NCBI RefSeq assembly: GCF_000238795.1
Contig: NZ_AFNK01000006.1
Location: 1 to 64,000, forward strand
Direction of reading: 5' to 3'
Length of the DNA: 64,000 bases
DNA from: Haemophilus sputorum CCUG 13788
GTDB lineage: Bacteria; Pseudomonadota; Gammaproteobacteria; Enterobacterales; Pasteurellaceae
Shown here: one piece after another, positions 1 to 64,000 of the stretch
Numbering within the stretch: position 1 is the stretch's first letter
How the letters are laid out: every line of letters starts with the position of its first letter
Program-made: the position numbers and the translations under genes
The notes under the pieces: generated by a model
The model's input: the letters and a program-made list of their open reading frames with translations, nothing else
The model's database searches: none
Told to the model about the DNA's origin: nothing

Positions 1-36
1 AAAGCGTTGTCGTGTTAAACGGCAACGCTTTTTTTA
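1..36 (+). terminator. Rho-independent terminator of a gene left of the window
   Basis: Arms AAAGCGTTG and CAACGCTTT enclose a short loop and are followed by a run of T on the plus strand. The T tail suits a rightward gene lying before position 1. Confidence 0.7.
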
Positions 37-63
37 TATTTGTCTCCCAACAAATTATTGATT

Positions 64-939
64 TTATTTTTTTAAGTAAGTATAGATGCTCGCTAAATCT
101 TGCTGACTTAACGCTGTTTGGTTCGCTTCACTAAACGTTTTCGCAGCTTTTTCAATCAGTGGCGAACGTTTGTTAGCTTTTTCTAATTCATCCACAGCCA
201 AGTTTAAGTCCTTAGTAATGTGTTTTAGCATAAAGACTGGCGGGAATTCTCCACTTTCATACATCGCAATTTTGCTTTGGAACATTGGTGAATTCATGGC
301 GCCATTGGCAATGGTGTCAATAATATCAGCTTGATTGATACCAAATTGCTCAGCAAAAACCAGCGCTTCTGCATAGGCTTCATTAAAGATACCCAATAAT
401 GCATTTACGGCTAATTTCACACCGCCCGCTTTGCCCACTTCTCCGTAATGATAAACTTTGCTACTAAATGCGTTAAAAAGGGGCACAAGTTGGTCAAAAA
501 TGGCTTTATCACCTGCACCGAGTACTAATAATTTACCAGCTTCTGCAACTTTACTTGAGCCAGAAACTGGCGCTTCAATAAAATGTACTTGGTGTGATTT
601 TAGCTGTGTTTCAATCAATTGATTCTGCGTTGGCGAAACGGTAGACATATTCACAACCACTTTGCCTTTTAATGCCGCAAGTACTGCCAGTGTTAATAAG
701 CTTTCAATCGCTGGATAATCAGAGACCATCAGAAAAAGAACATCGTTATTTTGCGCAACTGTTTCTACGTTCGGTGCTAATAGCGCACCTTTTTCTACTA
801 CCGCTTGTGCCTTTTCAGGGCTGCGGTTATAAACTTCCACCTCAAAACCAGCGTGGAGCAAATGACCTACCATTGGTGAGCCCATTTGTCCTAAACCGAC
901 CCAACCTACTTTTTTTGTATTAAATGTTTGCATATTCAC
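64..939 (-). CDS. NAD(P)-dependent beta-hydroxyacid dehydrogenase (GarR/GlxR/MmsB family)
   Basis: The 291-aa product matches the 3-hydroxyisobutyrate / tartronate semialdehyde dehydrogenase family, which oxidises or reduces small beta-hydroxyacids with NAD(P) in the cytoplasm. The N-terminal Rossmann fold carries GLGQMGSPM (residues about 16-24). The substrate-binding signature EAPVSGSSKVAEAGKL lies near residue 122, and the catalytic lysine lies in GKAGGVKLAVNALLG near residue 175. The length is normal for the family (about 290-300). The frame begins MNMQTFNTKKVGWVG, and the second Met two codons in is an alternative start. It is a single leftward gene about 100 bp from mgsA, with no pathway partner nearby, so the substrate cannot be assigned. 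The family call is firm; the exact enzyme is not. Confidence 0.85.
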   Translation of the reverse strand: MNMQTFNTKKVGWVGLGQMGSPMVGHLLHAGFEVEVYNRSPEKAQAVVEKGALLAPNVETVAQNNDVLFLMVSDYPAIESLLTLAVLAALKGKVVVNMSTVSPTQNQLIETQLKSHQVHFIEAPVSGSSKVAEAGKLLVLGAGDKAIFDQLVPLFNAFSSKVYHYGEVGKAGGVKLAVNALLGIFNEAYAEALVFAEQFGINQADIIDTIANGAMNSPMFQSKIAMYESGEFPPVFMLKHITKDLNLAVDELEKANKRSPLIEKAAKTFSEANQTALSQQDLASIYTYLKK

Positions 940-1041
940 GCCTCAATGTCGTTTAAAAATGCCACTAGTTTAGCGATTTTCTTTCAGAAATGCCGTGAAG
1001 CAGATCACAAAAGCAATTAAATTTCACATTTATTTAACAAA

Positions 1042-1497
1042 TTATAAGCGTGAAGCTAAATAACCTTCATAATCTGGAATTTCTACCTCAATTGGCTGAT
1101 CAAAAAGCGATGAAGCCAATAGGCAATCTGCTGTACTTGGCGTAATTGCAACGGGAATATTCCAGACTGTTGCAATTCTCATTAACGCTTTTACATCTGG
1201 ATCGTGCGGTGCCGCATTCATCGGATCCCAAAAGAAAATGAGCACATCAATTTTCTTTTCCGCAATTAACCCACCAAGCTGTTGGTCTCCGCCCATTGGG
1301 CCGCTTAATAATGGCGTAATTGCTAAACCCGTTTCGCGTGCAAGCAAATGCCCTGTTGTACCCGTTGCATAAAGCTGATGTTGAGAAAGCGCATCTTGGT
1401 GTTTTTTCACCCAATCCAATAAAGTTTGTTTACAGTGGTCGTGAGCCACAAGCGCGATTTGTTTTTGATTTGGAATGACCCGAATTGTCGTTTGCAT
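1042..1497 (-). CDS. mgsA: Methylglyoxal synthase
   Basis: The 151-aa cytoplasmic enzyme converts dihydroxyacetone phosphate to methylglyoxal plus phosphate, a bypass of lower glycolysis used under phosphate limitation or sugar-phosphate stress. Family motifs are all visible: ATGTTG (phosphate binding, about residue 44), [11 protein letters not shown] (about 66-76, with the catalytic Asp) and [14 protein letters not shown] (about 88-101). The length equals that of the E. coli enzyme (152). The start ATG at 1497 is preceded on the coding strand by an AGGAGG-like ribosome site. It is a single gene, divergent from thrC. Confidence 0.95.
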
Positions 1498-1620
1498 ATA
1501 GCCTCCTTTTGCAAAATTTTAAGCAAATCATACCGCTTATTTGCAGATGTTGCATTGACTAATTAAAGGGAATAGCTACAATCAAGCAGATTTTACTCTA
1601 AGATAAAGGATTCCATTTTC

Positions 1621-2895
1621 ATGAACTTATACAACATCAAACATCCTGAAGAGCAAGTAAACTTCGCCCAAGCCGTGCGTCAAGGTTTAGGGAAAGATCA
1701 AGGCTTATTCTTTCCTGAAGTTTTACCTAAATTAAATAACATTGATGAACTACTTGCGCTACCATTAGTTGAACGCAGCCAGAAAATTCTTTCTGCAATT
1801 ATCGGTGAAGAAATTCCAGAAGCAACTTTAAATAGCATGGTAAAAAATGCGTTTACGTTCCCAGCACCACTTGCGCAAGTCTCTGATAGTATTTATGCAT
1901 TAGAATTATTCCACGGCCCAACATTAGCATTTAAAGATTTCGGTGGCCGTTTTATGGCACAAGCATTAAGTGCTGTGCGTGGCGATGGCAAAATTACCAT
2001 TTTAACTGCTACCTCTGGCGATACCGGCGCAGCTGTTGCGCATGCCTTCTATGGTCTAGAAAATATCAATGTCGTGATTTTGTATCCGAAAGGTAAAATC
2101 AGCCCGCTTCAAGAAAAATTGTTCTGTACATTAGGTGGCAACATTCGCACTGTGGCAATCAATGGTGACTTTGATGCGTGCCAAGCATTAGTGAAACAAG
2201 CTTTCGATGATGCCCAATTACGTCAAGCGATTGGTTTAAACTCAGCCAACTCTATCAATATCAGCCGTTTATTAGCGCAAATCTGCTACTACTTCGAGGC
2301 ATTTGCACAGTTACCAAAAGAAAAACGTTCAGAGGTTGTTGTGTCAGTTCCAAGTGGTAACTTCGGTAACTTAACTGCGGGGTTAATTGCGAAAACATTA
2401 GGTTTACCAATTAAACGTTTTATCGCTTCAACCAACGCAAATGACACCGTACCACGTTATTTAAAATCAGGCGAATGGTCACCAAATGCGACTGTTGCGA
2501 CGCTTTCAAATGCGATGGATGTAAGCCGTCCAAACAACTGGCCACGTGTAGAAGAATTATTTAAACATAACGGTTGGGCATTAAGTGAGTTAGGTTCAGA
2601 TGCGCTCAGCGATGCAGAAACTGAAGCAACCTTAAAAGCAATGTATGCTGAAAACTATTTATGCGAACCGCATGGTGCGATCGCTTATCAAGTGTTAAAA
2701 GACCAACTTCAAGCAGGTGAAACAGGTATTTTCCTTTGCACAGCACATCCGGCAAAATTCAAAGAGTCGGTTGAACGCATTTTAGCGTTAGATTTACCAC
2801 TGCCTGAAGCATTAGATAAACACAATAAATTGCCATTGTTATCTGATGAAATGGATAACGACTTCGCGCAATTACGTGCTTATCTTTTAAAATAA
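1621..2895 (+). CDS. thrC: Threonine synthase
   Basis: The 424-aa PLP enzyme makes L-threonine from O-phosphohomoserine, the last step of the threonine branch. The PLP lysine is in HGPTLAFKDFGGRFM (about residues 99-113), and TATSGDTGAAVAHAF and SVPSGNFGNLTAG are the phosphate- and cofactor-binding loops. The length matches the enterobacterial enzyme (428). ATG 1621 follows an AAAGGA ribosome site. In E. coli thrC ends the thrABC operon; here it stands alone, with its own terminator immediately downstream. asd (31.4-32.5 kb) supplies the aspartate semialdehyde precursor of this pathway. Confidence 0.96.
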   Translation: MNLYNIKHPEEQVNFAQAVRQGLGKDQGLFFPEVLPKLNNIDELLALPLVERSQKILSAIIGEEIPEATLNSMVKNAFTFPAPLAQVSDSIYALELFHGPTLAFKDFGGRFMAQALSAVRGDGKITILTATSGDTGAAVAHAFYGLENINVVILYPKGKISPLQEKLFCTLGGNIRTVAINGDFDACQALVKQAFDDAQLRQAIGLNSANSINISRLLAQICYYFEAFAQLPKEKRSEVVVSVPSGNFGNLTAGLIAKTLGLPIKRFIASTNANDTVPRYLKSGEWSPNATVATLSNAMDVSRPNNWPRVEELFKHNGWALSELGSDALSDAETEATLKAMYAENYLCEPHGAIAYQVLKDQLQAGETGIFLCTAHPAKFKESVERILALDLPLPEALDKHNKLPLLSDEMDNDFAQLRAYLLK

Positions 2896-2904
2896 TCTAA
2901 AATA

Positions 2905-2932
2905 AAAATAGCCCCAACATTGGGGCTATTTT
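2905..2932. terminator. Bidirectional terminator between thrC and the quinone reductase gene
   Basis: A 12-bp perfect stem, AAAATAGCCCCA with its complement, closes a 4-nt loop. It has T-rich tails on both strands, so it can serve both convergent genes. Confidence 0.85.
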
Positions 2933-2971
2933 CATACCGACAAGCGGTCAAATTTAATCAATCTTTTGCAA

Positions 2972-3544
2972 CTACTTTAAGTTTGTCAGACAAGCCTGTT
3001 TCACTTGATTCAACAACGCTTCATAGTCTGTCGTTTTTAAGCCAACTGCGCCTAAAAAATGCATATCGGCTTCCATACCACAAAAATTAAATAATCCATT
3101 ACCTAACGTGTGATCAAGCGATTGTAAAAAACCTTTTTCGGCATATTTTTGATTGCTATTGCCCATAGTCACAAATTGTTGAATTCTCTTTCCTTTAAGC
3201 AGACCTATTGTTTCATTTTCTCCATTTTCATAGGCAAATCCATACGTTAAAACACGGTCTAAATAGCCTTTTAAAATCGCTGGAAAACCCATCCACCAAA
3301 GGGGATAAATCAACGTAATGAGATCAGCTTGTTTCCAAAAACTTTGTTCAATAGCCACATCTGCTGCTAACTTTCCACTGAAAGTCTCCAATGCTTCTTG
3401 CCAATCTAAAATTGGGTTAAAATTGAGTTCAAATAAGTTACGCACATGAACTTCATGCCCTTTACTTGCTGCGATAATGCTTTCTAAAATCGCGTGGTTA
3501 AAACTCTGCGCATTAGGATGTGCATAAATAATTAAATGGTTCAT
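2972..3544 (-). CDS. Flavodoxin-fold NAD(P)H quinone reductase (KefF/MdaB-like)
   Basis: The 190-aa product belongs to the flavodoxin-like NAD(P)H dehydrogenase (quinone) family, which binds FMN or FAD and carries out two-electron reduction of quinones in the cytoplasm. It opens with IIYAHPNAQSFNHAILE, the phosphate-binding strand-loop of the family, and has LITLIYPLWWMGFPAILKGYLDR (in two parts around residues 75-97), the hallmark P-x-W-W-x-x-P-A segment. A kefC-type partner is not adjacent, so a KefF role is not supported. It is divergent from the nap operon; their starts are about 200 bp apart. The family is certain, the substrate unknown. Confidence 0.82.
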   Translation of the reverse strand: MNHLIIYAHPNAQSFNHAILESIIAASKGHEVHVRNLFELNFNPILDWQEALETFSGKLAADVAIEQSFWKQADLITLIYPLWWMGFPAILKGYLDRVLTYGFAYENGENETIGLLKGKRIQQFVTMGNSNQKYAEKGFLQSLDHTLGNGLFNFCGMEADMHFLGAVGLKTTDYEALLNQVKQACLTNLK

Positions 3545-3631
3545 GTTATTGCCTTATTATAATAATGTTAAATGTTTGTTACGATCATATTAAAAAAGAG
3601 TAAGAGTCTATCACCATTTTGCCACAATACC

Positions 3632-3645
3632 TTGATACCTATCAA
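3632..3645 (+). promoter_or_regulatory. FNR-binding site upstream of napF
   Basis: TTGATACCTATCAA matches the FNR consensus TTGAT-N4-ATCAA at every specified base. Its centre is about 113 bp upstream of the napF start. A heptamer fitting the NarL/NarP consensus (TACCTAT) lies inside it. This fits anaerobic induction of periplasmic nitrate reductase, which is well known in enterics and Haemophilus. Confidence 0.8.
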
Positions 3646-3751
3646 TTAAAGTGCAAATATTGTCACAAATACCCCGTTTGAGTGATTAAGTAAACAACAA
3701 AAACAGAGATAATTCCATACCATTTTTACTTGCTGTTGAAAGAGGCGAAAC

Positions 3752-4300
3752 TTGTCTGAAAACACTGGTCCGTCGCTTTCTCGTCGCGGTTTTTTACGTG
3801 GACAATTTCTTAACACGCTAAAAAGCGAACAAGTAACTTTACAAGGTCACCAAGCTATTCGTCCACCTTGGGCAAATTTAGCAAATTTTCTTGAAAAATG
3901 TACCGCTTGTGGACGTTGTGTTGAAGTTTGTGAGACCAAGATTATCAAGCAAGGTATTGGGGGCTACCCTGAAATCGATTTTACTCGCGGAGAGTGTACC
4001 TTTTGTACCGAATGCGTTAAGGCTTGTCCTGAAGACGTTTTTCTCTCACTCGATGAACCAGCTTGGTTACATAAAATTGAAATCTTAGATCAATGCTTAC
4101 TGAAACAGCGGATTGAATGTCGTTCTTGTGGAGATTACTGCCCTGAACGGGCTATTCGTTTTCGACCGACATTAGGCGGGATTGCAACCCTACAACTGGA
4201 TTTAACCGCTTGTAATGGTTGCGGGGCATGTTTAAACATCTGCCCAACTAAAGCGATTAGAATTATTAATTTTGAAGTCAATAACAATGAGTCAATTTAA
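3752..4300 (+). CDS. napF: Ferredoxin-type protein NapF (TTG start)
   Basis: NapF is a cytoplasmic iron-sulfur protein that interacts with NapA and is thought to help its maturation. The 182-aa product opens SENTGPSLSRRGFLRGQF, like E. coli NapF. It has 4Fe-4S motifs CTACGRCVEVC (about residue 50), CTFCTECVKACP (about 85) and CNGCGACLNICP (about 153), plus a further cysteine group around CRSCGDYCPE. The start is TTG at 3752, supported by an AAAGAGGCG ribosome site 6-12 bases upstream and by the N-terminal match; there is no in-frame ATG nearby. It is the first gene of napFDAGHBC, and its end overlaps napD by 14 bp. Confidence 0.93.
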   Translation: MSENTGPSLSRRGFLRGQFLNTLKSEQVTLQGHQAIRPPWANLANFLEKCTACGRCVEVCETKIIKQGIGGYPEIDFTRGECTFCTECVKACPEDVFLSLDEPAWLHKIEILDQCLLKQRIECRSCGDYCPERAIRFRPTLGGIATLQLDLTACNGCGACLNICPTKAIRIINFEVNNNESI

Positions 4301-4550
4301 CGAAAAAGAAAACTGGTATGTTTGTAGCATTATCGTGCAAGCCAGACCAGAAAAACTCAGCCAAGTCAAAGCAGCTATTTTAGCCATTCCATCGGCTGAA
4401 ATTCATGGCGAAAAGTCTGATGAAGGCAAATTGGTGGTTACCCTTGAAAGTAATCGTCAGTTAGCTTTAGCTGATTTGATGGATGAGATTAAAGATATCC
4501 CAGGCGTAATTGTCGTGTCTTTAATTTCAAATTATTTAGATGAAAAATAA
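4287..4550 (+). CDS. napD: NapD, chaperone for the NapA Tat signal
   Basis: NapD binds the twin-arginine signal peptide of NapA and holds it back from export until the cofactor is inserted. The 87-aa product (NWYVCSIIVQARPEKLSQVK...) matches the small ferredoxin-like-fold NapD family in length and in its N-terminal SIIVQARPE segment. An upstream in-frame TTG (4272) exists, but ATG 4287 is the better start. It lies inside the end of napF, which implies translational coupling. It is followed by a 127-bp gap containing an uptake signal before napA. Confidence 0.92.
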   Translation: MSQFNEKENWYVCSIIVQARPEKLSQVKAAILAIPSAEIHGEKSDEGKLVVTLESNRQLALADLMDEIKDIPGVIVVSLISNYLDEK

Positions 4551-4677
4551 ATCGTAGTGTGAGTGAATTTTAAACACTTAGGCACTATAATAAGATTGAT
4601 TGCAAAATTGACCGCTTGTGTCTTTTGGATGAAATTAACAAGCACTATTAAAATTTAACAACTGTGTGGGAAAAACT

Positions 4678-7164
4678 ATGGAACTTAATCGTAGAGATTT
4701 TATGAAAGCCAATGCTGCGCTTGCAGCAGCTGCGGCGGCTGGCATGACTATCCCTGTTAAAGAGGTTCATGCAGCAGAAGATATGGGCATTAAATGGGAT
4801 AAAGCCCCATGCCGTTTCTGTGGTACAGGATGTAGCGTATTGGTAGGTACCAAAGACGGTCGTGTTGTTGCCACCCAAGGTGACCCGGATGCAGAGGTAA
4901 ACCGCGGTTTAAACTGTATCAAAGGTTACTTCCTTTCTAAAATTATGTACGGTGCAGACCGTGTACAAACTCCGTTATTACGTATGAAAGATGGTAAATT
5001 CCATAAAGAGGGTGACTTTACACCGGTTTCTTGGGATCAAGCTTTCACTATCATGGCGGAAAAAATCAAAGATATCCTAAAGAAAAAAGAACCAAATGCT
5101 GTAGGGATGTTCTCTTCCGGTCAAACCACTATCTATGAAGGCTATGCAAAAGTAAAACTTTGGAAAGCTGGTTTCCGTTCCAATACTATCGACCCAAATG
5201 CTCGTCACTGTATGGCATCTGCAGCGGTGGCGTTTATGCGTACATTCGGTATGGATGAACCAATGGGTTGCTATAACGATATCGAGAAAACCGATGCGTT
5301 TGTGCTTTGGGGTTCAAACATGGCGGAGATGCACCCAATTTTATGGTCTCGTATTTCTGACCGTCGTCTTTCTTCTGATAATGTGAAAGTGGTAGTTATG
5401 TCAACATTCGAACACCGTTCGTTTGAATTAGCTGATGTGCCTATTGTGTTTAATCCACATTCAGACCTTGCAATTCTTAACTACATTGCAAACTATATTA
5501 TCCAAAACGATAAAGTAAACTGGGACTTCGTTAATAAACACACTAAATTCAAACGTGGTGAAACCGATATTGGTTATGGTTTACGCCCAGAACACCCACT
5601 TGAAGTTGCAGCGAAAAACCGTAAAACCGCAGGTAAAATGCACGATTCTGACTTCGAAGAATTCAAGAAAATCGTTGCACCTTATACATTAGATGAAGCA
5701 CACCGTATTTCTGGTGTACCAAAAGATCAGCTTGAAACCCTCGCTAAAATGTATGCAGATCCAGAACAGAACTTAGTGTCTTACTGGACAATGGGCTTTA
5801 ACCAACACACTCGTGGTGTATGGGTTAACCACATGATCTATAACGTACACTTATTAACCGGTAAAATTTCTAAACCAGGTTGTGGTCCGTTCTCATTAAC
5901 TGGTCAACCTTCAGCTTGTGGTACAGCGCGTGAAGTAGGTACTTTCGTTCACCGTTTACCAGCGGACATGGTGGTAACCAATCCTAAACACGTTGAAATT
6001 ACAGAGAAAAAATGGAAATTACCAAAAGGTACGATTCCAACTGTACCTGGCTATCCAGCGGTACAACAAAGCCGTGCCTTAAAAGACGGTAAATTAAACT
6101 TCTTATGGCAACTTTGTACGAACAATATGCAAGGTGGTCCGAATATTAACGAAGAAATTTTCCCTGGCTGGCGTAACCCTGAAAACTTCATCGTTGTTTC
6201 AGACCCTTACCCATCTGTTTCTGCAGTAGCTGCTGACTTAATTCTTCCAACTTGTATGTGGGTAGAAAAAGAAGGAGGCTATGGTAACGCAGAACGTCGT
6301 ACCCAATTATGGCGTCAACAAGTGAAAGGCCCAGGTGAGTCTCGTTCGGACTTATGGCAAATTGTTGAATTCTCTAAATACTTCAAAACTGATGAAGTAT
6401 GGGGTGAAGAATTATTAGCTCAAATGCCTGAATATCGTGGCAAAACTTTATATGAAGTGCTTTACGAAAATGGTGAAGTAAACAAATATAAAGTACCAAC
6501 CGATGTTCCGGGATACATCAATGATGAAGCTGATCACTTTGGTTACTACTTACAAAAAGGTTTATTCGAAGAATACGCTGACTTCGGACGTGGTCATGGC
6601 CATGACTTAGCACCATTCGATACTTACCACCAAGTACGTGGCTTACGCTGGCCGGTTGTTGACGGTAAAGAAACCTTATGGCGTTACCGTGAAGGCTTTG
6701 ACCCGTATGTTAAAGCAGGCGAAGATGTTGCGTTCTACGGCTATCCAGATAAAAAAGCGATTATTCTAGGTGTACCTTATGAAGCACCAGCAGAATCACC
6801 AGATGAGGAATATCCATTATGGTTATGTACTGGTCGTGTTCTTGAACACTGGCATACCGGTACCATGACGCGTCGTGTACCTGAGTTACACCGTGCGTTC
6901 CCGAACAACTTAGTTTGGATGCACCCAGCTGATGCGAAAAAATATGGCTTACGTCATGGGGATAAAGTGAAATTAATCACTCGTCGTGGTGAAATGATCA
7001 CTTACTTAGATACCCGTGGTCGTAACAAATGCCCTCAAGGCTTAATTTACACCACCTTCTTTGATGCAGGTCAGCTTGCTAACAAATTAACATTGGATGC
7101 AACCGACCCAATCTCTGGCGAAACCGACTTCAAAAAATGTGCGGTTAAAGTGGTGAAAGCGTAA
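4678..7164 (+). CDS. napA: Periplasmic nitrate reductase catalytic subunit NapA
   Basis: NapA reduces nitrate to nitrite in the periplasm using bis-MGD molybdenum and one 4Fe-4S cluster, with electrons arriving from NapC through NapB. The 828-aa precursor begins [19 protein letters not shown], a twin-arginine signal ending near AxA (HAAED). The cluster ligands are C-x2-C-x3-C in [13 protein letters not shown] (about residues 46-58) plus Cys in NCIKGYF about 30 residues later. The molybdenum-ligand Cys is in [13 protein letters not shown] (about residue 179). The length equals E. coli NapA (828). ATG 4678 is preferred over the in-frame GTG at 4666, because it places RRDF directly at the N terminus. 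The molybdopterin dinucleotide step is served by mobAB at 19.8 kb. Confidence 0.98.
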
Positions 7165-7189
7165 ATTTTCCCTTTCGTTTCTAGTCACT

Positions 7190-7211
7190 CCTCTCTTTAA
7201 ACAAAGAGAGG
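7190..7211. repeat. Hairpin in the napA-napG gap
   Basis: A perfect 9-bp stem, CCTCTCTTT with AAAGAGAGG, closes a 4-nt loop. It begins 26 bp after the napA stop and is not followed by a T run, so an RNA-stability or partial-attenuation role is more likely than full termination. The function is inferred. Confidence 0.6.
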
Positions 7212-7221
7212 AATTTAAAAC

Positions 7222-7268
7222 AAAAGCGGTCAAATTTTGCAAAGTTTTGACAAAACTAGACCGCTTAT
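7222..7268. repeat. Inverted uptake-signal-like pair before napG
   Basis: Degenerate uptake cores AAGCGGTC and GACCGCTT face each other across about 30 bp of A/T-rich sequence and can pair into a stem. Together with the hairpin at 7190 they fill the gap between napA and napG. Confidence 0.55.
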
Positions 7269-7282
7269 AGAAGGAAACGCAG

Positions 7283-8188
7283 ATGAAACTTGATCCTAAC
7301 CGTCGTCAGTTTTTAAAAAATGTGACAAGAACAGCCGTCGGAGTATGTGGAGCTGGTGTAATTCTTGGCCTACAGCAACAACAAGCTAAAGCCAAAGAGG
7401 GGATTGCTTTACGTCCACCTGGTGCTTTACCAGAAAAGGATTTCTTGGCAGCTTGTACCCGCTGCGGACAGTGTGTCCAAGCGTGTCCATATGATATGTT
7501 GTATCTAGCCTCGCTAATTTCTCCAATGGAAGCAGGTACACCTTATTTTATCGCACGGGATAAACCTTGCGAAATGTGTCCTGATATTCCTTGTATGAAT
7601 GCTTGTCCAAGTGGCGCATTAAGTGAAGAACTTAAAGATATCAATGATGCAAGAATGGGATTAGCCGTATTGCTAGACCATGAAACTTGCCTTAACTGGC
7701 AGGGGTTGCGTTGTGATGTGTGTTACCGCGTTTGTCCATTAGTAGATAAAGCGATTACACTTGAACGTATTCATAATGATCGTACAGGTATTCATGCGAA
7801 GCTTATTCCAACTGTTCACTCCGATGCTTGCACCGGATGCGGTAAATGCGAACAAGCTTGCGTATTAGAAGAAGCGGCAATTAAAGTCTTACCGATGGAT
7901 ATCGCCAAAGGCTTACTCGGTCGTCACTACCGCTTAGGTTGGAAAGAAAAACAAAATGCCGGAAAATCCTTAATTGAGGAACAACATCCGGATGGCTTAC
8001 GTCCAGCAATGGATGCCCGTATGCCGGAAGGCTTACATGAGCCGGTTTATCAACCAATGCAGGTTCAACCGAACCAAAAAGTGGCAACACCGAATCGTGC
8101 AACAATGGATTATGTACCAAATCCAACAACAGTTCCGGAAGCAGAGCAATTCCCAAATCTGGACTTAAATATTAAGGGGGTTAAATAA
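7283..8188 (+). CDS. napG: Ferredoxin-type quinol dehydrogenase subunit NapG
   Basis: NapG is a Tat-exported periplasmic iron-sulfur protein. With membrane NapH it feeds electrons from (mena/ubi)quinol into the Nap system. The 301-aa product begins [20 protein letters not shown], a twin-arginine signal. It has four 4Fe-4S cysteine groups: [12 protein letters not shown] (about residue 58), [14 protein letters not shown] (about 94), the CLNW...CDVCYRVCP group (about 136-150) and [12 protein letters not shown] (about 181). The C-terminal 70 residues are Pro/Gln-rich and lack cysteines. ATG 7283 follows AAGGAAACGC. The stop overlaps the napH start by one base (TAATG). Confidence 0.95.
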
Positions 8189-9078
8189 TGGCTGAAAAAT
8201 ATACCCCGAATAAGCCAAAAGATGCAGGCTTAGAAGCTCGCCAAAAACTCGGTTGGTGGCATGCTTATCGCTTTTTAATTCTACGTCGAATCAGTCAATT
8301 AAGTATTATTTTAATGTTCTTAAGTGGCCCGATTTGGCAAGTTTGGATTCTAAAAGGCAATTACAGCGCCAGTATGCTTTTGGATGTCGTGCCATTAACG
8401 GATCCATTGATTACCGCAGAAAGTTTAGCGACAGGTTACTTACCAGAAATCTCAACGATTATTGGTGCCTTAATTATTGCGATATTCTACGCAGTCGTTG
8501 CAAGTAAAGCCTTCTGTAGTTGGGTTTGTCCAATGAATATGGTAACGGATGCTGCAGCTTGGTTACGTAGAAAATTAGGTATTAGACAATCATTAAAAAT
8601 TTCACGCCAACTTCGCTATGTGATTTTAGCGGTGATTTTAGTCGGTAGTGCAATGACTGGCACTCTCTTATGGGAGTGGATAAACCCTGTTGCAGCACTT
8701 GGACGTGTTTTTGTCTATGGCCTAGGCGCAACACTCTGGTTGGTTGCTGTTATCTTCTTATTTGACTTGCTTGTTGCCGAACACGGCTGGTGTGGTCATC
8801 TTTGCCCAATTGGTGCAATGTATGGCGTTATTGGTGCTAAAAGCCTAGTTAAAATTAATGTTGTCGATCGTAACCGATGTGACCGCTGTATGGACTGCTA
8901 TAACGTTTGCCCTGAACCGCAAGTGTTGCGTATTCCATTGCATGGTGGTCCGGAAGATAGCCAAATTGTACTAGCGAAAGATTGCATTACCTGTGGGCGT
9001 TGTATTGACGTCTGCGCTGAAAATGTATTTACCTTTGGTTCTCGTTTTGAGAAACAGATTAAAATTAAAAATATTTAA
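8188..9078 (+). CDS. napH: Quinol dehydrogenase membrane subunit NapH
   Basis: The 296-aa integral membrane protein has four hydrophobic segments (about residues 30-50, 85-110, 145-170 and 180-200) and two CxxxCP motifs, CSWVCPMN (about 111) and CGHLCPIGAM (about 206). These are characteristic of NapH/NosR-type quinol-oxidising subunits. Two C-terminal 4Fe-4S motifs follow, CDRCMDCYNVCPE (about 231) and CITCGRCIDVCA (about 266). It passes electrons to NapG. A strong AAGGGGG ribosome site lies 7 bases before ATG 8188, inside the end of napG. Confidence 0.95.
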   Translation: MAEKYTPNKPKDAGLEARQKLGWWHAYRFLILRRISQLSIILMFLSGPIWQVWILKGNYSASMLLDVVPLTDPLITAESLATGYLPEISTIIGALIIAIFYAVVASKAFCSWVCPMNMVTDAAAWLRRKLGIRQSLKISRQLRYVILAVILVGSAMTGTLLWEWINPVAALGRVFVYGLGATLWLVAVIFLFDLLVAEHGWCGHLCPIGAMYGVIGAKSLVKINVVDRNRCDRCMDCYNVCPEPQVLRIPLHGGPEDSQIVLAKDCITCGRCIDVCAENVFTFGSRFEKQIKIKNI

Positions 9079-9099
9079 TTATTTAATGGAGTGGATTTC

Positions 9100-9528
9100 A
9101 TGAAAAAATCATTTATTTTCATGCTAGCTTTATGCAGTGGATTGGCATTTGCCGATGCACCGCAAGTTGCGAACAGTATTGATAAAACAGCGGAAAGTGT
9201 TGCACCAGCATTTACGAATCCTTATAAAGATGTCGGTAATATTCCTGTGACTTTCCCTAACCAACCCCCACTAGTTCCACACAGTATTCGTGGTTTACAA
9301 GTGACTAAAAATGTGAACCAATGTTTAGGTTGCCACTCTCCGGATGTTGCACCAACAACGGGTGCACCACGTGTTCCAGAGAGCCATTTCTTAACTCGTG
9401 ATGGACAAAAAACTGATGGTACCTCACCTCGTCGTTATTTCTGCTTACAATGCCACGTTCAACAAGCAGATGTGAACCCAATTATTCAAAATAAATTCGA
9501 TACAATTCGTCAAACGCAAGGTAAATAA
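9100..9528 (+). CDS. napB: Diheme cytochrome c NapB, nitrate reductase small subunit
   Basis: NapB transfers electrons from NapC to NapA in the periplasm. The 142-aa precursor starts MKKSFIFMLALCSGLAFADA, a clear Sec signal peptide cleaved near AFA-DA. It carries exactly two heme c motifs, CLGCH (about residue 73) and CLQCH (about 112), as expected for the family. ATG 9100 follows GGAGTGG; the in-frame GTG at 9091 would overlap that ribosome site and is rejected. It lies 11 bp upstream of napC. Confidence 0.95.
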   Translation: MKKSFIFMLALCSGLAFADAPQVANSIDKTAESVAPAFTNPYKDVGNIPVTFPNQPPLVPHSIRGLQVTKNVNQCLGCHSPDVAPTTGAPRVPESHFLTRDGQKTDGTSPRRYFCLQCHVQQADVNPIIQNKFDTIRQTQGK

Positions 9529-9539
9529 GGAGCAAAACC

Positions 9540-10178
9540 ATGATTAAATCAAGCATTCAAAAAGTTTGCCGTTGGTTACGCTCTCCGAGCAAAATGGCAA
9601 TTGGTGGGGTTATTTTATTAACTATCATTGGGACTATCGTTGGAACCAACCTATTTAATGTAGGAATGGCCACAACTAATACTGAGCAATTCTGTTCAGA
9701 CTGTCATACTAACGATGTTGTACCTGAGTACCAAGCCTCAATCCACTTTAGCAACCGTTCAGGTGTAAAAGCAATTTGTTCAGACTGCCACGTTCCACAC
9801 GAATTCGTACCAAAAATGATTCGTAAAATGCAGGCATCGACTGAAGTTTATGCTCACTTTACAGGTAAAGTAGATACTAAAGAGAAATTTGAAAAACATC
9901 GTTTAGAAATGGCAGAACGCGAATGGGCGCGTATGAAAGCGAATAACTCACAAGAGTGCCGTAACTGCCATAACTTCAATGATATGGACTTTACCCAACA
10001 AAAAACTGTGGCACAACAAATGCACGCACTTGCACAGGAACAAAACAAAACCTGTATCGATTGTCACAAAGGTATTGCGCATAACCTTCCACACATGGAA
10101 AAAGTACAACAAAGCTTTATTCCAGCGGATATGTTAAAAGCAAATGAAAAACCTGCTGAAAACAAAGATGCAAAATAA
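9540..10178 (+). CDS. napC: Tetraheme cytochrome c NapC, membrane quinol oxidase
   Basis: NapC belongs to the NapC/NirT family of membrane-anchored tetraheme cytochromes, which oxidise quinol and reduce NapB. The 212-aa product has one N-terminal membrane anchor (about residues 19-42) and four heme motifs: CSDCH (about 53), CSDCH (about 81), CRNCH (about 140) and CIDCH (about 174). The C-terminal 30 residues are Lys/Glu-rich. ATG 9540 follows AAGGAGC. It is the last gene of the operon and is followed by a strong terminator. Both quinol routes (NapC and NapGH) are present; NapE is absent. Confidence 0.96.
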   Translation: MIKSSIQKVCRWLRSPSKMAIGGVILLTIIGTIVGTNLFNVGMATTNTEQFCSDCHTNDVVPEYQASIHFSNRSGVKAICSDCHVPHEFVPKMIRKMQASTEVYAHFTGKVDTKEKFEKHRLEMAEREWARMKANNSQECRNCHNFNDMDFTQQKTVAQQMHALAQEQNKTCIDCHKGIAHNLPHMEKVQQSFIPADMLKANEKPAENKDAK

Positions 10179-10188
10179 TCTCTAAACA

Positions 10189-10225
10189 AACGGTTCAAAC
10201 TACTTAGTTTGAACCGTTTTTATTT
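10189..10225 (+). terminator. nap operon terminator
   Basis: AACGGTTCAAAC pairs with GTTTGAACCGTT around a short TACTTA loop, and the plus strand continues with a T-rich tail. Confidence 0.88.
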
Positions 10226-10267
10226 AAGCCTAAAAATATTTGTTATTAGTATTTTAAAGATGAAAAA

Positions 10268-10302
10268 AGATCGCTTGTCAAAAAATACAAGCGGTCTTTT
10301 TC
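10268..10302. terminator. Inverted uptake-signal pair between napC and the Sel1 gene
   Basis: GATCGCTTGT and ACAAGCGGTC face each other across a short A-rich loop, followed by CTTTTT on the plus strand and preceded by AAAAAA. It can terminate either convergent transcript; on the minus strand it lies 22 bp past the Sel1 gene stop. Confidence 0.65.
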
Positions 10303-10323
10303 ATGCAATTTTTTACAATTTTC

Positions 10324-11289
10324 TTATTTAATTGTAATCACTTCACAGGCTTTTTGATAATGATTCACGCAAGCCTTAAGAATCCATTCTTTAGCTAAAT
10401 TTTTATCCTGAGGAACACCATATCCATTTGCATACATCACACCCAAATTATACTGGGCGCTTGCATATCCTTGCTCTGCTGCTTTTCGGTACCATTTTGC
10501 TGCCTCAAAATAATCCTGTTTTACACCCTCTCCCTTTGAATACATCACACCCAAATTAAATTGGGCATCTCTATGTCCTTGCTCTGCTGCTTTTCGGTAC
10601 CATTTTGCCGTCTCAAGATAATCCTGTTTTACACCTCGTCCATCATAATATATCACGCCCAAATTAAACAGAGCATTTATATGCCCTTGATCAGCTGCTT
10701 TTCGATACCATTTTGCCGCCTCAAGATAATCCTGTTTTACACCTCGTCCATCATAATACATCACACCCAAATTATACTGGGCATTCTTATGCCCCTGCTC
10801 TGCTGCTTTTCGGTACCATTTTACCGCCTCAATATCATCCTGTTTTACCCCCTCTCCCTTTGAATACATCACACCCAAATTAAACTGGGCGTCTATATGC
10901 CCTTGCTCTGCTGCTTTTCGATACCATTTTATCTCCTCAAGATAGTCCTGTTTTACGCCCTCTCCTCTTGAATACATCACACCTAAATAAAACTGAGCAT
11001 CTCTATGTCCTTGCTCTGCTGCTTTTCGGTACCATTTTGCCGCCTCAATATAATCCTGTTCTACACCTTGCTCATGATCATAGATTACGCCCAAATTAAA
11101 CTGGGCGCTGGCATATCCTTGCTCTGCTAAAGGTTTCCAAAATTGGAAAGCGGTTTGATGATTTCCTTTTTCAGCAGCAGCCAAACCTTGTTGAAATTGC
11201 TCCTCTACCGTATTTGCCCATGTAGCCGAAGGAAAAGCAAAAATAGAAGCCCCTAAAAAGGTAGTAAATAGTGTTTTTGTCAATTTCAT
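10324..11289 (-). CDS. Secreted Sel1-repeat (TPR-like) protein
   Basis: The 321-aa product has a signal peptide (MKLTKTLFTTFLGASIFAFP...ATWA). It then has seven Sel1-like repeats of 36 residues with the pattern A-Q-[FY]-N-L-G-V-[MI]-Y ... G-V-x-Q-D-Y ... A-x-K-W-Y-R-K-A-A-E-Q-G-H, the last one partial. Sel1 repeats are helix-turn-helix scaffolds for protein-protein contact, often in secreted or cell-envelope regulators. The frame is open for 28 codons upstream of this Met, but the Met at 11289 places the signal peptide at the N terminus. The repeats are near-identical in DNA as well as protein, so the copy number may vary between strains. The binding partner is unknown. It lies just past the obgE terminator. 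Confidence 0.88.
   Translation of the reverse strand: MKLTKTLFTTFLGASIFAFPSATWANTVEEQFQQGLAAAEKGNHQTAFQFWKPLAEQGYASAQFNLGVIYDHEQGVEQDYIEAAKWYRKAAEQGHRDAQFYLGVMYSRGEGVKQDYLEEIKWYRKAAEQGHIDAQFNLGVMYSKGEGVKQDDIEAVKWYRKAAEQGHKNAQYNLGVMYYDGRGVKQDYLEAAKWYRKAADQGHINALFNLGVIYYDGRGVKQDYLETAKWYRKAAEQGHRDAQFNLGVMYSKGEGVKQDYFEAAKWYRKAAEQGYASAQYNLGVMYANGYGVPQDKNLAKEWILKACVNHYQKACEVITIK
10436..11122. repeat. Tandem 108-bp repeats inside the Sel1 gene
   Basis: Each unit encodes one 36-residue Sel1 repeat. The segments encoding KWYRKAAEQGH and GVKQD recur almost unchanged at 108-bp steps. Such arrays change length by slippage or recombination; copy-number variation is inferred. Confidence 0.8.
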
Positions 11290-11322
11290 ATAATGATCCA
11301 GAGTGATTATATTATATATAAA

Positions 11323-11352
11323 AGACCGCTTGTCTCTTACAACAAGCGGTCT
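11323..11352 (-). terminator. obgE terminator formed by an inverted uptake-signal pair
   Basis: ACCGCTTGT (11325) and ACAAGCGGT (11342) are inverted with an 8-nt loop. On the minus strand GACCGCTTGT...ACAAGCGGTC is followed by TTTTATATA. It lies 22 bp past the obgE stop. Confidence 0.8.
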
Positions 11353-11373
11353 CATTCTTTTTACGATTTGCAA

Positions 11374-12558
<1,185 letters not shown>

Positions 12559-12566
12559 TTATTTTA

Positions 12567-12686
12567 GCTCCCCTCTTTAGAAAAGAGGGGCTGGGGGAGA
12601 TTTGATAAGCGGTCTTTTTTGACCTATTTTTTGCAAATTGAGATCGCTGAAATCTCCCCTACCCCCTCTTTAGAAAAGAGGGGAAC
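12567..12686. repeat. Inverted palindromic repeat element (copy 1) between obgE and argS
   Basis: A unit holding CCCCTCTTT-agaa-AAGAGGGG with a GGGGGAGATTT tail (12569-12604) is mirrored by AAATCTCCCCTACC plus the same CCCTCTTT hairpin (12650-12683), about 45 bp apart. A degenerate uptake core (AAGCGGTC) lies in the spacer. Copy 2 is at 46585-46707. It resembles a REP/BIME- or MITE-like intergenic element; this class is an inference. Confidence 0.75.
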
Positions 12687-12692
12687 TTTTTG

Positions 12693-14420
12693 TTACATTT
12701 TTTCTACGGTTTTAATTCCCAGTAGATCTAAACCTTGTTTGAGCGTTCTTGCTGTTAAATCACTTAAACGTAAACGGCTGTTTTTCACTTTTTCTTCTGC
12801 ATTAAGCATTGGGCAAGCTTCATAGAAACTTGAGAATGCACCCGCTAACTCATATAAATATTGGCAAAGTATATGTGGCATACCTTCTTTTGCGACGCTA
12901 TTTAATGCTTCTTCAAATTGTAATAATTTGATGGCTAATGCACGCTCTTTCTCTTCTGTTAAGATAATCTCACCACTTAAAGCACTTGGATCAATCCCCG
13001 CTTTTGCAAATACAGAACGAATACGTGTGTAAGCATATTGCATATATGGCGCGGTATTGCCCTCAAAGCTCAACATATTATCCCAGTCAAACACATAGTC
13101 TGTGGTACGGTTTTTCGACAAATCTGCATATTTCACTGACCCGATTGCAACCGCTTCAACTACTGCCGCTTTCTCTTCTTCCGTTAAGTTAGTGCTGCGT
13201 TGTGAAATTAACGCATCTGCACGTTCAATCGCTTCGTCTAGCAAATCTTTTAGTTTTACGGTATCACCTGAACGTGTTTTAAATGGTTTACCATCTTTGC
13301 CTAACATCATGCCAAAGAACGGATGTTCAAGGCTGAATGAATCAGGCACATAACCAGCTTTGCGGGTAATTAACCAAGCTTGTTGCATGTGTTGTGCTTG
13401 ACGGCTATCTGAAAATACTAAAGCACGATCTGCTTTTAAAGTTTCATAACGATATTTTGCTGCAGCCACATCAGTAGTCGTATATAAGAAACCGCCATCT
13501 TTTTTCTGCACGATAACGCCCATTGGATCGCCATCTTTATTTTTGAACTCAGAAAGGAAAACTACTAAAGCGCCATCATCTTCTACGGCCAATCCTTTTG
13601 CTTTTAAATCAGCCACAATTTCCGGCAACATTGGATTGTAAAGGCTTTCACCCATCACATCTTTTTCAGTTAAGGTTACATTTAAGCGGTCGTAGTTTTC
13701 TTGGTTATGGTGCATCGTGATATCCACTAACTTTTTCCACATGGTACGACAATATTCATCACCACTTTGGAGTTTCACCACATAACCACGCGCTTTTTCA
13801 GCAAAAGCTGCATCTTCATCGTAATGCGCTTTGGCTGCACGGTAGAATGCTTCCAAATCACTTAATTCAAGCTGTGAGGCATTTTCATTTTCCATCTTTT
13901 CAAGGTAAGCAATTAGCATACCAAACTGCGTACCCCAGTCACCAACGTGGTTAGCACGAATCACGTTATTGCCTAAGAACTCTAAAGTACGCACCACCGC
14001 ATCACCAATAATGGTTGAACGCAAGTGGCCAACGTGCATCTCTTTTGCCACATTTGGAGAAGAATAATCCACCACGATAGTTTGCGGATTTGCAGTTTTA
14101 ATCCCAAAATTGACCGCTTGTAATGCGCTGTTTGCGCCATTAGCTAACCAATCTTTCGATAAGAAAATGTTGATAAAGCCTGGACCTGCAATTTCTAATT
14201 TTTCGGCAATCCCATCTAAATTTAAGTTATCTAAGATTTTCTGCGCAAACTCACGTGGGTTGATGCCTAATTTTTTAGCTGCGCCCATTGCACCATTTGC
14301 TTGATAATCGCCAAATTCAGGCTTACCAGATTGACGAACTAAAGCTTCTGCATTTTCATCGGCACCTGCTGCAATCATTGCTTGCTTGATTTTATCTGAT
14401 AAAATTTGTTGTATATTCAC
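12693..14420 (-). CDS. argS: Arginyl-tRNA synthetase
   Basis: The 575-aa class I aminoacyl-tRNA synthetase charges tRNA-Arg. The HIGH-type motif is in [19 protein letters not shown] (about residues 124-142). The degenerate KMSKS region is in [13 protein letters not shown] (about 377-389), as is usual for ArgRS. The C-terminal DALR anticodon-binding domain ends in LGIKTVEKM. The length agrees with other gamma-proteobacterial enzymes (about 577). Its start is 31 bp from the divergent yecM, the same argS/yecM pairing as in E. coli. Two tRNA-Arg(ACG) genes lie at 38.5 kb. Confidence 0.97.
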
Positions 14421-14451
14421 TTTTTAACCTATTCAATTTTACATTCAAAAA

Positions 14452-15057
14452 ATGGACAAAATTATACCTCAAAATGCAAATTTTTTCGAGAAAATGACCG
14501 CTTGTTTTGGCGATTTATCTCAATTCGAACAGAAAATCTTGCAAATAACCCAAACCATTGGATTAGATTTATCACAATTTCAAATTGATCATCTTGCCGT
14601 GAGAATGAACACCGTTGAAACAGCGCTAGAGTGGCGAGATTTGTTATTAGAAAATGCCACACTTTTAAAAGAAAGCGAGGTAAATGGCCGCCCAATAGGA
14701 CTATTTGAGCTACAACAAGCGGTTAAATTTTGCGGACAATTTGTAAAAATTGTCGAGCTGCCTTTTCCTAAAAGTAAAATTTATCCTGTTGAAGGTTGGG
14801 AACATTCTGAAGTTGTGGTGCCATTTTTAGAAAAAGAACCTGTTGAGGCTTGGATAGCAAGGATGATGACCACCTATCAACTAGACAATCATCCGTCATT
14901 GAATGTAAAGATTAGTCAACCCGAAGTTACAGGCGAAATCTTGCCAAATCCTACGGTTGCGATTAGTATGAAAGCAGAAACTTTATGCTATAATGTCTGT
15001 CTGAAGCTCCACCCTTATGATATAAAAAGTGTGATTTCTTCAGAGACACATTTCTAG
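14452..15057 (+). CDS. yecM: VOC-superfamily protein YecM
   Basis: The 201-aa product matches the YecM family (vicinal oxygen chelate fold, putative metal-binding, function unproven). Typical segments are FQIDHLAVRMNTVETALEW (about residues 43-61), IVELPFPKSKIYPVEGWEH (about 102-120) and the LNVKISQ strand. It is divergent from argS, as in E. coli. ATG 14452 lacks a convincing ribosome site, so the start could differ. The codons for MTACFG overlap a perfect uptake core (14497), and QQAVKF overlaps another (14715), showing uptake signals tolerated within the coding sequence. Confidence 0.85.
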   Translation: MDKIIPQNANFFEKMTACFGDLSQFEQKILQITQTIGLDLSQFQIDHLAVRMNTVETALEWRDLLLENATLLKESEVNGRPIGLFELQQAVKFCGQFVKIVELPFPKSKIYPVEGWEHSEVVVPFLEKEPVEAWIARMMTTYQLDNHPSLNVKISQPEVTGEILPNPTVAISMKAETLCYNVCLKLHPYDIKSVISSETHF

Positions 15058-15082
15058 CATAATCTTTTATTTGGAGTACATT

Positions 15083-15547
15083 ATGAAAAAATTAGGATTA
15101 GCAACAGCGCTTTTATTAAGCTTAGTCATGGCAGGTTGTGCACAAACTGACATTTATAGCGGTAGTGTTTATTCAGGCCAACAAGCAAAAGAAGCTCGTT
15201 CTATTAGCTACGGCACCATCGTTTCTGTACGTGATGTAAAAATCCAAGCAGAAAGCCCAGGCGTCATTGGAAGCGTTGGCGGTGGTGTGTTAGGTGGTAT
15301 CGCTGGTTCTACAGTTGGTGGTGGTACCGGTCGTGCGATTGCAAGCGCAGTAGGCGCAATTGCAGGTGCAATGGCTGGTAGCACAATCGAAGAAAAAGCG
15401 AATCAAGTATCATCTTTAGAGATGGTGATTCGCAAAGATGACGGTAAAGAAATCGTAGTCGTTCAGAAGAAAGAAGACGGTTTTGTTGCTGGTAAACGAG
15501 TAAGAATTGTCGGTTCAAACGCGGATCTTAACGTTTCTCTACTTTAA
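15083..15547 (+). CDS. slyB: Outer-membrane lipoprotein SlyB/Pcp
   Basis: The 154-aa precursor has a lipoprotein signal (MKKLGLATALLLSLVMAGC; lipobox VMAGC, Cys 19). The mature part holds the glycine-zipper membrane segment GGGVLGGIAGSTVGGGTGRA (about residues 60-80) typical of SlyB, followed by a beta-rich tail. SlyB forms oligomers in the outer membrane and stabilises it under stress; the H. influenzae relative is Pcp (PAL cross-reacting protein). ATG 15083 has GGAG 8 bases upstream; the upstream TTG (15071) is rejected. A second small lipoprotein gene follows after 50 bp. Confidence 0.92.
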   Translation: MKKLGLATALLLSLVMAGCAQTDIYSGSVYSGQQAKEARSISYGTIVSVRDVKIQAESPGVIGSVGGGVLGGIAGSTVGGGTGRAIASAVGAIAGAMAGSTIEEKANQVSSLEMVIRKDDGKEIVVVQKKEDGFVAGKRVRIVGSNADLNVSLL

Positions 15548-15597
15548 TCGCTTTGCAGATTAAAATTCATTTTAAATTATGTTATGTGTAAGGATGC

Positions 15598-15879
15598 ATG
15601 ATGAAAAAACTCTCTTTAGCAGCTGTATTCTCAGCAATCGTTTTAAGTGCTTGTACTGCGGATTTCTATGCAGATAAAGGCAACGCAACTATCTTAGACA
15701 GCAAAGACTTAGGCGACAACAAAGTTGAATTGACTGTGCAAAAAGATAATGGCGAAAAAATGAAACTAACTCGCGAATACGATGCTCACGCAACAGTAGG
15801 TGCGCGTGTTGTTGTAGCTGATGAAAATCACCAACAAGATGAAGATTTAAAAACAATTCGTCGTTACGAATTCAAATAA
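15598..15879 (+). CDS. Small hypothetical lipoprotein downstream of slyB
   Basis: The 93-aa precursor begins MMKKLSLAAVFSAIVLSAC, with lipobox LSAC and Cys at about residue 19. The mature 75 residues are hydrophilic and beta-prone. They include a segment ELTVQKDNGEKMKLTREYD that resembles the C-terminal part of SlyB (EMVIRKDDGKEIVVVQKKE). No named family is recognised. AAGGA precedes two adjacent ATG codons (15598, 15601); either may start translation. It is probably co-transcribed with slyB and ends at a strong terminator. It could be a SlyB-derived paralogue that lost the glycine zipper. Confidence 0.75.
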   Translation: MMKKLSLAAVFSAIVLSACTADFYADKGNATILDSKDLGDNKVELTVQKDNGEKMKLTREYDAHATVGARVVVADENHQQDEDLKTIRRYEFK

Positions 15880-15889
15880 TTGAATCTTG

Positions 15890-15924
15890 ATAAAAAAGCC
15901 CGATACGTAGTATCGGGTTTTTTA
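15890..15924 (+). terminator. Terminator after the slyB-lipoprotein pair
   Basis: AAAAAAGCCCGATAC pairs with GTATCGGGTTTTTT around a short loop. A and T tails on both sides could serve the convergent Gfo/Idh gene as well. Confidence 0.88.
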
Positions 15925-15929
15925 TTCGT

Positions 15930-17039
15930 TTATTTCGCTTGTAAAATCTCTGCGAGTTCCACTTTTCGGTTTTCATAACGAGAACGGGTACAAGCATCTG
16001 CTGTAGCAATAGCAGCGCGTGCCGCTTCACCTGTTAAGAGTGGGGCAAATTCAGCATCTGGTTTCATACCATGTAAAATATCATTTAGATATTTCATTTC
16101 TTTCTTCATAATCGAATTCAGCCACATTGGCGTGCGATTTCCTGGTTTACCATATTGGATTGCGCCATCCATCATTTTACTGTGATAAATACGCGTGCGA
16201 TCGTCATCTTCTTCTTGATTTTCATGCACAAAAAAATAACTTTCTTTGCCATCTACGCGCAATGTTCCTTTGGTGTTGTACATATCCAATTTAATAGCAC
16301 CTTTCTCCCCCTGAATTAACACATAATGCTCGCCCCAACGGAATGCAGATCCCCATTCTAATAACGCGAATCGGTTATCCTCATATTCCATCGTAACAAA
16401 GAGCATATCGTCTTCATCACCGAATTCTTTACTTTGGTGAGCAACATTCGCCGCCGTCATCGTAACCGTTTTTGGCATCCCCCCCATTAAGAACTGCACG
16501 CAATCTAACTCATGAATATGATGGTATAAATGCCCGCCAGATTTTTCTCTAATTTTTTTCCATGAAATGCTCGGTTGAACCTCTTCCCATCCTGTTCGAG
16601 CTGCATGACAATAAAGCACTCGTCCAATCACGCCATCGTTAATCAGCGCTTTAGCATGGCGCACACCATTAAAGAAATTCATCACATGTCCTGCCATAAA
16701 AATCACGCCATTTTCATCACAAGCGCGAACCATTTCATCGCAGTCTTGGTAGCTCAGCGCAATAGGTTTTTCACAGAAAACATGTTTTTTATTTTTTGCT
16801 GCCAAAAGCACAGGCTCTTTATGCAAATAATTAGGTGTTGCAACAATGACACAATCCACTTTCGGCGAGCTGACTAATTCTTCCAAAGATTGCGCACAAT
16901 CACATTGTAATTCTTCAGCAATGGCTTGACCATTTTCCGGATCAAAGACCATAGACACATGTGCATCTGGCTCTTCATTCATAAAGCGGGCAAGTTCAGC
17001 GCCAAAATAGCCCACGCCAACAATACCGTAATTCACCAT
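15930..17039 (-). CDS. Gfo/Idh/MocA-family NAD(P)-dependent oxidoreductase
   Basis: The 369-aa sugar/inositol dehydrogenase-like enzyme has an N-terminal Rossmann fold (NYGIVGVGYFGAELARFM, GxGxxG at about residues 7-12) and the family motif EKPIALSYQDC (about residue 94). The C-terminal alpha/beta substrate domain includes GGHLYHHIHELDCVQFLMGG (about 168-187), which carries the catalytic-region His residues. There is no transport or kinase neighbour, so the sugar or polyol substrate cannot be assigned. The ribosome site AGAGGAG precedes ATG 17039. Confidence 0.85.
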   Translation of the reverse strand: MVNYGIVGVGYFGAELARFMNEEPDAHVSMVFDPENGQAIAEELQCDCAQSLEELVSSPKVDCVIVATPNYLHKEPVLLAAKNKKHVFCEKPIALSYQDCDEMVRACDENGVIFMAGHVMNFFNGVRHAKALINDGVIGRVLYCHAARTGWEEVQPSISWKKIREKSGGHLYHHIHELDCVQFLMGGMPKTVTMTAANVAHQSKEFGDEDDMLFVTMEYEDNRFALLEWGSAFRWGEHYVLIQGEKGAIKLDMYNTKGTLRVDGKESYFFVHENQEEDDDRTRIYHSKMMDGAIQYGKPGNRTPMWLNSIMKKEMKYLNDILHGMKPDAEFAPLLTGEAARAAIATADACTRSRYENRKVELAEILQAK

Positions 17040-17193
17040 AATAAACTCCTCTTATTTTATTTAAAGAGATCATAAGCCCCAGGTTTAATCATGCAATTAG
17101 GAATCTATGATTTTGTGATCTACTTCAAAAAATAGCAGGATAAGCCGGCGGATATAGAAAAGAATTTGCAAATCTTAAGAAAAATCCGACCGC

Positions 17194-17236
17194 TTGAAAA
17201 AAATTAGCCCCTTAATGGCATCATTAAGGGGCTAAA
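17194..17236 (-). terminator. dsbA terminator
   Basis: The stem TTAGCCCCTTAATG pairs with its complement around a 3-nt loop. On the minus strand it is followed by ATTTTTTTC. It lies about 20 bp past the dsbA stop. Confidence 0.88.
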
Positions 17237-17254
17237 CATAAATTACGATTTCAA

Positions 17255-17893
17255 TTATTTATTAGTTAAGAAGGTCACGGCATCAACATAACGCTGAATA
17301 AATGCACCGGTAGAAGTTGAATCGCTAAATCCTTCTAGATTAATTTCATATTTATCATTGATAAAGAATGCAGGTACACCACGCACTTTAAAACGCTCTG
17401 CATATTGTGTTTGTTTGCTAACTAAGCCATTAACAGCAAAGCTATTGATACCACTGTCAAAATCCGCTTCGCTTACACCATTTGCTAAGAAGACCGCTTT
17501 GATGTCATCCATAGATTTAAATGCATCTTTTTGTGCGCCTTCAAATAAGGCTGTTTTTACGTTGTCTTCCACGCCTTTTGCCATTGCAAATGCCCATGCA
17601 CGGGTTAAGTTTTCAGATTGGCGACCTAAAAAATCCACATGATATTGAGTAAATTTCACATCTGCCGGTAATTTCTCTTTGATTTGGCTTGGAATTTTAT
17701 ATTGCAACTCAAAAGCATAGCAGTGTGGACAATAGAAAGAGAAAAGCTCAACCACTTCTTTTTGGCTACTTGGCGCTTGGCTAACCACTTTATACTCTTT
17801 GCCTTCAACAGGTTCAGCTGCAAGACTATTAGCACTGAATGCAAATAAAGCAGAAAGTGCAACAAAAGTGGTTTTTAACATCATTTTTTTCAT
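17255..17893 (-). CDS. dsbA: Periplasmic thiol:disulfide oxidoreductase DsbA
   Basis: DsbA introduces disulfides into exported proteins and is reoxidised by DsbB. The 212-aa precursor has a Sec signal (about residues 1-25, ending NSLAAEP). The active site CPHC is in FSFYCPHCYAFE (about residue 54), and the cis-Pro loop is RGVPAFFINDKYE (about 170). ATG 17893 has AAGGATC upstream. Only 21 bp before the start lies the end of an IS1016-type remnant, so the native promoter region has been replaced; E. coli dsbA is cotranscribed with the gene upstream of it in the yihD cluster. Expression signals here must come from the element or be newly formed. Confidence 0.96.
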   Translation of the reverse strand: MKKMMLKTTFVALSALFAFSANSLAAEPVEGKEYKVVSQAPSSQKEVVELFSFYCPHCYAFELQYKIPSQIKEKLPADVKFTQYHVDFLGRQSENLTRAWAFAMAKGVEDNVKTALFEGAQKDAFKSMDDIKAVFLANGVSEADFDSGINSFAVNGLVSKQTQYAERFKVRGVPAFFINDKYEINLEGFSDSTSTGAFIQRYVDAVTFLTNK

Positions 17894-17914
17894 TGTTGAT
17901 CCTTAAAAATAAAG

Positions 17915-18633
17915 GGGGCTGTACTAGATAACTAGACCAAACTCCCCTTAACTAATTGTTTTAAAATGGAAATTTGAGATTTTATTTCACTGTTGTTAAA
18001 ACACCATTCACATTCCTTTAAATATAGCTCAAAATGCTCTTTGGGAATGCCATTAAACTTGCGTAAATGGCGTTTTGCCTTGATTCCAAAAATTCCCAAT
18101 TCCGTTTATGTGGTTATGATTTTCAGCAAAATGCGTGCTGTGATTGATGCGAAAATGGCTAAATTCACTGACATCAAGCACATCATAACTACGAAAGGTA
18201 TCCGTGTACACTGTGCTATCAGGCTTAACTTTCTCTCAGATAATTGACAATAATGTCGCTGATTGCGCATTAGGGACAACGACAGTATAAACCTTGCCAT
18301 TTCGTTTGAGAAGCCCGAATACCGCGACTTTTCCCACGACACCGCGACCACGTTTGCCTTTTCAAGTACCGCCGAAATAGCTTTCATCGGCTTCAATCTC
18401 GCCCTCAAACATTTCCAAATGTGGGCTTGTTTGATAGATGAGTAAGCGTAATTGATGAAAGTAATAAGCGGCTGTATTTTGTTTACATTAACCAATTCAC
18501 TGACTGTTCTTGCTGTGACACCTGCGACAAACAGTTCAATGAGTTTATTTTATTTATGCTGACTTAAGCGACTTTTTCTCATTGGTTTATTCTAACCTAA
18601 ATGGGATTTTTAGTCGTTATCTAGTACAGCCCC
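17915..18633. mobile_element. Degenerate IS1016-type (IS1595-family) insertion sequence
   Basis: The 719-bp element has inverted ends GGGGCTGTACTAGATAAC (17915 on plus; complement ending 18633), as in IS1016 of Haemophilus. It encloses one dead transposase gene. No direct target duplication is visible: flanks AAAATAAA and TTATTTTT do not match directly. That suggests an old insertion or later rearrangement. One end lies 21 bp upstream of dsbA; the other abuts the stop codon of the DUF305 gene. Confidence 0.88.
17932..18582 (-). pseudogene. IS1016-type transposase pseudogene
   Basis: The reading starts MRKSRLSQHK and is stopped by TAA at codon 11. Downstream, in shifted frames, family sequences are readable: NKLIELFVAGVTART, HLEMFEGEIEADESYFGGT (the IS1595-type acidic catalytic region), KGKRGRG, TVYTDTFRSYDVLDVSEF and a C-terminal ECEW-type segment. 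I count three in-frame stops (TAA, TGA, TGA), one single-base loss near NVNK and one single-base gain near FWNQ. It cannot make transposase. Confidence 0.88.
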
Positions 18634-19005
18634 TTATTTTTTATTGTGCACTTTAAGCCATTTTTGCATTTGTTCAATTTCCGCTTGTTGTGCGTTAATA
18701 ATATTCTCAGCAAGCTTACGCATCTCAGGATCTTTTCCGTATTTTAATTCAACTTCCGCCATTTTTACTGCGCCAATATGGTGTGGCAACATACCTGCTG
18801 CAAAAGCAACATCAGGATCTTTATATTGCGCAGCTGCCATCATGTCTTGATGCATTTGACTCATACCTTGCATTAATTCTTGTTGCATTGCAGAATCTGT
18901 CGACATTGGCATATTCATGTGTGCTTGATGCGGTTGTTCATTAGCTTGGGCACAAATTGAAACTGCAGCAGCACTAAGTGTGATAAAAGTCATAAGTTTT
19001 TTCAT
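18634..19005 (-). CDS. Secreted DUF305-family protein (putative metal-associated)
   Basis: The 123-aa precursor has a signal peptide (MKKLMTFITLSAAAVSICAQA), then a Met/His-rich stretch (HQAHMNMPMSTDSAMQQ). The DUF305 core follows: AFAAGMLPHHIGAVKMAEVEL (about residues 70-89) and AENIINAQQAEIEQMQKWL. The MLPHHxGAxxMA motif defines this helical, ferritin-like periplasmic family, often linked to copper or silver handling. Met/His-rich segments suit Cu(I)/Cu(II) binding; this is inference. The promoter has a MerR-type operator (19040-19070). The stop codon directly touches the IS1016 remnant. Its position inside a small islet implies horizontal acquisition. It is unlikely to be an enzyme. Confidence 0.85.
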   Translation of the reverse strand: MKKLMTFITLSAAAVSICAQANEQPHQAHMNMPMSTDSAMQQELMQGMSQMHQDMMAAAQYKDPDVAFAAGMLPHHIGAVKMAEVELKYGKDPEMRKLAENIINAQQAEIEQMQKWLKVHNKK

Positions 19006-19039
19006 GTTTTGCTCCTATGTTATAACTGAATGAGCGTAA

Positions 19040-19070
19040 ATCATAAATCTTAACCTAAGGTTAAGGTCAA
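19040..19070 (-). promoter_or_regulatory. MerR-family promoter of the DUF305 gene
   Basis: On the minus strand, -35 TTGACC and -10 TATGAT are separated by 19 bp. This is the over-long spacer that MerR-type activators compensate for. A perfect dyad CTTAACC-TTA-GGTTAAG (19049-19065) lies in the spacer and overlaps the -35 edge. The downstream gene start is 35 bp away. No merR-type gene lies in the window. Confidence 0.82.
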
Positions 19071-19134
19071 TATTATTTCGAAAATTTTTGGTGAAGGCTA
19101 AAATAAGACAATCTTTGATATGAGGGACAGAATC

Positions 19135-19181
19135 ATGAAGCAAAAAATTGTGCTTGCCACGAGCAATAAAGGCAAAGTAAA
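19135..19181 (+). pseudogene. rdgB: 5' fragment of rdgB (XTP/dITP diphosphatase)
   Basis: ATG 19135 begins MKQKIVLATSNKGKVK, the N terminus of RdgB, the enzyme that removes non-canonical purine nucleoside triphosphates; its nucleotide-binding SxNxxK motif is included. Similarity ends after 16 codons, where IS3-family sequence begins. A purine-rich GAGGGA stretch remains upstream. The piece is non-functional. A complete rdgB would have to be elsewhere. Confidence 0.72.
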
Positions 19182-19357
19182 ATGGAGTGTTTTCACGGAA
19201 AATCGTTTACTAGCATTGATGAACTTGAAAAGGCTATCAATGATTATGTACGGTACTATAATGAAGAACGAATCCAATTAAAATTAAAAGGACTGAGTCC
19301 GATACAATATCGAAAGCAGTCCTTTAAATAACAGTCTAACTTTTTGGGGTCAGATCA
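19182..19357 (+). mobile_element. 3' end of an IS3-family (IS150-like) element
   Basis: The last 49 codons of an OrfB transposase are intact (MECFHGKSFTSIDELEKAIN ... VRYYNEERIQLKLKGLSPIQ ... stop at 19329-19331). They include the YYNEERIQLKLKGLSP signature of the integrase C terminus. The element end follows as AGTCTAACTTTTTGGGGTCA plus GATCA. The left part of the element, with orfA and the catalytic DDE core, is missing. Confidence 0.8.
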
Positions 19358-19421
19358 GTTTTATTTTTATAGGCGTTCTTCAGACTAGCATCGAAATAAA
19401 ATAGACTTCCATTAGAGTCTG
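19358..19421. other. Gap between the IS3 remnant and yihD
   Basis: This is A/T-rich sequence without a recognisable gene. AATAGACTTCCATTAGAGTC contains a short GACTC-type dyad (AGACT...AGTCT) that could form a weak hairpin 10-35 bp past the yihD stop on the minus strand. Confidence 0.4.
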
Positions 19422-19691
19422 TTAATCTTTTAAAATTCCCCGCGCACGTAAAATTGCGCTTTTAAAATCGTCTTCGTAATCTTTTTTAATGCCCGGAATC
19501 GGCTCGTGTTTATCTGAATTGCGCATTTTTAATTGATAAATTAACACTTCATCGCGCAACGCTGGATAATTATTCGGCTCGCCGACTTCTTCTGAAAGCT
19601 GTTGCAAAATATCAATTAAATGTAAATCTGGCTGTTTACGCCAATGTTCACCTAATAATTCTAGCAACTCTTCTAAACGTTTGCATTTCAT
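19422..19691 (-). CDS. yihD: YihD family protein (DUF1040)
   Basis: The 89-aa cytoplasmic protein (MKCKRLEELLELLGEHWRKQ ... ILRARGILKD) matches YihD in size and sequence style; function is unproven. In E. coli the order is mobB-mobA / yihD-srkA-dsbA, with mobA divergent from yihD. The same mobA/yihD divergence and dsbA on the yihD strand are kept here, but a 1.5-kb islet separates yihD from dsbA and no srkA is present between them. The ribosome site AAGGAT precedes ATG 19691. Confidence 0.88.
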   Translation of the reverse strand: MKCKRLEELLELLGEHWRKQPDLHLIDILQQLSEEVGEPNNYPALRDEVLIYQLKMRNSDKHEPIPGIKKDYEDDFKSAILRARGILKD

Positions 19692-19791
19692 GAAAAATCC
19701 TTAAAAATTCTTGTTGAAAATCAGGGCGGATCATATACTTTTAGCTCTATTTTTGCAAAACAATCGCTTATGTTTTTAAGCAGAGGAGACA

Positions 19792-20871
19792 ATGATGCAT
19801 CACATCAGCGCGGTGATTTTAGCTGGCGGCAAAGCTCGTCGCATGCACGGAGTCGAAAAAGGGCTACAACTTTTGCATGGCAAACCGCTTATTTCGCATA
19901 TTCTTTCTCGCCTATCGCCACAAATTAATGATATTTGGCTTAATATCAACCGCTCAGAAAGCGAATATCAGCGCCTTTTCCCAACCTATCCTCGCTTTCA
20001 AGATGAACTGCCAGATTTCCAAGGTGCATTAAGCGGAATGTTAAGTGCTTTTGCAAAAATTCCAGCAGACTACCTATTATTTGTGCCGTGTGATAGCCCC
20101 TATTTACCAGAGAATCTACTACATAAGCTTTCCACCGCATTACGTATTAACAATGCTCAGATCGCCTATGCGCATGACGGCGAACGCCCGCATCCAACTT
20201 TTGCGTTATTGCATCGTGATGTTGTGCCTGCACTACAAGCCTATTTAAATTTGGGTGAACGACGATTATTTTATTTTTTCCAAACACAGCGTAGTGTTGC
20301 AGTAGATTTTTCTGAGCAGCCTGAAGCCTTTCAAAATTTTAATACGCTAGATGCTCTTGCCCTTGCAGCCCAACCAAAATCAGCGCCCAAAATTTTAGGC
20401 ATTACGGGGTATAGTGGCACAGGAAAAACCACGCTATTAGAAAAATTACTACCAAAATTGACCGCTTGCGGGCTAAAAGTGGGGCTCATTAAACACTCTC
20501 ATCACAATATTGAAACCGATAAACCAGGAAAAGACAGCTACCGCTTACGCCAAGCGGGCGCTAATCCAACTATGGTTGTTTGCGATCAACGTTGGGCACT
20601 GATGTGTGAAACGCCTGCCGAGCAAGCGGTCGATTTTCAACAATTTATTGCAAAATTTGAGCATGTTGATTTAGTGTTGGTGGAAGGCTTTAAGCATGAA
20701 GCGATGGCAAAATTGCAACTCCACCGCAAAGCGATTGAAAAACCTTTGCCAGAACTGGATGAATGGACAATCGCCACTGCAACTGATTATCCGCTTGAAC
20801 GGGAAAACCTGCTCGATATTAACAACATTGAGCAAATTGCGGAATTTGTGAAAAATTATGTGAAACAATAA
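19792..20871 (+). CDS. mobAB: MobA-MobB fusion: molybdenum cofactor guanylyltransferase
   Basis: The 359-aa protein has two domains. Residues 1-190 are MobA, which adds GMP to Mo-molybdopterin to form MGD: nucleotide-binding signature ILAGGKARRMHGVEKGLQ (about 9-26), then FVPCDSPYLPENLL (about 96-109). Residues 200-359 are MobB, a GTP-binding helper: P-loop GITGYSGTGKTTLLEKL (about 204-220), then KHSHHNIETDKPGKDSYRLR and LVLVEGFKHE. In E. coli these are separate adjacent genes. NapA in this window needs the product (bis-MGD). GAGGAG precedes tandem ATGs at 19792/19795; either may be used. Confidence 0.94.
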   Translation: MMHHISAVILAGGKARRMHGVEKGLQLLHGKPLISHILSRLSPQINDIWLNINRSESEYQRLFPTYPRFQDELPDFQGALSGMLSAFAKIPADYLLFVPCDSPYLPENLLHKLSTALRINNAQIAYAHDGERPHPTFALLHRDVVPALQAYLNLGERRLFYFFQTQRSVAVDFSEQPEAFQNFNTLDALALAAQPKSAPKILGITGYSGTGKTTLLEKLLPKLTACGLKVGLIKHSHHNIETDKPGKDSYRLRQAGANPTMVVCDQRWALMCETPAEQAVDFQQFIAKFEHVDLVLVEGFKHEAMAKLQLHRKAIEKPLPELDEWTIATATDYPLERENLLDINNIEQIAEFVKNYVKQ

Positions 20872-20872
20872 A

Positions 20873-20899
20873 AAAACGGGAGTTCAACTCCCGTTTTTC
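20873..20899. terminator. Bidirectional terminator between mobAB and queH
   Basis: AAAAACGGGAGTT pairs with AACTCCCGTTTTT around a minimal loop, with A and T tails on both sides, between convergent genes. Confidence 0.88.
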
Positions 20900-21639
20900 T
20901 AATCTGGTGAATAATAAAGTTTACCAATTTCAATACGCTGACGGCCTGTTTCTAAGCGCCATTTATTGGAATCACGCAACGAATACACACAGCCACAATA
21001 TTCTTGTTGATAGAAACGCTCACGCTTACTGATTTCAATCATACGTTGTGAACCGCCACCTTTTCGCCAGTTGTAATCCCAATAAACCACATCATCGTAT
21101 GGTGCTGCTGCGCGGTGGCCACAATCATTGATTTGGTTCATATCCTTCCAACGAGAAATTCCTAAACAGCTGGTAAATACGGGGAAACCATGTTCATGTG
21201 CATATTGTGCGGCTTTTTCAAAGCGCATATCAAAGCACATTGTGCAACGAATGCCACGCTCTGGTTCCCATTCCATGCCTTCTGCTTTTTTAAACCAGGT
21301 TTTACGATCGTTTTCGTAGTCATCATCCACATCAATAAACGGAATACCATGTTTTTCTGCAAAACGAATATTCTCTTCTTTTCGAATCATATACTCTTTT
21401 AGCGGATGAATATTTGGATTATAGAAGTAAATCGTAAATTCAATGCCGGAAGCCAAAATCGCTTCCATGACTTCGCCAGAGCAAGGCGCACAGCAAGAAT
21501 GCAGCAATAATTTATTGTGCCCACCCGGCAGACTTAATTTTTCACGCACAAAAGGCGCATTGGGATCTTTGCCTTTACGCGTTAACTTTTTCTGTTTGAG
21601 TTTCTCTTGATGTTCAAGAGGTTGGTGTTGATTAGTCAT
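20899..21639 (-). CDS. queH: Epoxyqueuosine reductase QueH
   Basis: The 246-aa protein of the former DUF208 family performs the last step of queuosine synthesis, reducing epoxyqueuosine in tRNA; it is the non-homologous alternative to QueG. Conserved Cys pairs are visible in [17 protein letters not shown] (about residues 43-59) and [15 protein letters not shown] (about 212-226). The internal [17 protein letters not shown] signature (about 130-146) carries two more Cys. These ligate a 4Fe-4S cluster plus a metal in structures of the family. It lies 19 bp downstream of ispB and is probably co-transcribed with it. Confidence 0.93.
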
Positions 21640-21658
21640 TATTCTGTTCTTGATAAAT

Positions 21659-22642
21659 TTAATAAGCGCGATCTACCGACAAATACGCTAAAGAAATCAA
21701 TGCTTGTTTATATTCACTTTCAGGTAATACCGAAAGCGCATCTACCGCTTTTTGCGCTTCAGCTTTTGCTTTTGCCATAACAAAATCAAGCGACTTATGC
21801 TCCGCCATAATCGCAAGCACATCATCAATCTTGGCAATATCGCCACCGTTTTCAATAGCATGGCGAATCATCTCTGCTTGTTCTGCTGTGCCATGTTGCA
21901 TGGCATGTAACAATGGTAAGGTTGGTTTACCTTCCACAAAATCATCGCCAACATTTTTACCCATGGTTTGCGCATTCGCGGAATAATCTAAAATATCATC
22001 AACTAATTGGAACGCTGTGCCTAAATAACAACCGTAAGCTTTTAATGCCGATTCAACTTCTTCACTCTGCTCTGCTACAATCGCCACACATTGGGTTGCT
22101 GCTTCAAACAGACGCGCTGTTTTATTGTAGATAACCTTCATGTAATTTTCTTCGGTTGTGTTCGGATCGTTCACATTCATCAACTGCTGCACTTCGCCTT
22201 CTGCTAATGCATTAGTTGCTGCCGACATCACTTTAAGCACTTTCAATGAATCGACAGAAGTCATCATCTGGAATGAACGCGTATAAATATAATCGCCCAC
22301 TAACACGCTCGCTGCATTACCGAAAGCTGCATTGGCGGTTTCGCGCCCACGACGCATATCAGACTCATCGACAACATCGTCATGCAATAACGTTGCAGTA
22401 TGAACAAACTCAATAAAGGCTGCTGTGGTAACGTGTTTTTTCCCAGTATAACCTAGCGCTTTTGCAGCTAATACTGCAATTAACGGGCGAATACGTTTGC
22501 CCCCCCCACTGATAATATAAAAACCCAGTTGGTTAATCAGCGGCACATCAGAATTTAGCTGCGCCAAAATTTCTGCATTAACCGCCTGCATTTCTTCTGC
22601 TGCAAGCGTTTGAATTTGTTCTAAAGATAATGTTGCACTCAT
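21659..22642 (-). CDS. ispB: Octaprenyl diphosphate synthase
   Basis: The 327-aa trans-polyprenyl synthase makes the C40 side chain of quinones. The first Asp-rich motif is in [15 protein letters not shown] (about residues 91-105), and the second is [12 protein letters not shown] (about 217-228). [10 protein letters not shown] (about 47-56) binds IPP. The length matches E. coli IspB (323). The start [20 protein letters not shown] is supported by a downstream-facing GGA site. The quinones feed NapC, NapGH and DcuB-linked fumarate respiration. Confidence 0.95.
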
Positions 22643-22797
22643 CGTTTTTCCAAAAATACGCGATAAAAATTAGCGTGATTCTACCTTAAATAGCGCTTGC
22701 CTCAAAAAGAATTCTTGCAAGCGGTCATTTTTCCACTTTTTTCTTCCATTTTTAGCGTGTATGATTTTAAAAATTTTTTCACAATAAAGAGTGTTTT

Positions 22798-23682
22798 ATG
22801 AAATGTGAATGCCAACAAATTACTAAACTCCAACCCGATTTTTGCGTTTTACTGAACCAATATCGTCTTATTGAAATCGCAGGCGCAGATGCTGAAAAAT
22901 ATCTACAAGGACAGCTCACCGCAGATGTGACAAAGCTTGCCATTGGCGAACACACGTTAACTAGCCATTGCGATCCGAAAGGCAAAATGAGTGCGCTATT
23001 TCGTTTATATCGCGCACAAGCCGAGCAGTTTTTTGCCATTATTCGTTGCGAATTACTGCCCGAAGCATTAGTGCAGTTAAAAAAATATGCCGTGTTCTCT
23101 AAAGTCACATTTACCGAATTAGATACGCCATTATTTGGCGTAGCGAATGCAACGACTTTAGCTAATTTGAGTGAAAATGCGACCGCTTTAGTGCTCTCTT
23201 GCGCACAGAAACGCGCGATTGTCTGGGGAGAAACGCTTACTACGCATGGCGAAAGCGCGCTTTGGGATTTAGCAGATATTCAAGATGGTTTACCAATTCT
23301 CGCTAAAGCCAACCAATTTGAGCTCATTCCACAAGCTGCCAACTTACAAGCGGTCGAAAATGCGATCTCTTTTACCAAAGGTTGCTACATTGGGCAAGAA
23401 ACCGTTGCACGAGCGAAATATCGTGGGGCGAACAAGCGTGCCATGTTTATTTTAGTTGGCAACAGCGAACAAACGGAATGCCCAGAAGCCGGTCAAGCAC
23501 TAGAAATGCAATTAGGGGAAAACTGGCGTGCGAGCGGTACTGTATTAGCCGCAGTACATTATCAGCAACAACTTTGGGTGCAAATTGTACTGAATAAAGA
23601 GATTGAAGCTGATACATTATTCCGCTTTAACGATACGTTATTGAAAATTTGTGAATTACCTTATGCGTTAGAAGAAGCTTAA
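22798..23682 (+). CDS. ygfZ: Folate-dependent tRNA-modification/Fe-S protein YgfZ
   Basis: The 294-aa GcvT-like protein binds tetrahydrofolate and supports repair or synthesis of certain 4Fe-4S enzymes, including tRNA thiomethyltransferases. The family signature KGCYIGQETVARAKYRG (about residues 196-212), with its essential Cys, is present. So is the early GQLTADVTKL ... SHCDPKGKMSALFRLYR region (about 38-70). The length is slightly shorter than E. coli YgfZ (326). It is a single gene, divergent from ispB across an uptake-signal-containing gap. Confidence 0.93.
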   Translation: MKCECQQITKLQPDFCVLLNQYRLIEIAGADAEKYLQGQLTADVTKLAIGEHTLTSHCDPKGKMSALFRLYRAQAEQFFAIIRCELLPEALVQLKKYAVFSKVTFTELDTPLFGVANATTLANLSENATALVLSCAQKRAIVWGETLTTHGESALWDLADIQDGLPILAKANQFELIPQAANLQAVENAISFTKGCYIGQETVARAKYRGANKRAMFILVGNSEQTECPEAGQALEMQLGENWRASGTVLAAVHYQQQLWVQIVLNKEIEADTLFRFNDTLLKICELPYALEEA

Positions 23683-23721
23683 TTCAACACAAAATAAAAA
23701 CCGAAATTTATTATTTATATA

Positions 23722-23780
23722 AAAAGCGGTCAGATTCTTAAGCAAATTTGCAAATTGCTTTTAAAATCTGGCCGCTTTTA
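23722..23780. terminator. Inverted uptake-like pair between ygfZ and the J-protein gene
   Basis: AAAAAGCGGTCAGATT and its near complement AATCTGGCCGCTTTT bracket an inner AAGCAAATTTGCAAATTGCTT dyad. This makes a long stem between two convergent genes. Confidence 0.68.
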
Positions 23781-23810
23781 GTTCTCAACTTTCAGTTAAT
23801 CTTTTTTCAT

Positions 23811-25655
23811 TTAAACCGCATTTTTTGCTAATTGGTGAGAAACAAACCTCATTATACCGACATGAATTAAATAAACAACCAAACTTATCGGATAAAAATA
23901 GTAAAGACCATTCTCAACGTTTTCCAAGCCATACCATGCAATAATAAAACTTAAAAATCCTAATTCAAGTAATCCACTAACTGTTTTAACTTTAAAAATA
24001 TGTTCCCCGGCTAAACTTGGCAAGAAAACGAACCATAACACTAATGCAAAAATCACCATAAAAGGATAAAGCAATAATTCAGTATCGCTCGGCAGTTTTA
24101 CAAACGGATAAATTAAAATAGATTTAATATAAATATAAATCCGTGGTTTAAAGATTGTCATATATACATTTAAATTTATCCAATAAATGATAATAAGGAC
24201 AAGATAGCCTTCTGGTATTGGAAAAAACGCCATTGCTAAAGTAGATAAAACCAATCCCCAAAAATAACGGGAGTATTTATACTCAATATAAGCAGGAATC
24301 AAACTTAAACAAATCAGCAATACGCCAAGTAATAATGAACCTAGTATAAAATAATTATTTGTTTGTTCACTAACCTGTGAAGCAAATAACCAACCGACTA
24401 CTGGGAAAGCAATCATTCTAAAGAATTCATTATGTTCATTACCGGTATATAAAAACTTTCTCAAAACCTCAAATTTAGATAAACCTAAAATAAATCCAGA
24501 AACAAAATAAAATATTGCAAAGCAAAATAGAACAATGACAAATGGTACGCCAATGTTTTCATTAAATCTATGGCTAAAAATAATGGAAGCTATGCCAAAA
24601 AATAAAAGCCCTCGCCAAAAATATCTTAATATTTTCGCAGCAGAAAAAATGCGATTCACTTTGGGTGTCGTTGCTTCAATTTTCCAATGCGGAATTAACG
24701 ATCTCTCATAGGCAATATAAATCCATGCGAAAAAAGCATAAATCACGCTTAAAATCACACTACATTTATTGGCTGCTCTTGCCAAAATGCCGTAATAAAA
24801 TGACTCCGCAGCTTTTTCTGGTGCTGTTTTAATTAAATTAGTAGGAATTGATTTTAAATAATCCGGTATCGGTGCCCAACCAACTTCTTGTTCAGCACGT
24901 TCTACTTTTGCTTGTAATAAATGAATGCCTTCTGGAGTTAATTGTTCTGCTATGACATAATCTTTATGCCATTGGAAATAATTTGTCCAAAGCTGAATTA
25001 AATAATTATTTTCGACCGGATAAGCAAAAAAACGTTGTAATAACGCACGCGAAAAAATAGGACTTTCATCAAAAGGCAGAGATTCAATACGAGGCTGCCA
25101 ATTTGCCCAATTTTTTAAAATGCCAATTTCACCTTCCGTTTCAAAAACCTCATCAATTTCCATCAATAACATATCGACTAAATCAAGCGCTGGCGCTTCT
25201 AATGGTTCTTCAGCCTCTACTTCATCATGCAATGTGCTATCTTGGTAAACGTATGAAATTTCTTCAGGCGCAGAGTTGGATGTCGGTTCTGCATGCGCGC
25301 TATCCGCTAAGTTAAATTCAATCGGGCAAGGCTCATAAGCGGTCGAATTTTCTGGCTCATTTGCAAAACGTGGCTCAAATTCACCCGCTTGTAATAGGCT
25401 TTCATCAGCAGATTCACTGCTTAATTCAGCTTCCTCTTCCCATAGAGAATCAGCACGATTTGCGGCTGCCCGTTCTTCATATTCTCGCTGATAAGCTGCC
25501 TGAACTAACGCCTCATCAAAAGCGGCTCGTAGTGCTTGATAGCCTGCTGGATCTTCATCCGGTCGGGTGACTTTGAGTTTTTTTGCATAAGCACGACGAA
25601 TCGCTTTTTCATCACTGGTTGAGTTGATCTCTAAAATTTTCCAACAAATTGCCAT
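23811..25655 (-). CDS. Membrane J-domain protein, partner of HscC-type Hsp70
   Basis: The 614-aa protein has an N-terminal J-like domain (about residues 1-60: CWKILEINSTSDEKAIRRAY, then AKKLKVTRPDEDPAGYQALR). A low-complexity acidic stretch spans about 65-160, followed by a helical soluble part to about 290. About eight hydrophobic segments lie between about 300 and the end. The canonical HPD of J-domains is RPD here, in the context T-R-P-D-E-D-P that I associate with DjlB/DjlC-like proteins adjacent to hscC in enterics. It lies 9 bp downstream of the hscC-like gene, so the two are surely one transcript. It would bring the Hsp70 to the inner membrane; clients are unknown. Confidence 0.83.
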   Translation of the reverse strand: MAICWKILEINSTSDEKAIRRAYAKKLKVTRPDEDPAGYQALRAAFDEALVQAAYQREYEERAAANRADSLWEEEAELSSESADESLLQAGEFEPRFANEPENSTAYEPCPIEFNLADSAHAEPTSNSAPEEISYVYQDSTLHDEVEAEEPLEAPALDLVDMLLMEIDEVFETEGEIGILKNWANWQPRIESLPFDESPIFSRALLQRFFAYPVENNYLIQLWTNYFQWHKDYVIAEQLTPEGIHLLQAKVERAEQEVGWAPIPDYLKSIPTNLIKTAPEKAAESFYYGILARAANKCSVILSVIYAFFAWIYIAYERSLIPHWKIEATTPKVNRIFSAAKILRYFWRGLLFFGIASIIFSHRFNENIGVPFVIVLFCFAIFYFVSGFILGLSKFEVLRKFLYTGNEHNEFFRMIAFPVVGWLFASQVSEQTNNYFILGSLLLGVLLICLSLIPAYIEYKYSRYFWGLVLSTLAMAFFPIPEGYLVLIIIYWINLNVYMTIFKPRIYIYIKSILIYPFVKLPSDTELLLYPFMVIFALVLWFVFLPSLAGEHIFKVKTVSGLLELGFLSFIIAWYGLENVENGLYYFYPISLVVYLIHVGIMRFVSHQLAKNAV

Positions 25656-25664
25656 GTAAACCTC

Positions 25665-27374
25665 TTAGATTAACCAACCTTCATCATAGCGCGCTAAACA
25701 CTCTTGCATTTTCTTTCTCGCGCGGTGGATTCTGCCCTCATCTTGCGATTCTAATTCCGCTTCAAAATAAGCTAAAAATTCACTAATTACCGCTCGCTCT
25801 TCGCCTAAATAGTTTTCATATAAGCGTTTGGCTTTTTCGAGCAAATAACGGTTTTCTTGTTGTTCGCGCGGGTGAATTTTCAGTTTAGCTAATTTCTCGC
25901 GTGAAGCCTGCACTTCTGCCGCACTCAAGTTGTGGCTGTTATGTTGGAAAACTTGGTTAATCTGAATATCTAACTCATCATTGGTTAAATCCACCTCAAG
26001 CAATCCGTTGATATCGTAACTAAAACGAACCGTGACGCCGACTTCGCCTCTTGGGTGAGGTGGCACGGTGACGAACATTTCGCCAAGCAAAATATTCTCA
26101 CTGCTAATCGCAGATTCTCCCTGACGAATATCAAACTGAAGTTCAGTTTGATTATCTTTTGCCGTGACATAATGCTGCTCGCGTGAAATCGGCACCGGCA
26201 TATTTCGTTCAATAATCGGGCTGAAACGGTCATTGATGCGTTGACCATTTGGCATATCTACACCAATAGTCGTACCTAATGAAAATGGCATGACATCCGT
26301 TAGTACAACTTCTTCTAAATTTTGATTGCGTGCAATCAGTGCAGCTTGTACCGCTGCCCCTCGCGCTATCGCTTCATCAGGATTGATTGCAGAAAGCGGT
26401 AAGCGTTGGAACCATTGGGCGATTGCTTTTCGGATAATCGGCATACGGGTTGCCCCACCCACCAAAATAATGCCATCAATACTAGACGGGTTAAGTTTGG
26501 CATCACGCAGTGCTCGCTCAATGGGCTGGCGTAAACGCGTAATTAACGGCTGTGCTGCTTGACGGAAATCCTCTTCAGAAATAATCGCTTCATGAACTTG
26601 TTCATCTAAGGTTAAAGCAATTTTGACACTTTTTTCTTTGCTTAACTGACGTTTCGCATGTTCAAACACCTGCCAAGATTCGCTTGATGTTTGAATCCGT
26701 TTTCTTTGCGCCTCATTTAAACTCGTGCACTTGGTTAAGAAACAGCGTTGTAAGGCTTGCACAAAATCTTCACCGCCAAGTTGATTATCGCCGGCGCTCG
26801 CGGAGACTTGCACCACACCATCAAAATAATCCAAGATTGAAATATCAAAGGTTCCGCCACCTAAATCAAAAATTAAGAAATTGGTATCGTCTGGCTTATC
26901 TTGCAGGTTGTAAGCAAGCCCAGCAGCTGTCGGTTCATTTAACAAGCGACTGACTTTTAACCCTGCCATTTCTGCCGCATTTTTGGTCGCTTGGCGCTGA
27001 ATCGCATTAAAATAAGCAGGCACCGTAATGACCACTTCTTCAACTGGCTCACCTAAGAAATGTTCGGCATCTTCTTTTAAACTTTTGAGCACTAATGCAG
27101 AAAGCTCTTCGGCGCGGAATTGTTGTTTGCCAAGTCGGAAGATTTTATCGCTGCCCATAAAGCGCTTAAATGCAGAAGCCGTCATCTGCGGGGCGGTCGC
27201 TAATCTTTCACGAGCGGCAAGCCCAACTAAAATCGAGCCATCTTCTGTTACGCTGACCACAGAAGGGGTTAATTCATGTCCGAGTTTATTAGGAATAAGA
27301 CAAGTTTCGCCATCAATAAATTGGGCAATTAAACTATTCGTTGTGCCTAAATCAATACCAATTTGTACGCTCAT
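25665..27374 (-). CDS. hscC: Hsp70-family chaperone HscC
   Basis: The 569-aa Hsp70 has the ATPase-domain signatures IGIDLGTTNSLIA (about residues 5-17), FLIFDLGGGTFDISILDY (about 169-186) and IILVGGATRMPIIRKAI (about 305-321). The substrate-binding part starts near DVMPFSLGTTIGVDMPNGQ (about 361-379). The lid is short, so the protein is shorter than DnaK (about 638), as is typical of HscC (556 in E. coli). It works with a specialised J-protein, encoded immediately downstream here. It is divergent from mutL. Confidence 0.9.
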   Translation of the reverse strand: MSVQIGIDLGTTNSLIAQFIDGETCLIPNKLGHELTPSVVSVTEDGSILVGLAARERLATAPQMTASAFKRFMGSDKIFRLGKQQFRAEELSALVLKSLKEDAEHFLGEPVEEVVITVPAYFNAIQRQATKNAAEMAGLKVSRLLNEPTAAGLAYNLQDKPDDTNFLIFDLGGGTFDISILDYFDGVVQVSASAGDNQLGGEDFVQALQRCFLTKCTSLNEAQRKRIQTSSESWQVFEHAKRQLSKEKSVKIALTLDEQVHEAIISEEDFRQAAQPLITRLRQPIERALRDAKLNPSSIDGIILVGGATRMPIIRKAIAQWFQRLPLSAINPDEAIARGAAVQAALIARNQNLEEVVLTDVMPFSLGTTIGVDMPNGQRINDRFSPIIERNMPVPISREQHYVTAKDNQTELQFDIRQGESAISSENILLGEMFVTVPPHPRGEVGVTVRFSYDINGLLEVDLTNDELDIQINQVFQHNSHNLSAAEVQASREKLAKLKIHPREQQENRYLLEKAKRLYENYLGEERAVISEFLAYFEAELESQDEGRIHRARKKMQECLARYDEGWLI

Positions 27375-27499
27375 TATTTACTTCCATTCTGTCTATATGA
27401 ATTTGCAAATTATGCCACAAAACTGACCGCTTGCTGCGCCATTTTATAATTGGTGCAAATTTGCTAAAATATCGCCAATTTTGACCTATTTTCTTGATT

Positions 27500-29386
27500 A
27501 TGAGCGAATCACATTTAATTCAAATTCTCCCGCCACAACTGGCTAACCAAATCGCTGCTGGCGAGGTGGTTGAACGCCCCGCTTCAGTCGTAAAAGAGTT
27601 GGTGGAAAACAGTCTGGATGCCGGTGCTAACCAAATTCAAATTGATATTGAAAAAGGTGGCGCTCAGCTGATTCGTATTCGAGACAATGGCTGCGGAATT
27701 GCCAAACAAGATTTAGCGCTTGCACTTGCACGCCATGCCACCAGTAAAATTGCGAGCTTAGAAGATTTAGAGATGATTTTAAGTCTTGGCTTTCGTGGTG
27801 AAGCACTGGCGAGTATTAGTTCCGTTTCTCGCTTAACACTGACTTCTCGTCCTGAAGGGCAAGCAGAAGCTTGGCTAGCTTATGCCGAAGGGCGTGAAAT
27901 GGCAGTTGAAATCCGCCCGGCCTCACACCCTGTTGGTACTACAACGGAAGTGGCAAATCTCTTTTTCAATACTCCCGCTCGCCGTAAATTTTTACGAACC
28001 GATAAAACTGAATTTGGGCATATTGATGAAGTCGTGCGCCGTATTGCACTAGCAAAACCGAATGTGAGTTTTACTCTGACTCATAATGGCAAAGTAGTAC
28101 GTCAATATCGCAAAGTACAAGACAATTCTGTCGAACAACAGCAACGCCGTGTTGCAGCGATTTGTGGAGATGAATTTATTGCGCATGCCAACCATATTGA
28201 CTGGCAGCATGGGGATTTGCATTTGCATGGTTGGATTGGTTCACCGCAATTTACGAGCGCACAAAACGATCTTTGTTATAGCTACGTCAATGGACGCATG
28301 ATGCGCGATAAAACCATCAATCACGCCATCCGCCAAGCTTATGGGGAATGTTTGTCTGCGGGGGAATATCCAGCTTTTGTGCTGTTTTTAGATATTAACC
28401 CACAGCAAGTTGATGTGAATGTGCACCCAGCTAAGCATGAAGTCCGTTTTCATCAGGCACGGCTTGTACACGACTTTATTTTACAAGGCGTACTACAAGG
28501 GCTAGAAACTCAACAAGATTTACCGCTAACCAATGCCGTTAACGAACCATTACCAAGCTATGCAGCGGACACCAACCGATTAAGCGCAGGGGCGAATGTT
28601 TTTGCAGGCTTTTCACAAAATGAACCAACATCAGCACCTTCACAAGCGGTGAAATTTGCGCCACGTTTTGCAAAATCTGGCGGTTCAAGCCAATCTGCCC
28701 AACGTTGGTATGAAGCATTAGTGAATACCAGCGAAACCGAAAAAAGCGAACGCTCAGCCCCTATTGTTGCACCGCCATTAGAAACCGTGCATCAAGCGCC
28801 AACGATTATCGCCCAAGCTGAACCTGCGTCTTCTGTGGAAGAGGAAGCGCCTGCAATAAATGTTTATTCTGCACACCACGCACAAACACAAGTGCTTGCC
28901 GTTGTAGGAAATCAAGCTTTATTACTGAAAGAAAATGAGGCTTTTTATTTAATACCGCTTGCGGATCTCGTTCTGACAAAATGGAAAGCTCAACTAGCAA
29001 AAAAGGAAAGCCAACCCTTGCTTATTCCTCTTTCTATTCGGTTAAATGAAACACAAGCATTGCAATGGCAACAACACCAACAAGCACTGTCAGCAATTGG
29101 CTTTCAGATTCAAGAAAAGCAACTGCATTCAGAGACCTGTTTAGCGATCTCAGCCGTACCAAGCTGCTTACGCCAACAGAATTTCCAACAGCTTTTATTG
29201 GGTTTATTTAGCCAACAAGCGGTCGATTTTGATACCTTTTTTGCGCATTATGCGCCAATGCCAACACAATGGAGCCTATCGGAAGGCATTGCGTTATTAG
29301 CGGAAGTAGAATGCGTACAAAAAACAGATAATCTGAAAATTGCCGTCGATCTGCTTTCTCTGTTGCCCCAACGTGAAAACGGTTAA
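27500..29386 (+). CDS. mutL: DNA mismatch repair protein MutL
   Basis: The 628-aa GHL ATPase links MutS mismatch recognition to MutH/UvrD. N-terminal motifs: [19 protein letters not shown] (about residues 30-48, motif I), [11 protein letters not shown] (II, about 57-67), RHATSKI (III) and [15 protein letters not shown]. The linker (about 345-430) is poorly conserved and Ala/Pro/Glu-rich. The C-terminal dimerisation domain lacks an endonuclease DQHA(X)2E(X)4E motif, as expected for an organism using MutH. ATG 27500 ([20 protein letters not shown]) is preferred over the upstream TTG at 27494. Uptake cores at 28642 and 29215 lie within the gene. Confidence 0.96.
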
Positions 29387-29412
29387 TTTTGCAACGACCA
29401 AAGGCGCAGTTA

Positions 29413-29441
29413 TAGACTTCAGAGCGGAATTTCTCTATAAT
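29413..29441 (+). promoter_or_regulatory. Promoter of tRNA-Ile2
   Basis: TAGACT (29413-29418, four of six matches to the -35 consensus) is separated by 17 bp from a perfect TATAAT (29436-29441). The tRNA begins 13 bp after the -10 box. Confidence 0.65.
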
Positions 29442-29453
29442 TCCGCCACCTTT

Positions 29454-29529
29454 CCCCCCTTAGCTCAGTGGTTAGAGCAGGCGACTCATAATCGCTTGGT
29501 CGCTGGTTCAAGTCCGGCAGGGGGGACCA
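29454..29529 (+). tRNA. tRNA-Ile2 (anticodon CAU, lysidine-modified)
   Basis: The 76-nt cloverleaf has acceptor CCCCCCT/AGGGGGG, D-arm TAGCTCAGTGGTTAGAGCA, anticodon stem GGCGACTCATAATCGC with CAT in the loop, T-arm GGTTCAAGTCC and an encoded CCA. Body identity to E. coli ileX/ileY, rather than to tRNA-Met, indicates the minor isoleucine tRNA that reads AUA after lysidine addition by TilS. The acceptor stem begins with C rather than the usual G. Confidence 0.9.
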
Positions 29530-29630
29530 ACTCAAATCCTATCCTTTTCTATCATTCTATTTTTACGCTAACTTCTTATATATACGAAATTTTTCTTAGT
29601 ATTTATCAGTATAAATAAGCGCATTAAAAA

Positions 29631-30440
29631 TCAAATTACCCCTAACGTTTCCAATGCATACAAAATGCCATCTTCACGGATATCTTTGGTAACAAAATCA
29701 GCAATGGCTTTCAGTTCTTCTTCTCCATTTCCCATTGCAACGGAAAAGCCAACCGTTTCAAACATTTCTAAATCATTAAACCCATCCCCAAATGCCATTG
29801 CTTGTTCAGGCTCAAGCCCTAAGTAAGCTAATGTATCTTCAATCCCACGTGCTTTGGAGTTTTGTTTAAGGAAAATATCTACTGCATTTTCATGCCAACG
29901 TACTGCTTTAAGATCATCACCTAACACCCCTGCTGCTTCTACGACTTCACGTTGCTCTTCACTATAATAAGCTAACATTTGTACAACGTTATTCTTCAAA
30001 TAGAAATCTGGATCGATAAGATAATCTGCAGTAATCGGGGTGGTCGCTTCTTTAACAATCTCATCATCTGCAGAAACGGCTATTGCTTCACGGCTAACGA
30101 ACGCATATTTAATGCCTAATCGTTGTAATTTTTCAACCACTTGCGTAATGCGCTCTGTGCTTAAGCCATACGCGCTAATCTGCTGATCGCAATAAAGATT
30201 ATCCTGCCCGTTAATGGTTACTAATAATTTGAAACCCCCTTCATTCAGATATGGCAATAAAGCTTTAGGAAAACCACCCACATTTCGACCAGTTGCAATA
30301 GCTGGAATGATCCCTTTTGCTTTCAAGCGAGGTAACACTTCTTCAATAATTGAAGTGGGAATACGAGCTTCGTTTTTAATATATAGTGTGTAATCAATAT
30401 CAAAGAATACGACTTTAATAGAATCTGGTGTGATTTTCAT
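29631..30440 (-). CDS. Cof-type HAD-IIB phosphatase
   Basis: The 269-aa haloacid-dehalogenase phosphatase has motif I VVFFDIDYTLY (nucleophile Asp at about residue 14), motif II IATGRN (about 49-54), the motif III Lys region LKQNSKARGIEDTLAYLGLE (about 191-210) and motif IV AFGDGFNDLEMFE (about 216-228). The type IIB cap lies between motifs II and III. Substrates in this family are sugar phosphates, FMN, PLP and similar, and cannot be predicted. It is a single gene, divergent from comF. Confidence 0.88.
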   Translation of the reverse strand: MKITPDSIKVVFFDIDYTLYIKNEARIPTSIIEEVLPRLKAKGIIPAIATGRNVGGFPKALLPYLNEGGFKLLVTINGQDNLYCDQQISAYGLSTERITQVVEKLQRLGIKYAFVSREAIAVSADDEIVKEATTPITADYLIDPDFYLKNNVVQMLAYYSEEQREVVEAAGVLGDDLKAVRWHENAVDIFLKQNSKARGIEDTLAYLGLEPEQAMAFGDGFNDLEMFETVGFSVAMGNGEEELKAIADFVTKDIREDGILYALETLGVI

Positions 30441-30563
30441 GAGAGTACCTTCTTACAAGCGGTGAGATTTTGGTAAAAATTTACCAAGATTGTACTCGCA
30501 TTTCGAAGGCCGTCGCAAAATTTATTTGGCGGGTATGCTAAATTCTGCCGAAAAGGAGAAAAG

Positions 30564-31241
30564 ATGAATCAGGCAGATTTTAGATGTTTCGAATGTAAAA
30601 AACGTTTAGCATTATCCCACCATGGATTTTGTAGTCGTTGTGTACGGTTACTGGAGAAAAAACCTTATTGTGGTCATTGTGGAATGCCATTATTAGAGTT
30701 TTCTATGCAATGTGGAGAGTGTTTAAAACACGAACCTAAATGGCAAAGGTTAGTTCGCATTGCGATGTATCAAAAGCCGCTTTCAGATTGGATTCATCGA
30801 TTTAAATTTCAGCAACAATACTGGCTAGATAAACCGCTCGCCCGATTATTGCTGCTTTCATTGAAAGAGGCAAAACGCACACATGGTTTGCAATTACCTG
30901 AAGTCATTATGCCTGTGCCACTATATTGGCAACGCCATTGGTGGCGTGGATACAATCAAGCGACGCTACTTGCTCGGCCGTTAGCTACTTGGTTAAATCT
31001 GCCATTAGAAGAAACTGCGATTAGTCGCATTCGCGCAACCCAGCCACAACGAGAACTTACCGCTAAAGCGCGCAGACATAACTTACAACATGCCTTTCAT
31101 TATGCGCCTAAAAAACATTATGAACGCGTTGCTTTAGTTGATGATGTCGTGACAACTGGTTCAACTATCAACGCCATCGCACGTGTACTACAAAAGCAAG
31201 GGGTAAAAGAAATTCAAGTTTGGACATTAGCACGAGCTTAG
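30564..31241 (+). CDS. comF: Competence protein ComF (phosphoribosyltransferase-like)
   Basis: The 225-aa cytoplasmic protein is needed for DNA transformation in Haemophilus (Com101A) and Gram-positives, acting with the helicase that handles incoming single strands. An N-terminal Cys-rich zinc-finger region (CFECKKRL, CSRCVRLL, CGHCGMPL, CGECLK; about residues 9-56) is followed by the PRTase domain with VALVDDVVTTGSTINAIA (about 187-204). It fits the transformable lifestyle indicated by the many uptake signals. ATG 30564 follows AAAAGGAG. I did not identify a CRP-S site with confidence. Confidence 0.92.
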   Translation: MNQADFRCFECKKRLALSHHGFCSRCVRLLEKKPYCGHCGMPLLEFSMQCGECLKHEPKWQRLVRIAMYQKPLSDWIHRFKFQQQYWLDKPLARLLLLSLKEAKRTHGLQLPEVIMPVPLYWQRHWWRGYNQATLLARPLATWLNLPLEETAISRIRATQPQRELTAKARRHNLQHAFHYAPKKHYERVALVDDVVTTGSTINAIARVLQKQGVKEIQVWTLARA

Positions 31242-31308
31242 CCGGCTCTGACAAAATAATAGATAATTTAAAGAATAGGTTAAATAACACCGAAGATTGG
31301 TGAAAAAT

Positions 31309-31373
31309 AAAAGCGGTTAAATTTCTATAGTTTTTTGCAAAACATCAAGAAAATTTAACCGCTTGATTTTATT
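31309..31373. terminator. Inverted uptake-like pair between comF and asd
   Basis: AAAAGCGGTTAAATTT and AAATTTAACCGCTT face each other across about 30 bp, between convergent genes. This is a long possible stem and probable bidirectional terminator. Confidence 0.65.
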
Positions 31374-31388
31374 AAGAAGTCTTAAAAA

Positions 31389-32504
31389 TTATTTAGTCAA
31401 TTGCACTAAAATACGGCGAACAGGCTCAGCAGCACCCCATAATAATTGGTCGCCTACAGTAAATGCGGCTAAGTATTCTGGGCCCATCGCTAATTTACGT
31501 AAACGGCCAACTGGCACGCTTAATGTCCCTGTTACTTTAGCAGGTGTTAATTCACGTAAAGTAGTTTCTTTATCGTTAGGAATCACTTTTACCCACTCAT
31601 TGTGTGCAGCGATGATTTGCTCAATTTCCTCTAATGGAATATCTTTTTTCAGTTTAATGGTAAACGCTTGGCTATGGCAACGTAATGCACCAATGCGTAC
31701 GCATAAACCATCTACTGGAATTGGATTATCACTTAAACCTAAAATTTTGTTGGTTTCTGCATAACCTTTCCACTCTTCTTTGGTTTGTCCGGTTTCTGGT
31801 AATAATTTGTCAATCCAAGGAATGAGGCTTCCACCTAATGCTGCACCAAAGTTTGCAGTTGGGAAGCTGTCATCACGCATGGTTGCGGTCACTTTGCGTT
31901 CAATATCTAAAATAGAAGAGGCTGGATCTGCTAATTCAGCTTTCACGCTGGCTTCTAATTGACCCATTTGTGAAAGTAATTCACGCATATTTTTAGCGCC
32001 CGCACCTGAAGCAGCTTGGTAAGTTGCCACAGAAATCCACTCAACTAAATCTTTTTCGAATAAACCACCAATTGCCATTAACATTAAGCTAACGGTACAG
32101 TTACCACCGACGAAGGTTTTAATGCCGTTTTTTAAGCCTTCTGAAATAACATGTTGGTTTACTGGATCTAAGACGATAATCGCATCTTTTTGCATACGAA
32201 GTGCTGAGGCTGCATCAATCCAATAGCCATTCCAGCCGGTTTCACGAAGTTTTGGATAAACTTCATTTGTATAATCGCCACCTTGACAAGTGACGATAAT
32301 GTCTAATTTTTTTAATTCGTCAATATCGAAAGCATTTTTAAGATCACCTGCTTCTTTACCTGCAAAAACTGGGGCTTTTTGACCCGCTTGCGAAGTAGTG
32401 AAAAAAACTGGGTTAATATTGGCGAAATCATTTTCTTGAACCATACGATCCATCAATACTGAACCGACCATTCCACGCCAACCGACGAAACCGACATTTT
32501 GCAT
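31389..32504 (-). CDS. asd: Aspartate-semialdehyde dehydrogenase
   Basis: The 371-aa NADPH enzyme reduces aspartyl phosphate to aspartate semialdehyde, the branch point for lysine/diaminopimelate, methionine and threonine. The Rossmann start is [19 protein letters not shown] (residues 3-21). The catalytic Cys is in [17 protein letters not shown] (about 131-147), and the substrate-binding [12 protein letters not shown] with catalytic His is near residue 270. The length is close to E. coli Asd (367). It is a single gene with no lysine riboswitch recognised in its 180-bp leader. Confidence 0.97.
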
Positions 32505-32684
32505 TGTGTTGCTCCTGAATAATTAATAATGTTTTAAGGGGTAAGGTGCATAAATACTCTATTTCGACATAAAATGCAATGCTTGAAACCATAGTTTTTG
32601 CCGATTTGTAAATTTTGTACAAAATACCCTAATAATAGGTAGAATTAACGACATCATTTCATCAACCATAAATGGAGTATTACA

Positions 32685-33233
32685 ATGAAAATGAAAAGTG
32701 CAGTCGCGATTTTAGCTAGCTTAGGTTTGTTCGCAGCAGTTTCTGCTAATGCAGAACAAGCACCTGAGAAATTAGTTGTGAAAGTACAACAATTAGATGT
32801 TGAGCATGGCAACAAAGACGTAGGTACTGTTGAAATTACCGAATCACCTTACGGCTTAGTTTTCACTCCGAATTTAAATGGCTTAGCACCAGGCTTACAT
32901 GGTTTCCATATTCATGAAAACCCAAGCTGTGAGCCAAAAGAAAAAGACGGTAAACTGACTGCAGGCTTAGCAGCAGGCGGACACTGGAACCCAAATAACG
33001 CTAAAGGTCATGGCTTCCCATGGTCTGATGATGCGCACTTAGGTGACTTACCGGCATTAACCGTATTACATGATGGTAGCGCAACTCAACCAGTTTTAGC
33101 ACCACGTATTAAAAAATTAACTGAAGTGCAAAATCACTCTATTATGATTCACGTTGGTGGTGACAACCACTCAGATCACCCAGCTGCACTTGGTGGTGGC
33201 GGTCCACGCATGGCATGTGGCGTGATTAAATAA
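32685..33233 (+). CDS. sodC: Periplasmic Cu/Zn superoxide dismutase
   Basis: The 182-aa precursor dismutates superoxide in the periplasm. The signal peptide spans about residues 1-23 (ending VSANA-EQ). Metal ligands are visible: [14 protein letters not shown] (Cu His pair, disulfide Cys; about 69-82), [24 protein letters not shown] in two parts (bridging His and Zn ligands; about 101-125) and [14 protein letters not shown] (last Cu His; about 150-163). The second disulfide Cys is in RMACGV. The N terminus lacks the His-rich metal-loading extension known from some Haemophilus SodC. The ribosome site GGAGTA precedes ATG 32685. Confidence 0.96.
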
Positions 33234-33253
33234 GTCACAATAAACAAAAAATA

Positions 33254-33290
33254 AAGTGGGTTAACGTTTTAGACGCTAACCCACTTTTTC
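33254..33290 (+). terminator. sodC terminator
   Basis: AAGTGGGTTAACGT and ACGCTAACCCACTT form a long stem followed by TTTTTC on plus. The A-rich flank lets it also act for the convergent accC. Confidence 0.86.
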
Positions 33291-33327
33291 ATGACAAGCG
33301 GTAATTTTTTAATACCGCTTTACCAAA

Positions 33328-34671
33328 TTATTTTAAACCAAGTTTCTTCTCGAGATAGTGGATATTCGTGCCACCTTTGCGGAAGTTTTCATCAGCCATG
33401 ATTTGTTCATGTAATGGAATATTTGTTTTAATGCCTTCAATGATAGTCTCTGATAATGCGTGTTCCATACGACGAATAGCAATATCACGATCTTCAGCAA
33501 ACGTAATCAATTTACCAATCATTGAATCATAGTGTGGTGGTACAGAATAACCCGCATAAATGTGGGAATCCCAACGTACACCTAAACCGCCTGGTACATG
33601 TAAAAGCGTAATTTTGCCTGGTGATGGTAAGAAGGTATTTGGATCTTCTGCATTGATACGGCATTCTATTGCGTGGCCTTTCACTTTAACATCCTCTTGA
33701 GTAATAGAAAGCGGTAAGCCAGCTGCAACGCGTAATTGCTCTTTAACTAAATCGATGCCGGTAATCATTTCAGTAACCGGATGCTCTACTTGTAAACGGG
33801 TATTCATTTCAATGAAATAGAATTCGCCATTTTCAAATAAGAATTCAAAAGTACCTGCGCCACGATAGCCAATCTCACGACATGCATTCGCACAACGTTC
33901 ACCGATGAATTTACGCAATTCAGGGGTGATACCTGGTGCCGGTGCTTCTTCCACCACTTTTTGATGGCGTCGTTGCATTGAGCAGTCACGTTCTGCTAAA
34001 TAAATCGCATTACCGTGAGTATCTGCTAAAACTTGCACTTCGATATGGCGAGGATTTTCTAAATATTTCTCCATATAAACCATATCATTATTAAATGCCG
34101 CTTTCGCTTCTGCTTTGGTCATCGCAATAGATTCTTCCAAGTCTTTTTCTTGGTAAACTACACGCATACCACGACCACCGCCACCACCTGAAGCTTTGAT
34201 GATAACAGGATAGCCGATGCGCTTAGCGATCTCTTTATTTTTTGCCATATCGTTGCCTACTGGGCCATCAGAACCTGGTACACATGGCACGCCTGCTTTT
34301 TTCATCGCATTGATAGCTGACACTTTATCGCCCATTAAACGAATCACATCCGCAGTTGGTCCAATAAAAGTAAAGCCTGATTTTTCTACTTGCTCTGCAA
34401 AATCGGCATTTTCAGATAAAAAACCATAACCTGGGTGAATCGCATCTGCGCCGGTTACTTCAGCTGCAGCAATGATAGCAGGAATGTTTAAATAACTTTT
34501 TACAGAAGGTGCTGGCCCGATACAAACGGTTTCATCAGCTAATAAGACGTGTTTTAATTCACGGTCAGCGGTTGAATGAACAGCAACCGTTTTAATACCT
34601 AATTCTTTACAAGCGCGCAAAATGCGTAGGGCAATTTCGCCACGGTTAGCAATGACAACTTTTTCTAACAT
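33328..34671 (-). CDS. accC: Biotin carboxylase subunit of acetyl-CoA carboxylase
   Basis: The 447-aa ATP-grasp enzyme carboxylates the biotin on AccB, the first step in fatty acid synthesis. The start [20 protein letters not shown] (at 34671) is canonical; the frame is open 16 codons further upstream but that part is not conserved. Motifs: [14 protein letters not shown] (about residues 159-172), [19 protein letters not shown] (about 235-253) and [18 protein letters not shown] (about 288-305). It lies 126 bp downstream of accB with an uptake-signal-like inverted pair between; probably one operon. Confidence 0.97.
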
Positions 34672-34715
34672 TGCGTGTTCCTCATCGGGCAGGCATAGCC
34701 TGCCATTTAAAACAA

Positions 34716-34752
34716 TCAAGCGGTAAAATTTTCTTCAAATTTCACCGCTTAC
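34716..34752. repeat. Inverted uptake-like pair in the accB-accC gap
   Basis: CAAGCGGTAAAATTTT and AAATTTCACCGCTT face each other around a short loop. Inside an operon it may act as an RNA hairpin that tunes the accB:accC ratio (inference). Confidence 0.6.
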
Positions 34753-34797
34753 CACACGGGCTTTGGCTCAATAAGTTCACCAACTGCCCATGCTACC

Positions 34798-35262
34798 TTA
34801 TTCAATAATTACTAATTTTTGATCGAATTCAACAGCTTCGCCATCATTCACTAAGATAGCTTTTACTACACCGGCTTTATCTGATTCGATACGGTTCATC
34901 ATTTTCATTGCTTCAACAATACAAAGTGCATCACCTACTTTTACTGACTGACCTACTTCGATAAATGGTTTAGCATCTGGGCTTGGACTACGATAGAAAG
35001 TACCAACCATTGGAGAAAGTACTGCATGACCGCTTACTTCATTATTTGCTGGTGCAGCTGCTGGTGCACTTGGCGCTGCGGCTGGTGCAGCCGCTGGAGC
35101 TGCAACAGGTGTTGGCGCAGCAGTATATTGTACTGCAGGTGCTGCCACCACTGGTGCTGCACGACTAATACGTACTGTACCTTCTTCTTCAGACACTTCT
35201 AACTCAGTGATGCCTGATTCTTCAACTAATTCGATTAATTTTTTGATTTTGCGAATATCCAT
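34798..35262 (-). CDS. accB: Biotin carboxyl carrier protein (BCCP)
   Basis: The 154-aa protein has an N-terminal segment [20 protein letters not shown], then an Ala/Pro-rich flexible linker (about residues 35-75). The biotinyl domain ends the protein, with the biotinylated Lys in [13 protein letters not shown] (about residue 120) and a thumb region [17 protein letters not shown] carries the carboxybiotin between AccC and AccAD. The length is close to E. coli AccB (156). A GC-rich hairpin lies in its leader. Confidence 0.97.
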
Positions 35263-35523
35263 AATGAAATTCCGTCAAGTGTATTAAGAAATGGATGCCG
35301 TCCATCAAATATAGACGGCGGAAAAGATGTGCGTAGGTTACCTGATTTTCGGCAATTTTGCGAATAAAATCTTCTAAAATTGGCGAAAGTTTGCTGAATT
35401 TACCACTCATCGTAGCAGTTATTTTTCAACCAATTTGCCCTAAATAGGACAGATAAAATTCCAAATTTATGCCATACAAGCGGTCATATTTTCGTAAAAA
35501 TTTCCAAAATAGGTGCTTATTTC
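35263..35523. other. accB upstream region with leader hairpin
   Basis: The 261-bp gap holds a hairpin GCCGTC...GACGGC (35297-35319) about 35-57 bp before the accB start, and an uptake core at 35476. A 62-codon open frame (35222-35410, minus) overlaps the accB start, but it has no recognisable similarity and I do not call it a gene. The hairpin may belong to accB leader control. Confidence 0.45.
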
Positions 35524-35661
35524 TTATTCTTCATTGAATACCATAAAGGCAATTCCTCTTCGTTCAGCAATTTGGCGTTTATGTTTCCAAATGCGTTGAA
35601 TTCGGCGGAATTTATTGCAAGTTAACGTTTTTTTGGGTTTCAGGCGCAATTTGCGTTTCAT
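35524..35661 (-). CDS. Small basic protein overlapping the 3' end of mltF
   Basis: The 45-aa frame is too short for usual gene finders: [20 protein letters not shown], then [20 protein letters not shown], then VFNEE. ATG at 35661 has GGAG six bases upstream (GGAGTTGAAGATG). It lies inside the last 50 bp of mltF in another frame on the same strand and continues 88 bp beyond the mltF stop. About 16 of 45 residues are Lys/Arg, suggesting nucleic-acid or ribosome binding. The extension beyond mltF stays open and basic, which is unlikely for random A/T-rich DNA. It may correspond to a small uncharacterised Pasteurellaceae family (possibly DUF5363), but I cannot confirm this. Confidence 0.62.
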
Positions 35662-37066
35662 CTTCAACTCCTATTTGTTTTTCTTGATTTTTTTGTTCTT
35701 CTATACGCTGATGATTCACAATACTGTTGTAATATCGACGAATATTTTCAACATACTGCAACGCTTCAAAACCACGCGCATAGCCATATTTTAGTCCAGT
35801 ATAATGTCGTTTTTCAGCCAATAATGGTAAGTTTTTCTTTACATCTAACCAATTATCCGGATCGCCACCAAGCTGACGGGTTAAACGGCGTACATCTAAT
35901 AAATGACCTAAGCCCATATTATACGCCGCCAAGGCGTACCAAATTCGATCTTCTTGAGCGATAGTTTCGGGAATTTGACTAATCAAAAGGTGCAAATATT
36001 CCGACCCACCTCGGATACTCTGCTCTGGATGCGTTCTATCTGTTACTCGCATTCTTTCTGCGGTATCTTTCGTTAGCATCATAATCCCACGAACACCTGT
36101 TGGAGAGGTCGCATTCGGATCCCAATGTGATTCTTGATAAGCAATGGCAGCCAGCATTTGCCATTCCAGGTCGCCTTTATATTTTTCAAAAATCGGTTGA
36201 TATTTCGGCAATACCTCTCGAATAGCTTGAAGATAACTCTGGGCATCAACATAGTCAAACTTATTGAGGTAGCTAAAATATTTTTCCTCAATTCGAGCAA
36301 TTAACCCTGTATCATTTGCTTCGCCCATAAATTCAAGCACAGCCGCTTGTAATTCACTGTAAGTACTTTTCGGCAAATACCATAATACAGGCGCTTCATC
36401 CGTTAAATCAAAACCGACGGCAATTTTCGGGCTAATATGTTGCGCAGCAGAAATATCTACGGAAGTTGCCACTGTATAAGGAATTTTCCCTTCTGCAACT
36501 TGGATCAAAAGCTCTTCTTGTTCTGCTTCTTCCGCAATTCGCCAGTTAAGATTTGGGTTTTCTAATTTAAGTCGTTGTAGAATAGGTAAAACTGCCGAAC
36601 CTTTAGGAATAACAAGCTCTTGCTTAAGGTCAGCTAAGCGATAAGGGCGAGGGGTATCTTTACGGTAAACCACCTGCCATGAGGTTGAATAATAGCTTGC
36701 ACCAATCTGAAATTGCTCACTTAATCGATCTTGATACAACAATCCTGCTGCGGCAATATCAATTTCATTTTCTTTTAAAGCCTTGAAGATTTGTTCGCTA
36801 TTATCAAACGCTTTAATTTCTAAATTCACATTAAGATATTCAGCAAACGCCTTGGCTAGCTCATAATCAATTCCCGCCTTACCTTCTGCACCAACGAAAT
36901 AAGAAAGTGGGTGGTTAATTAGCCCCACCCTCAATATTTTACGTTGTTGCACTTGAGTATGACGATTCTCTTCGGCTAGCATGACTTTTTGCCATGGATA
37001 AACCATATCCCATGCCCAAAGTAGCAAAGCAAATCCAATGAAAAATCGAATCAATAAGCCTTTCAA
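35612..37066 (-). CDS. mltF: Membrane-bound lytic murein transglycosylase F
   Basis: The 484-aa envelope enzyme has a hydrophobic N terminus (about residues 1-20). An ABC-type solute-binding domain follows (about 43-270; [34 protein letters not shown]), and then the SLT catalytic domain (about 295-450). The catalytic Glu is in [20 protein letters not shown] (about 309-328), followed by [13 protein letters not shown] and [14 protein letters not shown]. It cleaves peptidoglycan to 1,6-anhydro muropeptides. It lies 9 bp downstream of the FAD oxidoreductase gene, and its 3' end overlaps a small gene. Confidence 0.95.
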
Positions 37067-37075
37067 ATCAGCCTC

Positions 37076-38374
37076 TTATCTATATTTGTCTAAGAATCGG
37101 TAGTAAAGCATGCCTATTTTCAGCGCCAATTTTTTACCTAACTTACCGCCAGGAATACTCGGTACTTTTAAACCTTCAAAAATAGCCAAACGCTCATCAT
37201 TGCCTTCAATCGCCTCAGCAATAATTCGCCCAGCAAGCCCTGTTAAAGCAACACCATGCCCAGAAAAACCTTGCGCAAAATAGACGTTTGGTTTTACTCG
37301 ACCAAAATGTGGAGTAGCATTAAGCGTCATATCAATCGGCCCAGCCCAACCATAATCAATTTTTGCGGTTTCTAGCTGTGGGAATACGGCTAACATCTCT
37401 GAACGCATTTTTGCAATCATATCCACATTCGTACTCGAATCTGAACCGAATAATAAGCGATTATCTGCGGACAAGCGGTAATAATCTAAGAAAATATTGT
37501 TATCACATACCGACATGCCATTATTGATTAAGCTATCCGCCATTGCTTGAGAAAGGGGTTCAGTCGCAATAATAAAACTTTCTACTGGTAAAATTTTCTT
37601 CTCAATACCAAAAGTAATTCGTTTTGAAAGGGCATCGATATAAGCATTTGTAGCTAATACCACGTTTTCACAAGAAACTGCAAAACCTTCTGCAAAAACG
37701 ACCGCTTGCGTATCGCTATTTATTTGAATATCGGTAACCGGTGAATGTTCAAAAATGGTTACACCTAATTGCTCGCATGCTTTGGCAAGCCCAAGGCAAT
37801 AATTTAACGGATGAAGATGCCCTGAGTTGCTATCAAATAAACCGCCAACATAAATATCGCTACCGACATGTTGCTGCAACTGAGATTTATCCCATAACTG
37901 CATATTTTGATAGCCAAAAGTTTCTCGACTGGCTTTCTCCATTGCAATTAAGTCATCCATTCGACGTGAATTAAGCGCTAAAGTTGCATAACCCTTCTTC
38001 CAATCACATTGAATACCATATTTTTTTACACGCTCGTCAATGATATCAATCGCTTCAAGTGACATTTCCCAAAGTTTTTTTGCTTTCTCAAAGCCAACCT
38101 GTTCAATATATTCATCAATGCCTTCTTCAAAACCATTGATTGCCTGCCCGCCAGAACGTCCAGAAGCGCCAAAGCCAACACGAGCGCCTTCTAACACAAT
38201 CACTTTTTTGCCTCGTTCAGCGAGCTCTAATGCAGTGGAAAGCCCTTGAAAGCCAGCACCAATAATGCAAACATCACAAGATTGCGGGGAGGAAAGACGC
38301 GGAAATTGAAGATTAAGATTTCGAGTATCAAAATAGTAAGATTTATAGTGTTCTTGGTATGCAAAATTCAGCAT
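37076..38374 (-). CDS. FAD-dependent amine/amino-acid oxidoreductase (DAO family, PuuB/OrdL-like)
   Basis: The 432-aa enzyme has the dinucleotide-binding fold CDVCIIGAGFQGLSTALELA (about residues 33-52) and VIVLEGARVGFGASGRSGGQ (about 56-75), where the GASGRSGGQ motif is typical of gamma-glutamylputrescine oxidase-like proteins. The C-terminal YFAQGFSGHGVALTGLAGR (about 374-392) contacts FAD. No puu genes are adjacent, so polyamine use is not proven. It is the first gene of a two- or three-gene unit with mltF and the small basic ORF. Confidence 0.85.
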   Translation of the reverse strand: MLNFAYQEHYKSYYFDTRNLNLQFPRLSSPQSCDVCIIGAGFQGLSTALELAERGKKVIVLEGARVGFGASGRSGGQAINGFEEGIDEYIEQVGFEKAKKLWEMSLEAIDIIDERVKKYGIQCDWKKGYATLALNSRRMDDLIAMEKASRETFGYQNMQLWDKSQLQQHVGSDIYVGGLFDSNSGHLHPLNYCLGLAKACEQLGVTIFEHSPVTDIQINSDTQAVVFAEGFAVSCENVVLATNAYIDALSKRITFGIEKKILPVESFIIATEPLSQAMADSLINNGMSVCDNNIFLDYYRLSADNRLLFGSDSSTNVDMIAKMRSEMLAVFPQLETAKIDYGWAGPIDMTLNATPHFGRVKPNVYFAQGFSGHGVALTGLAGRIIAEAIEGNDERLAIFEGLKVPSIPGGKLGKKLALKIGMLYYRFLDKYR

Positions 38375-38452
38375 AAAATAAAAAGAATAATGAAAAATGA
38401 AGATGATTATAAAGGATTTAATTAGATTAAAGAAGAAGATTTAAAGCTTGAA

Positions 38453-38529
38453 TGGCGCACCCGAGAGGATTCGAACCTCTGACCGCTCGGTTCGTAGCCG
38501 AGTACTCTATCCAGCTGAGCTACGGGTGC
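38453..38529 (-). tRNA. tRNA-Arg (anticodon ACG), copy 2
   Basis: The 77-nt gene includes an encoded CCA. On the minus strand it begins GCACCCGTAGCTCAGCTGG, and the anticodon stem-loop CTCGGCTACGAACCGAG carries ACG (read as ICG for CGU/CGC/CGA). It is identical to the copy at 38596-38672. Confidence 0.95.
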
Positions 38530-38595
38530 GTATATTGAATTGTGTTATTTATTTTATCTGCAACCATTTTAAACTGAATAGAGTAAAGTTTAAAA

Positions 38596-38672
38596 TGGCG
38601 CACCCGAGAGGATTCGAACCTCTGACCGCTCGGTTCGTAGCCGAGTACTCTATCCAGCTGAGCTACGGGTGC
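38596..38672 (-). tRNA. tRNA-Arg (anticodon ACG), copy 1
   Basis: This is a 77-nt gene, identical to the neighbour 66 bp downstream. It is co-transcribed with tRNA-Ser(GCU), as in the ser-arg tRNA clusters of enterics. Confidence 0.95.
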
Positions 38673-38685
38673 GTGATAGAATAAA

Positions 38686-38780
38686 TGGCGGTGAGAGAGG
38701 GATTCGAACCCTCGATAGAGCTTTTTAACCCTATACTCCCTTAGCAGGGGAGCGCCTTCAGCCTGCTCGGCCATCTCACC
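38686..38780 (-). tRNA. tRNA-Ser (anticodon GCU)
   Basis: The 95-nt class II tRNA has a long variable arm. On the minus strand it begins GGTGAGATGGCCGAGCAGG. The anticodon loop CTGCTAA reads AGC/AGU. The T-arm is GGTTCGAATCC and the CCA is encoded. It lies 13 bp upstream of tRNA-Arg copy 1 and is first in the cluster. Confidence 0.95.
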
Positions 38781-38900
38781 ACACACTGTGTCTGTGGGTG
38801 TGCATAATACTGGATTTCAGCGAGAAGTCAAACGCTTTTCTCACAAATTTCTGCATTTTTACAACATTTGCCGATCTAATAGGCAAAAAGCTGATTTTTT

Positions 38901-38939
38901 ATAAAAAATGGGATTTTGCAAAACCTCTGCAAAATCCCA
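38901..38939 (-). terminator. Terminator of the beta-barrel protein gene
   Basis: TGGGATTTTGCA and TGCAAAATCCCA form a perfect 12-bp stem around a 7-nt loop; on the minus strand it is followed by TTTTTTAT. It lies 23 bp past the stop codon. Confidence 0.86.
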
Positions 38940-38961
38940 CCGCTTGTTGTCTTTCACACGA

Positions 38962-39480
38962 TTAGAAACGATAACCTACGTTTGCAGTGAAGTCATTGCC
39001 TCTTAGTTTGGTGCCACTACGTTTTAAGTTATTACGAGTGTACTCTGCACCGACTTCTACATTGCTTGAAACCGCATATTTCGCACCAGCGCCATAGCCG
39101 TAACCACGGAAAGTTTCATCGCCAACTTTGCTTGAGGTTGCATCTACTTTCACATAAGGCAATAAATCCGCCCCTACACGATAGCCTTGTTGGTAAGCCA
39201 CTGTGTATTTATTTTTTTGTTTTACATCACTAAATACTTTGGTGCTACCTAATTTTGCTTTACCTTGAACAACACCTACAAGGTTATTACCGTAATCCAT
39301 ACCGTAATCTACAACTAATGCAGGACCCGTTGATTGTTTACCTTTGATGCCATCAACTTTGTATTTTGCGCTAGTTAAATCTACACCTACACCTACGCCA
39401 GTAAAAGTCTCACCTACAGGCGCTGCCATTGCAGATGCTGAAAATGCACCCGCGACGATTAAAGCTGCGATATGTTTCAT
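38962..39480 (-). CDS. Outer-membrane beta-barrel protein (Opa/OmpX-like size)
   Basis: The 172-aa precursor has a signal peptide (MKHIAALIVAGAFSASAMAA). A series of alternating hydrophobic strands follows, and it ends in the C-terminal outer-membrane sorting signal (FTANVGYRF, terminal Phe). Size and strand number fit an eight-stranded barrel of the opacity/OmpX type. Segments GYGYGAGAKYAVSSNVEVGA and YTRNNLKRSG resemble the last hairpin of opacity-family porins. The function (adhesion, serum resistance) is not predictable. It lies 72 bp downstream of arcA on the same strand but has its own terminator. Confidence 0.82.
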   Translation of the reverse strand: MKHIAALIVAGAFSASAMAAPVGETFTGVGVGVDLTSAKYKVDGIKGKQSTGPALVVDYGMDYGNNLVGVVQGKAKLGSTKVFSDVKQKNKYTVAYQQGYRVGADLLPYVKVDATSSKVGDETFRGYGYGAGAKYAVSSNVEVGAEYTRNNLKRSGTKLRGNDFTANVGYRF

Positions 39481-39552
39481 ATGTTATCCTCACTAAATAA
39501 AACAAGATAAAATGATAAGCAGAAACTGCTTATAAAGATAGACTCAAGAGTC

Positions 39553-40269
39553 TTATTCAAGTTCACCACAAAAACGATAACCTTCGCCATGAATAGTCAC
39601 AATAATTTCTGGTGTGCTCGGATGATCCTCAAAATGCTTACGAATACGGCGAATGGTAACATCGACAGTACGATCGTGCGAACGAAGTTCACGGCCTGTC
39701 ATTTTTAATAAAAGCGTTTCACGGGTTTGAATTTTACCCGGATTTTCGCAGAAATGTTGTAAAGCACGGAATTCACTGCGCGGTAATTTATTCTCTTCGC
39801 CTTCAGGGCTGATTAAACTACGGCTATTCACATCTAACGTCCAACCATTAAAGCGATATTGCTCAACTTGATTCCCTTCTTTATTGAGCGCTTGCTCTTC
39901 TAGCATGGTACGTTGCAATAAATTGCGGGCACGAATGGTTAATTCACGCGGGTTAAATGGTTTTGTAATGTAATCATCTGCCCCAATTTCTAACCCTAAA
40001 ATTTTATCAACTTCGTTATCACGCCCAGTTAAAAACATTAAAGCCACTTTAGTATTTTCACGTAATTCGCGTGCTAGCATTAAACCGTTTTTACCTGGTA
40101 AGTTAATGTCCATAATCACTAAATCAATTTGCTGCTTGGCTAAAATAGCATTCATCGCAGCTCCATCGCTCGCTTCAAATACATCATAACCTTCCGCCTC
40201 AAAGATGTTCTTGAGCGTGCTACGTGTAACTGCTTCGTCTTCAACAATTAAAATTTGTGGATTGTGCAT
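39553..40269 (-). CDS. arcA: Response regulator ArcA (aerobic respiration control)
   Basis: The 238-aa OmpR/PhoB-type regulator is phosphorylated by ArcB when the quinone pool is reduced, and it represses aerobic metabolism. The receiver domain has acidic EDEAVTR (about residue 10), the phospho-Asp in [13 protein letters not shown] (about 54) and Lys in [15 protein letters not shown] (about 103). The winged-helix part (about 135-235) ends [15 protein letters not shown]. The length is the same as E. coli ArcA (238). Nap and DcuB in this window belong to the anaerobic program it helps set; direct control of them is not shown here. Confidence 0.96.
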
Positions 40270-40423
40270 ACTCTATTCCCTACATTCAGCAACAAAAAAC
40301 GCGTTATTCTACCTTAATGATTTACTAACTAAAAAGGGCTATTTTAAAATTTGGTGAACTTTATCAAATTTTTGTTAAAAATAGCTTTTTTTCTACCGCT
40401 TGCAACCAACCTAAAAGGTTCAA

Positions 40424-42414
<1,991 letters not shown>

Positions 42415-42497
42415 TTATCATAGCCTAAAATGTAGCATTTGAATAACTTTTTATCTCCGTTTAATTTCCTCAATGCTTTATCTATATAACATAATCA

Positions 42498-42556
42498 AAC
42501 AAGCGGTCAGATTTTATGCAAGATTTGCAAAAATCTCGCCAAATTCGACCGCTTAA
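42498..42556. repeat. Inverted uptake-signal pair between nadR and ribF
   Basis: ACAAGCGGTCAGATTTT (42499) faces GACCGCTTA (about 42548) around an inner GCAAGATTTGC-type dyad. It lies between divergent genes, so a terminator role is unlikely here. It may simply be an uptake-signal pair. Confidence 0.6.
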
Positions 42557-42606
42557 GCTATAATCAGCAACATTTTCTATATTATTTGACGGATAAATAT
42601 CTCGCC

Positions 42607-43560
42607 ATGCAACTCATTCGAGGATTCCACAATTTAGCGCACAAAGCAGAACTTGAAAAAGGTTGCGTATTATCAATTGGTAATTTTGATGGTGTCCATC
42701 TTGGACATCAAAACGTTTTAGCGCGCCTTATTGATAAAAGTCTAGCGTTAAATTTACCTTCCGTGGTGATGATTTTTGAACCGCAACCGCGTGAGTTTTT
42801 TGCACAAAAATCTGGCGATTTTTCGCAAAATCAACCACCAGCAAGATTGATGCGACTACGCGATAAACTCAAATATTTAGGCGAAGCGGGAGTAGATTTT
42901 GTGCTTTGCGTCCGTTTCTGTGAAAAATTTGCCAAGCTTAGCGCAGAAGAATTTATTACCGACCTATTGGTTAAACAACTGAAAGTGCGCTATTTAAGCG
43001 TAGGCGATGATTTCCGCTTTGGTACTAAACGCGCCGGCAATTATGAAACCTTACGCAATGCCGGTTTAAAATATCGTTTTGCCGTAGAAGAAAGCCATAC
43101 ACATAGCCTAGAAGCAGAACGCATTAGTAGCTCACTTATTCGTGAGGCGCTGCAAACCGATAACTTAACATTGGCAGAAAAACTGCTTGGTAAACCTTAT
43201 TCGATTGCAGGGCGCGTTGCACATGGCAACAAACTCGGTAGAACAATTGGTTTTCCAACTGCAAATATTATGCTTAACCGATTGGTAACCCCTATTCAAG
43301 GGGTTTATGCAGTGCAAGTGGAAACTAAATCTGGCAAATTTAATGGGGTTGCTAACGTTGGTAACCGCCCAACAATTAACGGCAGTAAACCGTTGCTTGA
43401 AGTTCATATTTTCGATTTTAATCAAGCTATTTATGGAGAGGCAATTGAAGTGAGCTTTTTACATAAAATTCGAAATGAAATTAAATTTCCTTCTTTTGAA
43501 GAATTGAAAGCGCAGATTAAAAAAGACTGCGAACAAGCGGTCAAATTTTTTGAAAAATAA
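42607..43560 (+). CDS. ribF: Bifunctional riboflavin kinase / FAD synthetase
   Basis: The 317-aa enzyme makes FMN and then FAD. The N-terminal FAD synthetase domain has CVLSIGNFDGVHLGHQNVLA (about residues 20-39) and ISSSLIREAL (about 177-186). The C-terminal flavokinase domain has GKLGRTIGFPTANI-like NKLGRTIGFPTANIML (about 209-224) and ANVGNRPTING (about 250-260). ATG 42607 gives the canonical start MQLIRGFHNL; the TTG at 42586 is rejected. It is followed by ileS, the usual order in gamma-proteobacteria. An uptake core sits at its very 3' end (43533). Confidence 0.95.
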   Translation: MQLIRGFHNLAHKAELEKGCVLSIGNFDGVHLGHQNVLARLIDKSLALNLPSVVMIFEPQPREFFAQKSGDFSQNQPPARLMRLRDKLKYLGEAGVDFVLCVRFCEKFAKLSAEEFITDLLVKQLKVRYLSVGDDFRFGTKRAGNYETLRNAGLKYRFAVEESHTHSLEAERISSSLIREALQTDNLTLAEKLLGKPYSIAGRVAHGNKLGRTIGFPTANIMLNRLVTPIQGVYAVQVETKSGKFNGVANVGNRPTINGSKPLLEVHIFDFNQAIYGEAIEVSFLHKIRNEIKFPSFEELKAQIKKDCEQAVKFFEK

Positions 43561-43702
43561 GCAAAAAGAAATGACATAAAAATTCTGATAAACAATTTAG
43601 CATCATCTTAAATTGGGTATCGATCAGCCCCTTTTGGTTGCTTTTCTATGGCAATATAAAGAAAAGTGGCAAGCATAAATTTTATTAACTGGAAACAACA
43701 AA

Positions 43703-46519
43703 ATGACTGATTACAAAAATACTTTAAACCTGCCTGAAACAGGTTTTCCAATGCGTGGGGATCTCGCAAAACGTGAGCCTGATATGCTTAAAAACTGGTA
43801 TGAAAAAAACCTATACCAAAAAGTGCGTGAAGCCTCAAAAGGTAAAAAATCTTTTATTCTTCACGATGGTCCTCCGTATGCAAACGGTAATATTCACTTA
43901 GGTCACGCCGTTAATAAAATTTTAAAAGATATTATTATGAAATCGAAAACCGCTTTAGGTTTCGATACCCCTTATGTTCCGGGTTGGGACTGCCACGGTT
44001 TACCAATTGAGCTAAAAGTAGAAGGTTTAGTGGGCAAACCAAATGAGAAAATCTCAGCAGCTGAATTCCGCCAAGCTTGCCGCGAATACGCAAAAGAACA
44101 AGTAGAAGGACAAAAAGCAGACTTTATCCGTATGGGCATTTTAGGTGACTGGGATAATCCATACTTAACCATGAACTTTGAAACTGAAGCCAATATTATC
44201 CGCACGCTGGGTAAAGTTATTGCTAACGGTCATTTATATAAAGGTTCAAAACCTGTTCATTGGTGTTTAGATTGTGGCTCTTCATTAGCAGAAGCTGAAG
44301 TGGAATATGAAGATAAAGTTTCTCCATCTATTTATGTGCGTTTCCCAGCGGTCAATGCACAAGAAATAGAGCAAAAATTCGGTGCGGAAGGCAAAGGAAG
44401 TGGTCAAATTTCTGCGTTAATTTGGACAACCACACCTTGGACATTGCCATCTAACCGTGCGATTTCATTAAACGAAAATTTTGATTATCAATTAGTTCAA
44501 ATGGGCGAAGAACGCTTGATTTTAGCCAAAGAATTAGTTGAGGCTGTTGCTAAAGCGGGAGAGATTGAACAGGTTGAAGTATTGGGCGAGACTAAAGGCA
44601 GCGAGTTGAATTTACTTCGCTTCCAACACCCGTTCTATGATTTTAGCGTGCCATTTATTTTAGGTGACCACGTTACCACTGACGGCGGTACAGGTTTAGT
44701 TCACACCGCACCAGACCACGGTCAAGACGACTATATCGTTTCACGCAAAAACGGTATCGAAATGGCAGGCTTAGTTGGCAACGACGGCAAATTCAAATCT
44801 GATGTACCATTCTTTGCGGGCAAAGGCGTGTTTGAATCGAATGAATTAGTGTTAGACAAACTCAAAGAAGTAGGCGCATTGTTCAAATTAGAACGCATTA
44901 AACACAGCTACCCACACTGTTGGCGTCATAAAACCCCAATTATTTTCCGTGCAACCCCACAATGGTTTATCGGGATGGAAACGCAAGGTTTACGCCAACA
45001 AGCCTTAGGTGAAATTAAATCTGTTCGTTGGATTCCAAGCTGGGGTGAAGCGCGTATTGAAAACATGGTAGCAAATCGCCCAGACTGGTGTATCTCACGC
45101 CAACGTACTTGGGGTGTGCCAATGACGATGTTTGTGCATAACGATACCGAAGAATTACATCCACGCACATTAGAAATCTTAGAAAATGTTGCCAAACGTG
45201 TAGAAGAAAAAGGTATTCAAGCTTGGTGGGATTTAGATCCGGTTGAAGTACTCGGCGAAGCAGATGCAAAACTTTATCGCAAAGTGCCTGATACTTTGGA
45301 CGTATGGTTTGATTCAGGATCAACTTACGCTTCTGTGGTAGAAGCTCGTCCAGAGTTTAATGGCAATAGCGCAGATATGTATTTAGAAGGTTCAGACCAA
45401 CATCGTGGCTGGTTTATGTCATCACTGATGCTTTCAACCGCAACGAATGGTAAAGCACCTTACAAACAAGTATTAACTCACGGCTTTACCGTTGATGAAA
45501 AAGGCAGAAAAATGTCTAAATCATTAGGTAATGTGATTGTACCAAGCGAAGTTTGGAATAAAAACGGTGCAGATATTTTACGTTTATGGGTAGCCTCAAC
45601 TGACTACACGGGTGAAATTACCGTTTCACACAATATTTTAAACAGCGCAGGTGAATCTTACCGTCGTATTCGTAACACGGCTCGCTTCTTATTAGCAAAC
45701 TTAAACGGCTTTGATCCTAAACGTGACTTAGTAAAACCAGAAGAAATGGTAGCACTTGATCGCTGGGCAGTAAGCTGTGCATTAGAAGCACAAAATGATA
45801 TCAAAGAAGCCTACGATAACTATCAATTCCATACCGTAGTACAACGTTTAATGCGTTTCTGCTCAATCGAAATGGGATCGTTCTACTTAGATATTATTAA
45901 AGACCGTCAATACACCACCAAAGCAGATAGCCTTGCTCGCCGTAGCTGCCAAACTGCATTGTGGCACATTGCTGAAGCACTTGTGCGTTGGATTGCGCCA
46001 ATTCTTTCATTCACGGCAGATGAAGTTTGGGGTTACTTACCACAAGTAGAAGGTCGAGCAGAGTTTGTCTTCACTGAAGAATTCTATGAAGGTTTATTCT
46101 CACTTGGTGAAAATGAAAAATTAGACGACAACTACTGGCAAAAACTCATTGCTGTCCGTGCAGAAGTTAACCGTGTATTAGAGCAAGCACGTAAAGACAA
46201 GGTCATTGGTTCAGGCTTAGAAGCAAAAGTGACTGTGTATGCGAATGAAGAAATTCAACCACTATTAGCACAGCTTGGCAACGAATTACGCTTCGTACTC
46301 ATCACTTCACAAGCGGTCATCAAACCACTTAGCGAAGCAGATGTTGCAGAAGGTGAACTTGCAGGCTTAGCCGTCAAAGTTGAACGTGCAGAAGGCGAAA
46401 AATGCCCTCGTTGCTGGCACTATGCAACCGATATCGGTGCAAATGCAGAACACCCTTCAGTGTGTGGACGCTGCGTTGAAAACGTAGCAGGCAGTGGCGA
46501 AGTTCGTCATTTTGCGTAA
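43703..46519 (+). CDS. ileS: Isoleucyl-tRNA synthetase
   Basis: The 938-aa class Ia synthetase charges tRNA-Ile, including the minor CAU tRNA at 29.45 kb. The HIGH motif is in [18 protein letters not shown] (about residues 54-71), and KMSKS is in [19 protein letters not shown] (about 597-615). An editing domain lies between ([13 protein letters not shown], about 242-254). The C-terminal zinc finger has CPRCWHY and CGRCVENV (about 901-925). The length equals E. coli IleRS (938). lspA, which often follows ileS, is not here; a palindromic repeat element and pssA follow instead. Confidence 0.98.
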
Positions 46520-46584
46520 AACAAATAAAATGTGGGGATGCATTTCCCATATTTTATTAAACTAATTTCTCCGTTTTTTCTTCT

Positions 46585-46707
46585 GCCAAATCTCCCCTAC
46601 CCCTCGAAGCTCAAAGAGGGGGAATTTTTGATGAGGAATAAAGATCTTCATTATTTCGTAAAGATAAATCCCCTCTTTGAGCCTCGAGGGGTAGGGGAGA
46701 TTTGGCA
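46585..46707. repeat. Inverted palindromic repeat element (copy 2) between ileS and pssA
   Basis: The left arm GCCAAATCTCCCCTACCCCT-cgaagctcaaagaggggga (46585-46622) is mirrored by a right arm (46669-46707) with only one mismatch and one indel in about 38 bp. A spacer of about 46 A/T-rich bp lies between. It shares the AAATCTCCCCTACCCC core with copy 1 near 12.6 kb. Confidence 0.85.
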
Positions 46708-46772
46708 GTATTGATTAACGAAGAAATGATGTTGTATAACGTTCGAGTTATATGATACAAGGAAACCGTAAA

Positions 46773-48131
46773 ATGCTGATTTTAAATAAACCTCAATATG
46801 CTAAAAAGCAACTGAATAATTTGATGTTTATTCCGCAACAAGCGGAAAAAGTCGAATTTCTTGCAGATAGCCGTGCGTTCAAAACGCGCATTTTACAGCT
46901 TATCCATTCTGCAAAATCCCGTATTTATTTGACCGCTTTATATTTTGAAAAAGATGAAGCAGGGCAAGAAATCTTAGCAGCCCTCTATCAAGCTAAACAA
47001 GCCAACCCCTCTCTTGAAATTAAAATTCTAGTCGATTGGCACCGTGCGCAACGCGGGCGAATTGGTGAAGGAGCAGTAAGCTCTAATGCAGATTGGTATG
47101 CAGAACAAAAAGCGCAATATCACCTTGAACAAGCAATTGAGTTTTGGGGTGTGCCAATTAACAAACGTGAAGTTTTCGGTGTGTTACATCTCAAAGGTTT
47201 TATATTTGACAACACGCTAGTTTATAGCGGTGCAAGTATCAATAACGTCTATTTACAACAGTTTGAGCGTTATCGATACGACCGTTACCATGTGATTGAA
47301 AACGCAACCTTAACCGACAGCATGGTTGAATTGCTAGAAAAACATATTATTAGCCAACCTGCAGTTTGTCGATTGGATGATGTCAATCGCCCGAAAACCT
47401 TTGAACTTCGCCCGCAAATTAAAGCGTTTCGCAAATATTTAAGCCAGCAGCAATATCAATTTGCCGGCAAAGCACAAGATGAAAACTTAAGCCTTTCACC
47501 GATTATCGGTTTGCGCAAACGTAATCAACTAAACAAAGTGATTGAAGCACTCTTTTACCAAGTGCAAGACAAACTTACGATTTGCACACCTTATTTTAAC
47601 TTCCCGCGCTCGCTCCAACAGCGTATTAAATGGTTGTTAGAAGGCGGTAAATCAGTAGAAATTATCGTAGGCGATAAAACTGCAAACGACTTCTACACTA
47701 AACCAGAAGAAAAATTCACGATGGCATCAGCGCTGCCTTATCTCTATGAGAAAAACTTACGCGCGTTTGCTAGACGTTTTGACCATTTTATTCAAAACAA
47801 ACAACTGACGATTCGCCTTTGGAAAGATGATGAAAACAGCTACCATTTAAAAGGAGTTTGGATCGATAACTGTTATATCTTACTCACCGGTAACAATCTC
47901 AACCCACGAGCTTGGGCGCTAGATGCGGAAAATGCGGTATTGATTCATGATCCTAAAGCAGAATTAAGTGAAAAAGCACAAACTGAGCTAAGCCATATTC
48001 GTCAACATACCAAAGTGTTAACCCACTATAGCGACTTAGAACAGCTCAAAGACTACCCAGAAGCGGTGCGCAAATTACTGAAAAAATTTGGCCGCGTGAA
48101 GCTCGATAAAGTCGTGAAAATGTTGTTATAA
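46773..48131 (+). CDS. pssA: Phosphatidylserine synthase (PLD type)
   Basis: The 452-aa enzyme joins CDP-diacylglycerol and serine, leading to phosphatidylethanolamine. Two HKD motifs are visible: HLKGFIFDNTLVYSGAS (about residues 131-147) and HLKGVWIDNCYILLTGNN (about 355-372). LVDWHRAQRGRIGEG (about 81-95) and YRYDRYHVIEN match the E. coli enzyme. The start at 46773 (MLILNKPQYAKKQ) has AAGGA 8-12 bases upstream and fits the usual length (about 451); the ATG at 46752 is rejected. rlmB follows after 87 bp. Confidence 0.95.
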   Translation: MLILNKPQYAKKQLNNLMFIPQQAEKVEFLADSRAFKTRILQLIHSAKSRIYLTALYFEKDEAGQEILAALYQAKQANPSLEIKILVDWHRAQRGRIGEGAVSSNADWYAEQKAQYHLEQAIEFWGVPINKREVFGVLHLKGFIFDNTLVYSGASINNVYLQQFERYRYDRYHVIENATLTDSMVELLEKHIISQPAVCRLDDVNRPKTFELRPQIKAFRKYLSQQQYQFAGKAQDENLSLSPIIGLRKRNQLNKVIEALFYQVQDKLTICTPYFNFPRSLQQRIKWLLEGGKSVEIIVGDKTANDFYTKPEEKFTMASALPYLYEKNLRAFARRFDHFIQNKQLTIRLWKDDENSYHLKGVWIDNCYILLTGNNLNPRAWALDAENAVLIHDPKAELSEKAQTELSHIRQHTKVLTHYSDLEQLKDYPEAVRKLLKKFGRVKLDKVVKMLL

Positions 48132-48218
48132 GAACAAATAAACATACTAGAAAGCAGGGCGTGTATAACACGCCCTACGCCTTCTTAACATACCTGAAAT
48201 CCATATCAAGGAATCACT

Positions 48219-48959
48219 ATGAGTGAACAAATCTACGGCATTCACGCCATAAAAGCTTTTTTAGATAATGCACCAGAACGCTTAATTGAAGTATTGGTGC
48301 TAAAAGGCCGCGAAGACAAACGTCTTAATCCATTATTAGGCGAATTAAAACGCTTAGGCGTGGCAGTTCAACAAGTCAACCGCCAAACTTTAGATAACAA
48401 AGCGCAAGGGGAAGTGCATCAAGGCATTATTGCGCGTATAGTGCCACAAAAAGAGCTCAACGAACATGATTTAGATGCGATTTTAGCCAACAAATCTGCG
48501 CCATTTTTACTCATTTTAGATAGTGTAACCGACCCGCATAACCTCGGAGCTTGTTTGCGAACAGCAGATGCAGCTGGCGTTGATGCCGTCATTGTGCCAA
48601 AAGACAAATCAGCCCAACTGACCTCAGCCGCACGAAAAGTGGCTTGTGGCGCAGCAGAAACTGTACCGCTCATTCGCGTGACAAACCTTGCTCGCACCAT
48701 GCGTGAGCTACAAGAAAACCACAATGTTTGGATTGTAGGCACCGCAGGCGAAGCTGATGCTAGCATTTATGAAGCTAAATTAACGGGAGCAATTGCATTA
48801 GTGATGGGCGCAGAAGGAGATGGTATGCGCCGCTTAACACGTGAACATTGCGATCAACTCATTAGCATTCCAATGGCGGGGTCGGTTTCTTCTCTCAACG
48901 TGTCAGTAGCCACGGGTGTTTGCTTGTTTGAAATTGTCCGCCAAAAATTAGCAAACTAA
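48219..48959 (+). CDS. rlmB: 23S rRNA Gm2251 2'-O-methyltransferase
   Basis: The 246-aa SPOUT (TrmH-family) methyltransferase modifies G2251 in the peptidyltransferase P loop. The N-terminal L30-like substrate domain spans about residues 1-75 ([18 protein letters not shown]). The trefoil-knot motifs are [20 protein letters not shown] (about 107-126), [18 protein letters not shown] (about 196-213) and [20 protein letters not shown] (about 216-235). AAGGA precedes ATG 48219. It ends at a perfect uptake-signal palindrome shared with mfd. Confidence 0.96.
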
Positions 48960-48964
48960 TCACG

Positions 48965-48995
48965 AAAAAAGACCGCTTGTACAAGCGGTCTTTTC
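48965..48995. terminator. Terminator formed by two abutting uptake signals, rlmB/mfd
   Basis: ACCGCTTGT (48972) and ACAAGCGGT (48981) touch head to head, making the perfect palindrome GACCGCTTGTACAAGCGGTC. It is flanked by AAAAAA and TTTTC and so can act as a bidirectional terminator between convergent genes. Confidence 0.88.
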
Positions 48996-51900
48996 TTATT
49001 GAAGATTTACCAATAAATCACTCACAAACGCCAAGCGTTTTTCCCCTTCTTCTAACGGGATGCTAAATTTGAATTTCAGTGGCCCATCAAATTTATATAC
49101 CGATTTATCAGACTGAATCAGTTTCAAGAATTTCATCGGTTCGGGTTCTGCCGTTGGTAAGAATTCTAAATAACCGCCATGAATTCCCGCTTCCACTTTC
49201 TTCAAACCCAGCCCTTTCGCAATATGGCGAAGTTGCGTCACTTGGAATAAATTCTTCGTCGGTTCAGGCAATAAACCAAATCGGTCAATCAGCTCAACTT
49301 TCAAGGCTTTTAAAGCTTCATCATTTTCTGCTGAAGCAATACGCTTATAGAACGAAAGTCGCATATTCACATCAGGTACATAGTTATCTGGCAAGAGGGC
49401 TGGAATTCGTAATTCAATTTCCACCTGAGATTGTGTAATTTCATCTAAACTCGGCTCTCTACCCGCTTGTAATGCCTGCACCGCATTTTCCAGTAAATCC
49501 ATGTAGAGTGAAAAACCGATAGATTCAATCTGCCCGCTTTGTTCTGCACCTAATAATTCGCCTGCACCACGAATTTCTAAATCATGCGTCGCTAATACGA
49601 AACCCGCGCCTAAATTATCAATTGAGCTAATCGCTTCTAAGCGTTGTTGTGCATCTTTCGTTAACGTTTTTGGATGCGGCGTGAGCAAATAAGCATAAGC
49701 TTGATGGTGCGAACGTCCTACTCGGCCTCTTAATTGATGTAGCTGCGCTAAACCAAACTTATCAGCACGTTCAATAATAATGGTATTTGCCGTTGGTACA
49801 TCAATACCTGTTTCAATGATGGTGGAACAAACGAGCAAATTAAAACGTTGATGGTAGAAATCACTCATCACTCGTTCTAAATCTCGTTCGCGCATTTGCC
49901 CATGACCAATTACAATACGGGCTTCTGGAACGAGTGTTGCTAATTTTTCCGCACAGTTTTCAATCGTGGCGACATCATTATGCAGATAATAAACCTGCCC
50001 GCCACGCAAGATTTCACGCAGAATCGCTTCGCGAATAACCGTATCATCTTGTTCTCGCACAAAGGTTTTAATGGTTAATCGGCGCGCTGGCGGGCTAGCA
50101 ATAATCGAGAGATCACGCATACCATTGAGCGCCATATTTAGTGTACGCGGAATCGGAGTTGCGGTTAGGGTAAGAATGTCAATATTCGCACGTAACTGTT
50201 TGATCTTCTCTTTTTGACGAACACCAAATCGATGCTCCTCATCGATGACCAATAAGCCAAGATCCTTAAACTGCACATCGTCCTGTAGCAATTTGTGCGT
50301 GCCGACTAGAATATCAATTTTGCCATCTGCTACTTTTTCTAAAATCGCTTTCTGCTCTTTCGCGGTTTTGAAACGAGAAAGTACTTCCACGTTGATCGGA
50401 TAATTTGCAAAGCGATCTTTGAAGTTTTCATAATGTTGTTGTGCCAACAATGTCGTCGGCACCAGTACTGCAACTTGTTTGTGGTTTTCTACCGCCAAGA
50501 AAGTCGCCCGCATTGCTACTTCAGTTTTACCAAACCCAACATCGCCACAGACCAATCGATCCATCGCTTTTGGCAAACACATATCACTAATGACTGCATT
50601 GATTGCCGTTTTTTGATCGAAAGTCTCTTCAAATGGGAAAGTACCTGCAAATTGCATGAAACTCTCTCGATCATACTGGAATTGGAAGCCTTTTTGCGAT
50701 TCACGTTTCGCATACACATCTAACAATTCTGCTGCCACATCACGGATTTTCTCTGCTGCTTTCTGGCGCGTTTTCGCCCAAGCTTCACTGCCTAATTTAT
50801 GTAATGGCGCGCTTTCGTCCGCTCCGCCAATGTAACGCGAAATAAGATGCAAACTGGCAACAGGCACATATAATTTTGCTTCGTTAGCATAATTGAGCAC
50901 CAAATATTCCGCTTTGACACCACCAGCATCTAACACCGTTAGCCCAGCATAACGCCCAACGCCATGTTCTAAATGCACCACCGCTTGCCCAATTTTTAGC
51001 TCAGCAAGATTGCGAATCAAGGTGTCTGGATTCACCGTTTTGCGTTTATCGGATTCACGTCTTTGCTGTACGCGCTCGCCTAAAAAGTCTGTTTCGCAAA
51101 TAACTGCTAAATTCTGACCGCTTGCATCTTCAATAATAAAGCCTTTATCTAACGGCGAAACCAACAAGCTTAAGGCTAACTCGGCCGCTTGTAAGTTTGG
51201 AATTTGCTTCGGTTTTAAAGCCAAAGGCGAAAGTAAATCCAATAAGGTTTCACGTCGCCCTTCACTTTCCACTGAAAAAACAATGCGACCATTAAATTTA
51301 GCACGAAAGGCTTCAAAATCCGCAAAGGGTGTTTTGCTGCTGTGGTTGAGCGCAACTGGCGGCAATTTCGCTACATTGAGGTTACTTTTAGCAGCGGATT
51401 TACGCACTTTCTCAGCCGTTAAACTTAAACGTGCGAACCCTTTAAGCTGACGGTTAATCTCTTCAATCTTAAACCATAACTTTTCTGGTGCAAGTAATGG
51501 ACGCATCGGATCGACACGGCGGCTTTCATAACGACGGCTCGCATCTTGATAAAACTGTTCTGCTTTTTCTTGAAGACCATCAAAAGTAATAAACAATGTA
51601 TTTTGTGGCAGATAATCAAATAGACTCACCATCTCTTCAAAAAAGAGGGGCTGCCAATATTCAATGCCCGCATTCAAAATACCTTTACTAACCTGCTGAT
51701 AAATATGTTCTGGCTCACGGCGGATTTCGCCAAATTGTTCACGAAATTTAGTTCGAAAATGTTCAATCCCTGCTGCATCGGTTGGAAACTCATGCGCTGG
51801 CAGTAAGTTAATCTCGTCAATTTCTGCAATGGTGCGCTGGCTGTCCGTATTGAAAGTGCGAATAGAATCAATTTCATCATCAAAAAAATCAAGACGAAAT

Positions 51901-52457
51901 GGCGATTCTGCCCCCATTGGAAAGAGATCTAACAGCGCACCACGCACGGCATATTCGCCATATTCCAACACTTGCTCAACTGCACGATAACCCGCTTTGG
52001 CTAATTGGTTTCTGAGTGAATCAATCGAAAAACGATCACCTTTTTTAATTAACAATACATTATTAGCAAGATAATCTGGCGGACACAATTTCTGTAACAA
52101 GGTGTTAATTGGCAGCAAGAAAATTTGCTTATTGCCTTGTTGTAACTGAAATAGTGCGGAAAGACGCACAGAGATAATATCTTGATGCGGAGAAAAGTTA
52201 TCGTAAGGTAAGGTTTCCCAGTCCGCAAAAACAGAAACAGGCAAGGCACTAAACTGCTTGAGTGCTTTTTCTAATCGATTCGCTGTCTGAGAATCTGGCG
52301 TCACCACAACACTCACGCCGTTAAAGTCTTGCGCTGCTTGCGCAATAATCAAACTATCGGTATGCCCAATAACATTCCCGAGCGTTTGATGATCCTGAAA
52401 TTTTCCCCCTTCTTGCTGACTAATCAGCGGTAGGGTGTATTGAAGATGAAAAGACAT
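48996..52457 (-). CDS. mfd: Transcription-repair coupling factor Mfd
   Basis: The 1153-aa DNA translocase removes stalled RNA polymerase and recruits UvrA. The N-terminal UvrB-homology region (about residues 1-340) is followed by the RNAP-interaction domain (about 485-555; QAVVHLEHGVGRYAGL). RecG-like motor motifs are VCGDVGFGKTEVAMRATFLA (Walker A, about 634-653), LVIDEEHRFGVRQKEKI (Walker B, about 733-749) and LTATPIPRTLNMAL. Motif V/VI is around ATNTIIIERAD...LHQLRGRVGRSHH. The C-terminal TRCF domain ends the protein. The length is like E. coli Mfd (1148). Confidence 0.97.
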   Translation of the reverse strand: MSFHLQYTLPLISQQEGGKFQDHQTLGNVIGHTDSLIIAQAAQDFNGVSVVVTPDSQTANRLEKALKQFSALPVSVFADWETLPYDNFSPHQDIISVRLSALFQLQQGNKQIFLLPINTLLQKLCPPDYLANNVLLIKKGDRFSIDSLRNQLAKAGYRAVEQVLEYGEYAVRGALLDLFPMGAESPFRLDFFDDEIDSIRTFNTDSQRTIAEIDEINLLPAHEFPTDAAGIEHFRTKFREQFGEIRREPEHIYQQVSKGILNAGIEYWQPLFFEEMVSLFDYLPQNTLFITFDGLQEKAEQFYQDASRRYESRRVDPMRPLLAPEKLWFKIEEINRQLKGFARLSLTAEKVRKSAAKSNLNVAKLPPVALNHSSKTPFADFEAFRAKFNGRIVFSVESEGRRETLLDLLSPLALKPKQIPNLQAAELALSLLVSPLDKGFIIEDASGQNLAVICETDFLGERVQQRRESDKRKTVNPDTLIRNLAELKIGQAVVHLEHGVGRYAGLTVLDAGGVKAEYLVLNYANEAKLYVPVASLHLISRYIGGADESAPLHKLGSEAWAKTRQKAAEKIRDVAAELLDVYAKRESQKGFQFQYDRESFMQFAGTFPFEETFDQKTAINAVISDMCLPKAMDRLVCGDVGFGKTEVAMRATFLAVENHKQVAVLVPTTLLAQQHYENFKDRFANYPINVEVLSRFKTAKEQKAILEKVADGKIDILVGTHKLLQDDVQFKDLGLLVIDEEHRFGVRQKEKIKQLRANIDILTLTATPIPRTLNMALNGMRDLSIIASPPARRLTIKTFVREQDDTVIREAILREILRGGQVYYLHNDVATIENCAEKLATLVPEARIVIGHGQMRERDLERVMSDFYHQRFNLLVCSTIIETGIDVPTANTIIIERADKFGLAQLHQLRGRVGRSHHQAYAYLLTPHPKTLTKDAQQRLEAISSIDNLGAGFVLATHDLEIRGAGELLGAEQSGQIESIGFSLYMDLLENAVQALQAGREPSLDEITQSQVEIELRIPALLPDNYVPDVNMRLSFYKRIASAENDEALKALKVELIDRFGLLPEPTKNLFQVTQLRHIAKGLGLKKVEAGIHGGYLEFLPTAEPEPMKFLKLIQSDKSVYKFDGPLKFKFSIPLEEGEKRLAFVSDLLVNLQ

Positions 52458-52576
52458 AAGATTGTATGCTAAATAAAAATATTAGCGCTATTGTAGCCTC
52501 CACAGGCTTTTTTGCCAAAGAATTCAGCTTAGGCTTATAATAAGCCATGCAATTCAGCCTTAATCGGAGAAACCCC

Positions 52577-52870
52577 ATGCATAAAACCATGCAACAAAAA
52601 GCGGCAGAAGCCCACAATATGTGTAAGTTAAAAGGTGAGTCGATGTTAGATAATCAAGACCGCCAATTGGCTTTTGAGATTGTCTATTCAAGTGAAGAAG
52701 AAGCATTGCAAGCGGTCGAATTTTTCACGCAAAAAGCAAAATCAGTGGAAAGCGAACCTTGTCAAATCACGCATGAAATCTTACCGCTTGCAGAAGGGTG
52801 TTTGTTAAAAATGGCATTACTTTTTAGCTGCCAAGCAGAGTTAATTCTCTTTCAAATGGCACTACGTTAA
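52577..52870 (+). CDS. DUF406 (YfcZ/YiiS) family protein
   Basis: The 97-aa cytoplasmic protein of the YfcZ/YiiS family has unknown function. The segment FEIVYSSEEEALQAVEFFTQKAKSVESEPC (in two parts, about residues 36-65) and the C-terminal CQAELILFQMALR are typical. The start at 52577 (MHKTMQQKAAEAHNMCKLKG) follows a GGAGA site; the upstream ATG at 52547 is rejected. Its TAA (52868-52870) overlaps the reverse-strand stop of the RidA gene. Confidence 0.82.
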   Translation: MHKTMQQKAAEAHNMCKLKGESMLDNQDRQLAFEIVYSSEEEALQAVEFFTQKAKSVESEPCQITHEILPLAEGCLLKMALLFSCQAELILFQMALR

Positions 52871-53217
52871 CCATTGACAGCTGCAGTCACAACAATTTCT
52901 ACTTTCCAATTCGGATCCGCCAAACGGGCTTCTACTGCCGCTCTTGGCGGGGCTTGATTAGGGGCAACCCATTCGTCCCACGCGCGATTCATTTCGGCAT
53001 AATCGCCCATATTCGCTAAATAAACCGTTGCCATTAAAATGCGGCTTTTATCTGAATTCGCTTTTGCCAAAAAGCGATCAATCTCGCCTAATACTTGCTG
53101 AGTTTGTCTATAAGCATCTTGGCTTGCGTCAGTTGGCACTTGACCAGCTAAATAAGCGACACCATTAAATACCGCCACTTCTGAAAAACGTGAGCTGACA
53201 TCAATACGTTGAATCAT
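52867..53217 (-). CDS. RidA-family protein
   Basis: The 116-aa member of the Rid/YjgF family has VAYLAGQVPTDASQDAYRQT (about residues 18-37), ATVYLANMGDYAEMNRAW (about 63-80) and APPRAAVEARLADPNWKVEI (about 88-107). The Arg in PPRAAVEA is the residue that RidA enzymes use in deaminating 2-aminoacrylate and related enamines or imines. It looks closer to the YoaB-type subgroup than to archetypal RidA (about 128 aa). The start codon overlaps the stop of the upstream lipoprotein gene by 4 bp, so it is coupled to it. Confidence 0.88.
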   Translation of the reverse strand: MIQRIDVSSRFSEVAVFNGVAYLAGQVPTDASQDAYRQTQQVLGEIDRFLAKANSDKSRILMATVYLANMGDYAEMNRAWDEWVAPNQAPPRAAVEARLADPNWKVEIVVTAAVNG

Positions 53218-53711
53218 TTTTCTTCCTCTTTTCTCATACAGCCGCTAACAAAACGACTTTTCCCAACTTGTTGTTCAATGACCATCGTCTTGCCATCAAA
53301 CGCTTTGATTTCCAGCCCTGAAAAATTACGCTGGCTATGCTGATAAGTCTGATAAATCTGCGCTTCGATTTTTTGCACTTGGGCATTAGTTTTCAACTCA
53401 GCTTCAATATCTGGATGATGTGCGCGACGAAGATTTTGTTTTTCAATTTGATAACGTAACTGCGTTTTATCTAACGCCCAATGACCTTGATATTCTGTTT
53501 GATAAGCAAAAATAGGCTGCGCTAATGGTGCTAAAATTAGCCCTTCAATCGTGAGTTTTCCATCTGCTGCATAGCGAACGTGATCTAAAATTTGTGCACT
53601 AGGCGGATAGTCCGTTTTACACACCCACTGCCCTACAATATCTTCGTTTTTAGCCGTGCTGCCACACCCTACCAGCGTCGCACTCATCAGGCATAATGCC
53701 ATTTTTTTCAT
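53214..53711 (-). CDS. Hypothetical lipoprotein coupled to the RidA gene
   Basis: The 165-aa precursor begins MKKMALCLMSATLVGCGSTA, with lipobox LVGC and Cys at about residue 16. The mature part opens EDIVGQWVCKTDYPPSAQIL, a lipocalin/META-like opening strand, and continues with beta-prone sequence (YQTEYQGHWALDKTQLRYQI) and a Gln/Lys-rich helix. A C-terminal Cys is in VSGCMRKEEEK. No named family is recognised. The start at 53711 is chosen for the signal and the AGGAAAATGAG site; the open frame runs 13 codons further upstream. It is translationally coupled to the RidA gene (ATGA overlap at 53214-53217). Confidence 0.75.
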   Translation of the reverse strand: MKKMALCLMSATLVGCGSTAKNEDIVGQWVCKTDYPPSAQILDHVRYAADGKLTIEGLILAPLAQPIFAYQTEYQGHWALDKTQLRYQIEKQNLRRAHHPDIEAELKTNAQVQKIEAQIYQTYQHSQRNFSGLEIKAFDGKTMVIEQQVGKSRFVSGCMRKEEEK

Positions 53712-53735
53712 CTCATTTTCCTGTTTGAAAATGCA

Positions 53736-53784
53736 AACAAGCGGTGACATTTTGCAAATTTCTTGCGAAATCCCACCGCTTGTA
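53736..53784. terminator. Inverted uptake-signal pair after ilvE
   Basis: ACAAGCGGT (53737) and ACCGCTTGT (53775) face each other around a GATTTCGCAAG-type inner dyad. On the minus strand it lies just past the ilvE stop and upstream of the lipoprotein gene, a probable weak terminator. Confidence 0.65.
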
Positions 53785-53795
53785 TGATTGACAGA

Positions 53796-54833
53796 TTATT
53801 CTACTTTAACAATCCAACCTTCTGGCGCTTCAACATCACCAAACTGAATACCCGTTAATTCGTTATACAGTTTGCGTGTTACCGGCCCTACTTCAGTTTC
53901 AGAATAGAACACATGGAAGTTGCCTTTGTGCTGAATGCCACCTACTGGTGTAATAACAGCCGCTGTACCACATGCGCCTGCTTCTGCAAATTGGTCAAGC
54001 TGATCAATGTACACATCACCCTCTACTGTTTCCATTCCTAAGCGATTTTTCGCAATGTAGAGTAAAGAATATTTGGTGATACTCGGTAAAATCGATTCAG
54101 AAGCCGGGGTAACAAATTTGTTATCTTTGGTAATCCCAAAGAAGTTTGCCGCGCCCACTTCTTCAATTTTCGTGTGCGTTTTCGGATCAAGATAAATCGC
54201 ATCCGCGAATTTACGGGTTTCTGTGCCTTGCGCTGCGGCTAATTCATGCGGAAGTAAACTTGCTGCGTAGTTACCGCCCACTTTCACGCCGCCTGTACCC
54301 ATTGGCGCTGCACGGTCGTAATCTGTGGTAATAAAGTTAGATGGTGCTAAGCCACCTTTGAAATAAGCACCAACTGGGCAGCAGAATACTGAGAAAATAA
54401 ATTCTGGTGCAGCTTTTACACCAATATTTTCGCCCACGCCGATTAAGAATGGGCGTAAATATAAGGTTGCGCCCGAACCATATGGGCCTAACCAATCTTG
54501 GTTCGCTTTTACCACTTCTTTACAGGCACGAACAAATAATTCGGTTGGCACTTGTGGCATTAACAAGCGGTCTGCTGTGCGTTGCATACGCGCTGCGTTT
54601 TCTTGTGGACGGAATAAGTTAATTGAGCCATCTTTACAACGGTAAGCTTTTAACCCTTCAAAACATTGTTGTCCGTAGTGTAATGCCGTTGAACCTTCGT
54701 GAATGTGTAAGGTGCTGTCTGTGGTTAATTTACCCTCATCCCATTTGCCATCTTTCCAGTGCGCAATAAAACGGTAGTCCGTTTTAATATAAGAGAAACC
54801 TAAATTTGCCCAATCTAAATCTTTTAAAGCCAT
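53796..54833 (-). CDS. ilvE: Branched-chain amino acid aminotransferase
   Basis: The 345-aa PLP class IV transaminase interconverts Leu/Ile/Val and their keto acids. It is of the longer type (about 340-360 aa) rather than the 309-aa E. coli IlvE. Motifs: [16 protein letters not shown] (about residues 50-65), [16 protein letters not shown] (about 124-139), the catalytic Lys in [17 protein letters not shown] (about 177-193) and [10 protein letters not shown] (about 224-233). The start [20 protein letters not shown] is typical. It is a single gene between two inverted uptake-signal pairs. Confidence 0.95.
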
Positions 54834-54920
54834 TGTTGTGTCCTTTGTTATATGCGGTTATTTAAAAATAGTATCTCGATTTTAAGCGAAAAAAATGTAT
54901 AAATGTAGAGAAAATGTGAT

Positions 54921-55865
54921 TTATTTTCCCGTTAAAACAAATTCTTCAATATTTTGTGCTACTTTATTGACCAAAGTGGTTAAGGCTGAATCACTTGCCC
55001 ACGCCACATGGGGTGTAATCAACAAGTTCGGTTGCGTTTTTGCGGTAAGCCAAAGCGCATCATCACTTGCTGGTGGTTCTTTAACAAGCACATCTAACGC
55101 CGCGCCCGCTAATTTGCCGCTTTGTAGTGCTTGTAGTAAATCTGCCTCGTTAATCAAACCACCACGCCCCGTGTTAATTAAACAAGCTTTCGGCTTCATC
55201 AAAGCTAGTGTTTTGGCGTTGATAAGCTGCTCGGTTTGTGGCGTAAGGGGGCAATGCAGTGAAATGACATCTGCTTGCTTTAATACCTCATCAAACGCAG
55301 TATAGCCTTCACGAACGGTTGTCGCATGTTGATGTTCTGCAAAAAGTACGCGCATTCCGACCGCTTGTGCCAGTCTTGCGACTTCATTCCCGATACAACC
55401 TCGCCCGATAATGCCGAGTGTTGAACCCTGCACATCACTAATCGGATAATCAACATAGCAGAACTGTCCGCAAGTTGCCCATCGCTCCGTCAGAAGTTGG
55501 TCGCGATGATAGTCAATTAAACGATGTTTCAGCGCATAAATCATTCCAATCACATGTTCCGGTACAGTCACCGAAGAATACCCAGTGACATTTTTAACGG
55601 TAATGCCTAATGCTTTCGCTGCCACCAAATCAATATTATTCGTGCCTGTTGCGGTAACAGCAATTAACTTAAGCTTGGGTAATTGGCTTAAAATTTCATG
55701 ATTTAAAATCACTTTGCTGGTAATAATAATGTCAGCATCTTTCGCACGTGCTAAGACCTGCTCAGCTGCAGTATGTGCATACTCGGTTAATTGATGCGGA
55801 AATGAAAAACTGGGAATACGGTGGCTGGCAGGAATGCCGGTGCTGTCTAGAAATACGATATTCAT
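54921..55865 (-). CDS. D-isomer-specific 2-hydroxyacid dehydrogenase (HprA/glycerate dehydrogenase-like)
   Basis: The 314-aa NAD(H) enzyme has GIIGRGCIGNEVARLAQAVG (GxGxxG, about residues 151-170), the NTGRGGLINEADLLQAL segment with the substrate Arg (about 231-247), catalytic Glu in LDVLVKEPPASDD (about 258-270) and His in LITPHVAWAS (about 283-292). The N-terminal catalytic lobe has VTATGTNNIDLVAAKALGI. It best resembles hydroxypyruvate/glycerate dehydrogenases; the exact substrate is open. It lies just downstream of kdsA on the same strand, separated by a terminator-like inverted uptake pair. Confidence 0.86.
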   Translation of the reverse strand: MNIVFLDSTGIPASHRIPSFSFPHQLTEYAHTAAEQVLARAKDADIIITSKVILNHEILSQLPKLKLIAVTATGTNNIDLVAAKALGITVKNVTGYSSVTVPEHVIGMIYALKHRLIDYHRDQLLTERWATCGQFCYVDYPISDVQGSTLGIIGRGCIGNEVARLAQAVGMRVLFAEHQHATTVREGYTAFDEVLKQADVISLHCPLTPQTEQLINAKTLALMKPKACLINTGRGGLINEADLLQALQSGKLAGAALDVLVKEPPASDDALWLTAKTQPNLLITPHVAWASDSALTTLVNKVAQNIEEFVLTGK

Positions 55866-55894
55866 GGAAAATTCCTTATCGCTGAGATCGAAAG

Positions 55895-55939
55895 CAAGCG
55901 GTCATTTTCGCAAAAAATTTTACAAAAATGACCGCTTGT
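55895..55939 (-). terminator. kdsA terminator formed by an inverted uptake-signal pair
   Basis: CAAGCGGTCATTTTCG and an AAAATGACCGCTTG arm (core at 55931) form a long stem with an A/T-rich loop, immediately past the kdsA stop. Confidence 0.7.
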
Positions 55940-55942
55940 AGA

Positions 55943-56842
<900 letters not shown>

Positions 56843-56856
56843 TTAGTGAAGATTTG

Positions 56857-56888
56857 AAAAACGCCATCAAAAACTGATGGCGTTTTAT
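56857..56888 (-). terminator. dcuB terminator
   Basis: AAAACGCCATCA and TGATGGCGTTTT form a perfect stem with a 5-nt loop; on the minus strand it is followed by T-rich sequence. It lies about 45 bp past the dcuB stop and upstream of kdsA. Confidence 0.85.
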
Positions 56889-56932
56889 TTGACTAACATT
56901 TTACCCTGTTTAAAAAGGGTTTCAAAATGTTA

Positions 56933-58600
56933 TTAGATATAGCCGTAAAGCCCTGCGAAGAGGTAACCGAACAAGCAGGCAGTAAATACGCCGATTAAGC
57001 CCGGTAAAATAAAGCTATGGTTAATCACGAATTTACCAATGCGAGTTGTACCTGAACGGTCGAATTGAATTGCCGCTAAGTCACTTGGGTAAGTTGGTAA
57101 GATGTAGTAACCATAACAAGCACTTGCGAAGGCTAAAATCACACCCGGTTCTACACCGATATTTAATGCAAGTGGAACGAATGCCACTAATGCCGCTGCT
57201 TGTGAGTTTACGAATTTAGAGATAAGTAACAACATTACCGCATAAGTCCATGGATGTGCTTTTACAATATCACCTAATGCGCTTTTCATCATTGGGGTAT
57301 GTACAGCAAACATGGTTTCCGCCATCCAAGAAATCCCGAATACCGCCACTAAAGCAATCATACCAGAACGGAAAATTTCGTTTTTACTGATTTTACCTGC
57401 ATCTGTTTTAGTGAAAATCACAATTAAAGCACCAGCAAGTAACATGAAAATTTGAATCACGTGTACCATGCCTAAAGGCGCGCTTTTCTTGATGCTATCT
57501 TTTAATGCGATGGTCGCATTCGCAATCGTTTCAGATTGACCATTTGCTGTCAGTACCACTTGGCCATTTTCTGCTTGTAAACTTTGAGTCACATTACCTT
57601 TGGCATCTACAATTTGAACGTTGTCATAAGCTGTTTTTGCTTTAGCTTTGCTCTCTTTTACATCTAAAGCCACTACGCCATTTTGTGCTTGCGCTAAAAT
57701 TTGGCCATCTTTAACATTGAAGCTTTTCACAGCTTTGTTATCTACCACAACTTCAACTACTTGTGCTGGCGTATTTTTCTCAAATGATGGACGAAGCTCT
57801 TTGAAATAACCTAATAAAGCAACCAGTAAAATCGTACCGAAGAAAATCCACATCGCAGTCCAGCTAGATTGTGGTAATTTTTTGTCTAATAATGAAGTGC
57901 TGTCACCATAAACATATTTACGGAATTCTGGATCTTTAATTTTCGCTTGGAAGTCGGCGTCTTTGTCTAAATCTTTCCCTCTAAACCAGCTGAAAATCCC
58001 GATAGCTAATACCCCGAAAAGGGTTGATGGTACAGTCACTTTTAATAAGTCTAAATAACCGTCGAAACCAGCAAGTGGGTTTTTCGCATTCACTAAGAAT
58101 GTCGTTAAAGTTACCACCGCCACAGATACTGGTGAAGCGATAATCCCCATTTGAGAGGCAATTGAACTTGCTGCCATTGGGCGCTCAGGGCGAATATCAT
58201 TTTTAATCGCGATGTCATAGATAATCGGTAACATGGTGTAAACCACATGCCCCGTTCCACATAAAATGGTAAGAGAACAAGTGACTAATGGCGCAAAAAT
58301 ACTTACATATTTTGGATTTTTACGCAGTAATTTCTCAGCCACTTGCAACATGACATCTAAACCGCCACTGGCTTGCAATGTTGCTGATGTTACCACTACC
58401 GCCAAAATCGTTAGCATAACATCAATTGCTGGCTTACCCGGTTCAATACCAAAGCCGAATACCAATACGATTAAGCCGATACCACCTAGCATACCCAGTG
58501 CAATACCGCCTTTTTTCGCGCCATAGAATAAACAGATCAACACAATGACGAGCTGAATCGCAAATTGTGCGCCTTCCCCTAGGTTCATAAGAAAGTCCAT
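56933..58600 (-). CDS. dcuB: Anaerobic C4-dicarboxylate transporter DcuB with a large insertion
   Basis: The 555-aa inner-membrane antiporter exchanges external fumarate/aspartate/malate for succinate. Close similarity to E. coli DcuB (446 aa) runs from [20 protein letters not shown] (about residue 15) to [12 protein letters not shown] (about 262-273). It resumes at [20 protein letters not shown] (about 375-394) and runs to the end ([34 protein letters not shown]). Between them lies a hydrophilic, beta-prone block of about 100 residues (about 274-374) where E. coli has only a few residues. The block contains repeated VxVxNG/DG-type strands and no Cys. The frame is intact and the block has normal base use. 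Confidence 0.94.
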
Positions 58601-58641
58601 AAATTACCTCTTTCGGATTATTAAAATGACTAAATTGAGTG

Positions 58642-58660
58642 TAGCATACCCCGTATGCTA
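58642..58660 (-). promoter_or_regulatory. Perfect 8-bp dyad upstream of dcuB
   Basis: TAGCATAC-ccc-GTATGCTA is a perfect inverted repeat with a 3-bp centre, 42-60 bp before the dcuB start. No T run follows on either side, so it looks more like an operator than a terminator. The binding protein is unknown. Confidence 0.55.
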
Positions 58661-58742
58661 AAACACCGCCTTTCTTCGCAGAATTTGATATAGATAAAGA
58701 TTTAAGCTAGTTGAACGTTTGCGTTGCTGATTTAAAGAATAA

Positions 58743-59177
58743 CTAAATCCAACGACGTACACGCGCGCAATAATCTTGATAATCCCGCCCAAATTTTTCA
58801 GTAAGCATTCGCTCTTCAGGCAAAATCTGGAAAATTTGAATATAGCTAATAAACAATGGCAATACCGATAATGCCCAAAGATTCCCTCGCCATAAAACAA
58901 AAGCAATCAACAAAATAGCAAGGCTTAAATACATTGGGTTGCGGCTAAAGCGAAAAATACCATGTTGAACAAGTGCAGAAGTCGCCTCTAATCGGCGAGG
59001 GTCAATCGTGGTTTTAGCTTGATAAAAAGCCCATAAACTTAAGCTCCCAATAAGGGTGGCAAGGATTCCTAACGCCACTGCAAGCGGTCGAAAAAAGGCA
59101 ACACTTTGCAAATGAGGAAAGAGACTCATCAAGCCTAAAGCAAGAACAAAAACAATTGGCGGTGGCAGGCTTTTCAT
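58743..59177 (-). CDS. Isoprenylcysteine carboxyl methyltransferase-like membrane protein
   Basis: The 144-aa integral membrane protein has four hydrophobic segments and the PEMT/ICMT signature HGIFRFSRNPMYLSLAILLI (about residues 88-107), plus EERMLTEKFGRDYQDYCARVRRW (in two parts, about 121-143), where the E-E-x-x-L and Y-x-x-Y-x-x-x-V-x-R-[WF] residues bind SAM. Bacterial members act on unknown small molecules or lipids. It lies 26 bp downstream of recF and is possibly read with the dnaA-dnaN-recF transcript. Confidence 0.85.
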   Translation of the reverse strand: MKSLPPPIVFVLALGLMSLFPHLQSVAFFRPLAVALGILATLIGSLSLWAFYQAKTTIDPRRLEATSALVQHGIFRFSRNPMYLSLAILLIAFVLWRGNLWALSVLPLFISYIQIFQILPEERMLTEKFGRDYQDYCARVRRWI

Positions 59178-59203
59178 GCTGAAACTCCTAAATGAATTGT
59201 AAT

Positions 59204-60289
59204 TTATAACGGGCTAATCTGACCATTTTGAACTTCGAAATGCTTATCGTCTGGTTGAATCAGCCATTGCATTTGGTTAAGTTGCTCATGCGTAATTGCA
59301 GTCACAAAAACTTGCGCTTGGCTTTCACGCAAACGCTGTGCTAATAGCGCACGCTTAGTTGGATCGAGCTCAGAAGCAAAGTCATCAATGAGAAACAAAC
59401 ACTGGCGAGATTTGTTCGCCACTAAATGTTCTCCTTGAGCCAGTCTTAAAGCACACATCAACAATTTTAATTGTCCGCGAGAAAGCACATCTTCAACCGG
59501 CAAACCACTGGTTCTAAAACGAAAATCCGCCTTTTGCGGCCCAACCATGGTATAACCTACCGATTTATCTCGTTCAAAACCTTGCGCTAGAATCTCTGCA
59601 TAATCTGCACCCTTCTCCCAACCTTGATGAAAACTCACATTCACACTCAATTCTGGTAAAAAGAATTGCACTGTTTTTTCAATTTCAGGACGCAAGGCTT
59701 CCGTATATTCAGCTCGCATGGCGCTTACAATTTCAGCACATTTTACTAATTCAATATCCCAAGCTTTCAGCGCATGATAATGGTGAACTTGGTGTAATGC
59801 TGCATTACGCTGTTTGAGTAAACGTTTAAGGTTTGCCCAGTGGGCATAGAATTCAGTATGTTGATGAAACAGTCCCCAATCAAGGAAAGCACGGCGAAAA
59901 CTTGGCCCGCCATTGAGCAAAGTTAACCCTTCAGGCGTGATCACTTGCATGGGTAATAAATGTGCTAAATCGGCAATTTTATTCCCGTCTTCTCCGTTAA
60001 TTTTTAGTGTTGTATCGCCAGAACGTTTTTTTTGAATCCCGACAGACCAGCTGTGCTGTGCTTCTTCTAAGCGCCCATGTAAAACAAAATCATCTGCCTC
60101 GTGATGAATCACTCGCTGACTCACATGGCTTTTAAATGAACGGCCATGCCCTAAATAAAAAATGGCTTCTAGCAGGCTGGTTTTTCCACTGCCGTTTGCA
60201 CCGACAATAAAGTTAAAACTTGGACTAGGTTCTAAATCGACAGATTGCAGATTGCGGAAATTTTGAATAATCAGGCGAGATAATGGCAT
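59204..60289 (-). CDS. recF: DNA replication and repair protein RecF
   Basis: The 361-aa SMC-like ATPase loads RecA at gaps with RecOR. Walker A is in FIVGANGSGKTSLLEAIFYL (about residues 28-47), the signature region is LSRGQLKLLMCALRLAQG (about 272-289), and Walker B is LFLIDDFASELDPTKRALL (about 302-320). The start MPLSRLIIQNFRNLQSVDLE at 60289 is canonical; the frame is open 22 codons further upstream. It is third in dnaA-dnaN-recF, separated from dnaN by a 66-bp gap containing a hairpin. Confidence 0.96.
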   Translation of the reverse strand: MPLSRLIIQNFRNLQSVDLEPSPSFNFIVGANGSGKTSLLEAIFYLGHGRSFKSHVSQRVIHHEADDFVLHGRLEEAQHSWSVGIQKKRSGDTTLKINGEDGNKIADLAHLLPMQVITPEGLTLLNGGPSFRRAFLDWGLFHQHTEFYAHWANLKRLLKQRNAALHQVHHYHALKAWDIELVKCAEIVSAMRAEYTEALRPEIEKTVQFFLPELSVNVSFHQGWEKGADYAEILAQGFERDKSVGYTMVGPQKADFRFRTSGLPVEDVLSRGQLKLLMCALRLAQGEHLVANKSRQCLFLIDDFASELDPTKRALLAQRLRESQAQVFVTAITHEQLNQMQWLIQPDDKHFEVQNGQISPL

Positions 60290-60318
60290 AGAAGTGTATA
60301 AAAAGAAGTTTTTATTAA

Positions 60319-60344
60319 ATCTCCCTCCAATTGTGGAGGGAGAA
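60319..60344. repeat. Hairpin in the dnaN-recF gap
   Basis: CTCCCTCCA and TGGAGGGAG form a perfect 9-bp stem (60321-60342) with a 4-nt loop. It could attenuate recF relative to dnaN; there is no strong T run after it on the minus strand beyond ATTTAATAAA. Confidence 0.6.
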
Positions 60345-60355
60345 AAATTTAACAA

Positions 60356-61459
60356 TTACAAACGCATCGGCATAATGACATATTCTGCCGTGCTATTATC
60401 GCAATCTTCAATTAAGCAGCTAGAGCTAGCATCGACTAAATTAAAACGTACACGTTCGCATTTTAACGTGTTAAGCACATCCAATAAGTAGCTCACATTA
60501 AAGCCAACTTCCATTTCTGGGCTTTGGTAGTGCACATCAATAATTTCTTCTGCTTCTTCCTGTTCTGGGTTATTTGCGGTAATTTTAAGCACGTTATCTT
60601 TAAGCGCTAAACGCACACCACGGAATTTTTCGTTAGAAAGAATCGCCGCACGCATTAAAGCACGTTTTAACACTTCGGTTTCTGCTTCTAAAATTCGATC
60701 TGCGTTACGAGGCAATACTCGGCGATAATCAGGGAATCGACCATCAATCAGTTTTGAAGTAAAGACAATGCCATTCATTGAAACACGAATGTTGCTTGAA
60801 CCAATTTCTAAACGCACAGGCTCTTGATTGCCTGAAACTAAACGAGAAAGCTCAAGAACCGCTTTGCGTGGCACAATAACGGAATGGGTTGTCAATTCTT
60901 GACTTAGTGCCATCGTACAAACCGCTAAACGGTGTCCATCTGTTGCAACTGTGCGTAATAAATTCCCTTCGGTTTCAAATTTCATCCCGTTTAAGAAATA
61001 ACGCGCATCTTGGTTTGCCATGGAAAATTGGGTCGCATCAATTAAACGTGCAAGGGTGGATTGATCAATGGTGAAATCCACTTCTGGCTTCCAATCCATT
61101 AAATTCGGATAATCACTTGCTGGCAAAGTCGCTAAATTAAATTTACTTCTTGCCGCACGCACTAAAGCTCTATCTTCCTCAAACTGCACCGAAATCATGC
61201 TATCTTCCGGTAGGCTTCGGCAAATATCTAAGAATTTTTTCGCAGGAATGGTAAATTTTCCGTCAAATTCGACCGCTTGTTCTAGCGTTGCAAGCGTCGT
61301 GAGCTCGACTTCTAAATCCGTTCCTGTCATTGATAACTGGTTACCTTGGATTTCAAGCAAGATATTGCCAATCACAGGCAGCGTTGGGCGATTGCTTAAT
61401 ACGCCACAGACCTGTTGTAATGGTTTGAGTAACTGTTCTCTGGTAATCGTAAATTGCAT
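60356..61459 (-). CDS. dnaN: DNA polymerase III beta sliding clamp
   Basis: The 367-aa beta clamp encircles DNA and tethers Pol III and many repair enzymes. The start MQFTITREQLLKPLQQVCGV, internal VATDGHRLAVCTMAL (about residues 173-187) and the C-terminal CDNSTAEYVIMPMRL are diagnostic. The length matches E. coli DnaN (366). It lies 17 bp downstream of dnaA and upstream of recF. An uptake core sits within the gene at 61272. Confidence 0.98.
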   Translation of the reverse strand: MQFTITREQLLKPLQQVCGVLSNRPTLPVIGNILLEIQGNQLSMTGTDLEVELTTLATLEQAVEFDGKFTIPAKKFLDICRSLPEDSMISVQFEEDRALVRAARSKFNLATLPASDYPNLMDWKPEVDFTIDQSTLARLIDATQFSMANQDARYFLNGMKFETEGNLLRTVATDGHRLAVCTMALSQELTTHSVIVPRKAVLELSRLVSGNQEPVRLEIGSSNIRVSMNGIVFTSKLIDGRFPDYRRVLPRNADRILEAETEVLKRALMRAAILSNEKFRGVRLALKDNVLKITANNPEQEEAEEIIDVHYQSPEMEVGFNVSYLLDVLNTLKCERVRFNLVDASSSCLIEDCDNSTAEYVIMPMRL

Positions 61460-61476
61460 AATGTTGCCTATGTTGT

Positions 61477-62808
61477 CTAGGAAGAAAGTTTTCTGGTTAA
61501 ATTAGTATAATCTTCTTGTATGCTGCTTTCACTTTCACGCAGCTTGTTAATTGCTTTACATGCATGCATCACGGTGGTGTGATCGCGTCCACCAAATTCG
61601 CGGCCAATTTCAGGTAAGCTATGGTTCGTTAGCTCTTTAGCCAAAGCCATTGCCATCTGACGTGGGCGAGCCACTGAGCGGGTACGAAGTTTGGATTTAA
61701 TATCCGCTAACTTAATATTGTAATACTCTGCCACAACACGCTGAATATTTTCAATCGTAATTAAATGATCGTATGACGCAAACAGATCGCGTAAGGTTTC
61801 ACGCACCGTATCTACGGTAATCGGCTGTTGTTTCCATTTCTGCCATGCAATCAATTTATTCAGTGCGCCTTCTAACTCACGCACATTGGTACGGAGTTTT
61901 TGCGCCATCATATAAGTAGCATCATCAGAAATTTCCGCGCCACGGTCTTCTGCTTTTTTACGTAAAATAGCGACACGCGTTTCTAATTCTGGTGGTTCAA
62001 TCGTAGAACTGATCCCCCAACTCAAACGAGATTTAATGGCTGGATCAATGCCTTCTATATTTTTCGGGAAAATATTCGAAGTCAGCACGATCTGCTTTCT
62101 CTGCTCTAATAACGCATTGAACAGGTGTAAAAATTCTTCTTGTACTTTCGGTTTATCTGCTAAAAATTGAATATCATCAATCATCAACACATCAAGCGAA
62201 CGATAGAATTTTTTGAGTTTATCCGCTTCCACACTGCTAGTGTTGATCGCTTTTAAAATATCGCGATAAAAACGTTCAGAGTGAATATAAAGCACGCGCA
62301 GATTCGGTGAGCGCTGTAACAACGCATTACCGATAGCATGTAATAAATGGGTTTTTCCTAAACCGGTACCGGCATATAGCGAGAAAGGATTGCAATGTGT
62401 CTGCCCTAAATCACTCACTACTTGTTGCGCAATTGCTTTTGCCAGTTGATTAGATCGTCCTTGAACGAAATTATCAAAGTTTTGGTTGGTATCAATTCCT
62501 GTGCGCAATCCACTTTCTGGCTTTTGCACGATGGATTCAATTTGAACAGATCGGCTTGATTCGACTGGTTTAATCCCAACTTCGATCGACACCTTTAACC
62601 CTTCATTTTTTGATAAAAAACGAGCGAGATCGATAATTTCGGCAAGAAATTTGTCTTTTACCCAGTTCTCAACAAATTGGTTGTGCGCATAAAGTGTGAG
62701 CTCTCCATTGGCAAAACTCGCCTGTAATGGGCGAAGCCAAGTATTATAGTCTGTTGGTGAGACTTTGGTTTGTAAATGATGTAAACAATCAGCCCAAAGA
62801 GAAGACAC
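61477..62808 (-). CDS. dnaA: Chromosomal replication initiator DnaA (GTG start)
   Basis: The 443-aa AAA+ initiator opens oriC and regulates transcription. The N-terminal domain begins SSLWADCLHHLQTKVSPTDY. Walker A is in LYAGTGLGKTHLLHAIGNAL (about residues 145-164), Walker B is LDVLMIDDIQFLADK (about 205-219), and the DNA-binding signature is GGRDHTTVMHACKAINKLRE (about 408-427). The GTG at 62808 is chosen because GGAGC lies 7 bases upstream and the conserved N terminus starts there, as in E. coli; the frame is open 26 codons further. It is the first gene of dnaA-dnaN-recF. Confidence 0.97.
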   Translation of the reverse strand: MSSLWADCLHHLQTKVSPTDYNTWLRPLQASFANGELTLYAHNQFVENWVKDKFLAEIIDLARFLSKNEGLKVSIEVGIKPVESSRSVQIESIVQKPESGLRTGIDTNQNFDNFVQGRSNQLAKAIAQQVVSDLGQTHCNPFSLYAGTGLGKTHLLHAIGNALLQRSPNLRVLYIHSERFYRDILKAINTSSVEADKLKKFYRSLDVLMIDDIQFLADKPKVQEEFLHLFNALLEQRKQIVLTSNIFPKNIEGIDPAIKSRLSWGISSTIEPPELETRVAILRKKAEDRGAEISDDATYMMAQKLRTNVRELEGALNKLIAWQKWKQQPITVDTVRETLRDLFASYDHLITIENIQRVVAEYYNIKLADIKSKLRTRSVARPRQMAMALAKELTNHSLPEIGREFGGRDHTTVMHACKAINKLRESESSIQEDYTNLTRKLSS

Positions 62809-63026
62809 GTTTTGCTCCAAAAATTTGTTGTGAAAAGATTGGGTATAATACCCGAAAATCTTGTGGAGATCTTGCAAAATTTTCACAAAAAACGACCGCT
62901 TGCATTTAAATTTTGCGGGCGGATCTTATCGTTTAAATGCGCACGTGACTTTCTACAAGCAATTTCATCAAATTTCCGTTACAATATGCGCAATTTTTAG
63001 TTCTCCTTTATTAACATATATCAAGA

Positions 63027-64000
63027 ATGAAAGACTCTATTATCAGTAAATTAGACAGTTTAAGTGAGCGCCATGAAGAGCTTCAAGCCTTATTAGGTGA
63101 TGCTTCAGTAATTAGCGATCAAGACAAATTCCGTGCTTATTCGAAAGAATATTCTCAACTTGAAGAAGTGGTTGGCACTTTCAATCGTTGGAAAAAACTC
63201 AACAACGATATTGAAGAGGCTCAACTGCTTTTAGACGATCCGGATATGAAAGATATGGCAGCAGAAGAAATTGCCGAAAATAAAGCTGAGATCGAAAATT
63301 TAGAACAACACTTACAAATTTTATTGCTACCGAAAGATCCAAACGACGAATATAACGCATTCTTAGAAATTCGTGCCGGTACAGGTGGTGATGAAGCTGG
63401 GATTTTCGCTGGCGATTTATATCGTATGTATAGCCGTTATTGTGAAAGCAAACGCTGGCGAATTGAAGAAATGTCTGCCAACGAAAGCGAGCAAGGTGGA
63501 TATAAAGAAATTATCGTAAAAATTTCAGGTGAAGGTGTTTATGGTCAACTGAAATTTGAATCAGGCGGTCATCGTGTTCAACGCGTACCAAAAACTGAAT
63601 CGCAAGGCCGTATTCACACTTCTGCGTGTACTGTCGCTGTAATGCCAGAATTGCCAGAGTCTGAAATGCCTGAAATCAACCCTGCAGATTTACGTATTGA
63701 TACTTACCGTTCATCTGGTGCAGGTGGTCAGCACGTTAATACCACTGACTCAGCGGTACGTATTACGCATATTCCAACAGGGATTGTCGTTGAATGCCAA
63801 GACGAGCGTTCACAACATAAAAATAAGGCAAAAGCGTTAGCCGTATTAGCATCTCGTATTGTACAAGTTGAACAAGAGCGTCAAGCGGCAGAACAAGCAG
63901 ATACACGCCGTAATTTATTAGGCTCGGGAGACCGTTCAGATAAGATCCGAACATACAACTATCCACAAGGCCGTGTTACCGATCACAGAATCAACTTAAC
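63027..64000 (+). CDS. prfA: Peptide chain release factor 1 (cut by window edge)
   Basis: This is a partial gene; 324 codons are visible and the 3' end lies beyond the window. RF1 reads UAA/UAG and triggers peptide release. The start is [20 protein letters not shown]. The stop-codon recognition tripeptide PxT reads PKT in [20 protein letters not shown] (about residues 183-202). The catalytic GGQ is in [20 protein letters not shown] (about 230-249), and the conserved [20 protein letters not shown] segment is near the edge. No stop is seen up to 64000. It is divergent from dnaA. Confidence 0.97.

Follow-up and report, generated by a model that had tools for sequence, protein, structure and literature searches.

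Within the 64,000-nucleotide stretch of Haemophilus sputorum CCUG 13788 DNA analyzed here (the window), the minus strand carries mltF and, at its 3' end, a short open frame for a basic protein (Table 1). We identified mltF by its match to the NCBIfam equivalog NF008112, which scored 646.5 bits where the model's cut-off is 354; PMC4577129 lists mltF as HI0232. Because mltF stops at 35612, the small frame begins inside mltF and continues 88 nt beyond its stop. Rereading the DNA bore out the initial annotation of this arrangement, including the ribosome site, the ATG, the 45-codon frame, the start inside mltF, and the extension past the mltF stop; the location of both genes on the minus strand, which that annotation did not state, is added here. 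Its description of the product as very basic was also accurate, with Lys or Arg at 16 and acidic residues at 3 of the 45 positions. The start of accB (NCBIfam BCCP) lies 261 nt downstream of the small gene on the same strand. A scan of positions 35200 to 37300 detected no minus-strand site resembling a terminator downstream of the small gene.

Table 1. Features at the mltF 3' end in the window.
Feature	Coordinates	Strand	Remarks
Small basic protein gene	35661-35524	minus	45 codons plus stop; ATG at 35661
AGGAG ribosome-binding site	35672-35668	minus	6 nt before the ATG; read from the sequence
mltF, membrane-bound lytic murein transglycosylase F	35612-37066	minus	longest frame, from a TTG; start provisional
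Overlap of mltF 3' end and small gene 5' end	35612-35661	minus	50 nt, different frames
ACAAGCGGTC element	35476-35485	plus	between the small gene and accB

The ACAAGCGGTC element, which we take to be the Apl-type DNA uptake signal of Pasteurellaceae, occurs 19 times in the window against 0.07 expected by shuffling. As a separate observation, eight genomes of genus g7 have a different small basic gene near mltF, on the opposite strand (cluster C9, which includes L157 among its Haemophilus loci). We presume this gene to be ArfA-like; it gave no NCBIfam match at E 1e-10.

Distribution of the small gene across the Pasteurellaceae

A search of 140 Pasteurellaceae genomes with the window protein gave 30 genomes with a match at E up to 0.01. 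Twenty-nine of these 30 matches were at places where mltF lies, no more than 110 nt from the point at which a long frame on the same strand ends; the lone exception was a weak match in G110, whose true copy is located elsewhere, after mltF. MltF was detected in 134 of the 140 genomes, and we read 125 of the corresponding mltF 3' regions, with the other nine covered by a whole-genome profile search. Using a profile iterated on its own hits, we found a homolog directly downstream on the mltF strand in 118 of these 125 regions, 100 of them in round one (18 sequences, E up to 0.05) and the rest in round two. Since its own hits were used for training, assignment of the deepest members of this set depends partly on position and not on score alone. 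For the 22 genomes that remained or were unresolved, whole-genome profile searches yielded nine more adjacent copies and two detached ones (in G146 and G147). The small gene is present in 129 of the 140 genomes, representing 39 of 43 genera, and in 127 of these 129 carriers it adjoins mltF just downstream on the same strand. Named carriers include Actinobacillus, Mannheimia, Bibersteinia, Otariodibacter, Aggregatibacter, Rodentibacter, Cricetibacter, Haemophilus, Testudinibacter, and Chelonobacter. The comparison of mltF 3' regions proposed in the initial annotation found the small frame kept family-wide beyond the mltF stop.

Among 27 records returned by a scan with MltF, the small frame was downstream in all 19 records from Pasteurellaceae (one copy being partly masked by N) and in none of the eight from other families. 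An order-wide profile search of 295 genomes gave 23 with a match, only one of which, G345, was outside the Pasteurellaceae. We judged the G345 match (E 4.4e-4, model positions 22 to 46 only) to be probably spurious, short of proof; another register is open just before it and presumably encodes a transporter. Within the Pasteurellaceae, G022 (E 0.004) and G131 (E 0.055) gave weak matches that lie against long frames of other proteins, and these were likewise judged spurious. A plasmid collection queried with the Haemophilus aegyptius protein gave no match.

The small gene is absent from 5 of the 134 genomes with mltF, four of one genus and one of another, indicating that it is dispensable over evolution. 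In the four genomes of the same genus, the gene after mltF is presumably rph. Six genomes (G094, G130 to G133, and G022) had no mltF at E 1e-5, and the small gene was also absent from all six. Four of these six co-absences fall in one genus, and the pattern is compatible both with a link to mltF and with loss of a two-gene unit.

Selection and start sites support a coding gene

Frames of 45 codons are common in this region of the window according to the open-frame list, and the size of the small frame is unremarkable by itself. What places the frame beyond chance is its conservation together with selection confined to its own frame and not seen in the other two. For analysis of coding evidence, we used 117 homologs, omitting L046 because of a run of N. 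In each of the 22 genera represented by at least two distinct sequences, the pooled pN/pS of the small gene was low (0.013 to 0.385), although these values are rough since several genera are approaching saturation at synonymous sites. As a three-frame control, we compared pairs of equal length, which covered 21 genera. The true frame had a pN/pS of 0.0 to 0.513 and was the lowest of the three in all 21 genera, with the upper value coming from genus g11, which rose from 0.313 to 0.513 on this set. The other two frames gave pN/pS values mostly near or above 1.

The start region pointed in the same direction. One of four SD 4-mers preceded the start in 115 of 117 homologs, compared to 6.1% of random positions. 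An ATG start was assigned in 116 of 117 homologs, but partly by construction, as start choice was scripted with a preference for an ATG near the profile match and a few genes were corrected by hand. These findings indicate that the small frame is almost certainly a genuine protein-coding gene and that it is probably translated. The initial annotation had proposed such a gene, and we found the frame kept across the family under purifying selection; the opposite pattern, a frame broken in relatives with constraint limited to mltF, was not seen.

Overlap with mltF varies among genera

We measured start position relative to the mltF stop in 116 homologs, additionally omitting L073, which has a stop in its mltF frame. 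The earliest start lay 71 nt before the mltF stop and the latest 106 nt after it. Of the 116, 24 overlapped mltF, 68 were located 0 to 20 nt after the stop, and 24 were further away. An overlap of 20 nt or more, as in the window, occurred in only 6 of 38 genera, so that overlap-driven coupling is not a general rule. The earlier suggestion that the overlap couples translation of the two genes gained no support from these positions; across the family, the largest class of starts follows the mltF stop. The long overlaps probably reflect drift in the position of the mltF stop and not a conserved means of coupling.

Within the 50-nt overlap, the small frame was more alike than the mltF tail in all three pairs from the window genus (9/16 versus 6/16, 9/16 versus 5/16, and 16/16 versus 13/16 identities). 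Counted by position within the codons of the small frame, the differences were 5/5/6, 5/5/8, and 0/0/3, with a third-position excess clear only in the last pair. In genus g52, both frames were about equally conserved, with mltF ahead in one of four pairs and the small frame ahead in one of four. The overlap gives no sign that the mltF frame alone matters, although by itself this is weak evidence; the weight of the coding argument lies in the genes that do not overlap mltF.

In G146 and G147, mltF lies elsewhere, and an intact small gene was found between ruvB, approximately 62 nt upstream, and a bamD-like gene. In all 12 other members of this genus that we read, the order was mltF, small gene, and bamD. 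A rearrangement split mltF from the small gene, and both stayed intact; because G146 and G147 are close relatives, we count them as one event. The idea of an SD relic in these genomes was dropped, as the intact gene was found elsewhere and the neighbors show the split (L237 and L236).

Properties of the small protein and searches of family libraries

Across the family, the protein is 44 to 54 residues long, with Lys and Arg averaging 33% (28 to 42%) and Asp and Glu averaging 3%. Five residues (Lys8, Arg20, Lys28, Arg34, and Phe39 in window-protein numbering) are conserved in at least 90% of the 44 sequences aligned. AlphaFold placed a single C-terminal helix at residues 17 to 44 of the window protein and 14 to 49 of the H. 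aegyptius protein, with mean pLDDT values of 75.5 and 75.8, respectively, a core block at 94 in both, and pTM values of 0.41 and 0.44. These models suggest, with moderate confidence, a flexible basic N-terminal tail followed by one C-terminal helix. We considered an amphipathic helix, but the comparison with shuffled sequences did not support the idea, as no amphipathicity was detectable (mean z of 0.31, positive in 25 of 39 genera). Inspection by eye revealed no evident export signal or membrane span.

Scans of Pfam and NCBIfam with the window protein and 44 homologs gave nothing over cut-off. A profile of 44 rows had no match among PDB sequences at E up to 5, and PHROGs gave nothing over cut-off, with three families reached by one member each (best E of 0.027). 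DUF5363 (PF17320), named in the initial annotation as a candidate family, was rejected. The small frame did not match it up to E 10, and its one match in this genome is another gene on another contig (G000:C9) with an unrelated product. DUF5363 resembles the small family in being small and mostly from Pasteurellaceae (21 of 41 genomes over cut-off in our sample), but its product in this genome is not rich in basic residues, unlike that of the small gene. A match to the Tn7 TnsA-like N domain (PF08722; 18.7 bits, E 0.0027) was below the gathering cut-off of 26.5 bits, and only 1 of 44 homologs matched the model; we rejected it as well. No paper on the small gene was found among the literature matches listed, in a search limited to main texts and largely to freely available papers. 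The small gene is almost certainly a genuine, family-wide gene of the Pasteurellaceae that is uncharacterized.

A possible role for the small protein and alternative explanations

The small protein may be a cytosolic, basic, mostly helical protein that binds a polyanion, a cytosolic site being in keeping with the lack of an evident export signal or membrane span. Due to its charge, its few acidic residues, and its helical prediction, the most likely ligand would be RNA or the ribosome. In this model, the gene would be the last cistron of the mltF unit, probably sharing a transcript with mltF, and would be translated from its own ribosome-binding site. The protein could then work like the small basic ribosome-associated proteins, of which RMF and Sra are examples. 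It would resemble RMF and Sra in size and high positive charge, and differs in that our Pfam and NCBIfam scans of the small protein and its homologs returned no such family. The proposed function derives from composition and a single predicted helix, a weak basis. As a whole, the reading of a genuine small basic gene that is the last cistron with mltF and encodes a polyanion binder is tentative, with a chance of being correct that we put somewhat short of even, and we hold the RNA- or ribosome-binding role a little more loosely.

Other explanations need to be weighed against an RNA- or ribosome-binding protein. That the frame is open by chance, or that its conservation is carried by mltF or an RNA element, might be suggested by the 50 nt inside mltF in the window. 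However, 92 of 116 homologs do not overlap mltF, pN/pS is low in the true frame alone, and a homolog follows mltF in 118 of 125 regions, so that this explanation is already contradicted and extremely improbable. The short, basic product encoded 261 nt upstream of accB in the window would fit a leader or arrest peptide that regulates the gene after it, but the nearest downstream frame of at least 60 codons was on the opposite strand in 94 of 118 regions; in 22 it was on the same strand, and 2 regions had no such frame. These downstream frames fall into 48 sequence clusters, and those named by NCBIfam include dsbB, bamD, mutT, a stress-associated lipoprotein gene, gltX, rpsF, and, in the window, accB. 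Due to this variability, the small gene is not the leader of one particular gene. Conserved residues are also spread along the whole protein rather than limited to the C terminus, and a leader function is contradicted and scarcely credible. The small protein might instead act in the cytosol on MltF or on cell-wall turnover, as a partner or regulator whose gene stays next to mltF for joint production. Such a role would account for adjacency to mltF in 127 of 129 carriers and for absence in all six genomes without detectable mltF. We nevertheless consider such a partner unlikely: MltF is an envelope enzyme, whereas no export signal is evident in the small protein, mltF occurs without the small gene in five genomes, both genes are intact but apart in G146 and G147, and four of the six co-absences represent a single genus.

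The small protein might also be a distant relative of the enterobacterial YciY family that shares the YciY role, which would be compatible with either RNA or ribosome binding or partnership with MltF. In PMC4909307, a Venus fusion to E. coli YciY was used as a positive control for translation. The two families are alike in length (approximately 45 to 60 residues), in being very basic, and in a similar C-terminal order of basic and hydrophobic residues. Three of 44 small-family members matched NF033701 at E up to 1 (best E of 6.1e-4). The profile-profile score of 16.8 was above those of all 300 column-shuffled YciY profiles (largest, 16.1) and all 300 column-shuffled small-family profiles (largest, 12.8). 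This resemblance, weak but dependent on column order, is the one lead from our searches. Against a relationship, the hhalign probability was only 8 to 9%, none of five homologs matched when rescanned singly, and the lead had been selected from a whole-library scan of 44 sequences. The curated NF033701 cut-off of 30 bits was reached by no small-family member seen and by none of the Pasteurellaceae genomes, in which three weak matches were at other places; NF033701 was over cut-off in 19 genomes, all in family f18. The RWRMLRQ and RWLE N-terminal blocks in an alignment of 13 YciY sequences are absent from the small-family alignment. The genomic neighbor also differs, as a gene that we take to be clsA is near yciY in all five loci read and the small gene instead follows mltF. 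In family f10, a YciY-like gene below cut-off (L198 in G033; E 6.9e-6) also has a clsA-like gene nearby. Because of the low hhalign probability, the failed single rescans, and a cut-off that was never reached, we did not file the small protein as YciY, and descent from a common ancestor with a shared role seems unlikely. A combined possibility, in which an RNA- or ribosome-binding small protein shares its origin with YciY in one wider superfamily with a common role, appears quite unlikely.

An RNA- or ribosome-binding protein encoded beside mltF remains our tentative preference. For the Pasteurellaceae, a family of commensals and pathogens of humans and animals, a small protein found in 39 of 43 genera and unmatched over cut-off in Pfam and NCBIfam represents a gap in annotation. 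A deletion of mltF or a transposon insertion near its 3' end may affect two genes.
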